Shown: piece after piece, positions 1 through 64,000 of the stretch | Position numbering within the stretch: the stretch's first letter is position 1 | How the letters are laid out: every line of letters starts with the position of its first letter | NCBI RefSeq assembly: GCF_016907455.1 | Contig: NZ_JAFBCB010000001.1 | Location: forward strand, 2,666,001 to 2,730,000 | Length of the DNA: 64,000 bases | Direction: 5' to 3' | Source: Brachybacterium muris | Lineage (GTDB): Bacteria; Actinomycetota; Actinomycetes; Actinomycetales; Dermabacteraceae | Translations under genes and position numbers: made by a program | The notes under the pieces: model-generated | Databases searched by the model: none | Told to the model about the DNA's origin: nothing | What the model saw: only the letters and a program-made list of their open reading frames with translations

Positions 1-1010
1 GGAGGTCGCCTGGACGATCTTCTCGGACGTGGAGCCCAACCCCACCTCCACCACCGTGTTCAAGGGCGCCCAGTGGATGCGGGACTTCGAGCCGGACTGC
101 ATCATCGCCCTCGGCGGTGGCTCCGCGATGGACGCCGCGAAGGGTATGTGGCTGTTCTACGAGCACCCCGAGGCCAGCTACTTCGGCATGAAGCAGAAGT
201 TCATGGACATCCGCAAGCGCACCTACCGCTTCCCCAAGCTGGGGCAGAAGGCGGAGTTCGTCGCGATCCCCACCACCTCGGGCACCGGCTCGGAGTGCAC
301 CCCCTTCGCGGTGATCACCGATGCGGAGACACACGTGAAGTACCCGCTGGCCGACTACGCGCTCACCCCGAGCGTGGCGATCGTGGACGCCCAGTTCGTG
401 GACACCGTGCCGCGGCGCACCGCGGCCGACTCCGGCCTGGACGCCCTCACCCACGCGATCGAGTCGTACGTGTCGGTGATGGCGAGCGACTACACCCGGG
501 GCCTCTCGATCAGGGCGGCGCAGCTGATCTTCGAGAACCTGCGGGCAGCCGTGCTGGAGAACGACATGGACGCCAAGGAGAAGATGCACAATGCCTCGGC
601 GATGGCCGGCATGGCCTTCGCCAACGCGTTCCTGGGCATCGTCCACTCCCTATCCCACAAGTGCGGTGCGGAGTTCGGAATCGCCCACGGCCGCACCAAC
701 GCGATCTTCCTGCCTCACGTGATCCGGTACAACGCCACCAAGCCCTACAAGCACGCGATCTTCCCGAAGTACGAGAACTACCGGGCCGACAAGGACCTGG
801 CCGACTTCGCGCGGTTCATGGGCTTCCCGGCCACCACCACGGAGGAGGGCGTGCAGTCGCTGATCGACGAGGTGAGCAAGCTGGCCGAGGACCTGGGCAT
901 CGAGCTCAGCCTGAAGGCCAACGGCGCCACCCAGGAGCACCTGGACCAGGTGATCGACGAGCTCGCTTACCGGGCCTTCGAGGACCAGTGCACCCCGGCC
1001 AACCCCAAGG
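1..1010 (+). pseudogene. adhE: adhE, 5' fragment (bifunctional acetaldehyde/alcohol dehydrogenase), interrupted by IS21
   Basis: This is the iron-dependent alcohol dehydrogenase half of AdhE, which reduces acetyl-CoA to ethanol in fermentation. The gene enters from the left edge in frame 2 (FSDVEPNPTSTT) and shows the NAD-binding GGGSAMDAAKG motif, TTSGTGSECTPF, and the metal-binding stretches LTHAIESY and HSLSHKCGAEFGIAHG with FLPHVIRYN, all typical of AdhE rather than short Fe-ADHs. At 1010 an IS21 copy enters at ..CTPANPK. Translation runs into the element, adds nine foreign residues (VNIRLAGVR) and stops at 1039. The missing end lies at 3592-3827. Removing the IS and one CCAAGG duplication restores the reading frame. 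The N-terminal aldehyde dehydrogenase half lies outside the window, so its presence is inferred from family similarity. Confidence 0.88.
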
Positions 1011-1124
1011 TGAATATTCGCCTCGCTGGGGTCCGCTGATCGAGGGTTCGGGTGCCACGTCGCTGCCGTAGCGGTGGCGTCGTTCGGGACCACCAGTGGT
1101 GTCGTTGGGGCCGCTCTGTCTACG

Positions 1125-1163
1125 CTCCTTCCGCCGTGTGTATAGGGCACGCGGCGGAAGGAG
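1125..1163 (+). promoter_or_regulatory. istA leader hairpin covering the ribosome-binding site (copy 1)
   Basis: CTCCTTCCGCCG (1125-1136) is perfectly complementary to CGGCGGAAGGAG (1152-1163). Four further pairs, one of them G-U, continue inward to a TATAGGG loop at 1141-1147. The right arm contains the AAGGAG Shine-Dalgarno site, 9 nt before the istA ATG at 1173. A transcript entering from adhE would fold this stem and mask the site. A transcript starting inside the element would lack the left arm. The protective role is inferred by analogy with other insertion sequences such as IS10 and IS50. Confidence 0.7.
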
Positions 1164-1172
1164 CAATCTGGA

Positions 1173-2735
1173 ATGGTACGGAAGATCAGGGCGAAGCTGG
1201 TGCTCCAGCTGCGCGCAGAAGGTCTGTCGGGGCGAGCGATTTCGTCCTCGCAGGGCATGTCCCGCAAGTCCGTGAGGGCGGTGTTCGAGGCCGCTGACGC
1301 TGCAGGGATCGGGTGGGGCGATATCGCGGACGTCGCCGATGAGCAGGTGTATGCCCGGTTGTTCCCGGGCCGGGGCGAGCACGAGAGCGTGTTCGCACAG
1401 CCGGACTGGGAACAGGTCCATCGAGAGATGGCCAGGGTCGGCGTGACGCTGAAGCTGTTGCACGGCGAGTACTTCGACGCGACCACGGCGGCTGGGGATC
1501 CGGCGATGGGGTATGACCGGTTTTGCCGCACCTACCAGCACCACGTCATGGTCACCGGTGCCGCTTCGAGAGTCGGTCACAAGGCCGGCCAGAGCGTGGA
1601 GGTCGACTGGTCCGGCCCCACGATGGAGCTGGCCGATCCGGTCACCGGCGAGGTCTCGAAGGTGTTCTTGTTCGTTGCCTGCCTGCCTTTTTCTCGTTAC
1701 GCGTTCTGCTTCCCGGCGCTGGATATGCGCCAGGAGTCCTGGCTGCGAGCGCACGTAGCGATGTTCGAGGCGCTGGGCGGGACGGTCCCGAGGATCGTTC
1801 CGGACAACCTCAAGACCGGTGTGGTGAAGCACCCCCGCGAGGGCGAGATCGTCCTGAACGATGCGTATCGCGAGATGGCAGCGCATTACTCGGCGGCGGT
1901 GCTCCCGGGGAGGGTGCGGAAACCGAAAGACAAGGCGAGCGTGGAGAACACCGTCGCGCACGTCGCGACCTGGGTCATCGCCGGGCTGCGGGATCAGCGA
2001 TTCACGTCCCTGCCCGAACTTGCAGCCGCCATCGGGCAGCGGATGGAGGCCTATAACGCGGAGCCGTTCCAGAAGCGGCCCGGATCCCGCGCCAGCGTGT
2101 TCGACGCGGAGGAGCGGCCGCTGCTGACGCCGCTGCCGGCGGTGCCCTACGAGATCTCGACATGGCACTACGGACGACGAGTGGGCAGGAACGGGCACGT
2201 CACGTTCGCGCGGAACTTCTACTCCGCGCCGTTCGCGCACATCGGCGCGAAGGTCGATCTGCGCATCACGGCCCGGACGCTGGAGATCTATCAGGGCAGC
2301 CAGCGACTGACCAGTCACCTGCTGCTCCCGGAGACCGCGAGCAATGAGTACCGCACCAACGACGCGGACCTACCTGCGGGCGAGCGTTTCCAGGCCTGGG
2401 ACGCGCAGAGGGTGCGGGCGTGGGCAGATCGGGTCGGGCCGGCCACGGTGATCGTGATCCAGCGGATCTTCGAGTCCGTGCCGATCGTGGAACAGGGCCT
2501 GGATCCCGCGTTGGCGGTGCTACGGCTCTCTCGCCGCTTCTCCGTAGATCGGGTCGAGGCGGCCTGCGCACTCGCGCTGACGGGACGGGTCCGTTCACCG
2601 CGCTATGCGCATCTGCACCCGATCTTGGCCACCGGGCAGGACAAGGTCGCCGCCCTGCGTCCACCCCGCGAGGAACCCGCGGAAGACGGCGGATACGTCC
2701 GTGGCGCCGACTACTACGCCGGAGGTGTCCGGTGA
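1173..2735 (+). CDS. istA: IS21 transposase IstA (copy 1)
   Basis: A 520-aa DDE transposase that cuts and joins the element ends together with IstB. An N-terminal helix-turn-helix region (about residues 5-60, RAEGLSGRAISSSQGMSRKSV) resembles the DNA-binding part of IstA. The integrase core has D145 in VEVDWSG, D211 in IVPDNLKTGV and E258 in DKASVENTV, in line with the DDE triad. The C-terminal third carries the Mu-transposase-like segment (VTFARNFYSAPFAHIG). The ATG at 1173 is preceded by AAGGAG, which lies in the leader hairpin. The stop overlaps istB by 4 nt. The protein is identical in all three copies in this window, so it is probably intact and recently active. Confidence 0.95.
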   Translation: MVRKIRAKLVLQLRAEGLSGRAISSSQGMSRKSVRAVFEAADAAGIGWGDIADVADEQVYARLFPGRGEHESVFAQPDWEQVHREMARVGVTLKLLHGEYFDATTAAGDPAMGYDRFCRTYQHHVMVTGAASRVGHKAGQSVEVDWSGPTMELADPVTGEVSKVFLFVACLPFSRYAFCFPALDMRQESWLRAHVAMFEALGGTVPRIVPDNLKTGVVKHPREGEIVLNDAYREMAAHYSAAVLPGRVRKPKDKASVENTVAHVATWVIAGLRDQRFTSLPELAAAIGQRMEAYNAEPFQKRPGSRASVFDAEERPLLTPLPAVPYEISTWHYGRRVGRNGHVTFARNFYSAPFAHIGAKVDLRITARTLEIYQGSQRLTSHLLLPETASNEYRTNDADLPAGERFQAWDAQRVRAWADRVGPATVIVIQRIFESVPIVEQGLDPALAVLRLSRRFSVDRVEAACALALTGRVRSPRYAHLHPILATGQDKVAALRPPREEPAEDGGYVRGADYYAGGVR

Positions 2736-3478
2736 GCGTGATCGATAACGACACGAAGCGGAAGCTGCGCGAGATGGGCGCGACCGCGCTGCTGGACGCG
2801 ATCGATGCCCAGGATGAGGCTCACGTGCTGGGGATGTCGTTCCAGGAACGGCTCCAGCTGATCGTGGACGAGGCGCATTCCATCTTCAATCATGGAAAGG
2901 TCGAGGGTCTGATCCGCCGGGCGGGGCTGCGTTATCCCGGAGCGGACCTGCGGCGGCTGGATCTGGTCGAGGAACGGGGACTGAACCGGAACGTGATCGC
3001 GCAACTGGCAACCTGCTCCTTCATCCAGCGGCAACAGAACGTGGTCTTCCAGGGCTTCACCGGCTCAGGGAAGTCCTACCTCGGCTGCGCGCTGGCGAAG
3101 CAGGCCTGCCAGCACCGGCTCCGAGCCCACTACATCCGAATGCCCGACCTCGAAGAGGCCTGGGCCCTGGCAAAGGACAAGCCGCAGGGCCAGACGAAGT
3201 TCCTGCGGAAGTACTCCACGTTCTCGCTGCTGGTGATCGACGAGTGGCTGCTGGACCATCCTGACGAGGGAATGCGTTCGATGCTGCTGGAACTGCTCGA
3301 GCGCCGCTATGACACCGGCTCGACCGTGTTCTGCACCCAGTACCCGAAGAAGGACTGGCACGCCCGGCTCGGTGGAGCAGTCCACGCCGATGCGATCATG
3401 GACCGCATCGTGCACAACACAATCTGGATCGACACCGGCGACAGGAACATGCGAGAACACACCGCACTGCCCCAGTGA
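2732..3478 (+). CDS. istB: IS21 helper ATPase IstB (copy 1)
   Basis: A 248-aa AAA+ ATPase of the IstB/DnaC type, which assembles on target DNA and stimulates IstA. Walker A is GFTGSGKS (residues 108-115) and Walker B is LLVIDE (D170, E171). The family usually has GPPGTGKT in the first motif, so FTGSGKS is a modest variant that keeps the lysine. The GTG start at 2732 overlaps the istA stop (GTGA) and has GGAGG 6 nt upstream at 2721-2725, so both coupling and its own ribosome-binding site support it. About 113 bp of non-coding right end follow before the terminal repeat. Confidence 0.94.
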   Translation: MSVIDNDTKRKLREMGATALLDAIDAQDEAHVLGMSFQERLQLIVDEAHSIFNHGKVEGLIRRAGLRYPGADLRRLDLVEERGLNRNVIAQLATCSFIQRQQNVVFQGFTGSGKSYLGCALAKQACQHRLRAHYIRMPDLEEAWALAKDKPQGQTKFLRKYSTFSLLVIDEWLLDHPDEGMRSMLLELLERRYDTGSTVFCTQYPKKDWHARLGGAVHADAIMDRIVHNTIWIDTGDRNMREHTALPQ

Positions 3479-3591
3479 CCCGATGCCGGCGGGAGCCAGT
3501 GGTCCCCACCGCGGCGGCTACTGGCCCCCGTCGGCACGATCGGCGGTCCCCAAGAGCAAGATTCGGTGGCTCCCACGACTACGAATACTCA

Positions 3592-3827
3592 CCAAGGAGC
3601 CCCTGGTGATCGAGCTGAAGGAGATCATCCAGGACGCCTTCGAGGGCGAGGTGGGCTACACCAAGCGCACCGGCGGCGAGGTCAAGGAGCCCTCCACGAC
3701 CGCCTCGGCGGTGGCGATCGGCGAGAAGGCCCCCGCTGCCGATGAGAGCGACGAGGCCGCCGAGGACACCGCAGAGTTCGTCGACTCGGTGGACCCGGAG
3801 CAGGAGCGGGAGAAGGGCAAGGCCTGA
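3592..3827 (+). pseudogene. adhE: adhE, 3' fragment
   Basis: After the CCAAGG duplication the reading frame continues as EPLVIELKEIIQDAFEG, the conserved last helix of AdhE proteins (compare the usual PLI.ELK.ll.dayyG). An acidic, low-complexity tail follows and ends in EKGKA at the TGA at 3825-3827. The fragment has no start of its own with a convincing ribosome-binding site. It therefore represents the roughly 77 residues cut off from the upstream fragment. The acidic tail is longer than in most AdhE proteins. Confidence 0.88.
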
Positions 3828-3847
3828 GCTGCCGCTTCCCCGACGAG

Positions 3848-3880
3848 ACGGCCCCGCACCGGATCCCGGTGCGGGGCCGT
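3848..3880. terminator. bidirectional terminator between adhE and the convergent membrane-protein gene
   Basis: A perfect 15-bp stem, ACGGCCCCGCACCGG (3848-3862) with CCGGTGCGGGGCCGT (3866-3880), and a 3-nt loop (ATC). It lies 21 nt after the adhE stop and just beyond the end of the convergent gene at 3907. There is no U-run, as is common in high-GC actinobacteria. Confidence 0.75.
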
Positions 3881-3906
3881 CCGCTGCACGCGGGCAGTGC
3901 GCGGGA

Positions 3907-4859
3907 TCAGGCGGCAGCCGGTGTCCCGGTGCCCGCTCCTCGCGGCTTCCTGTCCCGCGGGTGCAGGCGGACGACGCGCCACGCGCGAGTGGTGCGGTCC
4001 CGTTCGAACAGGCTCAGCAGCGAGCCCACGGCCAGGGAGACACCGAGCATCTCGAGGGTCTCCTCCACCAGGGTGACCAGGACGAACCGCCAGTCCACCA
4101 ACCAGTCATTGCCTATCAGCAGGAATCCGCTGGCGGTCTCGACCCCCACCGCGCCGCTGAGGAAGATCGCGCCGGCAGCCAGGATCCCAGCATGGTGCGG
4201 CGGGGCAGGGATAGCACCAGCGGGAGCAGCAGCAGCCCCACCACCACGGCCAGGGGCACGCCGATCACCAGCCAGGGGAAGGGCACCGCGAAGGGCAACG
4301 ACGGCAGCAGCGGGATGCCGAAGGCGTCCAGGCGCTCATGCAGCTCCTGGTACTCGTCGATCGAGGCGGCCAGCCCCACCACCCCGAGAAGGGCCCAGGA
4401 GATCCGGAAACGACGGGCCTGGGAGCCGATGACGAGGGCGAGCACTCCCAGCAGCGCCCACAGCATCGAGGAGTACCAGGTGGTGATGTTGTACTCACGG
4501 CCCACGTCGAACAGGTAGAAGATGTGGTGGAAGTTCTGGCTGGTCCGACCCTCGGTGAGGATGTATGCGGAGAAGGTGAGGCCGGCGATCAGGGGGATCA
4601 GCAGGGCCACGATGCCGAAGGGCAGCCATGCGCGCAGTACCGGCACATGGCGGAACGTCGATGTCTCCTCGGCGCTGTGCGCATGGCTGCTCGAACGGTC
4701 AGCCGGTGATCCGGGAGCACCCGTGGGACCAGCATCGGCATCGCTATCGGGGCGGGGATCGGGACCGGTGTCCCGAGTCGGGGGGACCTCGGGGGTCGAC
4801 TCGTCGGCATCACGCATCGGCGGGGAAACCTCGCAGGTCGGGCCGCCGGGACTCGTCAC
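3907..4859 (-). pseudogene. predicted multi-pass membrane protein, frameshifted (unknown function)
   Basis: The N-terminal ~70 residues are rich in Pro, Asp and Ser and look disordered. About six hydrophobic segments follow, with a conserved-looking motif SIDEYQELHERLD between them. The frame is lost near 4178-4190: one frame ends as MLGSWLPARSS.., while the other continues the membrane protein as ILAAGAIFLSGAVGVETASGFLLIG and on to the stop at 3907. One extra G in the GGATCC run (giving CTG GGG ATC CTG) would join them. This is either a real one-base deletion or a sequencing error. I do not recognise the family. The start used is the GTG at 4859; an ATG at 4815 is possible. Confidence 0.6.
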
Positions 4860-4925
4860 CGGTGACCGGGACGTCCCGACGGGCGGGGGCAGTGGGGGTC
4901 AGAATAATCGAATCACCCAGGATCG

Positions 4926-4984
4926 ATGGGACCCTGGTCCTTCGACGTCAGTGATCCCTGGACGTCAGGGGTCCCTGGACATCA
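4926..4984. repeat. imperfect 17-bp tandem repeats in an intergenic stretch
   Basis: GTGATCCCTGGACGTCA (4951-4967) is followed directly by GGGGTCCCTGGACATCA (4968-4984), with three mismatches. A more distant copy (CCTGGTCCTTCGACGTCA) precedes them. They lie in the 264-bp gap between rplA and the membrane-protein gene, where I see no gene. Function unknown. Confidence 0.5.
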
Positions 4985-5026
4985 GCCCACCGGTCCCCGG
5001 GGATATGAGAACGATCCTTTGGACGA

Positions 5027-5080
5027 GAAAGGGCGTTTCCGTACCGGGATCTCGCGATCGTGGTACGGAAACGCCCTTTC
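5027..5080 (-). terminator. large perfect hairpin after rplA (probable terminator)
   Basis: GAAAGGGCGTTTCCGTACC at 5027-5045 pairs perfectly with 5062-5080, giving a 19-bp stem and a 16-nt loop. It begins 43 nt after the rplA stop, where a terminator for the secE-nusG-rplK-rplA transcript is expected. It lacks a U-run. The stem is AT-richer than its surroundings. Confidence 0.65.
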
Positions 5081-5123
5081 AGCGACGTGGAGAGCGGTCG
5101 GTCAGGCCCTCGCAGTGATTCGA

Positions 5124-5843
5124 TCAGGCCTCGTCGGTGTCCTCGGTGAGGTTGCGCGTACGGTTCACGTCGACCGGGATGCCCGGGCCCATGGTGGTGG
5201 ACACGGTGATCTTGGTGATGTAGCGGCCCTTGGAGGAGGACGGCTTCAGACGCAGGATCTCGTCGAGCGCTGCGACATAGTTCTCCACCAGCTGCTGATC
5301 GGTGAAGGAGGCCTTGCCGATCATGTAGTGCAGGTTCGCCGCACGGTCGGTGCGGAACTCGATCTTGCCGCCCTTGATGTCGGACACGGCCTTGGCGGTG
5401 TCCATGGTGACGGTGCCGGTCTTGGGGTTCGGCATCAGGCCACGGGGGCCCAGCACGCGGCCCAGACGACCGACCTTGCCCATCAGGTTCGGCGTGGCCA
5501 CGGCCGCGTCGAAGTCGGTCCAGCCGCCGGCGACCTTCTCGATCAGCTCGTCGTCGCCCACCTCGTCGGCGCCGGCCTCACGGGCGGCGTCGGCCTGGGG
5601 GCCGGTGGCGAACACGATCACGCGGGCCGTCTTACCGGTGCCGTGGGGCAGGTTGACGGTGCCGCGCACCATCTGGTCGGCCTTGCGCGGGTCCACGCCC
5701 AGACGCATCGCGACCTCGACCGAGGCGTCGAACTTCGACGGGCTGGTCTTCTGGGCCAGACGCAGGGCGTCCAGCGGCGAGTAGAGGCGGCCGTCCTCGA
5801 TCTTGGCGGCGGCGTCCTTGTATGCCTTGCTGCGGAATGCCAT
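5124..5843 (-). CDS. rplA: 50S ribosomal protein L1
   Basis: A 239-aa L1 protein, a normal bacterial length. L1 binds 23S rRNA at the L1 stalk, helps release tRNA from the E site and in many bacteria represses its own operon. The N-terminus [18 protein letters not shown], the segment [15 protein letters not shown] and the conserved [15 protein letters not shown] are family signatures. It follows rplK by 4 nt, so the two are co-transcribed, and it is the last gene before the large hairpin at 5027-5080. The tail [12 protein letters not shown] is a short acidic extension. Confidence 0.97.
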
Positions 5844-5847
5844 GTCG

Positions 5848-6279
5848 TCAGTCCTCCACCGTGATGCCCATGGAACGAGCGGTGCCGGCGACGATCTTCG
5901 CCGCGGCCTCGATGTCGTTCGCGTTCAGATCAGGCATCTTGGTCTCCGCGATCTCGCGGACCTGTGCCTGGGTGATCTTGCCGACCTTGTCGGTGTGCGG
6001 CGTCGCGGAGCCCTTCTGCAGGCCCGCGGCCTTCTTGATCAGCTCGGCGGCCGGGGGGGTCTTGGTGATGAAAGTGAACGAGCGGTCCTCGTACACCGTG
6101 ATCTCGACCGGCACAATGTTGCCGCGCATGTCGGCAGTGCGATCGTTGTAGGCCTTGACGAACTCCATCATGTTCACGCCGGCAGCGCCGAGCGCGGGAC
6201 CCACGGGCGGCGCAGGGGTGGCCTGGCCGGCCTGGATCTGGAGCTTGATGATGCTCGCGATCTTCTTCTTGGGAGCCAT
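5848..6279 (-). CDS. rplK: 50S ribosomal protein L11
   Basis: A 143-aa L11, full length. It forms the GTPase-associated centre with 23S rRNA and contacts RelA-type sensors. [38 protein letters not shown] and the C-terminal [18 protein letters not shown] are diagnostic; PPVGPALG is the proline-rich hinge. The ATG at 6279 has AAGGAAG just upstream. It stands 162 nt after nusG and 4 nt before rplA, in the universal nusG-rplK-rplA order. Confidence 0.97.
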
Positions 6280-6337
6280 TGCTCTTCCTTACTGTGTCGT
6301 GGTCCGGGCGGAGCTCATCAAGCGCTCCTCCCACAAA

Positions 6338-6370
6338 CGGCCCCTGTCCCGCGAGGCGCGACGGGGGCCG
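6338..6370 (-). terminator. possible attenuator hairpin between nusG and rplK
   Basis: CGGCCCC..GTC..GCG (from 6338) can pair with CGCGACGGGGGCCG (to 6370), giving a GC-rich stem with small bulges in the 162-nt spacer between nusG and rplK. No U-run follows. It could be a partial terminator separating secE-nusG from rplK-rplA. The evidence is structural only. Confidence 0.35.
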
Positions 6371-6441
6371 GGTGCGACGCTACGGGAGCATCGCGCGGGC
6401 GTCGAGGGGGATCGGGAGTGATCTTCGTCGACGCCCGTCGA

Positions 6442-7371
6442 TCAGATCTTGGCGACCTGATCGAAACCGAGCTCGACCGGGGTCTCCCGGCCGAAGATGG
6501 AGACCAGCACCTGGAGCTTCTGGCTCTCGGTGTGGATCTCGGAGATGGTGGCCGGCATGGTCTCGAAGGGACCGTCCATAACGGTGACGGACTCGCCCAC
6601 CTCGAAGGCCGGCATCTTCTGCGCGGCGGCCTTGGCGGCCGAGGCGCTGCGCTTCTTCTCCGGCAGGCCCACGGAGGGGGCCAGCAGCGAGAAGATCTCG
6701 TCGAAGGTCAGCGGGGTGGGATCGGTGGCGTTGCCCACGAAGCCGGTCACACCGGGGGTGTCGCGCACCACTCGCCAGGACTCATCGGTCAGGTCCATGC
6801 GCACCAGCACGTAGCCGGGCACGCGCACCCGGCGCACGACCTTCTTCTGGCCGGCCTTGACCTCGGTGGCGTCCTCCATCGGGACCTCGACCTGGAAGAT
6901 GTACTCCTCCATGTCCTGGGTCTCGATACGGGTGGTGAGCTGGGTCTTCACACGGTTCTCGTGGCCGGAGTAGGAGTGGACGACGTACCACTCGCCGAGG
7001 GAGGAGCGCAGCTCGCGCTTGAGGACCGCCAGCGGGTCCTCCTCCTCGGGCTCCTCGGACTCGGTGTCCGCTGCGGGGGTGTCCTCGTCGGCGGCGGCGT
7101 CGGCCTGCGCCTCGGGGTCGGCGACCTCGCCGGCCTCCAGAGCGTCCTCGGCGTCGGCGCTCACGCCGAGCCCCTCGCCATCGGGGTCGACGGCGTCGAA
7201 GGTGTCCAGGGTCTCGTCCACGGTCTGCTCGTCGACGTCTGCCTGCTCGGCATCGGCCGGTGCGTCATCGTCGGCGGGGGCGCTGCCCGCCTGCGGGGAG
7301 GACGAGAACGACAGGGTGTCGTCGATGTCGTCGTAGGAGTCCTCGCGCGGTGCGTTCGGGTCGCTCACCAT
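6442..7371 (-). CDS. nusG: transcription termination/antitermination protein NusG
   Basis: NusG binds RNA polymerase and couples it to Rho or to the ribosome. The NGN domain is clear ([18 protein letters not shown], then [10 protein letters not shown] and [13 protein letters not shown]), as is the C-terminal KOW domain ([19 protein letters not shown].., ending [10 protein letters not shown]). The protein is 309 aa, far longer than the usual ~180-aa E. coli type, because about 120 N-terminal residues are acidic and Ala-rich. Such extensions are known in actinobacteria; this one is long. The ATG at 7371 has AAGGCAGG upstream. It lies 74 nt after secE. Confidence 0.95.
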
Positions 7372-7445
7372 CGTGAACCTGCCTTCCTGGCGGCTGTGGA
7401 TCGGATCGGGCCTGGTCGCGGACCCGGTGGGGTCTCGACGCGAAC

Positions 7446-7748
7446 TCAGAGCCCTGCGTCCGGGACCACGAACGCGATCCGGGACAGCCAGCTGGAGACG
7501 AAGTCGAGACCGAAGATGAAGAGGATCATCACGACGACGAACGCCAGGACCGTGATCGAGTAGACGATCAGCTCCTTGCGGGTCGGGACGACGACCTTCC
7601 TGAGCTCTGCGATGACCTGACGGACGAACAGACCGATCGCCAGGAACGGGTTGCTGGACCCGGTCCCCCGACCGTCGCCGCTCGCGGGCGTCGACGGTGC
7701 GTGCTGGCTGGAGTTCACGTCTGGACTGTCCGATCTCGTCGTGGTCAT
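7446..7748 (-). CDS. secE: preprotein translocase subunit SecE
   Basis: A 100-aa SecE, the small subunit that clamps SecY in the Sec translocon. The conserved cytosolic helix and hinge read [20 protein letters not shown], followed by one membrane span ([22 protein letters not shown]), as in single-span actinobacterial SecE. The N-terminal ~40 residues are Ser/Thr-rich. GGGAGG lies 6 nt before the ATG at 7748 and abuts the earlier ATG at 7754, so 7748 is preferred. tRNA-Trp is 33 nt upstream on the same strand, as in many actinobacteria. Confidence 0.93.
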
Positions 7749-7781
7749 CCGCATCCTCCCGGGCGGACCCGGGCGGACGGG

Positions 7782-7854
7782 CAGGGTAGACAGGGCTCGA
7801 ACCTGCAACCTGCGGTTTTGGAGACCGCTGCGCTACCAATTGCGCCACTACCCT
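7782..7854 (-). tRNA. tRNA-Trp (anticodon CCA)
   Basis: A 73-nt cloverleaf on the minus strand. The acceptor stem AGGGTAG/CTACCCT is followed by discriminator G. The D arm has GCGCAATTGGTAGCGC, the anticodon stem GCGGT/ACCGC encloses loop CTCCAAA (anticodon CCA), and the T arm has GGTTCGAGCC. The 3' CCA is not encoded. It directly precedes secE-nusG-rplK-rplA. Confidence 0.96.
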
Positions 7855-7855
7855 T

Positions 7856-7908
7856 CGCGGGAGGGAGCCTCCCGCGCGGTCCGAGCAGCGCCGCGGCAAT
7901 GCCGCGGC
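7856..7908. other. two stem-loops beside tRNA-Trp
   Basis: CGCGGGAGG (7856-7864) pairs with CCTCCCGCG (7868-7876), and GCCGCGGC (7890-7897) pairs with GCCGCGGC (7901-7908) around the loop AAT. The first starts 2 nt from the mature tRNA 5' end, so it would lie in the 5' leader of the tRNA transcript. The rest of the 225-bp gap up to aspC shows no gene. Confidence 0.5.
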
Positions 7909-8079
7909 CGTCCGGGCCAGCGATCAGCATACAAGTCCCGGCCATCCGGTGCGAATCAGCCCGGGGCAGATCACACGGGCCGGCCCACCGGAACCCGGGG
8001 GGCGGTCCCCCAGGACGCATCCGGACGCAGTGGGCCGGGCCTCCTGACGAAAGGGCCCCGCCTCTGCCACGATGGGGGC

Positions 8080-9309
8080 GTGACCACCGACGACGATCGC
8101 ACCCCCGCCCCTGCACGCGCCAGGATCTCGCAGCGCATCGGATCCATCGCCCCCTCCGCCACCCTGGCCGTAGACGCCACCGCGAAGGCCCTCAAGGCCG
8201 CCGGTCGGCCCGTGATCGGGTTCGGTGCCGGGGAGCCGGACTTCCCCACCCCCGCGCACATCGTGGACGCGGCACGCGAGGCCGTGAGTGATCCCGCGAA
8301 CCACCGCTACTCCCCCACCGCGGGCCTCCCGGCGCTGCGCCAGGCAGTGGCCGACAGCGCCACCGCGATGGACGGCATCACGGTGGAGCCGTCCCAGGTG
8401 CTGATCACCAACGGCGGCAAACAGGCCGTGTACCAGGCGTTCGCGACCCTGCTGGACCCGGGCGACGAGGTGCTGCTGCCGGCCCCGTACTGGACCACCT
8501 ACCCCGAGGCGATCCGCCTGGCCGGGGGCCGCGAGGTGCCGGTCCTGGCCGGTGCGGACCAGGGCTACCTGCCCACCCTGGCCCAGCTGGAGGCCGCCCG
8601 CACCGGGGCCACGCGCGCCATCCTGCTGTGCTCGCCTTCCAACCCCACCGGTGCGGTGATGAGCGCGGACCAGCTGCGCGAGATCGGGCAGTGGGCGCTC
8701 GAGCACGACCTGTGGGTGATCAGCGACGAGATCTACCAGCACCTCACCTACGACGACGTGCCGTTCACCTCCGTGCTCGGGGAGGTGCCGGAGCTGGCGG
8801 AGACCACGCTGGTACTGGGTGGGGTGGCCAAGACCTACGCCATGACCGGGTGGCGGGTGGGATGGATGATCGGTCCGAAGGACGTCATCGCCGCGGCCAC
8901 GAACCTGCAGTCCCACCTCACCTCCAACGTCAACAACGTGGCCCAGCGCGCAGCGATCGCTGCCCTCACCGGGCCGATGGAGCCGATCCGGGAGATGCGC
9001 GAAGCGTTCGACCGCAGGCGCCGCCTGATGGTGGACAAGCTCTCCCAGGTGCCCGGCTTCACGGTGCCCACACCCACCGGGGCGTTCTACGCGTTCCCGG
9101 ACGTCGCCGGGGCGCTGGGACGCGAGATCCGCGGCACCCGCGTGACCACCTCGGCGGAGCTCGCAGCGGTGATCCTGCAGGAGGCCGAGGTGGCTGCGGT
9201 GCCCGGCGAGGCCTTCGGTGCCCCCGGCCACCTGCGGTTCTCCTACGCCCTGAACGACGACAACCTGGTGGAGGGCATCGACCGGGTGATCGCCCTGCTC
9301 GACTCGTGA
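8080..9309 (+). CDS. aspartate aminotransferase, class I/II PLP-dependent
   Basis: A 409-aa fold-type I aminotransferase that moves the amino group between aspartate and 2-oxoglutarate. Motifs include [52 protein letters not shown] and [15 protein letters not shown], whose lysine forms the PLP Schiff base. [17 protein letters not shown] closes the domain, with the usual carboxylate-binding Arg just before it (HLRFSYA). These fit subgroup I-gamma AspAT, though other keto-acid specificities cannot be excluded. The GTG at 8080 is taken as start because the homologous region begins about 10 residues later; no clear ribosome-binding site is seen. It overlaps the next gene by 4 nt. Confidence 0.88.
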
Positions 9310-10406
9310 CCGGCACCGCGGACATGCGCAGGCACCTGGGCGCGCCCGAGGACGCAGCGGGCAGCGGCGGCACAGGCCGGGACCTCGCGGCGCTGCCCAA
9401 GGCCCATCTGCACCTGCACTTCACGGGGTCGATGCGACCGCAGACCCTGTGGGAGCTGGCGGCCGAGCGCCGGATCCGCCTTCCGCGCTCCCTCACCGAC
9501 GACGTGGCCCTGCAGGTGGAGCCCACCCATCGCGGCTGGTTCCGCTTCCAGCGGCAGTACGACGCCGCCCGCGCCGTGGTGGACTCCGAGCAGGCGATGC
9601 GGCGACTGATCCGGGAGGCCGCGGAGGACGATGCCGCCGAGGGCTCCGGCCGCCTCGAGCTGCAGGTGGACCCCACCAGCTACGCGCCGCACGTGGGAGG
9701 TCTCACCCCGGCGATCGAGATCGTGCTGGACGAGGCCGAGGCCACCGAGAACGAGACCGGAGTGAGCATCGGCATCATCATCGCCGCCTCCCGCACCCGG
9801 CACCCGCTGGATGCGCGCACCCTGGCCCGCCTCGCCGCGCGCCATGCGGACCGTGCCTCGGGCCGGGTGGTGGGCTTCGGCCTGTCCAACGACGAACGGC
9901 GCGGCGACACCCGGGACTTCGCCGCCGCCTTCCGCATCGCCAAGGACGCGGGGCTGCTGTCCGTCCCTCACGGCGGGGAGCTGCTGGGCCCCGACCACGT
10001 GCGCGAGGTGGTGGACTCGCTGGCCCCGGACCGTCTGGGCCACGGCGTGCGCGCCGCCCAGGACCCATGGCTGCTCGAGCAGATCGTCGAGCAGGGCATC
10101 GGACTGGAGGTGTGCCCCGCCTCGAACGCCTCTCTCGGTGTGTTCCAAGAGGCCACTGATGTGCCCCTGCGCACCCTGGTGGAGTCAGGCGCCCTGATCG
10201 CGCTCAGCGCGGACGACCCGCTGCTGTTCAACTCCCGGCTGCTGGACCAGTACGAGACGGCCCGCGCGATCGGCTTCACCGACGAGGAGCTGGCCCACCT
10301 GGCGGCGTCCTCGATCCGCCTCTCCAGCGCCCCCGAGGAGGTGCGCACGCGCCTGCTGGACGGGGTGCAGGGATGGCTGCGCACCCCACCGGAACCGGCC
10401 GGCTGA
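9306..10406 (+). CDS. adenosine deaminase family protein
   Basis: A 366-aa metal-dependent amidohydrolase-fold deaminase. [14 protein letters not shown] gives the HxH metal ligands and substrate loop, [10 protein letters not shown] corresponds to the usual HAGE, and LSADDPLLF supplies the last Asp pair (normally NTDDP). It would deaminate adenosine or a related nucleoside in purine salvage. HAGE is HGGE here and NTDDP is SADDP, a form common in actinobacterial homologues whose exact substrate is uncertain. The GTG at 9306 overlaps the aspartate aminotransferase stop (GTGA), indicating coupling. The first ~25 residues are a Gly/Ala-rich extension. Confidence 0.83.
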
Positions 10407-10493
10407 CGGGGAGCCTGCCGAGCCGGGCCGAATGTGCCCCGCCCGGCAGATCAGGCCGGTCAGCAGTCCTGGCTGGCCAGCGATCCTGTCTGG

Positions 10494-11735
10494 TCAGCGG
10501 TCCTGGCCCGCGCCCTCGCTGGGCAGCGCCAGGAAGAACACCGGCTCGCCCAGGTCCTTCTCCTCGAAGGCGCGGGCGATGGCAGATGCCACGGCCTCGG
10601 CCTGGTCCGCCTCCACCAGGGCGATGGTGGAGCCGCCGAAGCCGCCGCCGGTCATGCGGGCGCCATGGGCACCGGCCGCACGCGCAGCGTCCACCGCCAC
10701 GTCCAGTGCAGGCACGGTGACCTCGTAGTCATCCCGCAGTGAATCGTGCGAGGCGTTCAGCAGGGCACCCAGCTCGTCGAGGTGCTCGCGCACGGTGCCG
10801 CTCGCCAGCAGGCGGTCGAACTCCTCCACGCGGCGGATCTCAGTGACAACGTGCCGGGCGCGACGGCGCACCGTCTCATCATCGATGCGGCCCAGGGCCT
10901 CCTCGAGCTGCTCGAAGGGGACGTCGCGCAGAGTGGGCACGCCGATCAGCTCGGCCGCGCGCTCACTGTCGGAGCGGCGGGCCACGTACTCGCCGTCCAC
11001 GTGGGAGTGCTCGGCGCGGGTGTCGGTGATCAGCAGTGCGAGCCCCTGGGAGGCCAGGTCCCACGGCACCGGGCGGGTGGAGAAGTCGCGGCAGTCCAGG
11101 AACAGCGCGTGGCCGGCGCGGGACAGCACCGAGGCGGACTGGTCCAGTCCCCCGGTGGACGCGCCCGCGAACTCGGTCTCCGCGGTGATCGCGGCCTTCA
11201 CCCGCTGCAGCGGGGTGGTGCCCAGGCTCAGCAGGGATTCGATCGCCTCGGCGGTGGCGCACTCCAGGGCCGCGGAGCTGGACAGACCCGAACCCAGCGG
11301 CACGTGCCCGTCGATCAGCACGTCCATGCCCTGGGTGGTGGAGCCGGAGATGAACGAGCGCAGCGCCCACAGCACCCCGGCGACGTAGGCGGGCCAGCCG
11401 TCGACAGCGCCGGGGGTGAGGTCCTTCGCGTCGATGTCCAGCTCGACGTCGCTCTGCAGGGAGCGCAGGCGCACCCGGTCGGTGGGGGTGCGGGCCGCGG
11501 CGGCGAAGCAGCGGTGGGAGATCGCCATCGGCAGGCACAGGCCGTCCTGGTAGTCCACGTGCTCACCGATGATGTTGACACGCCCGGGTGCGGACCAGAC
11601 CCCATCGGGGCTGTACCCGAAGGACTCCGCGAACGCCTCCTCCACCCGCTGGGCGGCCTCAGCCCGGTCAAGGGCGGCCGACAGCAGCGCCGTGGCATGC
11701 GTAGGGGTGTTCTGGCCAGGGGCAGGTGTGGTCAT
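10494..11735 (-). CDS. galK: galactokinase
   Basis: A 413-aa GHMP kinase that phosphorylates galactose at C1, the first step of the Leloir pathway. WSAPGRVNIIGEHVDYQDGL is the galactokinase signature, PLGSGLSSSAALECATAEA the ATP-binding GHMP motif 2, and GARMTGGGFGGSTIAL motif 3. The N-terminal ~30 residues precede the conserved domain and make it a little longer than usual. galT and galE are not adjacent, which is unusual but not rare in actinobacteria. It converges on the adenosine deaminase gene with an 87-bp gap. The ATG at 11735 has AAGGACC upstream. Confidence 0.95.
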   Translation of the reverse strand: MTTPAPGQNTPTHATALLSAALDRAEAAQRVEEAFAESFGYSPDGVWSAPGRVNIIGEHVDYQDGLCLPMAISHRCFAAAARTPTDRVRLRSLQSDVELDIDAKDLTPGAVDGWPAYVAGVLWALRSFISGSTTQGMDVLIDGHVPLGSGLSSSAALECATAEAIESLLSLGTTPLQRVKAAITAETEFAGASTGGLDQSASVLSRAGHALFLDCRDFSTRPVPWDLASQGLALLITDTRAEHSHVDGEYVARRSDSERAAELIGVPTLRDVPFEQLEEALGRIDDETVRRRARHVVTEIRRVEEFDRLLASGTVREHLDELGALLNASHDSLRDDYEVTVPALDVAVDAARAAGAHGARMTGGGFGGSTIALVEADQAEAVASAIARAFEEKDLGEPVFFLALPSEGAGQDR

Positions 11736-11833
11736 CAGGGTCCTTCCGTGACGGTCGCCGTCCCGGCAGGACCTGACGTCCCCGGGATCATCGCTTTGGC
11801 GGTGGGGAGTCTATAAGGCCCGCGGCCCCGTGC

Positions 11834-12901
11834 TCAGGGACGCACCGCGATGCAGGCCACCGAGGGCGCCTCGATCGGCGCTGCAGCCACGCTGAGCCGC
11901 TCCCCGTCCACACGGAGCAGGTCGATGCGATCCGCCTCCTGGGCGGCCACCAGCACCAGGTCCCCCCGCTGCGCGAAGTGGCGCGGGTGGGCGCCCACCT
12001 CGATCTCGTCGACGATGCTGGGGCGCATCGACACCAGCGACAGCAGGGAGAGGGTGTCGGGCCCGCGGTTGGCGACCAGCAGGTGCCCCTCGTCGGCGGT
12101 GAGCTCGAGATGCGACAGCTCGTTGGTCCCCTCGTGCCGGCTCGCCGGTTCCATGGAGCGCACGGCCCACCGGTACTCGGCACCGCGAGCGATGCGCGGC
12201 AGGGCGGGGTCGGCATCGTTCTGCTGACGCACGGCGGTGGCGATCATGCCGCTGCGCTCGCAGGAGATGTGCAGCTGCTCGGACTCGTGATCAGCAGCGA
12301 GGTGGCGCGGACCGCTGCCCCGGCGCAGCGGGATCTCACCGGCCAGATCGATCTGCCCGGTGCTGTCCTGCGCGTAGAGGAACACGCGGTCCAGACCCAG
12401 GTCCGGCACCGCCAGCAGCTCGGTGCCGGGCATCGGGACCACCTGATGGGGGTGGGGGTCCAGGCCGTCGGCGCGGTCGCCGTGGGAGTCGAAGTCGACG
12501 AGTTCCTGGGGGATCCCATCGGTATCGAGCTTCACGGTCTCCACCGTGCCGGAGCCGTAGTCGGCCACCACCAGGGTGCTGGCTCGGTGACCGAATGCCA
12601 GGTGGCAGGCACCCTCGCCCTGGAGGGCGAGGTCGGCGACGACCTCCGCCGAGGTGCCCTCCTGGCCCACGCGCAGGGCCACCAGGCGGCTGGGAGAGGT
12701 CTCCAGTACGGCGTACAGCAGGGAACCGTCTCGGCTCCACAGCAGGAAGGTCGGATTCTCCAGTTCGACGGAGGTCAGGTGCTCGACAGTGGGAGCGCCG
12801 TCCGGTTGCCCTGTGACCAGCCGCATCAGCTCCACCCCGGTGCCGCGGCCGCTGCCGCTGCGGGAGTACGCGCCGGTGGCGACGATCGCGTGGGTGCTCA
12901 T
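11834..12901 (-). CDS. lactonase family beta-propeller protein
   Basis: A 355-aa protein resembling the seven-bladed lactonase family (6-phosphogluconolactonase YbhE/Pgl type). Repeats of the form FLLWSRDGSLLYAVLE, HLAFGHRASTLVVADYGSGTV and HPHQVVPMPGTELLAVPDLG show the blade pattern, and the HLELTADEGHLLVANRG segment is typical of the C-terminal blades. The role in hydrolysing 6-phosphogluconolactone is known for some relatives but not assured here. The ATG at 12901 overlaps the stop of the upstream thrE-type gene (ATGA), so the two form one unit. Confidence 0.75.
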   Translation of the reverse strand: MSTHAIVATGAYSRSGSGRGTGVELMRLVTGQPDGAPTVEHLTSVELENPTFLLWSRDGSLLYAVLETSPSRLVALRVGQEGTSAEVVADLALQGEGACHLAFGHRASTLVVADYGSGTVETVKLDTDGIPQELVDFDSHGDRADGLDPHPHQVVPMPGTELLAVPDLGLDRVFLYAQDSTGQIDLAGEIPLRRGSGPRHLAADHESEQLHISCERSGMIATAVRQQNDADPALPRIARGAEYRWAVRSMEPASRHEGTNELSHLELTADEGHLLVANRGPDTLSLLSLVSMRPSIVDEIEVGAHPRHFAQRGDLVLVAAQEADRIDLLRVDGERLSVAAAPIEAPSVACIAVRP

Positions 12902-14358
12902 CTGGTCTCCTCAGGGTCGGAGCGCCGCACCGGGGTGCTCTCGAGTTCCTCGAGGAGGCTCGGCGACAGCGCTGTCATCTCACCGGTCATCGTAGACGGC
13001 TCCAGCGGGACCGGACGGCCCTTTCGTCTCGACCTCCGCAGACCCAGTGACCTTCGTCGCCTGCGTTGCGTGGTGAACGGTGAGGAGATGACGGGCGTGT
13101 ACGTGATCTGGCCACGAGGCAGTCGCGCGATCAAGCGGGAGAGCACCAACTGGCCCAGGATCGCGCCCGCAGCGATGGCCACGGCCACCTCGGCCGCCCC
13201 GAACAGCTCCACCGCACCCTCGGCGACGTCGCTGCCCAGCCCCAGCAGTCCGCGGAAGATGCGACTGCCGGGCACCATCGGGATCACCCCGGCCATCACG
13301 ATCGCGAGCGACGGGGCCCGCAGCCGGTCACCGAGGACCACGGACACCGCGCCCACCAGGAAAGCGGTGATCGCGACCGCGTACACCCGGTCCAGGACCA
13401 GGCCGGAGAGCACGTGGGAGGTGACCGCGGAGCCCACGGCCACCAGGGCCGTCCATGCCAGGACGCGGGCCGGCACCTGCGTGCCCACTCCGTATCCCAG
13501 GCCCATCCCGGCGCCGGAGACCACCAGCACCAGTATCGAGGCCAGCGAGACCGGGAGGGAGGCGGTCACCGAGATATCGGCCCCGATCCGGTCGGCCAGC
13601 AACAGCCCTCCCCGCACACCGGCCACCACCCCCACGGTGAGCATGAGGGTCTCCAGGATGCGCGCGGAGGCGGTGATGTACCACCCGGTGACGGCGTCCT
13701 GCATGGCACCGAAGGATGTCAGCCCTGCGAGCTGCACGATGATGCAGGCCACCACCACGATGGAGGAGTTCACGGTGGGGTCGATCATGTCCACCACGAC
13801 GGCGGTCATCACGCCCACCAGTCCACCGAGGACCTGCGAGTAGAACTGCGGGACCCGGCGCCGGGCCAGGTACTCCCCTGCCAGCGTGAGGATCCCCGCG
13901 GCGATGGTGGCGGCCATCATCACCAGCGGCTTGGCACCCAGGCTGAGGGCCGCGGCGCCGCCCATCACCGCGAACCCCGCAGTGACCAGGCCCAGGTGGT
14001 ACGCGGGCTTGCCGCGCGGGATCTCCTCGGCCTGGCGGCGCGCCTCATCGAGGTCCAGGTCGCCCACGATGTACCGGTGGGTGATCTCCTCGAAGGCGGC
14101 GAGGCGGGAGAAGTCCTGCACCCGGGCGCCGGCAGAGCGCACCCTGGTGAAGGGAGCGGAGAGCTCATCGGGCAGGTAGGAGATGCTCACCTCGTCGAAG
14201 GTGACCTGCACGGAGACGTTGCGCAGTCCCGAGGAGCTGGTGACCCGCAGCACGGTGGCGGTGACGTCGGAGGCGGCGGCGCCGTTGGAGAGCAGGCCTT
14301 CACCGATCCTCATCGCGAGGTCGAACACAGCGTGCAGGCGCGCGGTATCGGTGGGCAC
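12898..14358 (-). CDS. threonine/serine exporter family protein (ThrE type)
   Basis: A 486-aa membrane protein of the ThrE family, which exports threonine and serine in Corynebacterium. The soluble N-terminal domain (about residues 1-120, with GLLSNGAAASDVTATVLRV and VTFDEVSISY) precedes about ten hydrophobic segments. The PMVPGSRIFRGLLGL segment (about residue 360) is the conserved loop of the second (ThrE_2) half. The last ~60 residues are a charged Arg-rich tail. The GTG at 14358 is used because homology begins at once. It is divergent from the carbonic anhydrase gene, only 27 bp away, and overlaps the lactonase gene downstream. Confidence 0.85.
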   Translation of the reverse strand: MPTDTARLHAVFDLAMRIGEGLLSNGAAASDVTATVLRVTSSSGLRNVSVQVTFDEVSISYLPDELSAPFTRVRSAGARVQDFSRLAAFEEITHRYIVGDLDLDEARRQAEEIPRGKPAYHLGLVTAGFAVMGGAAALSLGAKPLVMMAATIAAGILTLAGEYLARRRVPQFYSQVLGGLVGVMTAVVVDMIDPTVNSSIVVVACIIVQLAGLTSFGAMQDAVTGWYITASARILETLMLTVGVVAGVRGGLLLADRIGADISVTASLPVSLASILVLVVSGAGMGLGYGVGTQVPARVLAWTALVAVGSAVTSHVLSGLVLDRVYAVAITAFLVGAVSVVLGDRLRAPSLAIVMAGVIPMVPGSRIFRGLLGLGSDVAEGAVELFGAAEVAVAIAAGAILGQLVLSRLIARLPRGQITYTPVISSPFTTQRRRRRSLGLRRSRRKGRPVPLEPSTMTGEMTALSPSLLEELESTPVRRSDPEETR

Positions 14359-14371
14359 GATCCTGATCGTG
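14356..14371. promoter_or_regulatory. palindrome between divergent thrE-type gene and carbonic anhydrase
   Basis: CACGATC CT GATCGTG is a perfect 7-bp inverted repeat with a 2-bp spacer. It covers the proposed start codon of the exporter gene and most of the 27-bp gap to the carbonic anhydrase start. It could be an operator for a dimeric regulator acting on both genes. No regulator gene is adjacent. Confidence 0.4.
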
Positions 14372-14385
14372 TCACACTGTCTCGC

Positions 14386-14994
14386 GTGTTCTCCAACGCA
14401 CCGGACCCCCGCTCCCGACCGACTCCGTCACAGGCCCTGCAGTGGCTGCTGGACGGCAATGCGCGCTTCGCCTCGGGCAGGCCCCAGCGGCCCCACCAGG
14501 ACGATGCCCATCGCCGCGCCCTGACCGGCGGCCAGCACCCCCACGCGGTGGTCCTGGCCTGCTCGGATTCCCGGGTGAGTGTGGAGATCCTGCTGGACCA
14601 GGGCTTCGGTGACCTGTTCGTGGTGCGCACTGCCGGTCACGTGCTGGACCGCTCGGTGGTGGCCTCGGTGGAGTTCGCGGTGGCGCAACTGGGGGTCTCC
14701 GTGGCCCTGGTGTTGGGACACGAGTCCTGCGGCGCTGTTGCGGCAGCCCAGCGGTACCTGGCAGGGGGCCATGAGCTGCCCGGCTCGATGCCTGCCCTGG
14801 TGGAGGGGGTGCGGGAGCACCTCGATCCCGAGGACCCCTCCCGGGATGCGGTGTCCCGGCACGTGCGCGGCACGATCTCCGAGCTGCTGGCAGGCTCCAC
14901 CCTGGTGCGCGAAGCCGTCCAGGAGGACCTGCTCGCCGTGGCGGGCGGGGTGTACGGCCTGGCCGACGGGCGCATCACCCTGGTCGACCGCTGA
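14386..14994 (+). CDS. beta-class carbonic anhydrase
   Basis: A 202-aa zinc enzyme that interconverts CO2 and bicarbonate. ACSDSRVSVEILLDQGFGDLF carries the first zinc Cys and the catalytic Asp-Arg pair, and LGHESCGAV carries the zinc-binding His and second Cys. VVRTAGHVLD and SVEFAVAQLGV complete the fold. Length is normal for the family. The GTG start at 14386 has no ribosome-binding site; CACACT lies 7 nt upstream, so a leaderless mRNA is possible. About 195 bp of non-coding DNA follow before DUF3017. Confidence 0.93.
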   Translation: MFSNAPDPRSRPTPSQALQWLLDGNARFASGRPQRPHQDDAHRRALTGGQHPHAVVLACSDSRVSVEILLDQGFGDLFVVRTAGHVLDRSVVASVEFAVAQLGVSVALVLGHESCGAVAAAQRYLAGGHELPGSMPALVEGVREHLDPEDPSRDAVSRHVRGTISELLAGSTLVREAVQEDLLAVAGGVYGLADGRITLVDR

Positions 14995-15140
14995 TCCGCA
15001 CGCGCGCGGGGGGCTGATCGGACGGGGCACGAACAGCGAACCGTGGATTTTGGGGCTTATGAGCGCGAATACACCCCAAGATCGACGACTCGATATCGAA
15101 CCCTGCCCCCACTCGGGCTCGGGAACTGGGCTCGGGCACG

Positions 15141-15227
15141 GCTCAGAGGTTCGGCGAGGTGGGAAGCACCGCGAGGCAGGCCCCGGGGCTCAGAGGTTCG
15201 GGGACGTGGCCAGCACCGCGAGACCGG
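15141..15227. repeat. 47-bp-period duplication of the DUF3017 gene end
   Basis: 15141-15180 and 15188-15227 are similar (about 33 of 40 positions), both beginning GCTCAGAGGTTCGG. The second copy contains the last codons and stop of the DUF3017 gene (..PNL stop on the minus strand). The first is a second copy downstream of the stop, reading LAVLPTSPNL in another frame. It looks like an old tandem duplication. Confidence 0.6.
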
Positions 15228-15480
15228 CGGCGATGACCAGCATCACCGTGGCGTCCACGCCGCGGGAGCGCACGGCGAGCGCCCCGACCCTGCAGGTGGG
15301 CAGCACCAGTCGCAGCACGGCCAGGGTGGCCAGCAGCCCGGCCAGCAGTATCCCGGCCAGCGGTACCGCCCCGGTGGCACCGATCGCCACGATCACCACC
15401 AGCAGCACCAGGGCCACCGTGAGCACCGCCTGACGGCGGAAGGCCGCGCGCAGGGTGAACGGGGACGGTTCGGTGGTCAC
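15190..15480 (-). CDS. DUF3017-type small membrane protein
   Basis: A 96-aa protein with about three hydrophobic segments (VLTVALVLLVVIVAIGATG, LAGILLAGLLATLAVLRLVL, VDATVMLVIAAGLAVL), the length and shape of the actinobacterial DUF3017 family. In other actinobacteria this family often sits near folate or purine genes; function is unknown. TAGCAT lies 6 nt before the GTG at 15480, consistent with a leaderless start. It is divergent from the aspartase gene. Its 3' end is duplicated just downstream (15141-15180). Confidence 0.65.
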   Translation of the reverse strand: MTTEPSPFTLRAAFRRQAVLTVALVLLVVIVAIGATGAVPLAGILLAGLLATLAVLRLVLPTCRVGALAVRSRGVDATVMLVIAAGLAVLATSPNL

Positions 15481-15598
15481 GGGGCCATGCTACGGGCCTG
15501 CGGGATACGCTGGACGGGGTCGGCAACGCCGTCGGCCGTCTCCCCACTCCGGTCCCACCGCAGCGACCGGGAACGCTCATCCCGGAGGATCCCCCCTG

Positions 15599-17107
<1,509 letters not shown>

Positions 17108-17111
17108 CTGA

Positions 17112-18017
17112 CTACTCGTCGGCCTCTTCCTGCTTGCCGCGCATCACGAGCTTCGGATCCGGCTCGCCCACCACGTCGTGGTCCTTGCCCTCGTACTCGA
17201 ACTGGGACAGGAAGTACCGCATGGCGTTCAGCCGGGCGCGCTTCTTGTCGTTGGAGCGGATGATGGTCCACGGCGCGTACTTCTTGTCCGTGCGGCGGAA
17301 CATCTCCAGCTTGGCCTCGGTGTACGCGTCCCAGCGGTCCAGGGACTCCAGGTCCATCGGGGACAGCTTCCAGCGGCGCACCGGGTCCAGCTGACGGATC
17401 GCGAAGCGGGTGCGCTGCTCCTTCTGGGACACGGAGAACCAGAACTTGGTGACGTGGATGCCGGAGTCCACCAGCATCCGCTCGAAGTACGGCACCTGGT
17501 TCATGAATGTCTCGTACTGCTCCGGGGAGGCGAAGCCCATCACCCGCTCCACACCGGCACGGTTGTACCAGGAGCGGTCGAACAGCACCATCTCACCGGC
17601 TGTGGGCAGGTGCTGGATATACCGCTGGAAGTACCACTGGCCGCGCTCGCGGTCACTGGGCTTGTTCAGCGCCACCACGCGGGCCGTGCGCGGGTTCAGG
17701 TGCTCGGTGAACCGCTTGATGGTGCCGCCCTTGCCGGCCGCGTCCCGCCCCTCGAAGATGATGATCGCCTTCTGATCGTTGTCCTCGAGCCAGTACTGGT
17801 ACTTCAGCAGCTCCACCTGCAGGCGGTACTTCTCCAGCTCGTACTCGTCGCGGTCCATGCGCGTCTCGTACGGGTACCCCTCCTGCCAGGTGTACACCGG
17901 GTTGCCCTGGGGGTCGATGAGGTCAGGGTCCGGGGTGTGGCCGTCGGTGACGGAGTAGCCCTCGTCCCTCAGGTGCTCGATGTACTCGCGCAGGCTCTGG
18001 TTGTCGGGGATCTTCAC
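17112..18017 (-). CDS. ppk2: polyphosphate kinase 2 (PPK2 family)
   Basis: A 301-aa PPK2, which moves phosphate between polyphosphate and nucleotides. Walker A is FEGRDAAGKGGTIKRF and the lid/Walker B region is VLFDRSWYNRAGVERVMGF; the segment WYFQRYIQHLPTAGEMV lies between them. One domain and about 300 residues match class I PPK2 (nucleoside diphosphate to triphosphate), but the class is inferred. The N-terminal ~70 residues and the Asp/Lys-rich tail flank the kinase core. The ATG at 18017 is preceded by AAGGAGT. Confidence 0.92.
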   Translation of the reverse strand: MKIPDNQSLREYIEHLRDEGYSVTDGHTPDPDLIDPQGNPVYTWQEGYPYETRMDRDEYELEKYRLQVELLKYQYWLEDNDQKAIIIFEGRDAAGKGGTIKRFTEHLNPRTARVVALNKPSDRERGQWYFQRYIQHLPTAGEMVLFDRSWYNRAGVERVMGFASPEQYETFMNQVPYFERMLVDSGIHVTKFWFSVSQKEQRTRFAIRQLDPVRRWKLSPMDLESLDRWDAYTEAKLEMFRRTDKKYAPWTIIRSNDKKRARLNAMRYFLSQFEYEGKDHDVVGEPDPKLVMRGKQEEADE

Positions 18018-18166
18018 CGATGGACTCCTTCGTTCACTCGCCGGGCTTCGGGTTCACTCTATTGCCCCGGGATGACAGTCGGCCGTGACTTCCGCGGCCC
18101 GGCGGCAGGAATGTCCTGCACCAGGAATGTCCGGCACCGGGCCGGCGGAGGCACGTTGAAGAGGGG

Positions 18167-19837
18167 TCAGTGCGCGAAGTGGCGGGTACCGGTGAGGTAC
18201 AGCGTCACCCCGGCCGCGCGGCAGGCCTCGATGACCTCGCCGTCGCGGATGGAGCCGCCGGGCTGGACGATCGCCCGCACACCGGCGTCGATCAGGATCT
18301 GGGCGCCATCGGCGAAGGGGAAGAACGCGTCCGAGGCGGCGACCGCACCGCGGGCCCGCTCGGGGGCCTGCTCACCCTCGGCGTGCTCGCCGAGGGTGTT
18401 CGCTCGGGCCACGGCCAGGCGGCAGGAGTCCAGGCGGTTCACCTGGCCCATGCCGATGCCCACCGCGGCACCGTCCTTGGCCAGCAGGATCGCGTTGGAC
18501 TTCGGGGCGCGCACGGCCCTCCAGGCGAAGGCGAGGTCGGCGAGGGTCGACTCGTCGGCCGCGTCCCCGGCTGCGAGGGTCCAGCTGCTGGGGTCATCGC
18601 CCTCGGCAGCGATCGCGTCGGCGTCCTGCACCAGGGTGCCGCCCCAGATGGTGCGGATCTCCACACCGCCGCGTGGCCTGTCGCCGACCTGGAGGATCCG
18701 CAGGTTCTTCTTGCTGCGCAGCAGCTCGAGCGCCTCGGGATCGTAGGCGGGGGCCAGGATCACCTCGGTGAACACCGGCTTGACCTGCTGGGCCATCGCG
18801 AGGGTGACGGGGCGGTTGGCGGCGATCACGCCGCCGTAGGCGGAGACGGGGTCAGTGCCGTGGGCGCGCTGGTGGGCCAGGGCGATGTCCTCGCCCTCCG
18901 CGGCCACGGCGATGCCACAGGGGTTGTTGTGCTTCATCACCACCACGCAGGGCTGGTCGTGGTCGTAGGCGGCGCGCAGGGCGGCGTCGGCGTCGACGTA
19001 GTTGTTGTAGCTCATGGCCTTGCCGCCGAGCTGCTCGGCGCCGGCCAGGCCCGGGTCCTCCTCGTCGACCACGGCAAGGCGGGCCCGCTGGTGGGGGTTC
19101 TCGCCGTAGCGCAGGGTGGTGGCGAAGCCCATGGTGGCGGCGTCCTCGTCGCTCATGTCCAGCAGGTAGGTGTCCGCGGCGCTCTCGTCGGCCTCGTCAC
19201 CGGCGTCGCCCCGCGCGTCCTCGCCCTGCCAGTCGGAGTCCAGCGCGCCCATCATCCAGGCAGCGATCGCCTCGTCGTACCCGGCGGTGATCTCGAAGGC
19301 GGCAGCGGCCAGCTCCTGCCGCTCCCCGAGGGTGAAGCCACCGGCCACGGCAGCGCGGGCGGCCTCGGCGTAGTCCTCGGGCTCCACCACCACAGCCACC
19401 GAGGCGAAGTTCTTGGCCGCGCCGCGCACCATGGTGGGACCGCCCACGTCGATCTTCTCGATGATCTCCTGGAAGCTGCCGCCGGCGGCGACGGTCTCGG
19501 AGAAGGGGTAGAGGTTCACGACCACCAGGTCGAAGGGCTCGATGCCGTGCGCGTCCAGCTGCCCCAGATGGTCCTTCAGCCGCTGGTCGGCGAGGATTCC
19601 GCCGTGGATGCGGGGGTGGAGGGTCTTCACGCGGCCGTCGAGCATCTCGGGGAAGTCGGTGACCTGCTGGACATCGGTGACGGGGATCCCTGCCTCGCGC
19701 ACGGTGGCGGCGGTAGAGCCAGTGGAGACGATCTCGCAGCCGTTCTCGGCCAGTGCACGGGCGAGATCCACGATGCCTGTCTTGTCGTAGACGGAGAGCA
19801 GGGCGCGGCGGAAGGGACGGCGGTCAGTGGTGGTCAC
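18167..19837 (-). CDS. purH: bifunctional AICAR transformylase/IMP cyclohydrolase
   Basis: A 556-aa enzyme for the last two steps of de novo IMP synthesis. The N-terminal MGS-like cyclohydrolase domain ([16 protein letters not shown].., [32 protein letters not shown]) is followed by the transformylase ([52 protein letters not shown]). A ~35-residue acidic insertion (near residue 215) is extra compared with E. coli. purN lies 185 nt upstream on the same strand, and a 20-bp tandem repeat lies in that gap. The order purH-purN-DUF6350 is typical of actinobacteria. Confidence 0.97.
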
Positions 19838-19862
19838 GGTGACGTGCTCCTGTTCGGTTCGG

Positions 19863-19902
19863 TTCCTCGGGCGGGCACCCAGTTCCTCGGGTGGGCACCC
19901 AG
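19863..19902. repeat. 20-bp tandem repeat in the purH leader
   Basis: TTCCTCGGGCGGGCACCCAG (19863-19882) is followed at once by TTCCTCGGGTGGGCACCCAG (19883-19902), with one mismatch. It lies 26-65 nt upstream of the purH start on the minus strand. It could be a paired regulator site or a simple duplication; no purine riboswitch fold was recognised. Confidence 0.55.
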
Positions 19903-20022
19903 GCGGTCGATGCCCACGAACGTCACTCCCCGGTGGTCGCCCACCTTCGCCAGTCGTGTGGTCTCACTGTATCGGGCGCGGCCGCGACGGCGCTGGGGCG
20001 GTGCAGCCCGGGTCGTTCGCCT

Positions 20023-20595
20023 TCAGCCGCGCGCGCTCAGGCGCTTCACCACGTCCACCAGCAGCGGCTGCTCGGCGGCCTTGATGCGCTCGTGGAGGGT
20101 GGCTTCGGTGTCGTCGTCGCGGACCTCGACGGGCACCTGGGCGAGGATCCGGCCGGTGTCCACGCCGGCATCGACCTCGATCACGCTGGCGCCGGTGATC
20201 TTCACCCCGTGGGCGAGGGCGTCCCGCACCCCGTGGGCGCCAGGGAAGGACGGCAGCAGAGCCGGGTGGGTGTTGATGATGCGACCCGGGTACGCCTCCA
20301 GCAGCGGCGCCCCGAGCAGCTTCATGAACCCGGCGAGCACCACCAGCTGCGGTCGGTGCTCGGCAACGGCATCGGCCAGGGCCTGGTCCCAGGCGGCGCG
20401 GTCCACGTGGTCGGCGAGGCGCACCACGGTGGTGGGGATCCCGGCCCGGCGGGCGTGGTCCAGACCGGGGGCGTCCTTGTCGGCGATCACGCCGACCACC
20501 TCGTAGGGGCAGTCGGTGTCGCGGCTCGCCTGCAGCAGTGCTGCGAGGGTGGAGCCGGTGCCGGAGATGAGGACGACGACAGGGGTGCGTGACAC
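20023..20595 (-). CDS. purN: phosphoribosylglycinamide formyltransferase
   Basis: A 190-aa GAR transformylase (10-formyl-THF dependent), step three of purine synthesis. VVLISGTGSTLAALLQA binds the phosphate of GAR; the catalytic block is LAGFMKLLGAPLLEAYPGRIINTHPALLPSFPG (Asn-His) with VDAGVDTGRILAQ (Asp). The expected GSGSN is GTGST here, a conservative change. The GTG at 20595 is chosen because the fold starts immediately after it. It is divergent from a small membrane-protein gene, 74 bp away. Confidence 0.93.
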   Translation of the reverse strand: MSRTPVVVLISGTGSTLAALLQASRDTDCPYEVVGVIADKDAPGLDHARRAGIPTTVVRLADHVDRAAWDQALADAVAEHRPQLVVLAGFMKLLGAPLLEAYPGRIINTHPALLPSFPGAHGVRDALAHGVKITGASVIEVDAGVDTGRILAQVPVEVRDDDTEATLHERIKAAEQPLLVDVVKRLSARG

Positions 20596-20669
20596 CTGGC
20601 CAGGGTAGTCCAGCTGCGTCGTGCCGCGATGACCGGGCCCACGGCCCGGGCAGGGCACAATGGATCCTG

Positions 20670-21098
20670 ATGAGCAGCGAAGAGAAGAAGCCGAACGACG
20701 GCGCACGGGACGAGTCCACCTCCACCACCCGGCAGCGTCGACTGCTGGGTGCGCTCACGATCGCCCTGCTGGCGTCGTGGCTGCTGATGTCGGCTCCCCT
20801 GCCGTACTCGCTGCTGAGCGGTGTGGCGGGCCTGGTGGCGTTCGTCCTGCTGGTCCCGCTGATCATCACGGCGTTCCGCGAGGGCCGGCGCGGCATGGCG
20901 ATCTTCTCGGCGGTGGTGGGGGTCCCCGCGACGCTGCTGATCGTGCTGGGGACCGTCACCTCGCTGCTGTTCTACGGCCCGACCGCGGAGCGCGAGGAGT
21001 GCGTGCGCACTGCGATCACCGAACGTGCGCAGTCGCAGTGCAAGCAGGACGCGCAGGAGTCGATGACCGACTGGGTCACCGGTCTGCTGGGCGGCTGA
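20670..21098 (+). CDS. small predicted membrane protein, unknown function
   Basis: 142 aa: a charged N-terminal ~25 residues, then three hydrophobic segments (LLGALTIALLASWLLMSAPL, LLSGVAGLVAFVLLVPLIITAF, GMAIFSAVVGVPATLLIVLGTV), then an external tail with two cysteines (EECVRTAITERAQSQCKQD) that might form a disulphide. I do not recognise the family. CACAAT lies 8 nt before the ATG at 20670, so it is probably leaderless. Its 3' end overlaps the convergent DUF6350 gene by 23 bp. Confidence 0.7.
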   Translation: MSSEEKKPNDGARDESTSTTRQRRLLGALTIALLASWLLMSAPLPYSLLSGVAGLVAFVLLVPLIITAFREGRRGMAIFSAVVGVPATLLIVLGTVTSLLFYGPTAEREECVRTAITERAQSQCKQDAQESMTDWVTGLLGG

Positions 21099-22566
21099 CC
21101 TCGTCCTCGGGGATCTCGACAGGCTGCTCGGGGGCCTCGTCGGTCGACGCTCCGGTCTCCGCCACCTCCACGGTCTCCTCCGCCTCCACAGTCCCCGTAT
21201 CCCCTACGGTCTCCACATCCTCCCCGGTCTCCGCATCCGCGGTGGCGCCCTGTGTCTGGACGGAGTCCTGTTCGGCGGTGGCGCCCTTCTCGGCCCGCTC
21301 CTTCTGCTCTGCGGTCTCGACCCGCTCACGCAGGGACGCCACGGAGGCACGCACCCACGGGATCAGGGGCGTGGCCATGATCGCCAGCACTGCGGCGGTG
21401 GCGCCGACGGTGAGCAGCAGCAGGGGAAGCAGGAGGGTCCCCATCCGGGGACCGAGGTGCAGCAGTCGACCGTCTCCGATGCCGCCGGTGGCCAGGCCCG
21501 CCAGCAGCAGGACGGCAACGGTGGTCACCAGCGGGTATGCCACCCAGGCGATGACCCGGTCGCGGCGTTGGAGGTGCCGGGTGTCCCGCACCAGTCGCAC
21601 CGCCCCCAGCACCAGCGGGATCAGCGGCAGTGCCATCAGCAGGACCGCCCACCCCGGTGCCTCGCCGGGCTGCGGCAGGGCGGCGAGCATCGGCAGAGCG
21701 GGCATCACACCGCTCTCCACACCCGCGAGGGAGTACGCGGTGCCGGTCCCCATGGTGACGGTGCCGCCCAGCAGGATCACCAGCGCCCACACCATCAGCA
21801 GCGGCAGCAGGGCCAGCTGCAGCAGGACCAGGACGATGCCGCCCACGATGCCTGGACCGAGCTCGTCGAACAGCGCGCCCGCCGACCGGATGCCGAACAG
21901 CAGCTGCCCCGTGGCGGCGAGGGCACCCACGCCCACCAGCCCCGTCATCGCCAGCAGTACGGCGCGGGCCACGGCATCGAACGGCATCGGCAGCAGGTCC
22001 AGCACCCGCACCCCGGGGTGGGTGGCCGTGGGGCGGCGGGCCAGGGACCACAGCACGCCGGTGAGGCCGCCCACCAGCGCGACCAGGGCCCCGGAGATGA
22101 CCGCGGGCACGATCATGGGGCTCGCATCACCGCTGCGCCCCAGCGCGGCCAGCACGCCGACACCGATCGCGTACACGACGGTGTAGGACCCCAGCGCACT
22201 GCCGGCGTCCCCCAGGGCGCGGGGGCGCAGTCCGGTCTCGACATCCACCAGCTCCAGCACGTGCCCCACCCGGCGCATGGCGATGGCGCAGACCAGCATC
22301 AGCAGGGCCATCAGCCCCAGAGGGGTGAGGGTCACGGTGCCGTCGATCACGCCGGTCGACAGGGTGATCCCCCCGCCGTGCCCCAGCACCAGCACGTTCA
22401 GGCCGATGAGGATGGCGTCCAGGGCGGTGGCGGAGGAACGGGTGCCTGCCACCTGGGCTGCGAGAGCGGGGATCACGGTGAGCGCGACCGCCGTGCCCAG
22501 CGTGATCACGGCAGCGAGCACTCCCCGCACCAGAGGGCTGGCGATACTCTGGCCACTGCTGTTCAC
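21076..22566 (-). CDS. DUF6350 family multi-pass membrane protein (PerM-like)
   Basis: A 496-aa protein with about ten hydrophobic segments, beginning VRGVLAAVITLGTAVALTVIPAL, and a ~90-residue C-terminal tail rich in Glu, Thr and Val. In actinobacteria a DUF6350 protein next to purN-purH is conserved, and the Mycobacterium relative PerM has been linked to cell division and persistence. The motif GLNVLVLGHGGGITLSTGVIDGT is a conserved-looking loop. The assignment rests on location and topology more than on sequence motifs. The GTG at 22566 begins just before the first span. Confidence 0.7.
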   Translation of the reverse strand: MNSSGQSIASPLVRGVLAAVITLGTAVALTVIPALAAQVAGTRSSATALDAILIGLNVLVLGHGGGITLSTGVIDGTVTLTPLGLMALLMLVCAIAMRRVGHVLELVDVETGLRPRALGDAGSALGSYTVVYAIGVGVLAALGRSGDASPMIVPAVISGALVALVGGLTGVLWSLARRPTATHPGVRVLDLLPMPFDAVARAVLLAMTGLVGVGALAATGQLLFGIRSAGALFDELGPGIVGGIVLVLLQLALLPLLMVWALVILLGGTVTMGTGTAYSLAGVESGVMPALPMLAALPQPGEAPGWAVLLMALPLIPLVLGAVRLVRDTRHLQRRDRVIAWVAYPLVTTVAVLLLAGLATGGIGDGRLLHLGPRMGTLLLPLLLLTVGATAAVLAIMATPLIPWVRASVASLRERVETAEQKERAEKGATAEQDSVQTQGATADAETGEDVETVGDTGTVEAEETVEVAETGASTDEAPEQPVEIPEDEVSRPADR

Positions 22567-22699
22567 GCACTGCTCCGTCCGGACGTCCGGGACCCGGCCC
22601 GGGGCGGGCCGAGAGGCACCCCGACGGGGCGCCCGGTCCATCGTCGCACCTGAAGCCGCCCCCTCCGCGCAATCGGGCTGTGACGCATAATGAGTCGCG

Positions 22700-23980
22700 A
22701 TGCCTGCCCTCCCCTCCTCCCCCGCGCCCCTCGACGAACCGTCGGAACTGGTGGTGCGCACCCTGCGGATCGACGAGCCCGTCGATCTCCTCGCGCACAT
22801 CCCGCCGGGCCTCAGCGGTGCCTGGCTGCGTCACGGGCAGGGTCTGGTGGCCGTGGGTACCGCGTGGTCGGTGCGGACGGCGGGTCCGCACCGTTTCTCC
22901 GCCGCCAGCGCTGCCTTCCAGCACCTGGCTGCACGCAGCCGTATCGACGACGAGGTGCGCACCCGGGCCAGCGGACTGATCGCCCTGGGCAGCTTCTCCT
23001 ACGCCGACGCATCCGCCCGGCCCTCCACCCTGATGGTGCCGCGAGCGGTGCTGGGGGTGGAGGAGGGCGAGGCCTTCCTGACCGTCGTGGGTTCCGGGAC
23101 GGAACCGGAGGTCCCCGCATCCTGGCGCGATCTGTTCCCCTCGACCCCCCGGGCGGCGGATCGGCCGGACCTGGACGTGGACCCCGAGCACACGCCCGAG
23201 CAGTACCGGGCGCTGGTGCGCGAGGCAGTCACCGCGATCCAGGGCGGACAGGCGCAGAAGGTGGTGCTCTCCGAGCTCACCACGGTGCGCTCGACCACCC
23301 CGATCGATGTCGCGCCACTGGTGGCGGGACTGGCCCGCGAGTACCCGAGCACCTGGGTGTACCACCTGGAGGACGTGGTGGGTGCGAGCCCGGAGATGCT
23401 CGCGCAGACGGAGGACGGCCGGGTGTTCTCCCGGGTGCTGGCCGGCACCCGGCCGGTCGCCGAGGGCGGCGAGCTGTCCGAGCAGGACCGACGCAGCTTC
23501 CGCGGTGATGCCAAGGAGCGCTCCGAGCATGCCTTCGCGGTGGACTCCGTGGTGGACCGCCTGGTGGACGTGGCGTTCGACGTGTCGGTGTCACCGGAGC
23601 CGTTCGTGCTGCGCCTGCCGGGGCTCGAGCACCTGGCCTCCGACGTCTCCGCAAGCCTGCTGCGCGGGGTGACCAGCCTGGATGTCGCGGCACGGCTGCA
23701 TCCCTCGGCGGCGGTGTCCGGCACTCCTCGTGAGGAGGCCGATGAGATCATCGCGCGCCTGGAGCCCCGCGACCGTGGCGGCTACGCCTCCCCCGTGGGC
23801 TGGATGGACGCGAACGGGGACGGGCAGTGGGCGATCGCCCTGCGCATGGCGCACCTGGTGGACGAGCACACCGTGACCCTGCAGGCCGGGGGTGGTCTGG
23901 TCGCGGCCTCCGATCCGGTGTCGGAGCACGCCGAGGTGCTCGCCAAGAACCGACCGATGCTGCGCGCCCTGCGCGGCTAG
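22700..23980 (+). CDS. menF: isochorismate synthase MenF
   Basis: A 426-aa chorismate-utilising enzyme making isochorismate, the first step of menaquinone synthesis. The C-terminal catalytic block shows AQKVVLSELTTV, TWVYHLEDVVGASPEMLA, VFSRVLAGTRPVAEGG, KERSEHAFAVDSVVD, LHPSAAVSGTPREEA and RGGYASPVGWMDANGDG. No glutaminase partner is nearby, and the other men genes follow, which points to MenF rather than anthranilate synthase. CATAAT lies 8 nt before the ATG at 22700 (leaderless). It converges on the HtrA gene; the two TAG stops share a CTAG. Confidence 0.92.
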   Translation: MPALPSSPAPLDEPSELVVRTLRIDEPVDLLAHIPPGLSGAWLRHGQGLVAVGTAWSVRTAGPHRFSAASAAFQHLAARSRIDDEVRTRASGLIALGSFSYADASARPSTLMVPRAVLGVEEGEAFLTVVGSGTEPEVPASWRDLFPSTPRAADRPDLDVDPEHTPEQYRALVREAVTAIQGGQAQKVVLSELTTVRSTTPIDVAPLVAGLAREYPSTWVYHLEDVVGASPEMLAQTEDGRVFSRVLAGTRPVAEGGELSEQDRRSFRGDAKERSEHAFAVDSVVDRLVDVAFDVSVSPEPFVLRLPGLEHLASDVSASLLRGVTSLDVAARLHPSAAVSGTPREEADEIIARLEPRDRGGYASPVGWMDANGDGQWAIALRMAHLVDEHTVTLQAGGGLVAASDPVSEHAEVLAKNRPMLRALRG

Positions 23981-25254
23981 GGCCGCTCCCCCAACGTGAT
24001 GGTGATGGTGCGCTCCTCGTCGCAGCGCACCACGGTGAGCTCGTGCTCGGAGCCCACGGCCTGACCTCGCACCACGCCGGTGAGCGCTGCGGCACCACCG
24101 ATGGTGACATCGTCGAAGGCAGTGACCAGATCACCCTCCCGCATGCCGGCCGCGGACGCGGGACTGTCCGATTCCACCCCCACCACCTCGGCACCGCGGT
24201 GGGTCACATCGCCGACGGTGCGGCTGCCGTCCCTCGTGGTCACCCCCACGAAGGCGTGGCGGACGGTGCCGTCGGCGCCGAGCTGCTCGGCGATCATGCG
24301 GGCGGTGTTGGAGGGGATCGCGAATCCCAGGCCGATGCTCCCGATGGAACGGTCCGTGCCGGGGATCGCAGCGATCGCGGTGTTGATGCCCACCACCCGG
24401 CCCTGAGCGTCGACCAGGGGCCCGCCGGAGTTGCCGGGGTTGATGGCGGCGTCGGTCTGGAGGGCGGAGGTGTAGGTGGCGTCGGAGCCGTCGTCCTCCT
24501 CGCCCTCGGTGGTGACCGGTCGGTCCACAGCCGAGACGATGCCGGTGGTGACGGTGTTCTCCAGGCCCAGTGGCGTGCCCACGGCCATCACCGGGTCCCC
24601 CACCTCCACCAGCTCCGAGTCACCGAAGGCGGCCGGCTGGAGGGTCGAGGGCGGCGCCTCGAGCCGGATCACCGCCAGGTCGGTGCTGGGGTCGGCGCCC
24701 ACCACGCCCGCGGTGTAGGTGAGCCCGTCCGCGAGGGTGACGTTGACCTGCTGGGCACCGGCGACCACGTGGTTGTTGGTGAGGATCGAGCCGTCGACGG
24801 CGAGCACCACACCGGTCCCCTGGCTGGTCCCGGTCGAGGTGCGCACCCCGATGGCGACGGCACTGGGGGCCACCTGCTCGGCGACCTCGCTCCAGTCCGC
24901 CAGAGGGGTGGTGCTGGAGGCGGGCTCGGCATCGGTCCCACCGGTCGACGGCTCGGGGGACTCCTCCTGAGTGGGGGCGGCAGTGAGGGGCTCGATGATC
25001 TGGTCATAGGCGATCACACCGCCCAGAGTGGCGCCGCTGGAGAGCAGCATCCCGGTCAGCACCAGACCGCTCACACCGCCCCACCCGGGGCCTCGCCGTG
25101 CGGGCTGCGAGGGCGGGCGCGGTGGTGCCGACGGGGCCGTGGTCGACTGCGCGGTGTCTTGAGCGGGTGCCAGCGGCGTGCTCGGACCGGTCGGGGAGCC
25201 GAAGGGCTCCCACGGGTGCGGGGTCTGCTCCGGGTGGTCCTGCATGGGCATCAT
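23977..25254 (-). CDS. HtrA/DegP-type serine protease with PDZ domain
   Basis: A 425-aa membrane-anchored S1C protease for quality control outside the membrane. A Pro/Ser-rich cytosolic ~60 residues precede one span (GLVLTGMLLSSGATLGGVIAY). The trypsin domain has the triad His (LTNNHVVAGAQ), Asp (STDLAVIRLE) and Ser (NPGNSGGPLVDAQGRVVG). A C-terminal PDZ domain follows (GVESDSPASAAGMREGDLVTAFDDVTIG). The ATG at 25254 overlaps the menD stop (ATGA), so it is translated from the men transcript. Later ATGs at 25251 and 25245 are possible starts. Confidence 0.92.
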   Translation of the reverse strand: MMPMQDHPEQTPHPWEPFGSPTGPSTPLAPAQDTAQSTTAPSAPPRPPSQPARRGPGWGGVSGLVLTGMLLSSGATLGGVIAYDQIIEPLTAAPTQEESPEPSTGGTDAEPASSTTPLADWSEVAEQVAPSAVAIGVRTSTGTSQGTGVVLAVDGSILTNNHVVAGAQQVNVTLADGLTYTAGVVGADPSTDLAVIRLEAPPSTLQPAAFGDSELVEVGDPVMAVGTPLGLENTVTTGIVSAVDRPVTTEGEEDDGSDATYTSALQTDAAINPGNSGGPLVDAQGRVVGINTAIAAIPGTDRSIGSIGLGFAIPSNTARMIAEQLGADGTVRHAFVGVTTRDGSRTVGDVTHRGAEVVGVESDSPASAAGMREGDLVTAFDDVTIGGAAALTGVVRGQAVGSEHELTVVRCDEERTITITLGERP

Positions 25255-26975
25255 TCGATCACCTCCGTCGGCGGGATCGGTGGCCGTCCGCTGGGGAGTT
25301 CCTGGACGACCAGTACCCGGATCCCTGCCGGGGCGCTGCGCAGCGCGGGGCCGAGGTCATCGGTGCCCAGCACCGCGGCGTCGGCGCCCAGGGCGCGGGC
25401 GGCAGCGGCGATGTCCGCGCCGTGGGGGGTGGTGAAGAAGCGGCGCAGCAGCGCGGCAGGGGCGGCGGCGTGCTCGAGGCCGCCGAAGATGCGGCCGCCA
25501 CCGTCGTCGACCACCACCACGTCGAGGTCCGGCCGCGGCTCCTCCGGCCCGATGATCAGCCCAGTGAGGTCGTGGAGGGCGGTGAGGTCACCGACCAGCA
25601 AGCGCACCCGCCCCGGGGCGTCCTTCCGTGCCAGGGCGATCCCGGTGGCCACTGCGGTGGTGCCGTCGATGCCGGCCAGGCCGCGGTTGGCGATCACGCG
25701 TCCGCGGGTCCCGCCCGCGTACTGCTCCAGGTCCCTCACCAGCGAGGAGGAACCCAGGACCAGGACGTCGTCCTCCTCGGTGGCGTCCCACACGGCCAGG
25801 GCCGCTGCGACCTGCCAGTCCAGGGGGCGGGCGGCATCGGACCGCGCGGCGCTGCGCCATGCCTGCACCCTGGTGCGGCGCTGGGCGAGCTCCTCGCTCC
25901 CGGCCGGGTCCTCCCCGACGGCGGCCGGGACCACCAGGGAGGCCCGGCCGGCGGCATCGGGCCAGTCGGCGGTGGGGTCCACCACGACCACCTCCACGTC
26001 CTCGGCCCCCAGCAATGATCCGAGCACGGGCCGGGAGAGCGTGGGGTGGCCGAAGACGACGGCCCGGTCCGGGCGCAGCGGGTGCTCGGGATCGGCCATG
26101 ACCGTGCGCAGCAGGGCGGGGTATCCAGGCACCAGCATGTCGCCGTCGCGGCAGCCGGAGCTGGGCTCGGCCAGCAGGGGCAGCCGGTGCCGTTCGGCGA
26201 AGCTGCGAGCAGCCGGACCGGCGCTGTCCCCGGCCACGACCACGGTGCGCTCGGAGACGGGGACCGGGTGCGGCCGGGGTGAACTGGGACGGGGATGGCG
26301 GGTCAGGATGATCGGGGGCGCCTCGGCGACAAGGTCCCCGGCGGTGGCCTGCACCTCATCGGGGGCCGGGACCAGTGGGTCGCGGAAGCCGAGGTTCAGG
26401 TGCACCGGCCCGGGATGGGCACCGGTGGCGGCGGCGACCGCGCGGGCGATGGTGGTCACAGCGGTGCGCAGCTCGACGGGGGTCGCCTGCTCGGCGGTCG
26501 GTGCCGGCAGGTCGGCCTCGAAGCGCACGAACTCGCGGTACAGGCCCACCTGGTGGGTGGTCTGGTTGGCGCCGGTGCCGCGCAGTTCGGCGGGCCTGTC
26601 GGCGGTGAGCACGATCAGCGGCACCCGGGAGTGGTGGACCTCCATCACCGCCGCCAGCAGGTGGGCGGTGGCGGTCCCGGAGGTGGTGGCCACGGCCGCG
26701 GGGTGGGCGGGGTCGTGGCGCGAGATCCCGAGCGCGGTGAAGGCAGCGGCCCGTTCGTCGATCCGCACGTGGGGGCGGATCAGCCCGCGGACCTGCTCGT
26801 CGGCGAGGGCGTACACCAGGGGCGCCGATCGTGAGCCGGGGGCGATGACCGCCTCGCGCACCCCGAGCATCCCGAGGGCGCGCCACAGCACCACTGCCTC
26901 GTCCACCGCTCCCGAGCCGGTGGGCACAGGCGGGCTGACGTGGCTGGTCCCGGTGCTGTCCTCGGCCTCACGCAT
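25251..26975 (-). CDS. menD: SEPHCHC synthase MenD
   Basis: A 574-aa thiamine diphosphate enzyme that joins isochorismate and 2-oxoglutarate. The N-terminal Pyr domain has IAPGSRSAPLVYAL, RIDERAAAFTALG and TTSGTATAHLLAAVMEV; the catalytic Glu lies in DERAA. LIVLTADRPAELRGTGANQT is a MenD hallmark, and the C-terminal PP domain has ANRGLAGIDGTTAVATGIAL and VVVDDGGGRIF, the latter the ThDP-binding motif. It follows menC by 18 nt and overlaps the protease gene by 4 nt. Length is close to the family norm of ~560. Confidence 0.96.
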   Translation of the reverse strand: MREAEDSTGTSHVSPPVPTGSGAVDEAVVLWRALGMLGVREAVIAPGSRSAPLVYALADEQVRGLIRPHVRIDERAAAFTALGISRHDPAHPAAVATTSGTATAHLLAAVMEVHHSRVPLIVLTADRPAELRGTGANQTTHQVGLYREFVRFEADLPAPTAEQATPVELRTAVTTIARAVAAATGAHPGPVHLNLGFRDPLVPAPDEVQATAGDLVAEAPPIILTRHPRPSSPRPHPVPVSERTVVVAGDSAGPAARSFAERHRLPLLAEPSSGCRDGDMLVPGYPALLRTVMADPEHPLRPDRAVVFGHPTLSRPVLGSLLGAEDVEVVVVDPTADWPDAAGRASLVVPAAVGEDPAGSEELAQRRTRVQAWRSAARSDAARPLDWQVAAALAVWDATEEDDVLVLGSSSLVRDLEQYAGGTRGRVIANRGLAGIDGTTAVATGIALARKDAPGRVRLLVGDLTALHDLTGLIIGPEEPRPDLDVVVVDDGGGRIFGGLEHAAAPAALLRRFFTTPHGADIAAAARALGADAAVLGTDDLGPALRSAPAGIRVLVVQELPSGRPPIPPTEVIE

Positions 26976-26993
26976 GGTGCAAGCGTAGGCCGG

Positions 26994-27971
26994 TCACAGC
27001 TGGGCAGCGCACTCCTGGAGGCGGATCTCCCACCTCTCGGCGAGCTGCGCGGGGGCGGCGTGGCGCTCCAGCAGCTCCTCGGTGGGGACCGGGCGCTGGG
27101 CGGCGATCATGCCTGCCGAGGCGTGCAGGGGCCGGTCCACCACGTCGCCGGTGAGCAGGGCGGCGGTGGCCAGACCGCAGGCGTGCGGGAGCTCGGGCAG
27201 CGCGGCCGCCAGCGCCAGACCGGCGCTGAGGCCCACACTGCTCTCCAGGGCGGAGGAGACGACCACCGGCAGGCCGGCCTGATCGGCCAGTTCCAGGCAG
27301 CGGCTCACCCCGCCCAGGGGCTGCACCTTCATCACCAGCACGTCCGCAGCCTCTGCACGGGCCACCCGCAGGGGGTCCTCGGCGCGGCGCACCGATTCGT
27401 CGGCCGCGATCGGCACGTCCAGGGCACGGCGCAGGGCTGCGAGGTCCTCGATGCTCGCACAGGGCTGTTCGGCGTACTCCAGGCCCCCGGCGGCGCGCTC
27501 CAGCACCGGCAGTGCGGCCAGCGCCTCCTCCAGGGTCCAGGCGGCGTTGGCGTCGATGCGGATACGTGCGCCGGGCCCCAAGGCCTCGCGCACGGCGGCG
27601 AGCCGCTCGGCGTCCTGATCGAGGTCGGAGCCGGGATCGGCCACCTTGACCTTCGCGGTGCTCGCCCCGCCCACCCGGGCGATGCGGGCGGCGAGGGCGG
27701 GCGCCACCACGGGCACGGTGACGTTGACGGGGATCTCGCTGCGCACCGCGGCCGGCCGCGGCTGTGTGGCATCGGCGAGCGCGGCGCGCAGCCAGGCAGC
27801 GGACTCGACCGGGTCGTAGTCCCAGAACGGGGAGAACTCCGCCCATCCCTCGGGGCCGCGCAGCAGGATGCCGTCACGTTCGGTGAGACCGCGGAATCGG
27901 GTGGTCATCGGGATCGACCAGGCCACGGCCCGGTCGATGCCCCGCTCACGAAGGGGTGTGGGGATGCGCAT
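26994..27971 (-). CDS. menC: o-succinylbenzoate synthase MenC
   Basis: A 325-aa enolase-superfamily enzyme that dehydrates SHCHC to o-succinylbenzoate. KVKVADPG supplies the catalytic KxK, RIDANAAWTLEEAL the first metal Asp, LEYAEQPCASIEDLAAL the Glu, IAADESVRR the third ligand, and VMKVQPLGGVSRCL the second Lys. The ATG at 27971 gives MRIPTPLRERGIDRAVAWSIP, matching the short actinobacterial MenC N-terminus. It is first in the menC-menD-htrA unit and divergent from the GNAT gene, 58 bp away. Confidence 0.94.
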   Translation of the reverse strand: MRIPTPLRERGIDRAVAWSIPMTTRFRGLTERDGILLRGPEGWAEFSPFWDYDPVESAAWLRAALADATQPRPAAVRSEIPVNVTVPVVAPALAARIARVGGASTAKVKVADPGSDLDQDAERLAAVREALGPGARIRIDANAAWTLEEALAALPVLERAAGGLEYAEQPCASIEDLAALRRALDVPIAADESVRRAEDPLRVARAEAADVLVMKVQPLGGVSRCLELADQAGLPVVVSSALESSVGLSAGLALAAALPELPHACGLATAALLTGDVVDRPLHASAGMIAAQRPVPTEELLERHAAPAQLAERWEIRLQECAAQL

Positions 27972-28029
27972 GGCGTCGAGGGTATCGGGCAGCGAGGATC
28001 GGGTAGGACTGATCAGGAAGAATGGAGTG

Positions 28030-28593
28030 ATGGCCCCGGAACCTCGTACACCGTCCCCGCCCCCGTGCACCCTGCGCGCTGTGCGCCCGGCTGATGCCGA
28101 GGCGGTGCTCGCGGCGTTCACCGCGAACCCCGACATGGCGCGCCAGGGCGAGGTGGGGACCCTCGACCAGGCCCGCACCTATGTGGAGTGGCTGCTCGGT
28201 GAGAAGCGCCGGGCCGTCGCCGTCGCGGGCCCCGACGACACGATGATCGGCCTGGTCGCGGTCAGCATCGAGGAGGACAACAAGGTCGGCTGGTTCTTCT
28301 ACTGGATGCACACCGATGCCCGCGGGCGAGGCCTGGCGGCGCGTGCGGCGGCGACGGTGGCCGACCGCGCGCTCAGCCGTTCCGATCAGGGCGGGTGGGG
28401 TCTGGACCGCCTGGAGCTGGGCCACCGGGCGAACAACCCGGCCTCCGGTGCCGTGGCCCGAGCCGCCGGGTTCGTGCACGAGGGGACCGAACGCCAGAAG
28501 TTCCTGATCGACGGCGAGCGCCACGACGTGCTCACCTACGGACGCCTGCGCACCGATCCGCCGCCTGCCACGCCGCACCTGCCGCGAGGGTGA
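28030..28593 (+). CDS. GNAT family N-acetyltransferase
   Basis: 187 aa with the RimJ/RimL-like GNAT layout: LRAVRPADAEAVLAAF, then motif A (VGWFFYWMHTDARGRGLAARAA, close to the acetyl-CoA loop RGxG/A), and motif B (LDRLELGHRANNPASGAVARAAGF with HEGTERQKFLIDGERHDVLTYGRL). That last block is typical of ribosomal-protein-alanine acetyltransferase relatives. The true substrate is unknown. The ATG at 28030 has GGAG upstream; the GTG at 28027 is an alternative. It stands alone between menC and the PTS operon. Confidence 0.85.
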   Translation: MAPEPRTPSPPPCTLRAVRPADAEAVLAAFTANPDMARQGEVGTLDQARTYVEWLLGEKRRAVAVAGPDDTMIGLVAVSIEEDNKVGWFFYWMHTDARGRGLAARAAATVADRALSRSDQGGWGLDRLELGHRANNPASGAVARAAGFVHEGTERQKFLIDGERHDVLTYGRLRTDPPPATPHLPRG

Positions 28594-28619
28594 CGCCTGC
28601 CACAGGGCCATCGGTCCCG

Positions 28620-28647
28620 TTGCGCAGCACCGGCCAGGTGCTACTGT
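28620..28647 (+). promoter_or_regulatory. candidate promoter of the beta-glucoside PTS operon
   Basis: TTGCGC (28620-28625) and TACTGT (28642-28647) are separated by 16 bp and stand just upstream of the antiterminator site at 28670. Transcription from here would include the RAT and the terminator. Assigned by position and similarity to sigma-70 consensus only. Confidence 0.5.
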
Positions 28648-28669
28648 CCTGCCTGAACGACAGTTCGCA

Positions 28670-28696
28670 GGATTGTTACTCCTCGGAGGCAAGACC
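28670..28696 (+). promoter_or_regulatory. RAT (ribonucleic antiterminator) for BglG/LicT protein
   Basis: GGATTGTTACT..GGAGGCAAGACC matches the RAT consensus bound by BglG/LicT antiterminators (GGATTGTTACT with GGCAAAACC). Its 3' end (AAGACC) is shared with the left arm of the terminator at 28692-28730, so the two structures are mutually exclusive. The antiterminator gene is in the same operon. Confidence 0.9.
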
Positions 28697-28730
28697 TGAG
28701 ATGCACCCCGGTGCGTCTCGGGTCTTTTTT
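28692..28730 (+). terminator. intrinsic terminator controlled by the RAT
   Basis: AGACCTGAGATGCACC pairs with GGTGCGTCTCGGGTCT, followed by six T residues (28725-28730). This is one of the few terminators with a U-run in this window. It ends 40 nt before the PTS start codon and would stop transcription unless the BglG-type protein holds the RAT. Confidence 0.92.
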
Positions 28731-28770
28731 GTTGCCTGGATGCGGGGAGCCGAGCACGAGGACAGGATCC

Positions 28771-30876
28771 ATGGCACAGAACCAGACGCGCACCGCCGCG
28801 CAGGAGATCGTCGATGGGGTGGGCGGCGCCGGCAACATCGAGAGCCTCACCCACTGCGCGACCCGCCTCCGTTTCCAGCTCCACGACGGCGACAAGGTCG
28901 ACCAGGGGCGCATCGAGGCGGTCCCCGAGGTGATGGGGGCGGTCCCCCAGACCGGCGACCGCTTCCAGGTGGTCATCGGGGGCGCCGTCGCCTCCATGTA
29001 CAACGACATCCTCGCCCTGCCCTCGATGGGTGCGGAGACGGCGAAGACCGACGCCCAGGTGAAGGACGAGATCCGCTCGAAGTCCCGTGGCCGGTTCTCC
29101 TTCGTGGACAACTTCTTCGAGTACCTCTCGGACAGCTTCCGCCCCCTGCTGGGCGTGCTGCTGGGGGCATCCCTGATCATCGCCGGCGCCGCGGTGCTGG
29201 ACGCCCTGGGATACGTGGACTTTCGTGCGGCCGACAAGTCCTCCAGCTGGGTGTTCGTCGACGCCATGTGGCGCTCGGTGCTGTACTTCCTGCCGCTGAT
29301 GGTCGCCTACAACGCGGCCCTCAAGCTGAACATCGACCCGTGGCTCGGGGCCACCGTGATGGCGGCGGTGATGACGCCGAACTTCACGGGCCTGCTCAAC
29401 GGCGAGGTGCCGGGCGTGACCTGCACCCTGAATGAGACGCTGCAGACCCAGCAGTGCGTGGCCGAGGTGTTCGGCCTGCCGATGCAGCTGAACGACTACG
29501 GCGGCCAGGTGTTCGTGCCGCTGATCATGGTGGCGCTGCTGGCCCCGCTGTACCGGGCACTGCAGCGAATCTTCCCGCAGAACGTGCATATGGTGTTCGT
29601 GCCGTTCTTCTCGATGCTGATCATGATCCCGGTGACCGCGTTCCTGATCGGCCCCCTGGGCGTGTGGCTGGGCAACGGGCTCGGTGAGGGGCTGGCGTGG
29701 CTGAACGGCAACGCCCCGATCGTGTTCGCGATCCTGATCCCGCTGCTGTACCCGTTCCTGGTGCCGCTGGGCCTGCACTGGCCGCTGAACGCCCTGATGC
29801 TGGTGAACATCCAGACCCTGGGCTACGACTTCATCCAGGGCCCGATGGGTGCCTGGAACTTCGCCTGCTTCGGCGCGACCGCCGGCGTGCTGCTGCTGTC
29901 GATCCGTCACCGTGAGCGGGACATGCGCCAGACGGCCACCGGCGCCCTGGCGGCGGGCCTGTTCGGCGGCATCTCGGAGCCGTCCCTGTACGGCATCCAC
30001 CTGCGGTTCCGTCGCATCTACCCGCGGATGCTGGTGGGCTGCCTCGTGGGCGGTCTGATCATCGGCCTGATGGGCGGGGTCAACGCGAACGCCTTCGCCT
30101 TCACCTCGGTGCTGACCATCCCGATCTTCTCCCCGATCCTCACCTACGTCATCGCGATCACCGCCGCGTTCCTCACCGCGATGACCCTGGTGTACCTCTC
30201 GGACTACCGAACCCCCGAGCAGCGCCGCGAGGCCAACGCCGCCCGTGACGCCATCGAGACCGGCAACCGCGCAGCCACCGCTCCCGTGGGGACCGAGCAG
30301 CCCGCCGAGGCCCACGCCGAGGAGCGGATCCCTGCCGCTGTCGGTGCAGTGGGCACGGGCACTGCTCCTGCTACCGGCACTGAGGCGGCCGCGACCGGTG
30401 CGTCTCTGCCGCCGTCCGGGGCCACCTCCCTCGGTGCCCCCGTCGCAGGGCGCGTGCTGTCCTTGGACGACGTACCGGACCCGGTGTTCTCCTCCCGCGC
30501 CCTCGGCGAGGGCGTGGGCATCGACCCCACGGACGACCGGGTGATCGCACCGGTGGCCGGGGAGCTGATCACGGTGGCCGGCACCGGGCACGCCTTCGGC
30601 ATCCGCAGCGCCGACGGCATCGAGGTGCTGGTGCACGTGGGCATCGACACCGTGAAGATGAACGGGGCCGGGTTCACCGTGGAGGTCGAGGCCGGCCAGA
30701 TGGTCGAGGCCGGGCAGCTGCTGGCACGGGTGGATCTCGACGCGGTCCGGCAGGCCGGGTTCTCGCCCATTACGCTGATGACCGTCACCAACACCGCGTC
30801 CCTCGGCGCAGTGAGGCCGCAGCTGTCCGAGGACGAGGTGCCCGCCGGGACCCCGGTGGTCACCGTCGAGCGCTGA
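28771..30876 (+). CDS. beta-glucoside-type PTS transporter, EIIBCA
   Basis: A 701-aa permease that imports and phosphorylates a sugar, probably a beta-glucoside. The EIIB domain has the phospho-cysteine at C29 (SLTHCATRLRFQL). EIIC (about residues 105-470) has about ten spans and the loop FGGISEPSLYGIHLRFRRIYP. The C-terminal EIIA domain (from about residue 560) has VLVHVGIDTVKMNG with its active histidine at about residue 620. The linker between EIIC and EIIA is a long Ala/Thr/Glu-rich stretch of ~90 residues, making the protein longer than BglF/BglP (~620-630). Expression is controlled by the RAT/terminator upstream. No glycosidase gene is adjacent. Confidence 0.92.
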   Translation: MAQNQTRTAAQEIVDGVGGAGNIESLTHCATRLRFQLHDGDKVDQGRIEAVPEVMGAVPQTGDRFQVVIGGAVASMYNDILALPSMGAETAKTDAQVKDEIRSKSRGRFSFVDNFFEYLSDSFRPLLGVLLGASLIIAGAAVLDALGYVDFRAADKSSSWVFVDAMWRSVLYFLPLMVAYNAALKLNIDPWLGATVMAAVMTPNFTGLLNGEVPGVTCTLNETLQTQQCVAEVFGLPMQLNDYGGQVFVPLIMVALLAPLYRALQRIFPQNVHMVFVPFFSMLIMIPVTAFLIGPLGVWLGNGLGEGLAWLNGNAPIVFAILIPLLYPFLVPLGLHWPLNALMLVNIQTLGYDFIQGPMGAWNFACFGATAGVLLLSIRHRERDMRQTATGALAAGLFGGISEPSLYGIHLRFRRIYPRMLVGCLVGGLIIGLMGGVNANAFAFTSVLTIPIFSPILTYVIAITAAFLTAMTLVYLSDYRTPEQRREANAARDAIETGNRAATAPVGTEQPAEAHAEERIPAAVGAVGTGTAPATGTEAAATGASLPPSGATSLGAPVAGRVLSLDDVPDPVFSSRALGEGVGIDPTDDRVIAPVAGELITVAGTGHAFGIRSADGIEVLVHVGIDTVKMNGAGFTVEVEAGQMVEAGQLLARVDLDAVRQAGFSPITLMTVTNTASLGAVRPQLSEDEVPAGTPVVTVER

Positions 30877-30934
30877 TCGGCCACGCCATCGCGCAAGGAC
30901 CGCACGAGCACAAGAGGACGCGGAGGTCACCCCG

Positions 30935-31789
30935 ATGAAGATCCTTCGGGTGCTGAACAACAACGTCGTCCTCTCGCGCGACGCCTCCGGCCGGGAGGTC
31001 ATCCTCACCGGCCGGGGGCTCGGCTTCCAGAAGCAGCCCGGGCAGGAGGTGGACCCGCGTGCGGTGGTTCGCACCTTCGTGCCCACCGATGGCCGGGACC
31101 CCGACAACCTCGCCACCGTCCTGGCCGCCCTCGACCAGGACGTGGTGCGCGCGGTGGTCCTGGCGATTTCCGAGACCCAGCTGGAGCCTGCCGAGTCCAC
31201 CCAGCCCACCCTCGCCATCGCGGTGGCCGACCACATGGCCCAGGCGCTGAAGAGGGAACGAGACGGGACCCGTATCGACTACCCGCTGCGGGCCGAGGTG
31301 CAGACCCTCTACCGCGAGGAGTACGACAAGGCGGCGCGCCTGCTGGCTGCGATCAACCACCACATCGACCCTCCCCTGCCGCCGACCGAGGCCACGGCAC
31401 TGGCCCTGCACCTGGTCAACGCCGGGTTCAGCTCCGGGGACCTCTCGTTCACGTACACGATGACCGGTGTGATCCAGCAGATGCTGACGGTCATCTCCGA
31501 GCGGTACGGGATCCCCGCCGAGCGCGACTCGATCAGCGGGGCCCGTTTCATCACCCATGTGCGCTACCTGTTCGTGCGGGTCCATCAGCACCGCCAGCTG
31601 ACCCGGCAGGACTCGGTGATCGGGGAGAGCATCCGCACCGCCTACCCGGAGGCGACCCGTACCGCCCGCCAGCTCGCCACCATCGTGGAGGTGCGCCTGG
31701 GGACGGCCCTGACCGAGGACGAGGTGTCCTACCTCGCCCTGCACGTGGCCCGCATGACCTTGGACGCCGAGACCGACGAAGTCCGCTGA
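30935..31789 (+). CDS. BglG/LicT family transcriptional antiterminator
   Basis: A 284-aa protein with the N-terminal CAT RNA-binding domain (MKILRVLNNNVVLSRDASGR, residues 1-55) and two PTS regulation domains. The four phosphorylatable histidines are at H100 and H159 (PRD1) and H208 and H270 (PRD2), almost the LicT numbering (100, 159, 207, 269). Both sugar-dependent (via the EII) and HPr-dependent control are therefore plausible. It lies 58 nt after the PTS gene, within the operon it should control. GGAGG lies 9 nt before the ATG at 30935. Confidence 0.94.
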   Translation: MKILRVLNNNVVLSRDASGREVILTGRGLGFQKQPGQEVDPRAVVRTFVPTDGRDPDNLATVLAALDQDVVRAVVLAISETQLEPAESTQPTLAIAVADHMAQALKRERDGTRIDYPLRAEVQTLYREEYDKAARLLAAINHHIDPPLPPTEATALALHLVNAGFSSGDLSFTYTMTGVIQQMLTVISERYGIPAERDSISGARFITHVRYLFVRVHQHRQLTRQDSVIGESIRTAYPEATRTARQLATIVEVRLGTALTEDEVSYLALHVARMTLDAETDEVR

Positions 31790-31823
31790 TGCCGGGCGCA
31801 CTCGGCCCACTACCCTGGGAGCC

Positions 31824-32807
31824 ATGACGCCGACCCCCGCCCCTGAGCCCCGCCAGGTCTCCGAGACCTTCGATCCCTCGCGCTGGCGGGAGGTGACGGC
31901 GGCCGAGCACGGTGGCCCCGCCTTCACCGACATCACCTACCACCGGGGCGTGCAGCGCAGCGACGCCGCCACCGGCCATGACCTGCCGGTGGTGCGCATC
32001 GCCTTCGACCGTCCTGAGGTGCGCAACGCCTTCCGCCCCCACACGGTGGACGAGCTGTACCGGGCGATCGACCATGCCCGCCTGGACACCGGGGTGGGTG
32101 TGGTGCTGCTGACCGGCAACGGCCCCTCCCCCAAGGACGGCGGTCGCTCGTTCTGCTCCGGCGGCGACCAGCGGATCCGCGGCCGCGCCGGCTACGAGTA
32201 CGCCGACGCCGAGGAACTGGGCGAGACCGACCAGGTGCGCACCGGCTCCTCCGGTCGCCTGCACATCCTGGAGGTGCAGCGCCTGATCCGCACCATGGGC
32301 AAGGTGGTGATCGCCGTGGTCAACGGCTGGGCCGCAGGCGGCGGCCACTCCCTGCACGTGGTCGCCGACATGTCCATCGCCTCCCGGGAGCACGCCCGGT
32401 TCAAGCAGACCGACGCGAACGTGGGCTCCTTCGACGGCGGCTACGGCTCCGCGTACCTCGCCAAGCAGGTGGGGCAGAAGCGGGCCCGGGAGATCTTCTT
32501 CCTGGCCGAGGAGTACTCCGCCCAGGACGCCTACGACTGGGGCGCCGTGAACCGCGTGGTGGACCACGCCGATCTCGAGGACGAGGCGCTGCGGATGGCC
32601 GCGACCATCGCCACCAAGTCCCCGCAGGCGATCCGGATGCTGAAGTTCGCCTTCAACCTGACCGACGACGGCCTGATGGGCCAGCAGGTGTTCGCCGGGG
32701 AGGCCACCCGATTGGCCTACATGACCGATGAGGCTGTGGAGGGGCGCGACAGCTTCCTGGAGAAGCGCGACCCGGACTGGTCCCGGTTCCCCCACCCCCA
32801 GGGCTGA
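31824..32807 (+). CDS. menB: 1,4-dihydroxy-2-naphthoyl-CoA synthase MenB
   Basis: A 327-aa crotonase-fold enzyme that closes the naphthoquinone ring from o-succinylbenzoyl-CoA. AFDRPEVRNAFRPHTVDELYRA, FCSGGDQRIRGRAGY, AVVNGWAAGGGHSLHVVAD and QTDANVGSFDGGYGSAYLAK are MenB signatures (the oxyanion-hole GG and the catalytic Asp/Tyr/Ser region). An N-terminal extension of ~20 residues and an insertion around residues 60-70 are typical of actinobacterial MenB. TACCCT lies 7 nt before the ATG at 31824, so it can have its own leaderless promoter rather than depend on the PTS operon. menE follows after 7 nt. Confidence 0.95.
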   Translation: MTPTPAPEPRQVSETFDPSRWREVTAAEHGGPAFTDITYHRGVQRSDAATGHDLPVVRIAFDRPEVRNAFRPHTVDELYRAIDHARLDTGVGVVLLTGNGPSPKDGGRSFCSGGDQRIRGRAGYEYADAEELGETDQVRTGSSGRLHILEVQRLIRTMGKVVIAVVNGWAAGGGHSLHVVADMSIASREHARFKQTDANVGSFDGGYGSAYLAKQVGQKRAREIFFLAEEYSAQDAYDWGAVNRVVDHADLEDEALRMAATIATKSPQAIRMLKFAFNLTDDGLMGQQVFAGEATRLAYMTDEAVEGRDSFLEKRDPDWSRFPHPQG

Positions 32808-32814
32808 CCGGGCC

Positions 32815-34050
32815 GTGGCGTCTACCGACCTCTCATGGCTGCGGCCCTCCCCCTACGACGCCTCCGCTGGATCGCTGGCCGAGCACGCCGAGGCAATCGG
32901 GGCGGTGATGGCGGGCAGGGCCCGGCTGTGGCTGGGCCCCTTCGACCCGCCCGCGGCTCTCCCCGCCGGCTTCGAGGACACGGCGCTGGTGGTGCCCACC
33001 TCCGGCTCCACGGGGGCGGCGAAGGCGGTGGCCCTGTCCCGGCAGGCCCTGCTGGCCTCGCAGGACGCGACCGCCTCGCTGATCGGCAACGGCTTCTGGC
33101 TGCCGCTGCTGCCTCCTACGCACATCGCCGGTGTGCAGGTGCTCGCCCGCGCCCACCGCACCGCTCAGGTCCTGGACCTCGATTCCCCTGCCCTGCCGAT
33201 TCCGCTGCCGGACCTGCGGGGTCACTTCGACTCCGCGGCCTTCGTGGCACTCGCCGAACCCGCACTCGACCAGGCCCGGGCGGCGGGACTGCCGGCGCTT
33301 ACCTCCCTGGTGCCCACCCAGCTCACCCGCATCGTCACCGGGGCCACCGGGGCCGACGCCAGAGCACGCGCCGTCCTGCGCGGTTTCTCCGCGGTGCTGG
33401 TGGGAGGGGCGGCGACGCCCCGGGAGGTGCTGGCCCGCGCGCGGGGGCAGCGGATCGCGGTGCGCACCACCTACGGCTCCTCCGAGACCGCGGGTGGCTG
33501 CGTGTACGACAGCGCCCCCCTGCCCGGGGTTCACCTGCGAATCGATGCCCCCGATGCCGAGGGCGCCGGCCGCCTGGTGATCTCCTCCCCCACGCTGGCT
33601 CTGGGATACCTGTTCGCCGACGGGACGGGGCAGGTGATCGGCGATGCGTTCGCCACCTCGGACCTCGCCACGCTCGGCCCGGACGGTGACCTGACGGTGC
33701 TGGGCCGTGCGGACGACGTGATCATCACCGGCGGCCGCAAGGTGCTCCCGCAGGACGTGGAGCGGGCCATCGATCGTTCGCTGATGCTGCGGGGCCTGGT
33801 GCGCACCGCGGTGGTGGTCGGGGTCCCGGATGCGGAGTGGGGCAGCCGGGTGGAGGCCCTGGTGACGATGGAGACGGGAGCGGTGGCCGAGGCCTCCGAT
33901 GTCCCGGCCCTGGTGCGCTCGGCACTGCGCACCACGGAGGTGCCCTCGTTCATGATCCCCAAGCGGGTGCACGTGGTGGAGGAGCTGCCCCTGCTGGGGA
34001 TCGGTAAGATCGATCGGTCCGCCGCCGCGCGGATCGCCGCCGGTATCTGA
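32815..34050 (+). CDS. menE: o-succinylbenzoate-CoA ligase MenE
   Basis: A 411-aa adenylate-forming enzyme that activates o-succinylbenzoate. VVPTSGSTGAAKAVALSRQALLAS is the P-loop motif A3, TTYGSSETAGGCVY is A5, TSDLATLGPDGDLTVLGRADDVIITGGRKVLPQDVE covers A7-A8, and LPLLGIGKIDRSA carries the catalytic A10 lysine. The N-terminal subdomain is short, as in actinobacterial MenE. The GTG at 32815, 7 nt after menB, is chosen because it starts the conserved STDLSWLRPSPYDASA region; no strong ribosome-binding site is visible. It is placed in the pathway between MenC and MenB. Confidence 0.92.
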   Translation: MASTDLSWLRPSPYDASAGSLAEHAEAIGAVMAGRARLWLGPFDPPAALPAGFEDTALVVPTSGSTGAAKAVALSRQALLASQDATASLIGNGFWLPLLPPTHIAGVQVLARAHRTAQVLDLDSPALPIPLPDLRGHFDSAAFVALAEPALDQARAAGLPALTSLVPTQLTRIVTGATGADARARAVLRGFSAVLVGGAATPREVLARARGQRIAVRTTYGSSETAGGCVYDSAPLPGVHLRIDAPDAEGAGRLVISSPTLALGYLFADGTGQVIGDAFATSDLATLGPDGDLTVLGRADDVIITGGRKVLPQDVERAIDRSLMLRGLVRTAVVVGVPDAEWGSRVEALVTMETGAVAEASDVPALVRSALRTTEVPSFMIPKRVHVVEELPLLGIGKIDRSAAARIAAGI

Positions 34051-34114
34051 CCCGCTCACCGTCCCCCGGCGCCTGGTACGGGCGCCTGACCCAGCACTTC
34101 CCGGAAGGACCGCC

Positions 34115-35020
34115 GTGGCCACCGTCTCCCAGTGGATCGAAGGGGCACGCCCCCGCACATGGCCGGCGGCCGTGGCACCCGTGGCCGCCGGCACCGGGGC
34201 AGCCATCTGGCAGCTGCGCAGCATCGGCGAGCTCGACGCCGGGATCGTGGCGACGGTCGTGCTGCCCCGGGCCCTGCTGGCCCTCGCCGTGGCGCTGGCC
34301 CTGCAGATCGGCGTGAACTACGCCAACGACTACTCCGACGGCATCCGCGGCACCGACGACGACCGGGTGGGCCCGTTCCGGCTCACCAGCTCCCGGGCGG
34401 CGGCACCGGCCACCGTCAAGCGGGCCGCGATCGGTTCGCTCGCTGCGGGGGCCGTGTTCGGGGTGGTGCTGATCGCCGTGGCCGGCATCTGGTGGGCGCT
34501 GGTGGTGGGTGCGGCCGCGGTGGCCGCCGCTTGGTTCTACACCGGCGGGAAGAAGCCCTACGGGTACCTGGGGCTCGGCGAGCTGTTCGTGTTCGTGTTC
34601 TTCGGACTGGTGGCCGTCAACGGCACCGCCTATGCGATCACCCTGCGGTTCGGGTGGGTGGCGCTGCTGGCCTCGATCGCGATCGGACTGCTGGCGGTGG
34701 CGATCATGCTCACCAACAACCTGCGCGACATCCCCACCGACACCGTGGCCGGCAAGCGCACCCTCGCGGTGCGGCTGGGCGATCGGGGCACGCGGCTGCT
34801 GTTCGCCGCCACGATGCTGCTGCCGTTCGTGCTGATGGTGCCGGTGATGGTGGTGCAGTGGCCGGTGGCGCTGGTGCTGCTGGCGCTGCCGTTCGCGATC
34901 ATCCCGGCGCGCACCGTGCTGCGCGGGGCCGCCGGCCGGGACCTGATCCCGATGCTGGGGGCGTCCGGGAAGCTCGAGCTGCTGTTCTCGCTGCTGCTAC
35001 TGGCGGGCCTGGTCCTCTGA
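34115..35020 (+). CDS. menA: 1,4-dihydroxy-2-naphthoate polyprenyltransferase MenA
   Basis: A 301-aa UbiA-superfamily integral membrane enzyme that prenylates DHNA. The first Asp-rich motif is NYANDYSDGIRGTDDDRVGP and the second is NNLRDIPTDTVAGKRTLAVRLG, both for Mg-diphosphate binding. About eight hydrophobic segments follow the normal pattern. WIEGARPRTWPAAVAPV is the MenA N-terminal signature. The GTG at 34115 has AAGGA upstream. Its end overlaps the convergent DUF4229 gene by 24 bp. Confidence 0.95.
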   Translation: MATVSQWIEGARPRTWPAAVAPVAAGTGAAIWQLRSIGELDAGIVATVVLPRALLALAVALALQIGVNYANDYSDGIRGTDDDRVGPFRLTSSRAAAPATVKRAAIGSLAAGAVFGVVLIAVAGIWWALVVGAAAVAAAWFYTGGKKPYGYLGLGELFVFVFFGLVAVNGTAYAITLRFGWVALLASIAIGLLAVAIMLTNNLRDIPTDTVAGKRTLAVRLGDRGTRLLFAATMLLPFVLMVPVMVVQWPVALVLLALPFAIIPARTVLRGAAGRDLIPMLGASGKLELLFSLLLLAGLVL

Positions 35021-35302
35021 TCCCTGGTCGGTGGACTGCTCAGCGTCCAGCAGGGCGTCCTCCTCCTGGGCGTCCTCGTCCACCACGGGGCCGCGGCGCT
35101 CGCGACGGCGATCGTCGGCCGCCTTCCACCGCATGGCCGCGCGGTCGCGCACCTTGTCCAGGAACAGGATCGACAGCAGCATCGAGATCAGGGCCGCCAG
35201 CACGCCAGCCAGCATCACCCCGACCCCGGCCAGGGTGAGCAGCCACCAGATCACACCGAACAGGGCGAGCCGGAGCACGGCATAGACGACCATCTCTCGC
35301 AT
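34997..35302 (-). CDS. DUF4229-type small membrane protein
   Basis: 101 aa from the ATG at 35302: two spans (YAVLRLALFGVIWWLLTLAG and VMLAGVLAALISMLLSILFL), then a charged cytosolic tail (DKVRDRAAMRWKAADDRRRERR and a Glu/Asp-rich end). This matches the actinobacterial DUF4229 family, often found next to menA. Function unknown. TACCCT lies 6 nt upstream of the ATG, a leaderless arrangement, which is why 35302 is preferred over 35368 or 35293. It converges on menA with a 24-bp overlap. Confidence 0.7.
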   Translation of the reverse strand: MREMVVYAVLRLALFGVIWWLLTLAGVGVMLAGVLAALISMLLSILFLDKVRDRAAMRWKAADDRRRERRGPVVDEDAQEEDALLDAEQSTDQGSEDQARQ

Positions 35303-35421
35303 GCCTCCAGGGTAGGTCCCCGCTCCGACCCGCCACGACGCGAGCACGGACAGCGCGATGCGGATCATGCCCGCGTTGCCCGTCCCGACCGACGATCAGA
35401 CTCGTTGCCTAGACTTCGCCC

Positions 35422-35844
35422 ATGTTGCGCGCTATTCCGGCCATCCTCTCCGTCGCCATCGCGATCTTCGCGCTGGCGGACTGCATCCAGACGGAGGACG
35501 ACAAGGTGCGCGGGCTGCCGAAGTGGGCCTGGATCGTGCTGATCGTGCTGATCCCCTGGATCGGGCCGATCACCTGGCTGCTGGTGGGCAAGGACCGCAC
35601 CGGCGGCACCGGCCGACGGGCCGGACGTGGTGCACCGCAGCGGGGTGGCCCGCTGGCTCCCGACGAGGACCCGGAGTTCCTGCGCAAGCTCGACGAGGAC
35701 ATCCGTCGGGAGCGTCGCGAGAAGGAACGCCTCCGGCGCGAGCGGGAGGCCCAGGAGTCCGCAGGTGGAACCGCACCCGACCAGCCGGGCACGAGCGCTC
35801 CTTCTCCCGAGACCGAGGGTCCCGAGGATCCCCAGCATCACTGA
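35422..35844 (+). CDS. PLD-nuclease N-terminal-like (PLDc_N) membrane protein
   Basis: A 140-aa protein with two spans (IPAILSVAIAIFALADCIQ and WAWIVLIVLIPWIGPITWLLVG) separated by a short loop with DKVRGLPKW, the usual PLDc_N pattern, then a charged tail that looks coiled and disordered (FLRKLDEDIRRERREKERLRRERE). No phospholipase domain follows. TAGACT lies 6 nt before the ATG at 35422 (leaderless). It converges on the ykvI-type pseudogene. Confidence 0.78.
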   Translation: MLRAIPAILSVAIAIFALADCIQTEDDKVRGLPKWAWIVLIVLIPWIGPITWLLVGKDRTGGTGRRAGRGAPQRGGPLAPDEDPEFLRKLDEDIRRERREKERLRREREAQESAGGTAPDQPGTSAPSPETEGPEDPQHH

Positions 35845-35864
35845 CCCGGTCGGGAGGGCGTGGA

Positions 35865-36964
35865 TCAGGCGTCCGACGAGGCCCGGACTGCCCGGTCCTC
35901 GGAATGGGGACCGCTCAGCTCCCCGCGGCGGTGACGCACGATGAAGGTCGCGACCAGCAGCACGATGATCACCAGGCCCGCGTACCCGAGGATCGGGTAG
36001 ACGGTGCCGATCAGCGAGCTGAAGCCGATGGCAGACAGCAGCACGGCCAGTGCACCGGTGAGCACGGCGACCAACCAGTTGGGCAGCTTCGTGATCGGGC
36101 CCGCCTTGCGGAACCGTTCCACGGAGCCGAACAGGCAGGACACGGCGGTGGTGAACTGCGCCAGCAGCAGCACGATGGTGTACACGACCATGGCCCAGGG
36201 GGCGATGGTGGCAGCGAGCTCGACCATCGGCAGGTCTGCGGTGCCGACCACGGCGGCGTTGGCCGACAGCGCCCACACCATCGCACCTGCCATCACGCCG
36301 ATGCCCAGCGCGCCCAGCAGCGCACCGGAGAACAGGGTGAGACCGCCCTTGGACTCCTTGCCCACGGGCGCGAACACCGCGTACACGAGCTGGATGTTGA
36401 AGGCGACGTAGAGCACGCCGGAGAGCATCCAGTTGTTGATCAGCGGGGAGGAGTTGACCATGTCGGCCGCCGCCTGCCCGGTGGAGGGACCGGCGTTGAC
36501 GATGGCCCAGGCGGCCACGCCCACGGCCACCACGATGATCAGCGGCACCACGATCTTCTGGACGATCACCAGTCCGCTAGTGCCGGCGAGGATGCTCACC
36601 ACGCACACCGCGGCCATGATCGCCGAGCCGACGATGGCGGGGATGCCGGTCTGCAGCTCGATGGCGGCACCTGCGCCGGCCAGCATGATCACCAGGGTGC
36701 CGAAGAGGGACACGGTGATGGAGAGGTCCACGAAGCGGGTGGGCCAGCGGCTGTCCACGGGGTTGACCAGGTCGTGGATGTCGTCGGTGCGCAGCCGGTG
36801 GGCGAGCCACAGCACCGCCCAGCCCAGCAGGAAGAACAGGACGGTGGCGATCGCGAGCGCGATGGGCCCCCTCACGGGGCCGAAGCTCACGAAGTACTGC
36901 AGGATCTCCTGGCCGGAGGCGTAGCCGGCACCGATGGTGGTGCCGATGAAGGTGGCGCCGATGC
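35865..36964 (-). pseudogene. YkvI-type membrane transporter, 3' fragment, cut by IS21 copy 2
   Basis: The main part of an APC-superfamily membrane protein like B. subtilis YkvI (COG3949). From the IS junction it reads IGATFIGTTIGAGYASGQEI (the conserved first helix), then about nine more spans and a short charged tail ending at 35865. The N-terminal ~40 codons are on the far side of the element (39546-39677). The conserved GAGYASGQE motif is left at the very edge of the fragment, so a product from an internal start (GTG at 36890) would lack the first helix. Substrate is unknown for the family. Confidence 0.75.
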
Positions 36965-37078
36965 TGAATATTCGCCTCGCTGGGGTCCGCTGATCGAGGG
37001 TTCGGGTGCCACGTCGCTGCCGTAGCGGTGGCGTCGTTCGGGACCACCAGTGGTGTCGTTGGGGCCGCTCTGTCTACG

Positions 37079-37117
37079 CTCCTTCCGCCGTGTGTATAGG
37101 GCACGCGGCGGAAGGAG
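37079..37117 (+). promoter_or_regulatory. istA leader hairpin (copy 2)
   Basis: Identical to the hairpin at 1125-1163: a 12-bp perfect stem extended by four pairs, with the AAGGAG of istA in its right arm. Confidence 0.7.
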
Positions 37118-37126
37118 CAATCTGGA

Positions 37127-38689
37127 ATGGTACGGAAGATCAGGGCGAAGCTGGTGCTCCAGCTGCGCGCAGAAGGTCTGTCGGGGCGAGCGATTTCGTC
37201 CTCGCAGGGCATGTCCCGCAAGTCCGTGAGGGCGGTGTTCGAGGCCGCTGACGCTGCAGGGATCGGGTGGGGCGATATCGCGGACGTCGCCGATGAGCAG
37301 GTGTATGCCCGGTTGTTCCCGGGCCGGGGCGAGCACGAGAGCGTGTTCGCACAGCCGGACTGGGAACAGGTCCATCGAGAGATGGCCAGGGTCGGCGTGA
37401 CGCTGAAGCTGTTGCACGGCGAGTACTTCGACGCGACCACGGCGGCTGGGGATCCGGCGATGGGGTATGACCGGTTTTGCCGCACCTACCAGCACCACGT
37501 CATGGTCACCGGTGCCGCTTCGAGAGTCGGTCACAAGGCCGGCCAGAGCGTGGAGGTCGACTGGTCCGGCCCCACGATGGAGCTGGCCGATCCGGTCACC
37601 GGCGAGGTCTCGAAGGTGTTCTTGTTCGTTGCCTGCCTGCCTTTTTCTCGTTACGCGTTCTGCTTCCCGGCGCTGGATATGCGCCAGGAGTCCTGGCTGC
37701 GAGCGCACGTAGCGATGTTCGAGGCGCTGGGCGGGACGGTCCCGAGGATCGTTCCGGACAACCTCAAGACCGGTGTGGTGAAGCACCCCCGCGAGGGCGA
37801 GATCGTCCTGAACGATGCGTATCGCGAGATGGCAGCGCATTACTCGGCGGCGGTGCTCCCGGGGAGGGTGCGGAAACCGAAAGACAAGGCGAGCGTGGAG
37901 AACACCGTCGCGCACGTCGCGACCTGGGTCATCGCCGGGCTGCGGGATCAGCGATTCACGTCCCTGCCCGAACTTGCAGCCGCCATCGGGCAGCGGATGG
38001 AGGCCTATAACGCGGAGCCGTTCCAGAAGCGGCCCGGATCCCGCGCCAGCGTGTTCGACGCGGAGGAGCGGCCGCTGCTGACGCCGCTGCCGGCGGTGCC
38101 CTACGAGATCTCGACATGGCACTACGGACGACGAGTGGGCAGGAACGGGCACGTCACGTTCGCGCGGAACTTCTACTCCGCGCCGTTCGCGCACATCGGC
38201 GCGAAGGTCGATCTGCGCATCACGGCCCGGACGCTGGAGATCTATCAGGGCAGCCAGCGACTGACCAGTCACCTGCTGCTCCCGGAGACCGCGAGCAATG
38301 AGTACCGCACCAACGACGCGGACCTACCTGCGGGCGAGCGTTTCCAGGCCTGGGACGCGCAGAGGGTGCGGGCGTGGGCAGATCGGGTCGGGCCGGCCAC
38401 GGTGATCGTGATCCAGCGGATCTTCGAGTCCGTGCCGATCGTGGAACAGGGCCTGGATCCCGCGTTGGCGGTGCTACGGCTCTCTCGCCGCTTCTCCGTA
38501 GATCGGGTCGAGGCGGCCTGCGCACTCGCGCTGACGGGACGGGTCCGTTCACCGCGCTATGCGCATCTGCACCCGATCTTGGCCACCGGGCAGGACAAGG
38601 TCGCCGCCCTGCGTCCACCCCGCGAGGAACCCGCGGAAGACGGCGGATACGTCCGTGGCGCCGACTACTACGCCGGAGGTGTCCGGTGA
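37127..38689 (+). CDS. istA: IS21 transposase IstA (copy 2)
   Basis: 520 aa, identical in translation to the other two copies, with D145, D211 and E258 intact. See the entry at 1173 for the domain description. The host gene here is transcribed from the opposite strand, so external read-through into istA is less likely than in copies 1 and 3. Confidence 0.95.
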   Translation: MVRKIRAKLVLQLRAEGLSGRAISSSQGMSRKSVRAVFEAADAAGIGWGDIADVADEQVYARLFPGRGEHESVFAQPDWEQVHREMARVGVTLKLLHGEYFDATTAAGDPAMGYDRFCRTYQHHVMVTGAASRVGHKAGQSVEVDWSGPTMELADPVTGEVSKVFLFVACLPFSRYAFCFPALDMRQESWLRAHVAMFEALGGTVPRIVPDNLKTGVVKHPREGEIVLNDAYREMAAHYSAAVLPGRVRKPKDKASVENTVAHVATWVIAGLRDQRFTSLPELAAAIGQRMEAYNAEPFQKRPGSRASVFDAEERPLLTPLPAVPYEISTWHYGRRVGRNGHVTFARNFYSAPFAHIGAKVDLRITARTLEIYQGSQRLTSHLLLPETASNEYRTNDADLPAGERFQAWDAQRVRAWADRVGPATVIVIQRIFESVPIVEQGLDPALAVLRLSRRFSVDRVEAACALALTGRVRSPRYAHLHPILATGQDKVAALRPPREEPAEDGGYVRGADYYAGGVR

Positions 38690-39432
38690 GCGTGATCGAT
38701 AACGACACGAAGCGGAAGCTGCGCGAGATGGGCGCGACCGCGCTGCTGGACGCGATCGATGCCCAGGATGAGGCTCACGTGCTGGGGATGTCGTTCCAGG
38801 AACGGCTCCAGCTGATCGTGGACGAGGCGCATTCCATCTTCAATCATGGAAAGGTCGAGGGTCTGATCCGCCGGGCGGGGCTGCGTTATCCCGGAGCGGA
38901 CCTGCGGCGGCTGGATCTGGTCGAGGAACGGGGACTGAACCGGAACGTGATCGCGCAACTGGCAACCTGCTCCTTCATCCAGCGGCAACAGAACGTGGTC
39001 TTCCAGGGCTTCACCGGCTCAGGGAAGTCCTACCTCGGCTGCGCGCTGGCGAAGCAGGCCTGCCAGCACCGGCTCCGAGCCCACTACATCCGAATGCCCG
39101 ACCTCGAAGAGGCCTGGGCCCTGGCAAAGGACAAGCCGCAGGGCCAGACGAAGTTCCTGCGGAAGTACTCCACGTTCTCGCTGCTGGTGATCGACGAGTG
39201 GCTGCTGGACCATCCTGACGAGGGAATGCGTTCGATGCTGCTGGAACTGCTCGAGCGCCGCTATGACACCGGCTCGACCGTGTTCTGCACCCAGTACCCG
39301 AAGAAGGACTGGCACGCCCGGCTCGGTGGAGCAGTCCACGCCGATGCGATCATGGACCGCATCGTGCACAACACAATCTGGATCGACACCGGCGACAGGA
39401 ACATGCGAGAACACACCGCACTGCCCCAGTGA
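38686..39432 (+). CDS. istB: IS21 helper ATPase IstB (copy 2)
   Basis: 248 aa, identical to copies 1 and 3, with Walker A GFTGSGKS and Walker B LLVIDE. The GTG start overlaps the istA stop (GTGA). Confidence 0.94.
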   Translation: MSVIDNDTKRKLREMGATALLDAIDAQDEAHVLGMSFQERLQLIVDEAHSIFNHGKVEGLIRRAGLRYPGADLRRLDLVEERGLNRNVIAQLATCSFIQRQQNVVFQGFTGSGKSYLGCALAKQACQHRLRAHYIRMPDLEEAWALAKDKPQGQTKFLRKYSTFSLLVIDEWLLDHPDEGMRSMLLELLERRYDTGSTVFCTQYPKKDWHARLGGAVHADAIMDRIVHNTIWIDTGDRNMREHTALPQ

Positions 39433-39545
39433 CCCGATGCCGGCGGGAGCCAGTGGTCCCCACCGCGGCGGCTACTGGCCCCCGTCGGCACGATCGGCGG
39501 TCCCCAAGAGCAAGATTCGGTGGCTCCCACGACTACGAATACTCA

Positions 39546-39677
39546 CGATGCCGAAGGCGCCGACAGCGGAAGGCCTGCGCAGGCCGGCACCGGTGCCGCG
39601 AGCACTGGTGGCGGTGGTGGTGGCGGGGGCGCTAATGCGCGCACTCCGTCGACGCAGGGACAGTGGAACATCGTCAT
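39546..39677 (-). pseudogene. YkvI-type membrane transporter, 5' fragment, probably frameshifted
   Basis: The frame that joins the main fragment reads TSARGTGAGLRRPSAVGAFG up to the IS, but no ATG, GTG or TTG lies in that frame back to its upstream stop. The best start signal is GGAG followed by ATG at 39677 (second ATG at 39671), in another frame. One extra G in the G5 run at 39625-39629 would join that ATG to the conserved frame, giving a 408-aa protein. So either a one-base deletion also damages the gene, or the start is non-standard. About 186 bp with no visible gene separate it from ccsB. Confidence 0.55.
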
Positions 39678-39863
39678 TGAGGTTCTCCGTTACGAGGGAC
39701 CGCGAAGCGGGGGCACCCCGAGGCTCATGCGGTCGGGCTGACGGGGGTTCTGCTCACCATAGAACCGCCGTGACAGACAGACCAAACCGAAGTGTCAGAA
39801 CACTTGATCGCAGGGCCCCGAACACGAGCGGATCGCGGCCCTCGCCTTGAGCGTCTGCCCTGC

Positions 39864-40979
39864 TCAGAGCCCGGAGTAGGAGTGCAGGCCGTTGATCACC
39901 GTGTTGACGATCGTGTAGTTGAACACAACGGCGACAAAACCGGCCAGTGCCAGCCATGCCGCACGGCTGCCGCGGAAGCCACCGGTGGCGCGGGCGTGGA
40001 GGTAGGCCGCGTAGATCACCCAGATCACGAAGGTCCACACCTCCTTGGGGTCCCAGTTCCAGTAGCGGCCCCAGGCCTCACGGGCCCAGATGGAGCCGAA
40101 GATCAGGGTGAAGGTCCAGCACACGAAGCCCACCGAGTGGATGCGGAAGCTCAGGCCCTCGAGGGCCGTGGAGGCGGGCAGGCGGTCCAGCACGTGCCCG
40201 AACCGGCCCCAGTGCTCCCGAGAGGCATCCGGGGCGTCGACGGTGCCGGCGACGGCGCGCTCGTGCCGGGCCTGGAGCAGCTGCATCCCGGCCACCACGG
40301 CACCGAGGATCGACAGGGCGGTGGCCAGGATCGCCACGCCGATGTGGATCACCAGCCAGTGGGAGTTCTGCAGGCTGGGGGTGAGCTGGGCCGCGGGCAC
40401 GATCCAGAAGCGCTGGGCGATGAACAGCAGCAGCAGGATCGGCCCCACCACGAAGGTGCCCAGCACCCGCAGGTCACGGCGCCGGATGGAGAACACCAGG
40501 AAGCAGACCATCACCAGGGCGGCGCTGGTGACGGCGAACTCGTACATGTTGGTCCACGGCACGCGCTCGGTGGCGACGGCGCGCAGCACCACGCCGATCG
40601 TGTGGGCGACAGTGGCCGCGGTGGAGATCAGGAAGGCGAATCCCTGAGCGGACAGGGACCGCGGGGCTCCGGCGGTGTCAGCGCTCCCGGCCCCGCCCGA
40701 GGGGTGCCCGCTGAGGTCCGGGGAGGCGTCCCCGGGGACGCCGGGGACATCGCTGCCCGCGACCGCCGGTGCGCCGGCTCCCACCGGTACGGCCTGGCGC
40801 TGTTCGGCCTGGGCGGCCTGCTCCGCGCGGCGGGCCTCCTCGGCGGCGATGCGGGCATCGCTGCGGCGGGCGGTGGTGGCGGCGAGGTCGGCGGTGAAGC
40901 CGAACAGGGCCAGCACGTACAGCACGATGGCCACCACGATGAGGAGGTTGGAGACCTCGGCGAGCTGCTGATCGATCAC
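39864..40979 (-). CDS. ccsB: cytochrome c biogenesis protein CcsB/ResC
   Basis: A 371-aa membrane protein of the CcsA/ResC family that moves heme across the membrane and attaches it to apocytochromes with ResB. The tryptophan-rich heme-handling loop WGRYWNWDPKEVWTFVIWVIYAAYLHARAT and VPWTNMYEFAVT are signatures; conserved histidines occur near VAHTIG, HWLVIHIG and RIHSVGF. An Ala/Gly/Pro-rich insertion of ~90 residues follows the first span. The GTG at 40979 overlaps the resB stop (GTGA). It is the last gene of the operon. Confidence 0.93.
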   Translation of the reverse strand: MIDQQLAEVSNLLIVVAIVLYVLALFGFTADLAATTARRSDARIAAEEARRAEQAAQAEQRQAVPVGAGAPAVAGSDVPGVPGDASPDLSGHPSGGAGSADTAGAPRSLSAQGFAFLISTAATVAHTIGVVLRAVATERVPWTNMYEFAVTSAALVMVCFLVFSIRRRDLRVLGTFVVGPILLLLFIAQRFWIVPAAQLTPSLQNSHWLVIHIGVAILATALSILGAVVAGMQLLQARHERAVAGTVDAPDASREHWGRFGHVLDRLPASTALEGLSFRIHSVGFVCWTFTLIFGSIWAREAWGRYWNWDPKEVWTFVIWVIYAAYLHARATGGFRGSRAAWLALAGFVAVVFNYTIVNTVINGLHSYSGL

Positions 40980-42625
40980 GAGGAACGACCTCCTGGGGTC
41001 GGGTCGGGGGCTGCGTCGTCGGTCGTGGCGGCGCCTGGCTCACCGCGGGGGTGGTCAATCGAGGAGGATAGCCGCTGTACCAGGGAGTGCACGTCGTCCT
41101 CGAGGGAGGGGTCCTGGCTGCGGGCCAGACCCGCGACCTCCATCACGGTGGTGCCGCCTGTCTCGCGCACCCGTACCCACATGCGGCGGCGGGGTACGAA
41201 CAGCGAGAGGATCAGGCCGGCCACCGCGGCCAGGGCCGAGCCCAGCAGCCACGGCTCGAAGGGATTGTGGGCCACGTCGAAGGCGGCGTAGCGGCGGATC
41301 CCGTCGAAGGACAGGGTGGAGCCGTCGGGCAGGTCGATGGCCTCCCCGGGGGCCAGGCGGATCAGCACCGGGTTGCCATCCTGGCCGGTGAGAGGCTCCA
41401 GCTGGGAGATGTCCACCTCGTACACGTTGCGGGGCACGCCCTCGTCCAGGCCCAGGTCGCCCTGGTGCACTGTCACCGCGATCTGCGGGTCCACCAGGGC
41501 CGGGAACACGGAGTGCGGGCCCTTCTCGTCGATCACGCCGGTGGGCAGGAAGTAGCCCACCACGGCGGTCTGCTCCGGTCGGGCGTCCGGGGCCTTGATC
41601 ACCAGCTGGGAGGTGTAGCCCATGTCCCCGGTGGGGACGGTGATGACGGGCCCCTCGGCCACGACGGTGCCCTCGGGGTCGCGCAGGGTGATCTCGGGGG
41701 CGTAGCCGTTGCCCAGCAGGTACATGGAGGCACCGGGCACGTGCAGGGGCTTGTTGACCTGCAGGGTCTGCTCGAAGGGCTCCTGGCCGGGGGTGGTCAC
41801 GTGCACGTCGGCCTCGAAGCTGAGCGGCTGGCCGACGGTGGGAGAGTCGGGGGCGGTGTCGTACTCGGCGCGGAACTGCTCCAGGGTGAAGCGGAACTCG
41901 GGCAGCTCCGCGGGGTCGAACCACCCACCAGGCTCGAAGGAGTCGTACTGGGTCAGCGAATTGGAGAAGCCCGCGCCCTCCACCACCGTGATCTGGCCGC
42001 GGTAGCTGGTCAGGGAACCGACCGCCACGCACACCAGCACGCCCACCAGTGCGATGTGGAACAGCAGGTTGCCGCTCTCGCGCAGCAGTCCCCGCTCGGC
42101 GGTGACCGAGGCCGAGTCGCGCTCCTGGAGGCGCTCGGTGCGGTAGCGGGAGCGGCGCAGCTGGGCGTGGGCACGGCCCAGGAGCTCCTCGGCGTCCACG
42201 CCCGGTAGCTCGGTGCGGGTGTAGCCGACGAAGCGGGTGAGCTTGGCGGGGGTCCGCGGGGGCTTGGCCCGCAGCTGCTTCAGGTGCACCCCCACCCGCG
42301 GGACGATGCAGCCGATCAGGGAGATGAACAGCAGCAGGTAGATCGCCGAGAACCACGGCGAGGAGAACACGTCGAAGAAGCCCAGGGAGTCCAGGAACTC
42401 ACCCCAGCTCCCGTTCTGCTCCAGGAACTGCTCGGTGAGGCCGGGATTGACGTTGCGCTGGGGGTACAGGGAACCGGGGATCGCGGCGATCGCCAGCAGC
42501 ATCAGCAGGATCAGGGCCGTCTGCATGCTGGTGAGCTGGCGCCACAGGAAGCGCAGGGTGCCCATCAGGCCCAGGGAGGGGGCGGCGGGGCGGGTCCTCC
42601 CCGTCGTCGGCTTCTGGTCGGTCAT
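40976..42625 (-). CDS. resB: cytochrome c biogenesis protein ResB
   Basis: A 549-aa partner of CcsB in system II cytochrome c assembly, holding the apocytochrome. LMGTLRFLWRQLTSMQTALILLMLLAIAAIPGSLYPQ starts the first span; FDVFSSPWFSAIYLLLFISLIGCIVPR the second; NLLFHIALVGVLVCVAVGS the third. A large extracytoplasmic domain follows, and a last span near the end (PWLLGSALAAVAGLILSLFVPRRRMWVRV). The tail is Asp/Gly/Pro-rich. The ATG at 42625 shares one base with the ccdA stop (TGATG) and is chosen on that basis. Confidence 0.94.
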   Translation of the reverse strand: MTDQKPTTGRTRPAAPSLGLMGTLRFLWRQLTSMQTALILLMLLAIAAIPGSLYPQRNVNPGLTEQFLEQNGSWGEFLDSLGFFDVFSSPWFSAIYLLLFISLIGCIVPRVGVHLKQLRAKPPRTPAKLTRFVGYTRTELPGVDAEELLGRAHAQLRRSRYRTERLQERDSASVTAERGLLRESGNLLFHIALVGVLVCVAVGSLTSYRGQITVVEGAGFSNSLTQYDSFEPGGWFDPAELPEFRFTLEQFRAEYDTAPDSPTVGQPLSFEADVHVTTPGQEPFEQTLQVNKPLHVPGASMYLLGNGYAPEITLRDPEGTVVAEGPVITVPTGDMGYTSQLVIKAPDARPEQTAVVGYFLPTGVIDEKGPHSVFPALVDPQIAVTVHQGDLGLDEGVPRNVYEVDISQLEPLTGQDGNPVLIRLAPGEAIDLPDGSTLSFDGIRRYAAFDVAHNPFEPWLLGSALAAVAGLILSLFVPRRRMWVRVRETGGTTVMEVAGLARSQDPSLEDDVHSLVQRLSSSIDHPRGEPGAATTDDAAPDPTPGGRSS

Positions 42626-43437
42626 CACACCACCGGCTCGAAGGTCGAGATCATGCCCTGCAGCTGGTTCATCCAGGTGGCCCACTGCCCGGTCAGCAGC
42701 AGCACCCCGATCACCACCAGCAGCGCACCGGAGAGCAGGCCGATGGTGCGGCGGTGGCGGCTGAGCGCGCGGCTGAGGCCCAGGGCGCGCTCGAACAGCA
42801 GGGCGAACAGCACGAAGGGCAGCCCGAGTCCCAGCGAGTAGGCCAGCGCCAGGATGCCGCCGCGCACGGCGGCCCCGCTGCCGGCGCCGCCGTCGAGGCT
42901 GAGCGCGATGATGGCGGCGTAGGTGGGGCCGATGCACGGGGTCCAGCTGAGGCCGAAGACCAGGCCCATCAGGGGTGCTCCCAGCAGCCCTGCGTCTGGT
43001 CGCTTGCTGGACACCTTCCGGGTGCCGCTGAGCTGGGGGAACACTCCCATGAACAGCAGGCCCATCAGGATCACGATCACCCCGGCCACGCGGTTGATCC
43101 ACACCGCGTACTCCTGCAGCAGGTAGCCGACGGCGCCGGCGAAACCGCCCAGCAGCATGAACACCACGGTGAAGCCGGCCACGAACAGGGCGCTGCCGAC
43201 GAGCATGCGGCCCTTCGAGGGGGCCTTCGGCGTGCGGGGCGCCTTCGGGCCGACGGCCGCGGTGGCGCTCTGCCCGGCCAGGCCCGAGACATAGCCCAGG
43301 TAACCGGGCACCACGGGCAGCACGCACGGGGACAGGAAGGCGACGATGCCGGCGGCGGCGGCGACGGCGATGGCCAGCAGCAGGGACCCGGACAGTGCTG
43401 TGGCCTGGAACGCTTCCCCGATCTCGGCGGTGATCAT
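42625..43437 (-). CDS. ccdA: CcdA-type thiol-disulphide transporter
   Basis: A 270-aa, six-span protein of the DsbD/CcdA family that carries electrons to ResA on the outer side. FLSPCVLPVVPGYLGYVSGLAG holds the first redox cysteine and GLVFGLSWTPCIGPTYAAIIAL the second. The order resA-ccdA-resB-ccsB is the standard Gram-positive system II set. The ATG at 43437 overlaps the resA stop (ATGA), and its end shares a base with resB. Confidence 0.95.
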   Translation of the reverse strand: MITAEIGEAFQATALSGSLLLAIAVAAAAGIVAFLSPCVLPVVPGYLGYVSGLAGQSATAAVGPKAPRTPKAPSKGRMLVGSALFVAGFTVVFMLLGGFAGAVGYLLQEYAVWINRVAGVIVILMGLLFMGVFPQLSGTRKVSSKRPDAGLLGAPLMGLVFGLSWTPCIGPTYAAIIALSLDGGAGSGAAVRGGILALAYSLGLGLPFVLFALLFERALGLSRALSRHRRTIGLLSGALLVVIGVLLLTGQWATWMNQLQGMISTFEPVV

Positions 43438-44021
43438 TCGGCCAGGACCCGGTCCAGCATGGCCCGCAGCACGGAACCGTCGGCCGCTCCGGAGATGCGG
43501 GCGGCCACCCGGCCCTCGCGGTCCAGCACCAGGGTGGAGGGCACCGCATTGGGGGCGACCTGCCCGCGCAGTGCGTACATGATCTGGGCGTCCGTGTCGG
43601 GCAGGGAGGGGTAGGTGATGCCGTAGTTCTGCTCGAACGCCTGGGCGGGGCCGGCGGCGTCACGCACGTTGACGCCCACGAACTGCACGCCGTCCTCGGC
43701 GTACTCCTCGTTGATGGCCTGCAGTTCCGGGGCTTCCTTGCGGCAGGGCGGGCACGCGGCGTACCAGACGTTGACCACCAGCACCTCACCGCGCTGATCG
43801 GCGGCGGCGAACTCCTCGCCGGTGTAGGTGGTGCCGGTGAAGTCCAGGGGCTCGGCCCGGTCCTCCGGCGGGATCTCGGTGGTCACGCCGTCGCCCCCCA
43901 CGTACCCGGAGTCGTAGCGGTCGGAGGTGTCGGTGCCGCAGGCGGCGAGCAGCGCGGCTGCGGGCAGCAGTCCGAGGGCGCCCAGCAGGTGGCGCCGGCC
44001 CGGGGCGCGGCGGGGGGTCAT
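43434..44021 (-). CDS. resA: ResA-like thioredoxin-fold lipoprotein
   Basis: A 195-aa extracytoplasmic reductase that keeps heme-binding cysteines reduced for attachment. A Tat/Sec-like N-terminus (RRAPGRRHLLGALGLLPAAALLAACG) ends in the lipobox LAAC, so it should be a lipoprotein. The redox motif is WYAACPPCRKEAPELQ (CPPC), followed by NEEYAEDGVQFVGVNVRD and the cis-proline region NAVPSTLVLDREGRV. The ATG at 44021 overlaps the upstream phosphatase stop (ATGA). Confidence 0.93.
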   Translation of the reverse strand: MTPRRAPGRRHLLGALGLLPAAALLAACGTDTSDRYDSGYVGGDGVTTEIPPEDRAEPLDFTGTTYTGEEFAAADQRGEVLVVNVWYAACPPCRKEAPELQAINEEYAEDGVQFVGVNVRDAAGPAQAFEQNYGITYPSLPDTDAQIMYALRGQVAPNAVPSTLVLDREGRVAARISGAADGSVLRAMLDRVLAE

Positions 44022-44665
44022 GTGAGCTTGCCCCCGGTGGCGTCGACGGCCCCGGCCACCAGGTGGGCGGCGGGCTCGGCGTAGTCCACGCCGGACAGGT
44101 GCGGGCCCACGAAGCGGAAGCTGGTGACCGAGCACAGCGAGCACTGGCGACGGCGCGGGTCGTGCGGGAGCGGCTTGCCCTCGGCGCTGCGGCGCACCAG
44201 CCAGATCGGCAGCTGGTGCAGGACCAGCACGGCCTCGTGCCCCTCGGCCTCCGCGCGGGCCTGGTGCATGGCCTCGGTGACCCGCGCCACCTGTTCGCGG
44301 TAGGGCTCGCCCCAGGAGGGGCGCAGGGGGTTCAGGAACCAGCGCCAGTTGCGGGGATCGCTGAGCTTGGCGTCGCCGTGGCCCATGCGCTGGCCCTCGA
44401 AGCGGTTGCCGGACTCGATCAGTCGCTGATCGGTGCTGACCGGCAGCTGGTGGGCCGCGGCGATGGGGGCGGCCGTCTGCTGGGCGCGCAGCAGCGGCGA
44501 GGACCGCACCAGGGCGATGTCCCTGTCGGCCAGGTGGTCGCCGACGCACTGCGCCATCTGCTCCCCGCGTTCGGACAGCCGGTAGCCCGGCATCCGCCCG
44601 TACAGGATGCGGTCGGGGTTGTTCACCTCGCCGTGGCGCACGAGGTGGACGGTGGTGGTGGTCAT
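44018..44665 (-). CDS. histidine phosphatase superfamily (phosphoglycerate mutase-like) protein
   Basis: 215 aa with the RHG motif HLVRHGEVNNPDRILYGR (catalytic His), the second basic SSPLLRAQQTAAPIA and the second catalytic His in VLVLHQLPIWLVRR. The last replaces the common VSHG with LHQ, as in several actinobacterial relatives. It is the first gene of the cytochrome c maturation operon, a frequent actinobacterial arrangement whose meaning is unknown. The substrate is not predictable. A cysteine pair (RRQCSLCSV) near the end is notable. The ATG at 44665 has GGAGG 9 nt upstream. Confidence 0.87.
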   Translation of the reverse strand: MTTTTVHLVRHGEVNNPDRILYGRMPGYRLSERGEQMAQCVGDHLADRDIALVRSSPLLRAQQTAAPIAAAHQLPVSTDQRLIESGNRFEGQRMGHGDAKLSDPRNWRWFLNPLRPSWGEPYREQVARVTEAMHQARAEAEGHEAVLVLHQLPIWLVRRSAEGKPLPHDPRRRQCSLCSVTSFRFVGPHLSGVDYAEPAAHLVAGAVDATGGKLT

Positions 44666-44721
44666 GGGTGCGGGTTCCTCCAGAGGCTGAGCGGGCCCAC
44701 GGTACCAACCGAAGCTCCGAG

Positions 44722-45297
44722 TCAGTCGGTGCTGGAGCGCTCCGTGTGAGCGGACGGACGGCCCAGCGCCACAGGCGCGTCGGCGGGGATGGTGCGGCCC
44801 ATGATCCGGCCGAGCTCCAGGAAGTCCTCGTGGCCCACCACGTCCAGCAGCAGCTCGCGCACGGAGCGCACGTGGGCGGGGGCGGCGCGGCGCAGGAGAT
44901 CGGCGCCCTGGGCGGTCAGGTGGGCCTGGCGCCCGCGGCCGTCCGCGGAGCAGCGGGCCCGCTCCACCAGGCCTCTCTTCTCCATGCGGGTGATGGTGTG
45001 GGTGAGGCGGGAGCGGGAGTGCACCACCTGGTCGGCCAGGTCGGACATGCGGATGAACCCGGCCTCGGCCTCGGACAGCCGCACCAGGATCTCGTACTCC
45101 CCCAGGGTCAGGTCGATCTCGGGATCGGCTTCCAATGCCATGGAGAGCCGATCGGTCATGAGGGTGGTGGCGTAGAGGAAGCGACGCCAGGCACCCTGCT
45201 CGACCTGGCTGAGCCACAGGCCCTCGGGGGTGGAGACGTCAGGGGAGGTGCCCGGCTGCGACGACACGGGCGAGCTCCCATCAGGGATGGACTGCAT
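44722..45297 (-). CDS. MarR family transcriptional regulator
   Basis: 191 aa with the winged-helix MarR core: DLTLGEYEILVRLSEAEAGFIRMSDLADQ, then the recognition region VVHSRSRLTHTITRMEKRGLVERARCSADGRG and the wing GRQAHLTAQGADLLRRA. MarR proteins bind palindromes as dimers and usually respond to phenolic ligands or oxidation; one cysteine (RARCSADG) is in the wing. It is divergent from yceI and probably controls it, itself, or both. AGGAG 6 nt before the ATG at 45297 favours that start over the GTG at 45300. Confidence 0.9.
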   Translation of the reverse strand: MQSIPDGSSPVSSQPGTSPDVSTPEGLWLSQVEQGAWRRFLYATTLMTDRLSMALEADPEIDLTLGEYEILVRLSEAEAGFIRMSDLADQVVHSRSRLTHTITRMEKRGLVERARCSADGRGRQAHLTAQGADLLRRAAPAHVRSVRELLLDVVGHEDFLELGRIMGRTIPADAPVALGRPSAHTERSSTD

Positions 45298-45342
45298 CAC
45301 ATACTCCTGGTTCAGTGGGGGCGGGCGGTTGCACCGACCCCG

Positions 45343-45369
45343 AGTATAGTTTATGTTTCAAGCATGCTT
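45343..45369. promoter_or_regulatory. AT-rich promoter/operator region between marR and yceI
   Basis: An unusually AT-rich patch with AGTATA (TATACT on the minus strand, a perfect -10 for the marR gene) and the 10-bp palindrome AAGCATGCTT at 45360-45369. It lies between two divergent genes, where a MarR operator is expected. Confidence 0.5.
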
Positions 45370-45440
45370 CGGCACCCACACCGGGTGCCGCTCGGTGCCC
45401 CACCCCGGGGCGCCGCCCCGTCTACTGAAGGAGACACCCC

Positions 45441-45980
45441 ATGAGCGAGCAGTTCGACGGCCTCACCCCCGGCGTCTGGACCCTGGACCCCGCACACACC
45501 TCCGCGAGCTTCACCGTGCGCCACGCCGGCATCTCCAAGGCCCGCGGCCGGTTCGGCGACGTCGAGGGCACCCTCACCGTGGGTGAGGGACAGGATCTCA
45601 GCTTCAAGGCCGTGATGAAGACCGCTACCATCAGCACCGGCAACGAGGACCGCGACAACCACCTGCGCAGCGGCGACTTCTTCGACGTGGAGACCTACCC
45701 GGAGATCACCTTCGTCTCCACCAAGGTCGAGGGCGATGAGCTGCACGGCGAGCTCACCATCCGCGACACCACCCGTCCGGTGGTCCTGGAGTTCACCTAC
45801 GAGGGTGCCGCCACCGATCCCTTCGGCGTGTACCGCGCGGGCTTCACCGGCGAGACCAAGATCTCCCGCAAGGAGTTCGGCCTGACCTGGAACGCTGCCC
45901 TCGAGACCGGCGGCGTGCTGGTCGCCGACGATGTGCGCATCTCCATCGAGGCCGAGTTCACCGCTCCCACCGCTGCGTGA
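45441..45980 (+). CDS. YceI family lipocalin-like protein
   Basis: A 179-aa YceI protein, a beta-barrel that binds isoprenoid-type lipids in the relatives studied. WTLDPAHTSASFTVRHAGISKARGRF, STGNEDRDNHLRSGDFFDVETYPEITF and SRKEFGLTWNAALETGGVLVADDV are the family signatures. There is no signal peptide, so it should be cytoplasmic, unlike E. coli YceI. AAGGAG lies 8 nt before the ATG at 45441. It is divergent from the MarR gene. Confidence 0.93.
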   Translation: MSEQFDGLTPGVWTLDPAHTSASFTVRHAGISKARGRFGDVEGTLTVGEGQDLSFKAVMKTATISTGNEDRDNHLRSGDFFDVETYPEITFVSTKVEGDELHGELTIRDTTRPVVLEFTYEGAATDPFGVYRAGFTGETKISRKEFGLTWNAALETGGVLVADDVRISIEAEFTAPTAA

Positions 45981-46041
45981 GTCGCTGGGTCTGCAGGATC
46001 CACTGGACCTGCTGACCGGCTGATCATGCGCCTCTGAGCCG

Positions 46042-46102
46042 GCGCACCGCCCCCTCGGTGCGCTGTCGACGGGCCGCCCGCCTTCCGGCGAGCGGCCCGT
46101 CG
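46042..46102 (+). terminator. two tandem hairpins after yceI
   Basis: GCGCACCG/CGGTGCGC (46042-46049 with 46056-46063) is followed by a longer stem between CGACGGGCCGCCCGCC (46067-46082) and GGCGAGCGGCCCGTCG (46087-46102), loop TTCC. The second is a good terminator for yceI, ending before the glutaredoxin-like gene. Confidence 0.7.
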
Positions 46103-46169
46103 TGCTGTCTAGCCTCCACCCGCACCGGCGGCGTCCCTCCCGCCCTGTACGCCTCGATAGGGTTCCCCC

Positions 46170-46472
46170 ATGGCCGACCGTCGTATCCCCGCCCCCGCCG
46201 ATCCGGACGCCCGCGTCCTGTACCTCACCCGCACTGGCTGCCACCTGTGCGACGAGGCGCTGCCGCTGGTGCGCGCCGAGGCCGATCGCGTCGGCACCGC
46301 GGTGGAGGTGCGGGACATCGACGAGGACGAGACCCTGCGCCGCGACTGGGACTTCGATGTCCCGGTGATCATCGTGGACGGGAAGCTGCACGCCCGGTAC
46401 CGGGTGGACGCCGAGCAGCTGCGCGCGGCGCTCAAGCTGCCGCTGTGGCGACGCCTGCTGCGCCGAGACTGA
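46170..46472 (+). CDS. glutaredoxin-like (thioredoxin-fold) protein
   Basis: A 100-aa thioredoxin-fold protein of the glutaredoxin/DUF836 type. VLYLTRTGCHLCDEALPLV carries the CxxC redox motif (CHLC), followed by VEVRDIDEDETLRRDWDFDVPVIIVDGKLHA with the cis-proline. Its electron donor and targets are unknown. TAGGGT lies 6 nt before the ATG at 46170, so it is probably leaderless. It stands alone between the yceI terminator and a 259-bp non-coding stretch. Confidence 0.87.
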   Translation: MADRRIPAPADPDARVLYLTRTGCHLCDEALPLVRAEADRVGTAVEVRDIDEDETLRRDWDFDVPVIIVDGKLHARYRVDAEQLRAALKLPLWRRLLRRD

Positions 46473-46682
46473 GCCCGCCCACCCCGACTTCTGGGCGCTG
46501 CGTGTGACCTGACGACGCGGAACGGGCTCGAGGCGGCAATCCGCGCCCATTTGTTGGGGTGACACGAAGTGGTCTGCAGTGCCGGGATGACGCGGTGTGC
46601 GGTGCCGGGGATGATCCACAGCGCTCGGTAGGGCGACAAAGGACCACCACCTGACCGGGGGCGACTGTTCCCCATACAGAAC
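46473..46682. other. non-coding stretch between the glutaredoxin-like gene and the bS22 terminator
   Basis: No gene is visible. The stretch holds an imperfect direct repeat, TGCAGTGCCGGGATGA (46575-46590) and TGCGGTGCCGGGGATGA (46598-46614), and is less GC-rich around 46545-46575 than its surroundings. It may contain promoter or RNA elements, but nothing can be named. Confidence 0.4.
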
Positions 46683-46718
46683 ACAGCGGCCCCCGCCCTG
46701 ATGGGCGGGGGCCGCTGT
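46683..46718 (-). terminator. terminator of the bS22 gene
   Basis: A perfect 16-bp stem, ACAGCGGCCCCCGCCC (46683-46698) with GGGCGGGGGCCGCTGT (46703-46718), loop TGAT, located 13 nt after the bS22 stop on the minus strand. Confidence 0.85.
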
Positions 46719-46731
46719 TCTCACGCTGCGC

Positions 46732-46830
46732 TCACTTCTTGTTGCGGCGCTGGTGACGAGTCTTGCGAAGCAGCTTGCGGTGCTTCTTCTTGGCCATGCG
46801 CTTACGACGCTTCTTGATGACAGAACCCAT
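46732..46830 (-). CDS. 30S ribosomal protein bS22 (AURKAIP1/COX24-like)
   Basis: A 32-aa, extremely basic protein: [20 protein letters not shown], then [12 protein letters not shown]. This is almost the sequence of actinobacterial bS22, the small protein seen in mycobacterial ribosome structures near the decoding centre. The gene is short enough to be missed by automatic methods. Its codons are strongly biased (AAG, CGC, CGT), as expected for a highly expressed ribosomal protein. A strong terminator follows. It lies upstream of nothing on its strand and 142 bp after the GTPase pair. Confidence 0.93.
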
Positions 46831-46972
46831 AGGTGCCTCAGTTCTGCAGGCTAGAGCCTGCGGGTGGTCCAGCGGTGCGGGAGTGCGCGACCCGTGGTCC
46901 GTGCCTCAGCGCTGCTGCGCGGGCGTGGTCACGGGCATGCGCCACGGTCGACGCATCATTCTACACGCCACC

Positions 46973-48667
46973 TCAGCGGGACTCCCCCGCCGCCAGTGCG
47001 AGATCGCTCGCAGCGGCGGCGGCGCGGTCCAACTGCTCCTGCACCGGGTCCACCACCAGGTCGTCGGCCACGTCCCGTACCCGGGTCAGCAGCACCCGGC
47101 GGGCCCGTCGGCGGTGCCAGGCACCGGTCATCGCCGCGAGCGCCGCCCCGGCGATGCCCAGCAGGATGCCCGCTGCCACCCCCAGCACGATCAGGGCGGT
47201 GGGCAGCGGGATCGGGATCCACAGGCCCTCGAGCATGGGCAGCGGCAGGGGCGGCACCCCGAAGAACACCAGGGCGGCGTTGATGGCCAGCCAGCCCAGT
47301 CCCACCACCCAGGTGAGCAGGGCCAGCCACTGCAGCACGTCGAACACCGGCCACCACCAGGAGGTGGCGCGGCCGCGCAGGTCGGCCTCGGCCACGGCCT
47401 GGTCCAGGGCGTCGGGCAGGGTCTCCTCGTGGGAGCGGGCGGCGCGGCGCACCGCGGAGCGCCAGGGATCGGTGCCCCCGGCGGAGGCGGAGTCGGCGAA
47501 GGCCCTCACCCCACCGGAGGCACGGGCGCGGGTGCCGGCGTCGGGCTCCGGCAGGGAGGTGCGCTCCAGCCCCTCGGCGTCGCGTTCCTGCCCGATCCCC
47601 AGGCGGCGCAGGGGGTCCGCCCGGAAGCGGCGCAGCCATCGCAGCGGCGGCCAGCCCACGCGGCCACCGGCGCGGTAGCGGTAGGAGGCGCCGACGGCCG
47701 TGGCCACCGGCTCCACGCGGGCGGCGACCGCGAGGTCTGCGACCAGGGTGTCCACGGTGGAGTCGTCCACCCGCTCGTCCAGGCCCTCGGGGTCGGCGGC
47801 GGTGCGCAGGCGCCGGGCGGCATCGGCCACGTCGGCGCGCTGGCGGGAGGCAGCGGCGTCGCGGGTGCGGGCGATGTCCAGCAGGTGGGTGCGCAGCTCC
47901 TCCAGGCCCTCGCCGGTGGTGGCGGAGGCCGCGAGCACCGGGGCGGAGGTGAGGCCGTCGGCCCGGGCGATGCCCTGCAGGGAGGCCACCACGGCTTCCC
48001 GCTCATCGGGCCGCACCCGGTCGATCTGGTTCAGCACGAACACGGTGACGGCGTCGTGGCTGGCGAAGCGCTGCACGAACTCGCGGTGCAGCACCGCATC
48101 GGCGTACTTCTGGGGATCGGTGACCCAGACGATCACGTCCACCAGGCCCGTCATCCGCTCAGCCACGGCACGGTTGTCGGTCTGGACGGAGTCGAGGTCC
48201 GGCAGGTCCAGCAGCACCAGGCCCGGTGGTACTTCCTGGTCGGCCGCGTGGCGCCGGCGCCCGGAGGCGGGGGCCTTGCCTGCGAGCTCCAGGGCGGTGC
48301 CGGTGCCGTCGAGGTGGTGGCGGTCCGGCACTCCCAGCCAGTCCAGCAGTTCGTCCGAGCCCACCTCCCCCAGCACCGCCGCGACGGGGCGGGCGGTGGT
48401 GGGGCGGCGCACCGCGGCCTTGCTCACCTCGGTGCCCACCAGGGCATTGACCAGGGAGGACTTCCCGGAACCGGTGGCGCCGAACAGGCCGATCACGGTG
48501 TGCTCGGCGGAGAGGGCACGACGGCGGTCGATGCGCTCGATGATCTCTCGGGCGGAGTCCACCTCCCCGGAGGGGGCCACGTCCTCCAGCACCTCGACGG
48601 CACGGTCCAGCGCGTCCAGGCGCTGCACCAGGGGGACGGCGCGGTCCTTGCGCCGACGCGGGCTCAT
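46973..48667 (-). CDS. dynamin-like GTPase, second of a tandem pair
   Basis: 564 aa. The GTPase domain has P-loop GLFGATGSGKSSLVNALVG (G1), RRPTTARPV (G2), LLDLPDLDSVQTDNR (G3) and VLNQIDR (G4). Two adjacent spans follow near residues 455-520 (WLALLTWVVGLGWLAINAALVFF and ALIVLGVAAGILLGIAGAAL), then a short helical tail. The G3 motif is DLPD rather than DxxG. Pairs of dynamin-like proteins encoded together (DynA/DynB in Streptomyces) remodel membranes at division septa; that role is inferred here. The ATG at 48667 overlaps the first gene's stop (ATGA). Confidence 0.82.
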   Translation of the reverse strand: MSPRRRKDRAVPLVQRLDALDRAVEVLEDVAPSGEVDSAREIIERIDRRRALSAEHTVIGLFGATGSGKSSLVNALVGTEVSKAAVRRPTTARPVAAVLGEVGSDELLDWLGVPDRHHLDGTGTALELAGKAPASGRRRHAADQEVPPGLVLLDLPDLDSVQTDNRAVAERMTGLVDVIVWVTDPQKYADAVLHREFVQRFASHDAVTVFVLNQIDRVRPDEREAVVASLQGIARADGLTSAPVLAASATTGEGLEELRTHLLDIARTRDAAASRQRADVADAARRLRTAADPEGLDERVDDSTVDTLVADLAVAARVEPVATAVGASYRYRAGGRVGWPPLRWLRRFRADPLRRLGIGQERDAEGLERTSLPEPDAGTRARASGGVRAFADSASAGGTDPWRSAVRRAARSHEETLPDALDQAVAEADLRGRATSWWWPVFDVLQWLALLTWVVGLGWLAINAALVFFGVPPLPLPMLEGLWIPIPLPTALIVLGVAAGILLGIAGAALAAMTGAWHRRRARRVLLTRVRDVADDLVVDPVQEQLDRAAAAASDLALAAGESR

Positions 48668-50496
48668 CGGGGGTCCTCGGGAAGGTCCCCACGGTCCTCG
48701 CGGATCTCGTGGGCCAGGGCCTCCAGCGCGTCGGCGTCGGCTTCCATCGCCTCGGCGCCGCCGATGCCGGCCAGCTCGGCCAGGCGCTGCTCGAAGGGTG
48801 CGGAGCGACCGGCCACCAGGGCGTCCAGTCGGGTGGTGAGGCGCTCGCGGGCGATGCGGGCCATGCGGCGCACCGCCTCGTCGCCGAAGATGGTCTCCAG
48901 CAGCTTTTGGCCCACCACGGCGGTGCCGGCGCCCACCCCCACCTCGAGGCCGGTGGGGATGAAGGCGGTGGAGGCGAACACGGCGATCATCAGCGCTACA
49001 CCCACCACGTTCACGCCCAGGGACATCAGGCGGGCCTTGGTGCGACGGTCCGCACCCTCCTGGCGCACCAGCTCCAGCACATCGCCCTGCCAGGCGCGCA
49101 CGGCTGCGGCCACCTCCTCCGCGTATCCGTCGGGGATGCGGGAGAGGTCCTGCCCCTCGGCGAGGTGGCGACCGGCGGCGGTGGCCCGCCAGGACTGCTC
49201 GGCGCGCTCGGCCCCGCGGGCGGTCTCGTCGATCACCACGGCCACCAGGGAGGTGCCGAGCGCCTGTTCGGCGGCGACCGAGGGGGCGGGCTTGCCGCTG
49301 AGCATCCCGCCGATGCGGTCGCGCATGCGGCCCACGAAGGTCTCGACCCCGCGGAAGAACTCGCCGGTGCCCACCACGTCCTGCCAGCGGGCCAGCACCT
49401 CGCCGCGCAGCAGGGAGCCGTCGCCGATGGACTCCTCGATGCGGTCGCGGGCGTCGGCGAAGGCCGCCACCACCTCGCCGTGGAGGCGATCCCTCTCGGC
49501 CTCCTGCACGCGGGCGTGGGCGGCGATGTCGCGGGCGGATCCGGCCAGTCGGCCGACGGCCCCGGCCAGGGTGCGGCGGGCGATCGCGCCGCGGCCCTCG
49601 GCGTCGGCCGCGAGATCGCGCAGGTGCCCCGTGAGCTCGCCGACGGCGGCGGCGGGCAGCATGCCCCGCTCGTCCACGTCGCTCTCGGCCACCAGGAACA
49701 GGTGGGCCACCTCGATGCCCTCCCGGTCCAGCATGGCGCGCAGGTCCGGACCCAGCTCCTCGGCCACCCCGGGGCGGTCGGGGATGCGGTTCATCACCAC
49801 GGCGACGGTGACGTCGCGCTCGGCGGCGGTGCGCAGCACCTCCCACGGCACGGCGTCGGCGTAGCGGTTGGCGGTGGTGACGAACAGCCACAGGTCCGCG
49901 GCGCGCAGCAGCTGACGGGCCAGCTCCCGGTTGCCGGTGGAGACGGAGTCGATGTCCGGGGCGTCCAAGATCGCCAGGCCCCGCGGGATGGAGGGCTCGG
50001 CGCGCAGTTCGAGACTGGTGGCCGCGGCCTCCTCGCCGCTGGTGGAGGGGGCACCGTCGGGACCGACGGCGGCCAGGGCCTCCTGCGCGGCCACCGGCTG
50101 CCCGTCACCGCGCACCCGGGCCAGGCCCGGCAGGATGCGGGAGCCGGCGAACCAGGCGGAGTCCTCGGGGTGGTGCAGCAGCACGGGGCGACGGGTGGTG
50201 GGGCGGATCGCACCGGTCCGGCTGACCGGATGACCCACCAGGGCGTTGACCAGGGTGGACTTGCCGGCGCCCGTGGAGCCGCCCACCACCACCAGCAGCG
50301 GGGCGTCCAGGGATGCCAGGCGCGGGGCGACGTGGTCGGCCAGCTGCGACAGCGCGCCGGAGACCTCCGCCCGGGCCTGCTGGGCCCCCTCGATGGGCAG
50401 CGGCAGCTCGAGAGCGCGCAGGTCCTTCGCGAAGGTACCGAGCACGGTGGGCTGCTCGATGCTGTGGGTCCCGCTGCTGATTCCGAGGTCTGTCAT
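48664..50496 (-). CDS. dynamin-like GTPase, first of a tandem pair
   Basis: 610 aa. P-loop VVVGGSTGAGKSTLVNALVG (G1), RPTTRRPVLLH (G2), LAILDAPDIDSVSTGNRELA (G3, again DAPD instead of DxxG) and VAVVMNRIPDRPG (G4, NRIP). A central helical region (residues 290-450) precedes one or two spans (LMSLGVNVVGVALMIAVFAST and ..VGVGAGTAVVGQKLLETIFG) and a long helical C-terminus. The altered G4 suggests weaker guanine specificity. It is coupled to the second GTPase by an ATGA overlap and separated from acuC by 75 bp. Confidence 0.82.
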   Translation of the reverse strand: MTDLGISSGTHSIEQPTVLGTFAKDLRALELPLPIEGAQQARAEVSGALSQLADHVAPRLASLDAPLLVVVGGSTGAGKSTLVNALVGHPVSRTGAIRPTTRRPVLLHHPEDSAWFAGSRILPGLARVRGDGQPVAAQEALAAVGPDGAPSTSGEEAAATSLELRAEPSIPRGLAILDAPDIDSVSTGNRELARQLLRAADLWLFVTTANRYADAVPWEVLRTAAERDVTVAVVMNRIPDRPGVAEELGPDLRAMLDREGIEVAHLFLVAESDVDERGMLPAAAVGELTGHLRDLAADAEGRGAIARRTLAGAVGRLAGSARDIAAHARVQEAERDRLHGEVVAAFADARDRIEESIGDGSLLRGEVLARWQDVVGTGEFFRGVETFVGRMRDRIGGMLSGKPAPSVAAEQALGTSLVAVVIDETARGAERAEQSWRATAAGRHLAEGQDLSRIPDGYAEEVAAAVRAWQGDVLELVRQEGADRRTKARLMSLGVNVVGVALMIAVFASTAFIPTGLEVGVGAGTAVVGQKLLETIFGDEAVRRMARIARERLTTRLDALVAGRSAPFEQRLAELAGIGGAEAMEADADALEALAHEIREDRGDLPEDPR

Positions 50497-50571
50497 TTCT
50501 TCCCCGTCCTACGGTGATGTGACCGGCTCATTGTGGCAGGTGACCTGCCCGGGGCGGACCTGCCGGGACGC

Positions 50572-51828
50572 TCAGTCGTGGAAGGGGTCCAGTCCCCACT
50601 CGGGGAAGACTGCACGGCGGGTGGCCTGGACCGCTCGGTCCAGCGGGTCCTCCGGGTCGAAGCCCGCCTCCCAGTCGCGCACGGCCAGTGGCCTGCCCTC
50701 GCCGAAGGTGCGCATCGCCGGGTCCAGGGAGAGCCCGTGGGCCTCACGGACGCGGGCATCGGCATCCAGATAGGCCTGTGGGAGGGGCTCGTCGGGATCG
50801 ACCGGCTCCCCCGTGGCTACGGCGATCAGGTGGGCCCAGGAGCGGGGAACCACGTCCACCACCGCGTAGCCCCCGCCGCCGAGGGCCAGCCAGCGCCCCT
50901 CGCACACCTCCTCGGCGATCTCGCGCATCAGGATCATCACCTCGCGCTGGGCCTCCAGCGACACGGTGAAGTCGGCCAGGGGGTCCACCCGGTGGGTGTC
51001 GGCCCCGTGCTGGGTGACCAGCAGGGTGGGGCGGATCGCGCGGGCCAGGGCCGGCACGGTGGCGCGGATGGCGCGCACCCAGCCGTCGGCGTCGGTACGG
51101 GGCGGCAGCGGCAGGTTGATCGCGCTCCCGGGGGCCTTCTGCCCGCCGGTGTCCTGGACGAAGCCGGTGCCGGGGAACAGGTGCTCGCCGCTCTCGTGCA
51201 CCGAGAGGGTGATGGCTCGCGGCTCGTCCCACAGCGCCGTCTCCACCCCGTCGCCGTGGTGCACGTCCACGTCGGCGTACAGCACGCGCTGCTCCCCCGC
51301 GTCCAGGGCATGGCGGATCGCGATCGCGGCATCGTTGTACACGCAGAACCCGGAGGCGCGGCCCGGGCGGGCGTGGTGCATGCCGCCTGCGACGTTCACC
51401 GCGCGCCGCACACTGCCTGTCAGGATCGCGTCGATCGCGGCCAGGGAGCCGCCGGCGATGCGGGCAGAGGCCTCGTGCATGCCCAGGAAGGCGGGCACGT
51501 CGTCGCCGCCGATGCCGTAGGCGATCAGCTCGTCGTCGGTGGCGAGGTCGTGGGGCGCGGAGGCGCGGCGCACCGCCTCGATGTAGGCGGCGTCGTGCAC
51601 GGAGGCGAGCTGCTCCTGGCTCGCCACCGGGGCGTCGATCACGGTGACGCCCGGGCGGTCCAGGAGTCCGGCGGCACGAGCGAGGTCCCTGGTGAGCGTC
51701 AGCCGCACCGGCGACATCGGGTGATACGGGCCGAAGTCGTACTGCGCGAAGGCGTCGTCCCACACCACGGCGCAGCTGTCCGCGGTCCCGGCAGCAGGGG
51801 GCGGTGCTGTCGCGTCATCGGCGTGCAT
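50572..51828 (-). CDS. AcuC-like class I histone deacetylase family protein
   Basis: A 418-aa zinc deacetylase of the AcuC type, which removes acetyl groups from acetyl-CoA synthetase and other proteins. HPMSPVRLTLTRDLA, GGMHHARPGRASGFCVYNDAAIAI (catalytic His pair), LYADVDVHHGDGVETALW (zinc Asp and His), HESGEHLFPGTGF and VTQHGADTHRVDPLA (second zinc Asp) are family motifs; LALGGGGYAVVDVVPRSWA closes the fold. TACGCT lies 7 nt before the ATG at 51828 (leaderless). It is divergent from ktrB. Confidence 0.9.
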   Translation of the reverse strand: MHADDATAPPPAAGTADSCAVVWDDAFAQYDFGPYHPMSPVRLTLTRDLARAAGLLDRPGVTVIDAPVASQEQLASVHDAAYIEAVRRASAPHDLATDDELIAYGIGGDDVPAFLGMHEASARIAGGSLAAIDAILTGSVRRAVNVAGGMHHARPGRASGFCVYNDAAIAIRHALDAGEQRVLYADVDVHHGDGVETALWDEPRAITLSVHESGEHLFPGTGFVQDTGGQKAPGSAINLPLPPRTDADGWVRAIRATVPALARAIRPTLLVTQHGADTHRVDPLADFTVSLEAQREVMILMREIAEEVCEGRWLALGGGGYAVVDVVPRSWAHLIAVATGEPVDPDEPLPQAYLDADARVREAHGLSLDPAMRTFGEGRPLAVRDWEAGFDPEDPLDRAVQATRRAVFPEWGLDPFHD

Positions 51829-51946
51829 GCCCCGAAGCGTACCCAGACGATGCCCATGGCGGACACAGCGGGCACCCATCGCGGACGTAGACTGCGCCGC
51901 GACGACCGCACCAGCAGAGGGGCGGGTGTGAGAAGCGGGAGGTGTG

Positions 51947-53362
51947 ATGCCCCAACGGACCTCGGGTGCCACCGGCCACCTCCCGACCCCCTCGCGCGCC
52001 ACTCGCTGGCGTCATGCGGTCAGCGACTTCTTCGCCGAGCTGGGACGCTCCTCCCCCGCCCGTTTGCTGCTGATCGTGTTCACCGCGATGATCGGCGTGT
52101 TCACAGCCCTGCTGTCCCTGCCGATCTCTGCGGCCGACGGGCAGCGCACTCCCTTCGTGGACGCCCTGTTCACGGCCGTCTCCGCGATCTGTGTGACGGG
52201 CCTGGTCACGGTGGACACCGGCACCCACTGGTCCACCTTCGGGCTCACGGTCATCATGGTGGCGATGAAGGTGGGCGGCCTGGGCGTGCTGACGCTGGCC
52301 TCCCTGCTGGGCCTGTCGGTGATGCGCTCGATGGGGCTCGCACAGCGACTGATCGCCGCGCGGGAGACCCGCGCCGAGCAGCTCGCCGAGGTGGGCGGGG
52401 TGCTGCGCACCATCGTGATCACCTCCACCGCCTTCGAGGTGGCCACCTTCGTGGCGCTGACGCCGTACATGGTGGTGACCGAGCACGGCTTCGGGGAGTC
52501 GCTGTTCCTGGGCCTGTTCTACGCGATCAGCGCCTTCAACAATGCCGGTTTCGTGCCGGAGGCCGCCGGCACCGCCCAGTACCTGGCCGATCCGTTCTTC
52601 ACCGTCCCGGTGGGCCTGGCCGTGGCGGTGGGATCCCTGGGCTTCCCGGTGATCCTGGCGGTGGCGCGGGCCTGGCGCACCCCGAAGCGCTGGTCCCTGC
52701 ACGCGAAGCTCACCCTCGCGACCTCCGGGATCCTGCTGGTTGCCGGTTGGGCCGGCCTGCTGCTGATGGAGTGGTCCAACCCCTCCACCCTCGGCGGGCA
52801 GAGTGTGGGCACCAAGATCCTGGCCTCGGCCTTCGCCTCGATCATGCCGCGATCCGGTGGCTTCTCCACCCTGGACATCGGGCAGATGACGGGGGAGTCG
52901 CGCCTGTTCATCGACCTGCTGATGTTCATCGGCGGCGGTTCCGGCTCCACCGGTGGCGGCATCAAGGTCACCACCTTCGCACTGCTGGTGCTCTCGATCT
53001 GGGCGGAGATCCGTGGCAACCCCGACGTGGAGACATTCGGTCGCCGCATTCCGCAGGAGACCATCCGCCAAGCCATCGGCGTGCTGGTGATGAGCTCCGC
53101 AGTGGTGTTCGTGGCCACCTTCGTGCTGCTGCGCATCACCCCGTTCACCCTGGACCAGACCCTGTTCGAGGCGCTCTCCGCCTTCGGTACGGTAGGACTG
53201 AGCACAGGCATCACCCCGGACCTCTCGAGCCCGGCGAAGTACGTCATCATCGTGTGCATGTACGTGGGGCGCCTGGGGCCGATGACCCTGGGTGCAGCCC
53301 TTGCGCTGCGGCAGCGCTCCCGGATGGTGCGCCTGCCCCTGGAACGGCCGGTCGTGGGTTGA
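51947..53362 (+). CDS. ktrB: potassium uptake protein, TrkH/KtrB family
   Basis: A 471-aa K+ channel-like subunit with four pore loops. Filter segments are SAICVTGLVTVDTG, ISAFNNAGFVPEA, SIMPRSGGFSTLDI (an unusual RSGG where TRTAGF is common) and LSAFGTVGLSTGI; the conserved glycines are all present. GSTGGGIKVTTFALL is the intramembrane loop of the third repeat that gates KtrB. The N-terminal ~40 residues are cytosolic. GGGAGG 4 nt upstream favours the ATG at 51947 over the GTG at 51944. ktrA follows after ~105 bp. The stop lies inside a 15-bp tandem repeat. Confidence 0.93.
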   Translation: MPQRTSGATGHLPTPSRATRWRHAVSDFFAELGRSSPARLLLIVFTAMIGVFTALLSLPISAADGQRTPFVDALFTAVSAICVTGLVTVDTGTHWSTFGLTVIMVAMKVGGLGVLTLASLLGLSVMRSMGLAQRLIAARETRAEQLAEVGGVLRTIVITSTAFEVATFVALTPYMVVTEHGFGESLFLGLFYAISAFNNAGFVPEAAGTAQYLADPFFTVPVGLAVAVGSLGFPVILAVARAWRTPKRWSLHAKLTLATSGILLVAGWAGLLLMEWSNPSTLGGQSVGTKILASAFASIMPRSGGFSTLDIGQMTGESRLFIDLLMFIGGGSGSTGGGIKVTTFALLVLSIWAEIRGNPDVETFGRRIPQETIRQAIGVLVMSSAVVFVATFVLLRITPFTLDQTLFEALSAFGTVGLSTGITPDLSSPAKYVIIVCMYVGRLGPMTLGAALALRQRSRMVRLPLERPVVG

Positions 53363-53394
53363 TGAGTCGTGGGTTGATGAGTCGTGGGTTGATC
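53351..53394. repeat. 15-bp tandem repeat spanning the ktrB stop codon
   Basis: GTCGTGGGTTGATGA occurs three times in a row (53351-53365, 53366-53380, and 53381-53394 with the last unit ending GATC). The first unit encodes VVG and stop of KtrB, and each unit carries tandem TGA codons. The period is a multiple of three, so the reading frame is kept whatever the copy number. Confidence 0.75.
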
Positions 53395-53467
53395 GGTCGC
53401 GGACCGGCACCGTGCGTCGCGCGTGACCGCCCGCGCCTAGACTGTGGCGGCCGACGAAGGAGGACAG

Positions 53468-54136
53468 GTGGCACGCAGCAGACGTGACGACAGCGGGGTG
53501 CTGGTGATCGGCCTGGGCCGTTTCGGTGCCTCGATCGCCCTGACCCTGGAGGAGCTGGGCACCGACGTGCTCGCGTTGGACGCCCGCGACGACCTGGTCC
53601 AGGAGTACTCCGGTCGCCTCACCCATGTGGTCCAGGCCGACGCCACCCAGATGGAGTCCCTGGCGCAGGTGGGCGCAGCAGAGTTCTCGGTGGCGGTGGT
53701 GGGCGTGGGCACCTCGCTGGAGGCCAGCGTGCTGATCACCGCGAACCTGGTGGACCTGGGCAAGCCCGTGATCTGGGCGAAGGCCATCTCCTCCGCACAC
53801 GGCAAGATCCTGGAGCGCATCGGTGCCCACCACGTGGTCTTCCCCGAGGCCGACGCCGGCCGCCGCGTGGCCCACCTGGTCAACGGCCGGCTGCTGGACT
53901 TCATCGAGTTCGACGACGGCTTCGCGATCGTGAAGATGCGGCCGCCGCGCGAGACCCAGGGCTACACGCTGGCCCAGTCCGACATCCGCGCCAAGTACGG
54001 CGTGACCGTGGTGGGCGTGAAGTCACCGGGCAGGGACTTCACCTACGCCACCCCGGAGACCATCGTGACCCAGCACGACCTGCTGATCGTCGCGGGGCAC
54101 ACGGATCTGATCGAACGGTTCTCCACCCGGCCCTGA
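53468..54136 (+). CDS. ktrA: potassium uptake regulatory subunit KtrA/TrkA
   Basis: A 222-aa RCK protein that gates KtrB according to bound nucleotide. VLVIGLGRFGASIALTLEELG is the NAD/ATP-binding Rossmann start, VVQADATQMESLAQVGAAEF the following switch, and the C-terminal RCK-C domain contains GYTLAQSDIRAKYGVTVVGVK and HDLLIVAGHTDLIERF. AGGAGGACAG directly precedes the GTG at 53468. The pair ktrB-ktrA is the usual arrangement. It converges on the proC 3' fragment with 15 bp between stops. Confidence 0.94.
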   Translation: MARSRRDDSGVLVIGLGRFGASIALTLEELGTDVLALDARDDLVQEYSGRLTHVVQADATQMESLAQVGAAEFSVAVVGVGTSLEASVLITANLVDLGKPVIWAKAISSAHGKILERIGAHHVVFPEADAGRRVAHLVNGRLLDFIEFDDGFAIVKMRPPRETQGYTLAQSDIRAKYGVTVVGVKSPGRDFTYATPETIVTQHDLLIVAGHTDLIERFSTRP

Positions 54137-54151
54137 GGCCGGTCCCCGGGG

Positions 54152-54607
54152 TCAGTCGCCGGTGAGCTCGCGGGAGCGCTCAGCGGAGGCCTGCATGGCC
54201 GAGGCGATCCCGGGACGGACCCCCAGGCGCTCCATCACCGCCAGGCCCTCCACCGTGGTGCCGCCGGGGCTGGACACCCCGTTCTTGGCGACCGCCGCGT
54301 GCTGCCCGGTCTGCATCAGCATGGTGGCGGCGCCGCGCACGGTCTGCTGCACCAGGCGATCGGCGAGGTCCCGCTTCAGGCCCAGCCGCACCGCCTCGTC
54401 GGTCATCGCCTCGATCAGCGAGAACGTGAACGCCGAGAGCGACCCGGCCGCACCGATGAACGCGTGGACCTGCTGCTCGGTGATGTCCTCGACCACGCCG
54501 GCCTCGGCGAACAGGGCGTGGACCAGCTCGTACTGCTCGTCGCTCACGGCGCTGCCGCGCATCAGGCCCACGGCCCCCTCCCCCACCGAGATGGGCGTGT
54601 TGGGCAT
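54152..54607 (-). pseudogene. proC: proC, 3' fragment (pyrroline-5-carboxylate reductase)
   Basis: The C-terminal half of ProC: NTPISVGEGAVGLMRGSAVS, then the dimerisation domain EQQVHAFIGAAGSLSAFTF.., RLVQQTVRGAATML and the signature VSSPGGTTVEGLAVMERLGV with the conserved PGGTT. The start of the fragment is the target duplication at 54603-54607. An ATG at 54607 (within MPNTPIS) could allow a separate polypeptide, but that piece would lack the NADPH-binding domain. Confidence 0.92.
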
Positions 54608-54720
54608 TGAGTATTCGTAGTCGTGGGAGCCACCGAATCTTGCTCTTGGGGACCGCCGATCGTGCCGACGGGGGCCAGTAGCCGCCGCGGTGGGGACCAC
54701 TGGCTCCCGCCGGCATCGGG

Positions 54721-55467
54721 TCACTGGGGCAGTGCGGTGTGTTCTCGCATGTTCCTGTCGCCGGTGTCGATCCAGATTGTGTTGTGCACGATGCGGTCCA
54801 TGATCGCATCGGCGTGGACTGCTCCACCGAGCCGGGCGTGCCAGTCCTTCTTCGGGTACTGGGTGCAGAACACGGTCGAGCCGGTGTCATAGCGGCGCTC
54901 GAGCAGTTCCAGCAGCATCGAACGCATTCCCTCGTCAGGATGGTCCAGCAGCCACTCGTCGATCACCAGCAGCGAGAACGTGGAGTACTTCCGCAGGAAC
55001 TTCGTCTGGCCCTGCGGCTTGTCCTTTGCCAGGGCCCAGGCCTCTTCGAGGTCGGGCATTCGGATGTAGTGGGCTCGGAGCCGGTGCTGGCAGGCCTGCT
55101 TCGCCAGCGCGCAGCCGAGGTAGGACTTCCCTGAGCCGGTGAAGCCCTGGAAGACCACGTTCTGTTGCCGCTGGATGAAGGAGCAGGTTGCCAGTTGCGC
55201 GATCACGTTCCGGTTCAGTCCCCGTTCCTCGACCAGATCCAGCCGCCGCAGGTCCGCTCCGGGATAACGCAGCCCCGCCCGGCGGATCAGACCCTCGACC
55301 TTTCCATGATTGAAGATGGAATGCGCCTCGTCCACGATCAGCTGGAGCCGTTCCTGGAACGACATCCCCAGCACGTGAGCCTCATCCTGGGCATCGATCG
55401 CGTCCAGCAGCGCGGTCGCGCCCATCTCGCGCAGCTTCCGCTTCGTGTCGTTATCGATCACGCTCAC
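54721..55467 (-). CDS. istB: IS21 helper ATPase IstB (copy 3)
   Basis: 248 aa, identical in translation to the other copies, Walker A and B intact. The GTG start overlaps the istA stop. Confidence 0.94.
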   Translation of the reverse strand: MSVIDNDTKRKLREMGATALLDAIDAQDEAHVLGMSFQERLQLIVDEAHSIFNHGKVEGLIRRAGLRYPGADLRRLDLVEERGLNRNVIAQLATCSFIQRQQNVVFQGFTGSGKSYLGCALAKQACQHRLRAHYIRMPDLEEAWALAKDKPQGQTKFLRKYSTFSLLVIDEWLLDHPDEGMRSMLLELLERRYDTGSTVFCTQYPKKDWHARLGGAVHADAIMDRIVHNTIWIDTGDRNMREHTALPQ

Positions 55468-57026
55468 CGGACACCTCCGGCGTAGTAGTCGGCGCCACGG
55501 ACGTATCCGCCGTCTTCCGCGGGTTCCTCGCGGGGTGGACGCAGGGCGGCGACCTTGTCCTGCCCGGTGGCCAAGATCGGGTGCAGATGCGCATAGCGCG
55601 GTGAACGGACCCGTCCCGTCAGCGCGAGTGCGCAGGCCGCCTCGACCCGATCTACGGAGAAGCGGCGAGAGAGCCGTAGCACCGCCAACGCGGGATCCAG
55701 GCCCTGTTCCACGATCGGCACGGACTCGAAGATCCGCTGGATCACGATCACCGTGGCCGGCCCGACCCGATCTGCCCACGCCCGCACCCTCTGCGCGTCC
55801 CAGGCCTGGAAACGCTCGCCCGCAGGTAGGTCCGCGTCGTTGGTGCGGTACTCATTGCTCGCGGTCTCCGGGAGCAGCAGGTGACTGGTCAGTCGCTGGC
55901 TGCCCTGATAGATCTCCAGCGTCCGGGCCGTGATGCGCAGATCGACCTTCGCGCCGATGTGCGCGAACGGCGCGGAGTAGAAGTTCCGCGCGAACGTGAC
56001 GTGCCCGTTCCTGCCCACTCGTCGTCCGTAGTGCCATGTCGAGATCTCGTAGGGCACCGCCGGCAGCGGCGTCAGCAGCGGCCGCTCCTCCGCGTCGAAC
56101 ACGCTGGCGCGGGATCCGGGCCGCTTCTGGAACGGCTCCGCGTTATAGGCCTCCATCCGCTGCCCGATGGCGGCTGCAAGTTCGGGCAGGGACGTGAATC
56201 GCTGATCCCGCAGCCCGGCGATGACCCAGGTCGCGACGTGCGCGACGGTGTTCTCCACGCTCGCCTTGTCTTTCGGTTTCCGCACCCTCCCCGGGAGCAC
56301 CGCCGCCGAGTAATGCGCTGCCATCTCGCGATACGCATCGTTCAGGACGATCTCGCCCTCGCGGGGGTGCTTCACCACACCGGTCTTGAGGTTGTCCGGA
56401 ACGATCCTCGGGACCGTCCCGCCCAGCGCCTCGAACATCGCTACGTGCGCTCGCAGCCAGGACTCCTGGCGCATATCCAGCGCCGGGAAGCAGAACGCGT
56501 AACGAGAAAAAGGCAGGCAGGCAACGAACAAGAACACCTTCGAGACCTCGCCGGTGACCGGATCGGCCAGCTCCATCGTGGGGCCGGACCAGTCGACCTC
56601 CACGCTCTGGCCGGCCTTGTGACCGACTCTCGAAGCGGCACCGGTGACCATGACGTGGTGCTGGTAGGTGCGGCAAAACCGGTCATACCCCATCGCCGGA
56701 TCCCCAGCCGCCGTGGTCGCGTCGAAGTACTCGCCGTGCAACAGCTTCAGCGTCACGCCGACCCTGGCCATCTCTCGATGGACCTGTTCCCAGTCCGGCT
56801 GTGCGAACACGCTCTCGTGCTCGCCCCGGCCCGGGAACAACCGGGCATACACCTGCTCATCGGCGACGTCCGCGATATCGCCCCACCCGATCCCTGCAGC
56901 GTCAGCGGCCTCGAACACCGCCCTCACGGACTTGCGGGACATGCCCTGCGAGGACGAAATCGCTCGCCCCGACAGACCTTCTGCGCGCAGCTGGAGCACC
57001 AGCTTCGCCCTGATCTTCCGTACCAT
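55464..57026 (-). CDS. istA: IS21 transposase IstA (copy 3)
   Basis: 520 aa, identical in translation to the other copies; D145, D211 and E258 kept. The proC transcript would read into it in the sense direction, where the leader hairpin at 57036-57074 should mask its ribosome-binding site. Confidence 0.95.
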   Translation of the reverse strand: MVRKIRAKLVLQLRAEGLSGRAISSSQGMSRKSVRAVFEAADAAGIGWGDIADVADEQVYARLFPGRGEHESVFAQPDWEQVHREMARVGVTLKLLHGEYFDATTAAGDPAMGYDRFCRTYQHHVMVTGAASRVGHKAGQSVEVDWSGPTMELADPVTGEVSKVFLFVACLPFSRYAFCFPALDMRQESWLRAHVAMFEALGGTVPRIVPDNLKTGVVKHPREGEIVLNDAYREMAAHYSAAVLPGRVRKPKDKASVENTVAHVATWVIAGLRDQRFTSLPELAAAIGQRMEAYNAEPFQKRPGSRASVFDAEERPLLTPLPAVPYEISTWHYGRRVGRNGHVTFARNFYSAPFAHIGAKVDLRITARTLEIYQGSQRLTSHLLLPETASNEYRTNDADLPAGERFQAWDAQRVRAWADRVGPATVIVIQRIFESVPIVEQGLDPALAVLRLSRRFSVDRVEAACALALTGRVRSPRYAHLHPILATGQDKVAALRPPREEPAEDGGYVRGADYYAGGVR

Positions 57027-57035
57027 TCCAGATTG

Positions 57036-57074
57036 CTCCTTCCGCCGCGTGCCCTATACACACGGCGGAAGGAG
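57036..57074 (-). promoter_or_regulatory. istA leader hairpin (copy 3)
   Basis: Inverted copy of the hairpin at 1125-1163, with the istA AAGGAG in its 3' arm. Confidence 0.7.
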
Positions 57075-57188
57075 CGTAGACAGAGCGGCCCCAACGACAC
57101 CACTGGTGGTCCCGAACGACGCCACCGCTACGGCAGCGACGTGGCACCCGAACCCTCGATCAGCGGACCCCAGCGAGGCGAATATTCA

Positions 57189-57574
57189 GGCATCGCGCGC
57201 ACCACTGCCTGACCGTCCGGCAGTGCCTTCTCGATGGCCTCCAGGGTGATGCCGGCGGCAAGGGAGATCACGATCGCCTTGTCCTTCAGCTGCTCGGCGA
57301 TCTCACCGGCGAGGTCGACGATCTGGTAGGGCTTCACACCGAGCACCACCACGTCGGCCCCGCTGACGGCCTGATCGCGCTCACCGGCGCGACCTCCGAG
57401 CTCCTTCGCGGCGCGCTCACTGCTCTCCTGCGACGAGTTCACGATCGTGAGGGCGTCACCCGGCAGCCCGGAGGCGAGGCACGCCTTCGCGACGGGGCCG
57501 CCCATGTTGCCGGCCCCGATCACGGTGACCTCGACGGTGGTGGTATCGGGCTTCGATGCAGCGCTGGGAGTCAT
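57189..57574 (-). pseudogene. proC: proC, 5' fragment
   Basis: The N-terminal NADPH-binding half of pyrroline-5-carboxylate reductase, the last enzyme of proline synthesis: VEVTVIGAGNMGGPVAKACLASG (GxGxxG), ADVVVLGVKPYQIVDL and VISLAAGITLEAIEKALPDG. It stops being ProC at ..VVRAMP, runs on as foreign residues (EYSPRWGPLIEGSG..) and ends at 57128 inside the IS. The ATG at 57574 overlaps the DUF368 stop (ATGA). Together the halves would give a 278-aa protein, the family length. Confidence 0.92.
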
Positions 57575-58539
57575 CCCTCCAGGGTAGTGGCCGCGCGCTC
57601 GCGGTCGAGGGTGCGCCGTTCGATCAGCACCAGCAGCTGCACCAGCACCACGCCGCCGACGGCCACGGCCATCATCAGTGGCCAGTTCGCCTCAGGCGCC
57701 TGCAGTCCACCGGCAGAGTCCTGCCAGGGCCACAGGGTGCGCAGGGCCCCGATCATCAGACCGGCCAGCACCACCATGGTGCCGCGGTGATGCCGCACCA
57801 GCAGCACCCGCATGATCCGCACGATCACCACCAGGCCCACCAGTGCCCACAGTGCGAACCAGGCCAGGTAGCCCAGGTCCCGTTCGTCGACCGCGGTCAG
57901 CGTGGGCTGGTACAGGCCCAGGGTCAGCAGGATGAAGGAGCCCGACAGGCCGGGCAGGACCAGGGCGCACACGGCGATAGCCGCGGCCGGCGCGATCACC
58001 CAGGCAGTGGGTTCCAGCCCTGCGGCGGGCAGGGACGTGGCGAAGAAGGCGCCGATGACGCCGAGCAGGAACAGTCCGATCTCGGGCAGTCGCCAGGAGC
58101 CCCCGGACAGCGCGACCGGGACCATCACGGAACCCGCGACCAGTCCCAGGAACAGGGCGCGCATGGTCTGTGGGTTGTGCTCGACCAGGTGGGAGATGGG
58201 GCCGGCGACGGTGAACACGGCTAGCGCCATGCCGATCATGAGCGGCACGATCAGACGCCAGGACACCTGCCGCAGGTGGCCGAGGGCCTCTGCGCGTCGA
58301 TCGGGCCCGGTCACCAGGTGCTTCGCGGCGCTGGTGAGCGCGGCCCCGGATTCGATCAGCTCGTCGTAGATGCCGGTGACCAGGGCGACGGTGCCGCCGC
58401 TGACGCCGGGGATGGTCTCCACCACGCCGATCAGTGCCCCTCGGGCGAGGTTGCCCAGGGGGTGGCGGCGGGGCGGTGCGGGAGCGTCGGTCATCGGGCC
58501 TCGGGGTTCGGTTGATGGGAGGGGGCGGGCCGGGCTCAT
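57571..58539 (-). CDS. DUF368 membrane protein (polyprenyl-phosphate translocase family)
   Basis: A 322-aa protein with about eight spans. GALIGVVETIPGVSGGTVALVTGIYDEL is the DUF368 signature near the N-terminus, and a similar ALVLPGLSGSFILLTLGLY motif begins the second half, showing an internal repeat. Members of this family (PopT) have been reported to recycle undecaprenyl phosphate across the membrane, which serves cell-wall synthesis. The ATG at 58539 overlaps the upstream orphan's stop (ATGA); the ATG at 58494 (MTDAPAPP) is an alternative start. Confidence 0.88.
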   Translation of the reverse strand: MSPARPLPSTEPRGPMTDAPAPPRRHPLGNLARGALIGVVETIPGVSGGTVALVTGIYDELIESGAALTSAAKHLVTGPDRRAEALGHLRQVSWRLIVPLMIGMALAVFTVAGPISHLVEHNPQTMRALFLGLVAGSVMVPVALSGGSWRLPEIGLFLLGVIGAFFATSLPAAGLEPTAWVIAPAAAIAVCALVLPGLSGSFILLTLGLYQPTLTAVDERDLGYLAWFALWALVGLVVIVRIMRVLLVRHHRGTMVVLAGLMIGALRTLWPWQDSAGGLQAPEANWPLMMAVAVGGVVLVQLLVLIERRTLDRERAATTLEG

Positions 58540-58796
58540 CGTCCGCGACCCCAGTGAGGAGGGACGTCGCTGGCGATCCTGGCGTCGTTGGACTCGTCGG
58601 CGCCCGGCTCGGGCCGGTCCTCGTCCATCCGGTCCGGGAGGATCGGGGCGCGCGGGGTCCTGGAGCCGCTGGGCCGGGCCGCTGGGTCGTCAGCAGTCTG
58701 CCCGTCCCAGTCCATGGGTCTACCGGTCAGGGAGGAGATCACGACGGGGCCGGAGCGGGGGCGCCGCTTCTCGCCCGCGGTGCCGTCGTCGCTCAC
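58536..58796 (-). CDS. 86-aa hypothetical protein, orphan
   Basis: A hydrophilic protein rich in Arg, Asp and Pro with no span or signal (MSDDGTAGEKRRPRSGPVVI, SSLTGRPMDWDGQTADD..). It looks disordered apart from the short segment GPVVISSLTGRPMDW. The GTG at 58796 overlaps the helicase-like gene's stop (GTGA) and its own stop overlaps DUF368 (ATGA), so it sits inside a fully coupled unit, which argues that it is real. I do not recognise a family. Confidence 0.6.
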   Translation of the reverse strand: MSDDGTAGEKRRPRSGPVVISSLTGRPMDWDGQTADDPAARPSGSRTPRAPILPDRMDEDRPEPGADESNDARIASDVPPHWGRGR

Positions 58797-61700
58797 TGCC
58801 GTTCCTGGTAGCGACGGATGGCGCTGGAGACGGACACGTCCAGCAGCACCGAGCGCTGCTCGAAACCCAGGAAGCTGCGCACCTCGGTGGCCAGGTGCTC
58901 CTCCAGGCGCGCGCGACCGTCGGAGCAGATGTACTCCACCACCGCGTCGAAGTCCTCGCTGGAGTAGAACGACAGCGGGTGCCCGGCGGGGATCTGCGGC
59001 CGCGGCAGGCGGTGCCGCACAGTTCCCACACCGGTGAGCGAGTCGGTCTGCTCCTCGGTCTGCATCAGTCGCAGTGCTCGTTCCACGGCGCGCCGGATCC
59101 GCTCGGCCTCGCCGTCGGGGTCGATGAACAGCGCCCAGGACCACACGCGCTCGGTGGCCCAGCCGGCCCGCTCGAGCCGCTCGGCGCGCAGGCGGTCACG
59201 CTCCCGCTGACTGCGGGTGCTCACGTAGCGGGAGCCGTCGGTGTCCACGGCCAGCAGCAGGCGGCCGGGCAGTTCGGGGTGTCCCAGGGCTAGTTCGATC
59301 CGGTCCGAGGTGAGCCCGAAGTCGCTCTCGACCACCAGGCCCAGTCGCCACAGCCGGTCGGCCAGGTCGCGCACCAGGGCGTCGGTCTCCAGTTCGCCGG
59401 GGGCCGCGGGCACCGTCTCGGAACCGGCATCGGAGCCGCCCGTCGCGTCGGCGGTCTCGGAACTGTCGGTCGCCACACCGGCGTCCGCGGATGCCTGCTC
59501 GACCGGCTGCTGCTCGTCCGACGGACCCGAGCGGATGGCCCCGTCCTGATCGTCGGCGTCGTCCGGATCGTCGGCGTCATCTGCAGCGTCGTCCTGGCCG
59601 CCACCCTGTGGAGCCTGCTCCCCGGCGGCCTTGCGGGCCAGGGCCGCTTCGAGGGCGGCGTCGAAGTCCTCGTCGGACATCTCCGCGTCGCCGTCGGCAG
59701 CGAAGGCGGAGACAGGCTCTGTGGTGTCGGTGGCATCGGAGCGGGCCTCGGTTCGCACCTGGGCAGTGTTCGCCGCGGGCGCGGCTGTCTCTTCCGCCGC
59801 AGGCGCGGCCGTCTCGTCCGTTCCGGTGAGGGCCGCGACCTGCGGGACCACCTCGACGTCGGCACCGCCGCGCAGCACCCACAGCATGGCCCGCAGATCG
59901 CGGGCACCCTCGGAGCGAAGGCGCGAGGGATCCAGGTCCTGCACGTCGATCGAGGACACCACGGTGGTGCGGCCGCGGGCGCGGGTGATCACGGTGGCCA
60001 GGGCCTTGCGGCCGCCGGCCTCGGAGAGCGGCCCGAAGCGGTGCAGCAGGCGTCCGTGTGGGGTGCGCCCGAAGCCCACCGAGACGATCACGTCGTCCCG
60101 CACGATACTGGAGGCGTGGGCGGCCGGCAGCACGGTGAAGAACTCCGGGGCGCCCGGGTCGAAGAAGCCGCGCAGTGCGGGGATCACCGCGACGGTCTGC
60201 ATGATGCGCTCCATCAGGCGGCGGGCGTGCTCGGAGGTGAAGGTGAGCACCGCCAGGGACCGCTCGGGACGGGTGCGTGCGTGCTCGATCACCAGGTCGG
60301 TGACGCGGCGCAGCTCCCCCTCAGTGCTCTCGACGTACTCCATACCCTCGGTGACCGGGCCGCGCCCGTTCTCCACCAGGACCAGACGATCCGGTTCGGG
60401 GGCCACGGGGCTGGGCACCGCGAGCACCTCGCGCATCAGGGCGCGGCGATGGGCGAAGGCCCGCAGGCCCTCGGCGGCGGGGCGGCCGTCGCGCCCCAGT
60501 TCCACGACCTCGGCGATGCGCAGCATGTCGTCCAGCAGGCTGGGCTGGTCCTCGCCGCCGTACTCGAGGGGGTCTCCCACGACCACGGTCTGGGAGGCCC
60601 GCACGATCGAGGGCAGGGCCGCGGCGGTGGGCAGGCGGCCGCCGTCGGCCACGATCACCACGTCGAAGTGGCGGCCCCGCGGGATCACCTGCGGCACCAG
60701 GTACGGGGAGGCCAGCCAGGTGGGCCGGGAGCGGAACAGGATGTCCTCGTACTTCGCCGACAGGTCCCGGATGGACACCGTGGAGGCGCGGGCCAGTTCG
60801 GCGATCGCGGCGCGGGAGGTGTCCGGGTAGGACTTCATGGTCGCCACCCGCACCTCGTCGGCCGCGGCGTGCACGCGGGTGGCAGAACCGGCCAGGTGCT
60901 CGGCGTCCAAGCGGCGGAACCGCTCGGCGACCTGCGAGAGGGAGGTGCCGTCGTACTGGGAGATGGTGGGCTCGGCGCCGGCGATGAACTCCAACACGCT
61001 GCGCCACCACGCCAGGTCCAGCTCGCTGGTGACCTGGGCGGCGGGGACCCGACGGGTGCGCAGGTCCTCCACCAGCTCACCCAGGCCGTCGAACTCGAGG
61101 CGGCGCAGCAGCTCGGTGCGGCGCGGCAGGGTATCCAGGTCACCACGGTCGCGGTGCAGGGCATCCAGGCGCCCCTCGAGGTCGTCGAAGGGCGTGCCGG
61201 CCAGGTCGCGGCCGGTCTCGGTGCCGTCCGCAGACACGGTGCCGTCCAGCAGCACGGCAAGCTCGTCGAGGATCCGCTGGGCCTTCTGGGCGGTGGCCCG
61301 CACCTGCTCGAGGTCCTCCGGCAGGGTGGGCAGCCTGGTGTCGTCCACGGCGATCTGACGCCAGGAGTCCCGCACCCGTCGGGCATCCAGCAGGTCCCGG
61401 TGCAGATCGGTGGTGAGGGAGGCGGGTCGCTGCAGGGCCTCGCCCTCCTTGCGCAGCCGCCGCCTCACGCCCCAGCCCATCGTCACGCCGTGATCGGCGC
61501 GCCAGGTCTTGTCCCCGGTGGCGGCCACCAGCTCGGCCAGCTCAGCGCGGAACACGGCGGGCTGGAAGGTGGCGAGCACGCCGCGCACCCGGTCCAGCAG
61601 GGCGATGCGCCCCAGCAGTTCGTCCAGGGACGTCGCGGGGCGCAGACCGATGCCGTTCCCCGTGGAAGCGGCGGCCTTGCGCAGCTGGGGCAGCATGACC

Positions 61701-63517
61701 GTGCGCAGTTCGTCGACAAGGGCCGCGGCGCGCTCGGCCTGGGTGTCGGAGCTGATGGGTGCGCCGTACCAGGCGGTGGTCTCGGGCCCGGAGGTGAGGA
61801 CACCCACGGTCGCGGCCTCGCGCAGGGCTTCGGCGTAGCGCTCGCGGTCCTCGCCGATCATCTGGGCGGCCACGTCGGAGCGCAGACGCACGGTGGTGCG
61901 CGGGGCAGGACGCTGCCGGGTCAGCGCGGCGAGAGCGGAGATCGCGTCGTGGGCGGAGGCCTGCCAGGGCTGCTGGATGCGGTGCATCGCCTCGACGTGC
62001 CCGGTGAGGATCTCGCGGGTGCGGGTGAGCTCGGCCGGTTCGGCAGCGGAGTCCTCGGTGCCCAGGCCGAAGGTGCCGGCGCGCCGCAGACTGCGCAGCA
62101 GGGCGGCCGAGGCGTTGCGCTGGAGCGAGGGATCCGGGGAGAGGTCGAACACCAGCTCCTCGATGCCGCGCTCCTCGGCGGTATCGGTGAGCTGGGAGAG
62201 GTTGCGGCGGCGCTGGGAAACCACCAGCACGCTGCGACCACGGGCATTGAGCTCCTCGGCCAGGTCCACCACCAGGTCCAGGGTGTCGGAGCCGGGGGGC
62301 GCGGCGATCGCGAGGTGCTTGCCTGCCAGGACCTTCGCGAGGGCCTCGCGGCGGTCAGGGTCCACGGCCGCGACCAGTTCGTCCTCGGGCGCCAGGGCTT
62401 CGATGTCCGGGGGGTTCTCGCTCTCGTGCAGGATCCCGGCCCGCACCTCGGTGCGGGCTGGCTCATGGCCGGCGAGCGCTGCGACCACGGGGCTCGCAGA
62501 CCAGTCGGCGAGGTCGGAGTCGAGGTCGTCGCCGACGGAGCCGGCGGCGTCCATGATGTTGCCGACCACCAGCGCGTGGGTGATGCGGAAGCCCGGCAGG
62601 GGCTGGCCGAGGGCCCGAAAGGCGTCCAGCACCGGGTTGGGGTCGAAACCGTGATGCTTGTCGGTGGTCGCCAGCAGCGCGCGGGCATCCACCGCCACGC
62701 CGGCCTCGCGCAGGGCGCGCAGCAGAACGGGGTTCAGGTCGGCGGTGGCATCGAGGTCCAGGTCCACGTCCTCGCGGGCGTTGCCGCGCAGGCGCAGGGT
62801 GATCGGCCGCACCAGCACCGGGGCGTGGACGGGCTCGGAGCCGTCCTCGGGGTGCCAGGTGGCCTCGCCGATGCCCAGGTGGCAGGTGGTCAGGCCCACT
62901 TCCTCGGCGTGGCGCTCGGCGATCTCCCGCAGGGTGCGGGCGTGGGCGCGGGCATCGGCCAGTGCCCCCACTTCGCGCACCAGGGAGGACAGGCGGGTGG
63001 GGCCGCGGCCGGCCAGCAGCTGAGCGAGACCGGAGGGGTGGGAGTGGGTGAGGTCCAGGTAGGTGGCGCCGGCCCGCATCTGGGTGAGGAACGACGGGGC
63101 GGTCTCGCCGCCGGTGATCTGCCGGTGCCAGCGGTCCAGGGCGTCGGCCACGACGTCCTCGCGGCTGAGGGGACGGTGCTCGCGCACGGGACGCGGCAGA
63201 TCGTCCTCGTCCTGCTCAGGGGCGGTACCGGCGTCGGCCCCACCCAAGCGCTGGGCGACCACGACGTCGATCCCGGGGTGCAAGGGCGGCTCCCCCGCGG
63301 CGCGGCGGCGCTCGGCGAGGTGGGCAGGGGGCTGCGCTGCGCTGCCATCACGGCCGGTGTCGTCATCCCTCCCTGCGCCGGTGGCAACGGGGGCGGCGTC
63401 GCCGCTGGTGGCGGGTGCGCGGGAGGTGCCGCGATCAGCCTTCTGGGCGTCGTCACGACGGGCATCGGCCGGGGCCGAGGCTTCGGGGTTCTTCTTCCCG
63501 CGCAGGAATCTCCACAT
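58793..63517 (-). CDS. DUF4011-type superfamily 1 helicase-like protein with C-terminal nuclease-like domain, degenerate
   Basis: 1574 aa. An N-terminal ~130 residues are disordered; the DUF4011-like domain follows (TYLDLTHSHPSGLAQLLAGRG). The helicase core is degenerate: at about residue 406 Walker A is IAAPPGSDTLDL, without the GKT/S lysine, and at about residue 950 Walker B is DVVIVADGGRLP, where DEAS is expected. Motif VI is kept (ATVITRARGRTTVVSS, about residue 1180). An acidic Ala/Asp-rich linker (about 1225-1390) leads to a MTES_1575/DUF559-like nuclease domain (LLLAVDTDGSRYVSTRSQRERDRLRAERLERAGW). The ATG at 63517 has TAGCGT 8 nt upstream (leaderless); a TTG at 63526 is less likely. 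It overlaps the 86-aa gene. Confidence 0.75.
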   Translation of the reverse strand: MWRFLRGKKNPEASAPADARRDDAQKADRGTSRAPATSGDAAPVATGAGRDDDTGRDGSAAQPPAHLAERRRAAGEPPLHPGIDVVVAQRLGGADAGTAPEQDEDDLPRPVREHRPLSREDVVADALDRWHRQITGGETAPSFLTQMRAGATYLDLTHSHPSGLAQLLAGRGPTRLSSLVREVGALADARAHARTLREIAERHAEEVGLTTCHLGIGEATWHPEDGSEPVHAPVLVRPITLRLRGNAREDVDLDLDATADLNPVLLRALREAGVAVDARALLATTDKHHGFDPNPVLDAFRALGQPLPGFRITHALVVGNIMDAAGSVGDDLDSDLADWSASPVVAALAGHEPARTEVRAGILHESENPPDIEALAPEDELVAAVDPDRREALAKVLAGKHLAIAAPPGSDTLDLVVDLAEELNARGRSVLVVSQRRRNLSQLTDTAEERGIEELVFDLSPDPSLQRNASAALLRSLRRAGTFGLGTEDSAAEPAELTRTREILTGHVEAMHRIQQPWQASAHDAISALAALTRQRPAPRTTVRLRSDVAAQMIGEDRERYAEALREAATVGVLTSGPETTAWYGAPISSDTQAERAAALVDELRTVMLPQLRKAAASTGNGIGLRPATSLDELLGRIALLDRVRGVLATFQPAVFRAELAELVAATGDKTWRADHGVTMGWGVRRRLRKEGEALQRPASLTTDLHRDLLDARRVRDSWRQIAVDDTRLPTLPEDLEQVRATAQKAQRILDELAVLLDGTVSADGTETGRDLAGTPFDDLEGRLDALHRDRGDLDTLPRRTELLRRLEFDGLGELVEDLRTRRVPAAQVTSELDLAWWRSVLEFIAGAEPTISQYDGTSLSQVAERFRRLDAEHLAGSATRVHAAADEVRVATMKSYPDTSRAAIAELARASTVSIRDLSAKYEDILFRSRPTWLASPYLVPQVIPRGRHFDVVIVADGGRLPTAAALPSIVRASQTVVVGDPLEYGGEDQPSLLDDMLRIAEVVELGRDGRPAAEGLRAFAHRRALMREVLAVPSPVAPEPDRLVLVENGRGPVTEGMEYVESTEGELRRVTDLVIEHARTRPERSLAVLTFTSEHARRLMERIMQTVAVIPALRGFFDPGAPEFFTVLPAAHASSIVRDDVIVSVGFGRTPHGRLLHRFGPLSEAGGRKALATVITRARGRTTVVSSIDVQDLDPSRLRSEGARDLRAMLWVLRGGADVEVVPQVAALTGTDETAAPAAEETAAPAANTAQVRTEARSDATDTTEPVSAFAADGDAEMSDEDFDAALEAALARKAAGEQAPQGGGQDDAADDADDPDDADDQDGAIRSGPSDEQQPVEQASADAGVATDSSETADATGGSDAGSETVPAAPGELETDALVRDLADRLWRLGLVVESDFGLTSDRIELALGHPELPGRLLLAVDTDGSRYVSTRSQRERDRLRAERLERAGWATERVWSWALFIDPDGEAERIRRAVERALRLMQTEEQTDSLTGVGTVRHRLPRPQIPAGHPLSFYSSEDFDAVVEYICSDGRARLEEHLATEVRSFLGFEQRSVLLDVSVSSAIRRYQERQ

Positions 63518-63590
63518 AGCCCGCAACGCTACCGGGGCGGGCCCACAGGCAGGCGCAGGCGTGCCGGACGCCGCCGTCGGTCATGCCTCA

Positions 63591-63624
63591 CAGGTGCACA
63601 GGTCCGTCCAGGTGCACAGGTCCG
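63591..63624. repeat. 16-bp direct repeat before the helicase-like gene
   Basis: CAGGTGCACAGGTCCG occurs at 63591-63606 and 63609-63624, separated by TC. It lies in the 118-bp gap between the helicase-like gene and the DeoR-type gene, just after the latter's stop. Each unit contains the palindrome GTGCAC. Confidence 0.6.
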
Positions 63625-63635
63625 CGATCGGGGTC

Positions 63636-64000
63636 TCACACCTCGTGCAGTCGCACCGATGCCTCGGCCAGGTGCTCGCGCAGTTCGTCGGTGATCGTGC
63701 CTGCGATCACCAGGTCGGTGAGGGCGGAGACGGGGCAGATGCCGGCGAGGGCCCGGTGGCCGATCTTGTCGGCCGTGGCCAGGCCCACCACGCGGCGGGA
63801 GTGGCCGATCATGATGCGGGTGACCCCGGCCTCGGCGTCGGAGTTGCAGGTGAGGCCGGCCTGGACGTCCAGTCCGATGGTGCCCACGAACATCACGTCC
63901 AGCCACAGATCGCGCATGGTGGCAGTCGCCAGGGGGCCGGTGAGCTCGAAGGAGTACGGCTCGGCCACGCCTCCCAGGACCACGGTGCGCACGGACGGTC
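63636..64000 (-). CDS. DeoR/GlpR family transcriptional regulator, C-terminal part
   Basis: The C-terminal effector-binding (DeoRC) domain of a sugar-responsive repressor, cut by the right edge. TVVLGGVAEPYSFELTGPLA matches the family's LLGG..R.....GP.A segment; VMFVGTIGLDVQAGLTCNSDAEAGVTRIMI and VVGLATADKIGHRAL (usual LADHSK..) complete the sugar-phosphate site. The helix-turn-helix lies outside the window, so the regulon is unknown. It is upstream of the helicase-like gene on the same strand, 118 bp away. Confidence 0.88.
   Translation of the reverse strand, partial: PSVRTVVLGGVAEPYSFELTGPLATATMRDLWLDVMFVGTIGLDVQAGLTCNSDAEAGVTRIMIGHSRRVVGLATADKIGHRALAGICPVSALTDLVIAGTITDELREHLAEASVRLHEV

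Follow-up and report, generated by a model that had tools for sequence, protein, structure and literature searches.

The window analysed here, 64,000 nucleotides of Brachybacterium muris, carries a gene whose product is laid out as a helicase-nuclease and lacks the motor residues of a helicase. What would such a protein be kept for?

Domain layout and placement of the Walker motifs

The gene is a single, uninterrupted frame of 1574 codons. The limits given in the initial annotation (58793–63517) and its intact frame are correct, and the strand is minus. The features are as follows, with residue numbers referring to the window protein.

58793..63517, minus strand: putative pseudohelicase gene (ATG at 63517, stop at 58793, 1574 aa)
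62363..63184, minus strand: DUF4011-type N-terminal domain (residues 112–385)
62279..62302, minus strand: vestigial Walker A (residues 406–413, APPGSDTL; Lys412 replaced by Thr)
60743..62077, minus strand: helical insert separating the helicase halves, placed by alignment (residues 481–925)
60638..60664, minus strand: vestigial Walker B (residues 952–960, DVVIVADGG; Asp-Glu replaced by Ala-Asp)
59882..60601, minus strand: second helicase half (residues 973–1212)
59378..59833, minus strand: acidic low-complexity linker (residues 1229–1380)
59087..59368, minus strand: MTES_1575 Vsr-type nuclease fold (residues 1384–1477; PF18741, E 4e-17)
58796..59077, minus strand: conserved C-terminal tail (residues 1481–1574)

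Profile searches upheld the proposed order of DUF4011 domain, SF1 helicase and MTES_1575 nuclease. The window protein passes the cut-off of PF18741 (62.5 bits vs 38.2), and PF13195 (DUF4011) matched residues 191–267 just below its own (21.1 bits vs 22.2; E 3e-4). Of the 34 proteins scanned, a set that includes the window protein, 16 matched DUF4011 at E ≤ 0.01. AAA_11, matched by 13 of these 34, and AAA_12 gave no Pfam match in the window protein at E up to 1. DUF3320 likewise had no Pfam match in it; going by the description of MTES_1575 (PMC3710099), the C-terminal tail is possibly a winged-helix (DUF3320-like) part. Structure prediction, proposed at the outset as a check, was run with AlphaFold on 13 Brachybacterium-type rows. 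The models were unusable, with a mean pLDDT of 46.7 for residues 112–1228 and 49.6 for residues 1372–1574; the main stretch above 80 (about 602–751) lies inside the helical insert.

In Walker A (A406-P-P-G-S-D-T-L), Thr412 stands where the lysine belongs, and in Walker B (D952-V-V-I-V-A-D-G-G), Ala957–Asp958 replace Asp-Glu, so that both hallmarks of an active SF1 helicase are missing, as first noted. Misplacement of the motifs is ruled out. Multiple alignment to relatives with GPPGTGKS and DEAS confirmed both positions, and the string [AG]xxxxGK[ST] is absent from the entire window protein. Aligning 13 Brachybacterium-type with 10 motif-intact sequences by hhalign laid P-loop on P-loop (probability 100, E 2e-63, 988 columns); as printed, this alignment ends before Walker B and thus covers the P-loop only. 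The string occurs elsewhere in 7 of 166 relatives, five times as the strand right after the P-loop and twice far away. When 34 relatives, including six with intact motifs, were combined into a profile, it matched SMUBP-2, UPF1/NAM7, DNA2 and SEN1 among PDB entries (E as low as 1e-13); the window protein alone had no PDB match at E up to 1. Judged by the hhalign result and these profile matches, the protein is an SF1 helicase by descent, in agreement with the ancestry first proposed.

The initial annotation had also suspected actinobacterial relatives with weakened Walker A motifs, and considered this protein further gone than they are. The first suspicion was confirmed and the second was not supported: the lysine is missing in 165 of the 174 short-type relatives that have residue 412, which rejects an oddity of Brachybacterium and makes the loss order-wide. 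One protein (L179) is cut before residue 412 and is absent from this count, though included in the lysine-less totals of 166 and 137. The main alignment omits the window's own copy (L154), two broken frames (L009 and L046) and a locus cut by a contig end (L012); a cut sequence (L102) was left out of the trees, and L142 is a useless piece of 10 bases.

Distribution, neighbourhood and anti-phage relatives

Nearly every genome sampled from the order has the gene. MTES_1575 relatives were present in all 40 sampled genomes of the window's family. Across the order sample, 137 of 149 genomes matched with one piece of the protein, and 10 of the 12 remaining ones gave profile matches; the loci of three f50 genomes with profile matches (G167, G182 and G235) were left out. 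Among the sampled order genomes of ≤2.0 Mb, 11 of 12 have the gene, including one of 0.8 Mb. A second, long-type copy was found in only 3 of the 40 family genomes (frames of 1831, 2195 and 2443 aa, all with GPPGTGKS), so an active paralogue as a requirement is rejected. Two loci that the single-protein search missed and the family profile matched (L043 and L151) are long-type frames with GPPGTGKS, and stand outside the count of ten long relatives given below.

Genes for mscL, a SAF-domain protein, a zinc ribbon or 5-FTHF cyclo-ligase adjoin the gene at 132 of 146 loci outside the window's family. These 132 include eight of the nine motif-intact short-type relatives, whereas none of the ten long Hhe-type ones has such neighbours. 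Downstream neighbours are missing at 13 of 137 lysine-less loci outside the window's family; within it they are found at 0 of 28 loci, and upstream NlpC/DtxR genes at 5 of 28. No helicase or nuclease is among the conserved neighbour clusters listed.

The protein may still be an anti-phage factor that needs no ATP, either a nuclease or a sensor that binds DNA. The NCBIfam anti-phage models ProA (NF058533) and Hhe (NF042953) matched all 34 scanned proteins, the PADLOC candidate PDC-S37 matched the window protein at 3e-97, and the core is homologous with that of the long motif-intact relatives, so that in profile matches the protein resembles Hhe, ProA, PADLOC Hhe and PDC-S37. Yet it lacks the motor residues and falls far under both NCBIfam cut-offs (308.1 bits vs 1500 for ProA; 155.3 vs 2000 for Hhe), and genes of its type mostly occupy one chromosomal site, whose neighbour genes none of the ten long relatives share. 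A core gene can nonetheless serve in defence, and a DUF4011 core gene of P. aeruginosa is described as flanking a defence hotspot (PMC10250203). Against this, PADLOC found a single match among ten neighbouring frames, the helper ATPase of an IS21-like element. This result, the near-universality of the gene, its fixed neighbours outside the window's family and its retention in a 0.8 Mb genome disfavour the defence role that the initial annotation had offered beside repair, and we consider an anti-phage function unlikely.

MTES_1575 of Microbacterium testaceum shares its nuclease family (PF18741) and helicase-nuclease order with the window protein. It is described as combining HEPN, an SF1 helicase, a Vsr-type nuclease and two winged helices, and as extending beyond residue 2160, with a HEPN domain called active and a transglutaminase domain (PMC3710099). 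HEPN and transglutaminase domains had no Pfam match in the window protein or its 33 scanned relatives, and the window protein differs from MTES_1575 in having no working Walker motifs.

Residues lost and residues kept

Motor residues have been lost, as has the first nuclease acid in most lineages, whereas fold residues, purifying selection and, outside the window's family, the neighbourhood have been kept. In the DUF4011-type domain, W130, G208, G217, W221, P233 and N262 are retained in 157–165 of the 166 motor-less relatives; W583 and D952 are retained in all 166 and W1453 in 165. The dN/dS values, measured in four Brachybacterium pairs, were 0.19–0.22 for the whole gene, 0.10–0.14 across the dead P-loop block and DUF4011-type domain, 0.07–0.16 for the block 926–1228 and 0.05–0.09 for the C-terminal tail; the acidic linker (1229–1380) is weakly constrained (0.37–0.48).

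The strong constraint on the nuclease block (residues 1381–1480; dN/dS 0.04–0.08) would suit an ATP-independent nuclease whose motor part serves only as a DNA clamp. The residues fit such an enzyme poorly. An active MTES_1575 nuclease would carry Asp1408 and Glu1425, taken as catalytic from conservation rather than from a paper; in the window protein the first is Glu1408 and the second, usually Glu, is Asp1425, both conservative swaps, and D1427 is retained. Among the motor-less relatives, D1427 is kept in 162 of 166 and D1408 in only 30, and outside the window's family proline occupies column 1408 in 64 of 120. Asp1408 and Glu1425 still occur together in 13 of the 166, which leaves room for a working nuclease here and there in the family tree, and Glu1425 may not be essential, since 6 of 18 motif-intact relatives lack it. 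On the tree, loss of D1408 and loss of the motor agree in direction in about 2.3 of 3 independent pairs, a number too small to be significant. Given Glu1408/Asp1425 and the few relatives with both acids, a nuclease role for the window protein, also suggested initially, is unlikely, and we would put little weight on an ATP-independent nuclease as the explanation for the gene.

A motor that binds and hydrolyses nucleotide without the lysine is a very improbable reading. The P-loop glycine Gly409 is kept in 158 of 166 relatives, so the protein may yet bind nucleotide without hydrolysing it, and Asp952 is invariant. In the second helicase half, D982 (157 of 166), E1068, H1097, D1141, G1169 and R1181 (147) are retained in 147–164 of 166. 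Yet when the 71 columns fully conserved across 19 motif-intact homologues were scored in 120 relatives from other families than the window's, the two least kept were the Walker A lysine (0 of the 119 with that residue) and the glutamate of Walker B (2 of 120), which argues that the loss is not chance. The Asp-Glu pair is found in 0 of the 166 relatives without the lysine (a count that includes the cut L179), and the ancestral HYRS (1010–1013) and Gln1136 are mostly gone. Fourteen different residues stand in for the lysine at position 412, unlike a new active site.

Slow decay with retention by inertia is barely credible: in three Brachybacterium loci the frame breaks off in or close to the linker, ahead of the nuclease (L009, L046 and L047, through assembly error or real loss; L047 was kept with its open frame, and its nuclease columns are not real), but the great majority of fetched loci have long open frames, a genome of 0.8 Mb retains the gene, and dN/dS rejects a pseudogene and bears out the earlier view that selection maintains it.

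Loss of the motor and a proposed role

Motor-bearing and motor-less relatives adjoin the same neighbours, which suggests that the gene of a working helicase-nuclease stayed in place while the motor was lost, probably two or three times on our trees. Of the best trees, one has two losses and two others have three changes, and both states of the lysine occur within one taxonomic family (f4). In one tree only, the basis of the AU test and of the D1408 comparison, the ATP-pocket and nuclease columns were removed; there, the starred branches of the short group with the lysine require at least two changes, and a one-loss tree is not rejected (p-AU 0.114).

Our preferred explanation, in which we have about even confidence, is that the protein is a pseudohelicase that binds DNA independently of ATP and serves as a scaffold in chromosome maintenance. 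That estimate jointly covers its origin, in which the gene would derive by vertical inheritance, mostly at one chromosomal site, from a DUF4011–SF1 helicase–MTES_1575 nuclease. The protein would have no ATPase activity and would bind DNA (single strands, ends or forks) through its retained helicase cleft, nuclease fold and C-terminal tail. For an active partner enzyme whose gene lies elsewhere, it may be the sensor or the platform of assembly, and its work would belong to chromosome maintenance and not to mobile defence. Of the roles first suggested, the DNA-binding scaffold thus remains as our best guess.

The same logic might apply as for AddB and RecC beside their active partners, or Deinococcus PriA beside DnaB. 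The helicase-like domain of RecC serves recognition and regulation in a helicase-nuclease complex, and PriA belongs to a helicase family unrelated to that of the window protein. A helicase-like domain with these duties is also described for AddB (PMC4824097); the comparison with AddB and RecC concerns the way of working only. PriA of D. radiodurans is reported to lack ATPase and to keep DNA binding, likewise a case of a whole lineage losing Walker A and B from a DNA helicase that is conserved in other respects, and the K230R change abolishes the ATPase of E. coli PriA (PMC4504706), a result that bears on the 21 relatives with Arg at position 412. In PriA the motor-bearing form is the common one, whereas in the present case short-type proteins with intact motifs turned up only in the taxonomic families f4 and f42 and in a single genome from beyond the order.

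More tentatively, and at less than even odds, bacteria of the order may have domesticated a helicase-nuclease once directed against phage. It would now be a core subunit of chromosome maintenance that recognises DNA as RecC does, dead as helicase and as nuclease, its motor lost more than once in place. The family may exemplify the passage from defence enzyme to housekeeping protein, or the reverse, and since orthologues with and without the motor sit next to the same genes, the two can be compared directly. The strong match of the window protein to PDC-S37 calls for caution in annotation, since the defence candidates tallied in many actinobacterial genomes may include this core gene. As first supposed, within the open-licence literature we found no described function for this protein, of roughly 1200–1700 aa and near-universal in a large bacterial order.

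The window gene and its Walker motifs

The initial annotation had placed the gene correctly, as one uninterrupted frame:

58793–63517, minus strand: single open frame of 1574 aa, ATG at 63517, stop at 58793

The genome that holds it comprises 3.65 Mb in one contig. A protein search of named genomes returned 14 loci, 13 labelled Brachybacterium and one from an Actinomycetales MAG (we take the GTDB order to be Actinomycetales). The proposed layout of a DUF4011 helicase with an MTES_1575 nuclease was recovered in part: Pfam placed MTES_1575 at residues 1384–1477, the DUF4011 match fell slightly below its cut-off and no Pfam ATPase model matched. Excerpts of PMC3710099 describe MTES_1575 by its domains. 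The anti-phage models ProA, Hhe and PDC-S37 (NCBIfam, PADLOC) also match the protein, with NCBIfam scores for ProA and Hhe far under their cut-offs.

Alignment sets the GPPGTGKS and DEAS of motif-bearing relatives against APPGSDTL and VADGG in the window protein. A Brachybacterium-only profile aligned with a profile of ten motif-intact relatives over 988 columns (probability 100, E 2e-63), and P-loop paired with P-loop; the printed part of this alignment ends before Walker B. UPF1-like helicases in the PDB were matched by a profile built from 34 relatives, including six with intact motifs, and not by the window protein alone. The reported loss of Walker A and B is thus upheld by the alignment with motif-bearing relatives for both motifs, and by the profile–profile comparison for the P-loop; judged from these sequences, the motifs are truly gone. 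Two AlphaFold models were made, both unusable.

Motor loss across the order

MTES_1575 was present in 40/40 genomes sampled from the window's family. Searching with a 367-aa piece of the window protein found relatives in 137 of the 149 genomes sampled from the order, and 10 of the 12 missed genomes were matched by profile, nine representing one genus of family f50 and one (G202, 34 bits) being doubtful. The Walker A lysine (residue 412, Thr in the window protein) is absent from all six f50 genes retrieved out of the nine. One of the 137 genomes, G180, shows only a frame of the long, Hhe-type kind (2106 aa), so the matches are not all orthologues. In the class sample, the piece matched 24/118 genomes, 8 of these from the order; strong matches of the short, window-protein type outside the order came from families f23 and f10 and one f30 genome (L096).

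We aligned 175 short-type proteins, one of which (L179) is cut at residue 412, so that lysine counts use 174. Nine carry the lysine (six from family f4, two from f42, and L096) and 165 another residue (Ala 41, Val 25, Ser 21, Arg 21, Thr 18, Gly 13, others). The Asp-Glu of Walker B is kept in 0 of the other 166 proteins (these 165 and L179). In these sequences the loss of motor residues is order-wide rather than a local oddity, and the earlier impression that the window protein had decayed further than its relatives is not borne out.

Residue 1097 is a possible clade marker for short versus long type:

60227–60229: His in 151/166 motor-less and 8/8 intact short-type proteins, Gln in 10/10 long relatives

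A first FastTree required two losses; a larger FastTree and an IQ-TREE analysis with the catalytic columns removed required three changes, both nesting the lysine-less f4 proteins L100, L139 and L140 among lysine-bearing f4 proteins. Support for the main lysine-less clade was weak (0.59, larger FastTree), and a one-loss tree, 31 log units worse, was unrejected (p-AU 0.114). By taxonomy, gene tree aside, f4 contains both lysine states.

Selection and nuclease decay

Nineteen homologues with intact motifs share 71 invariant columns, whose conservation was measured in 120 relatives outside the window's family. Least kept were the lysine and the glutamate of Walker B; the HYRS stretch (H1010, S1013), Q1136, nuclease D1408 and some others, such as N141, were also low. 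W583, D952, G217, W1453, P932, E1068, G1169 and N262 were kept in 98–100%. Among the 166, W583 and D952 were kept in 166, W1453 and G217 in 165, D1427 in 162 and E1068 in 157.

Across four Brachybacterium pairs, dN/dS was 0.19–0.22 for the whole gene, 0.10–0.14 for the P-loop block, 0.07–0.16 for motifs II–VI, 0.04–0.08 for the nuclease, 0.05–0.09 for the tail, 0.23–0.30 for the insert and 0.37–0.48 for the linker. Because the ratio is low in the dead regions, these are under strong purifying selection; that selection keeps the gene had been proposed from its intact frame, and the ratios bear this out. In three Brachybacterium-type loci (L009, L046, L047), an assembly error or a real split interrupts the frame ahead of the nuclease, within or close to the linker, and the helicase and nuclease portions fall into different frames.

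The nuclease decays too, unevenly. Among the 166, D1408 is kept in 30, E1425 in 53 and both in 13. All 18 motif-intact proteins with the nuclease region keep D1408, and six of them lack Glu1425: L141, with Asp, and the long Hhe-type L104, L103, L052, L150 and L145, with Leu or Met. Since these five have intact helicase motifs, a change at the usual nuclease glutamate occurs with a live motor as well. Comparing nuclease loss with motor loss leaves three independent pairs, for which significance is unattainable.

Gene neighbourhood and likely role

Four convergent genes recur downstream outside the window's family (Pfam, one representative each):

mscL
SAF-domain gene, presumably CpaB-like
zinc-ribbon gene, presumably FmdB-type
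5-formyl-THF cyclo-ligase gene

At least one was found in 132/146 short-type loci and at least two in 110, some fetched regions being short or ended by contig ends. They accompany 8/9 lysine-bearing loci, 124/137 lysine-less loci (L179 counted) and 0/10 long Hhe-type loci. Because both lysine states have these neighbours in common, orthology is the best reading of the intact genes in f4 and f42, with the motor probably lost in place. Upstream NlpC or DtxR genes occur in 24 loci outside the window's family and in 5/28 within it, where the downstream neighbours occur in 0/28. Around the window gene lie:

downstream: PF04018 protein gene
upstream: DeoR, CopC and CN_hydrolase/MobA genes
54721–57026, minus strand: element we take to be IS21-like from its sequence (transposase and ATPase helper), between TrkA-like and PF04018 genes

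PADLOC gave one match among ten neighbouring frames, model DrmD (E 2.5e-15) on the ATPase helper of this element, likely a false defence call. At the window's own locus, L154, a further frame lies just beyond the window, upstream of the gene and on the opposite strand:

L154 15271–15840, plus strand: MT0933-like antitoxin domain (E 4e-11)

We prefer a housekeeping role to one in defence, given that nearly all sampled genomes have the gene, that its place is mostly fixed and that small genomes keep it (11/12 order genomes of ≤2.0 Mb, one of them 0.8 Mb; the one without it is 62% complete). A defence protein is disfavoured on the same grounds, but excerpts of PMC10250203 describe a DUF4011 gene of P. 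aeruginosa that is a core gene and yet flanks a defence hotspot, so that 'core' alone is no proof against defence. Titles and abstract openings of open-licence papers yielded no description of this conserved motor-less protein.

Ancestry, catalytic-residue loss, common neighbourhood and selection are established here. The window protein would have no ATPase activity, would bind DNA via its retained fold and may act as a scaffold or sensor. Its closest working analogies are AddB, in which Chi recognition and the latch reside in the helicase-like region (PMC4824097), and D. radiodurans PriA, which has no ATPase activity but retains DNA binding and an interaction with DnaB (PMC4504706).
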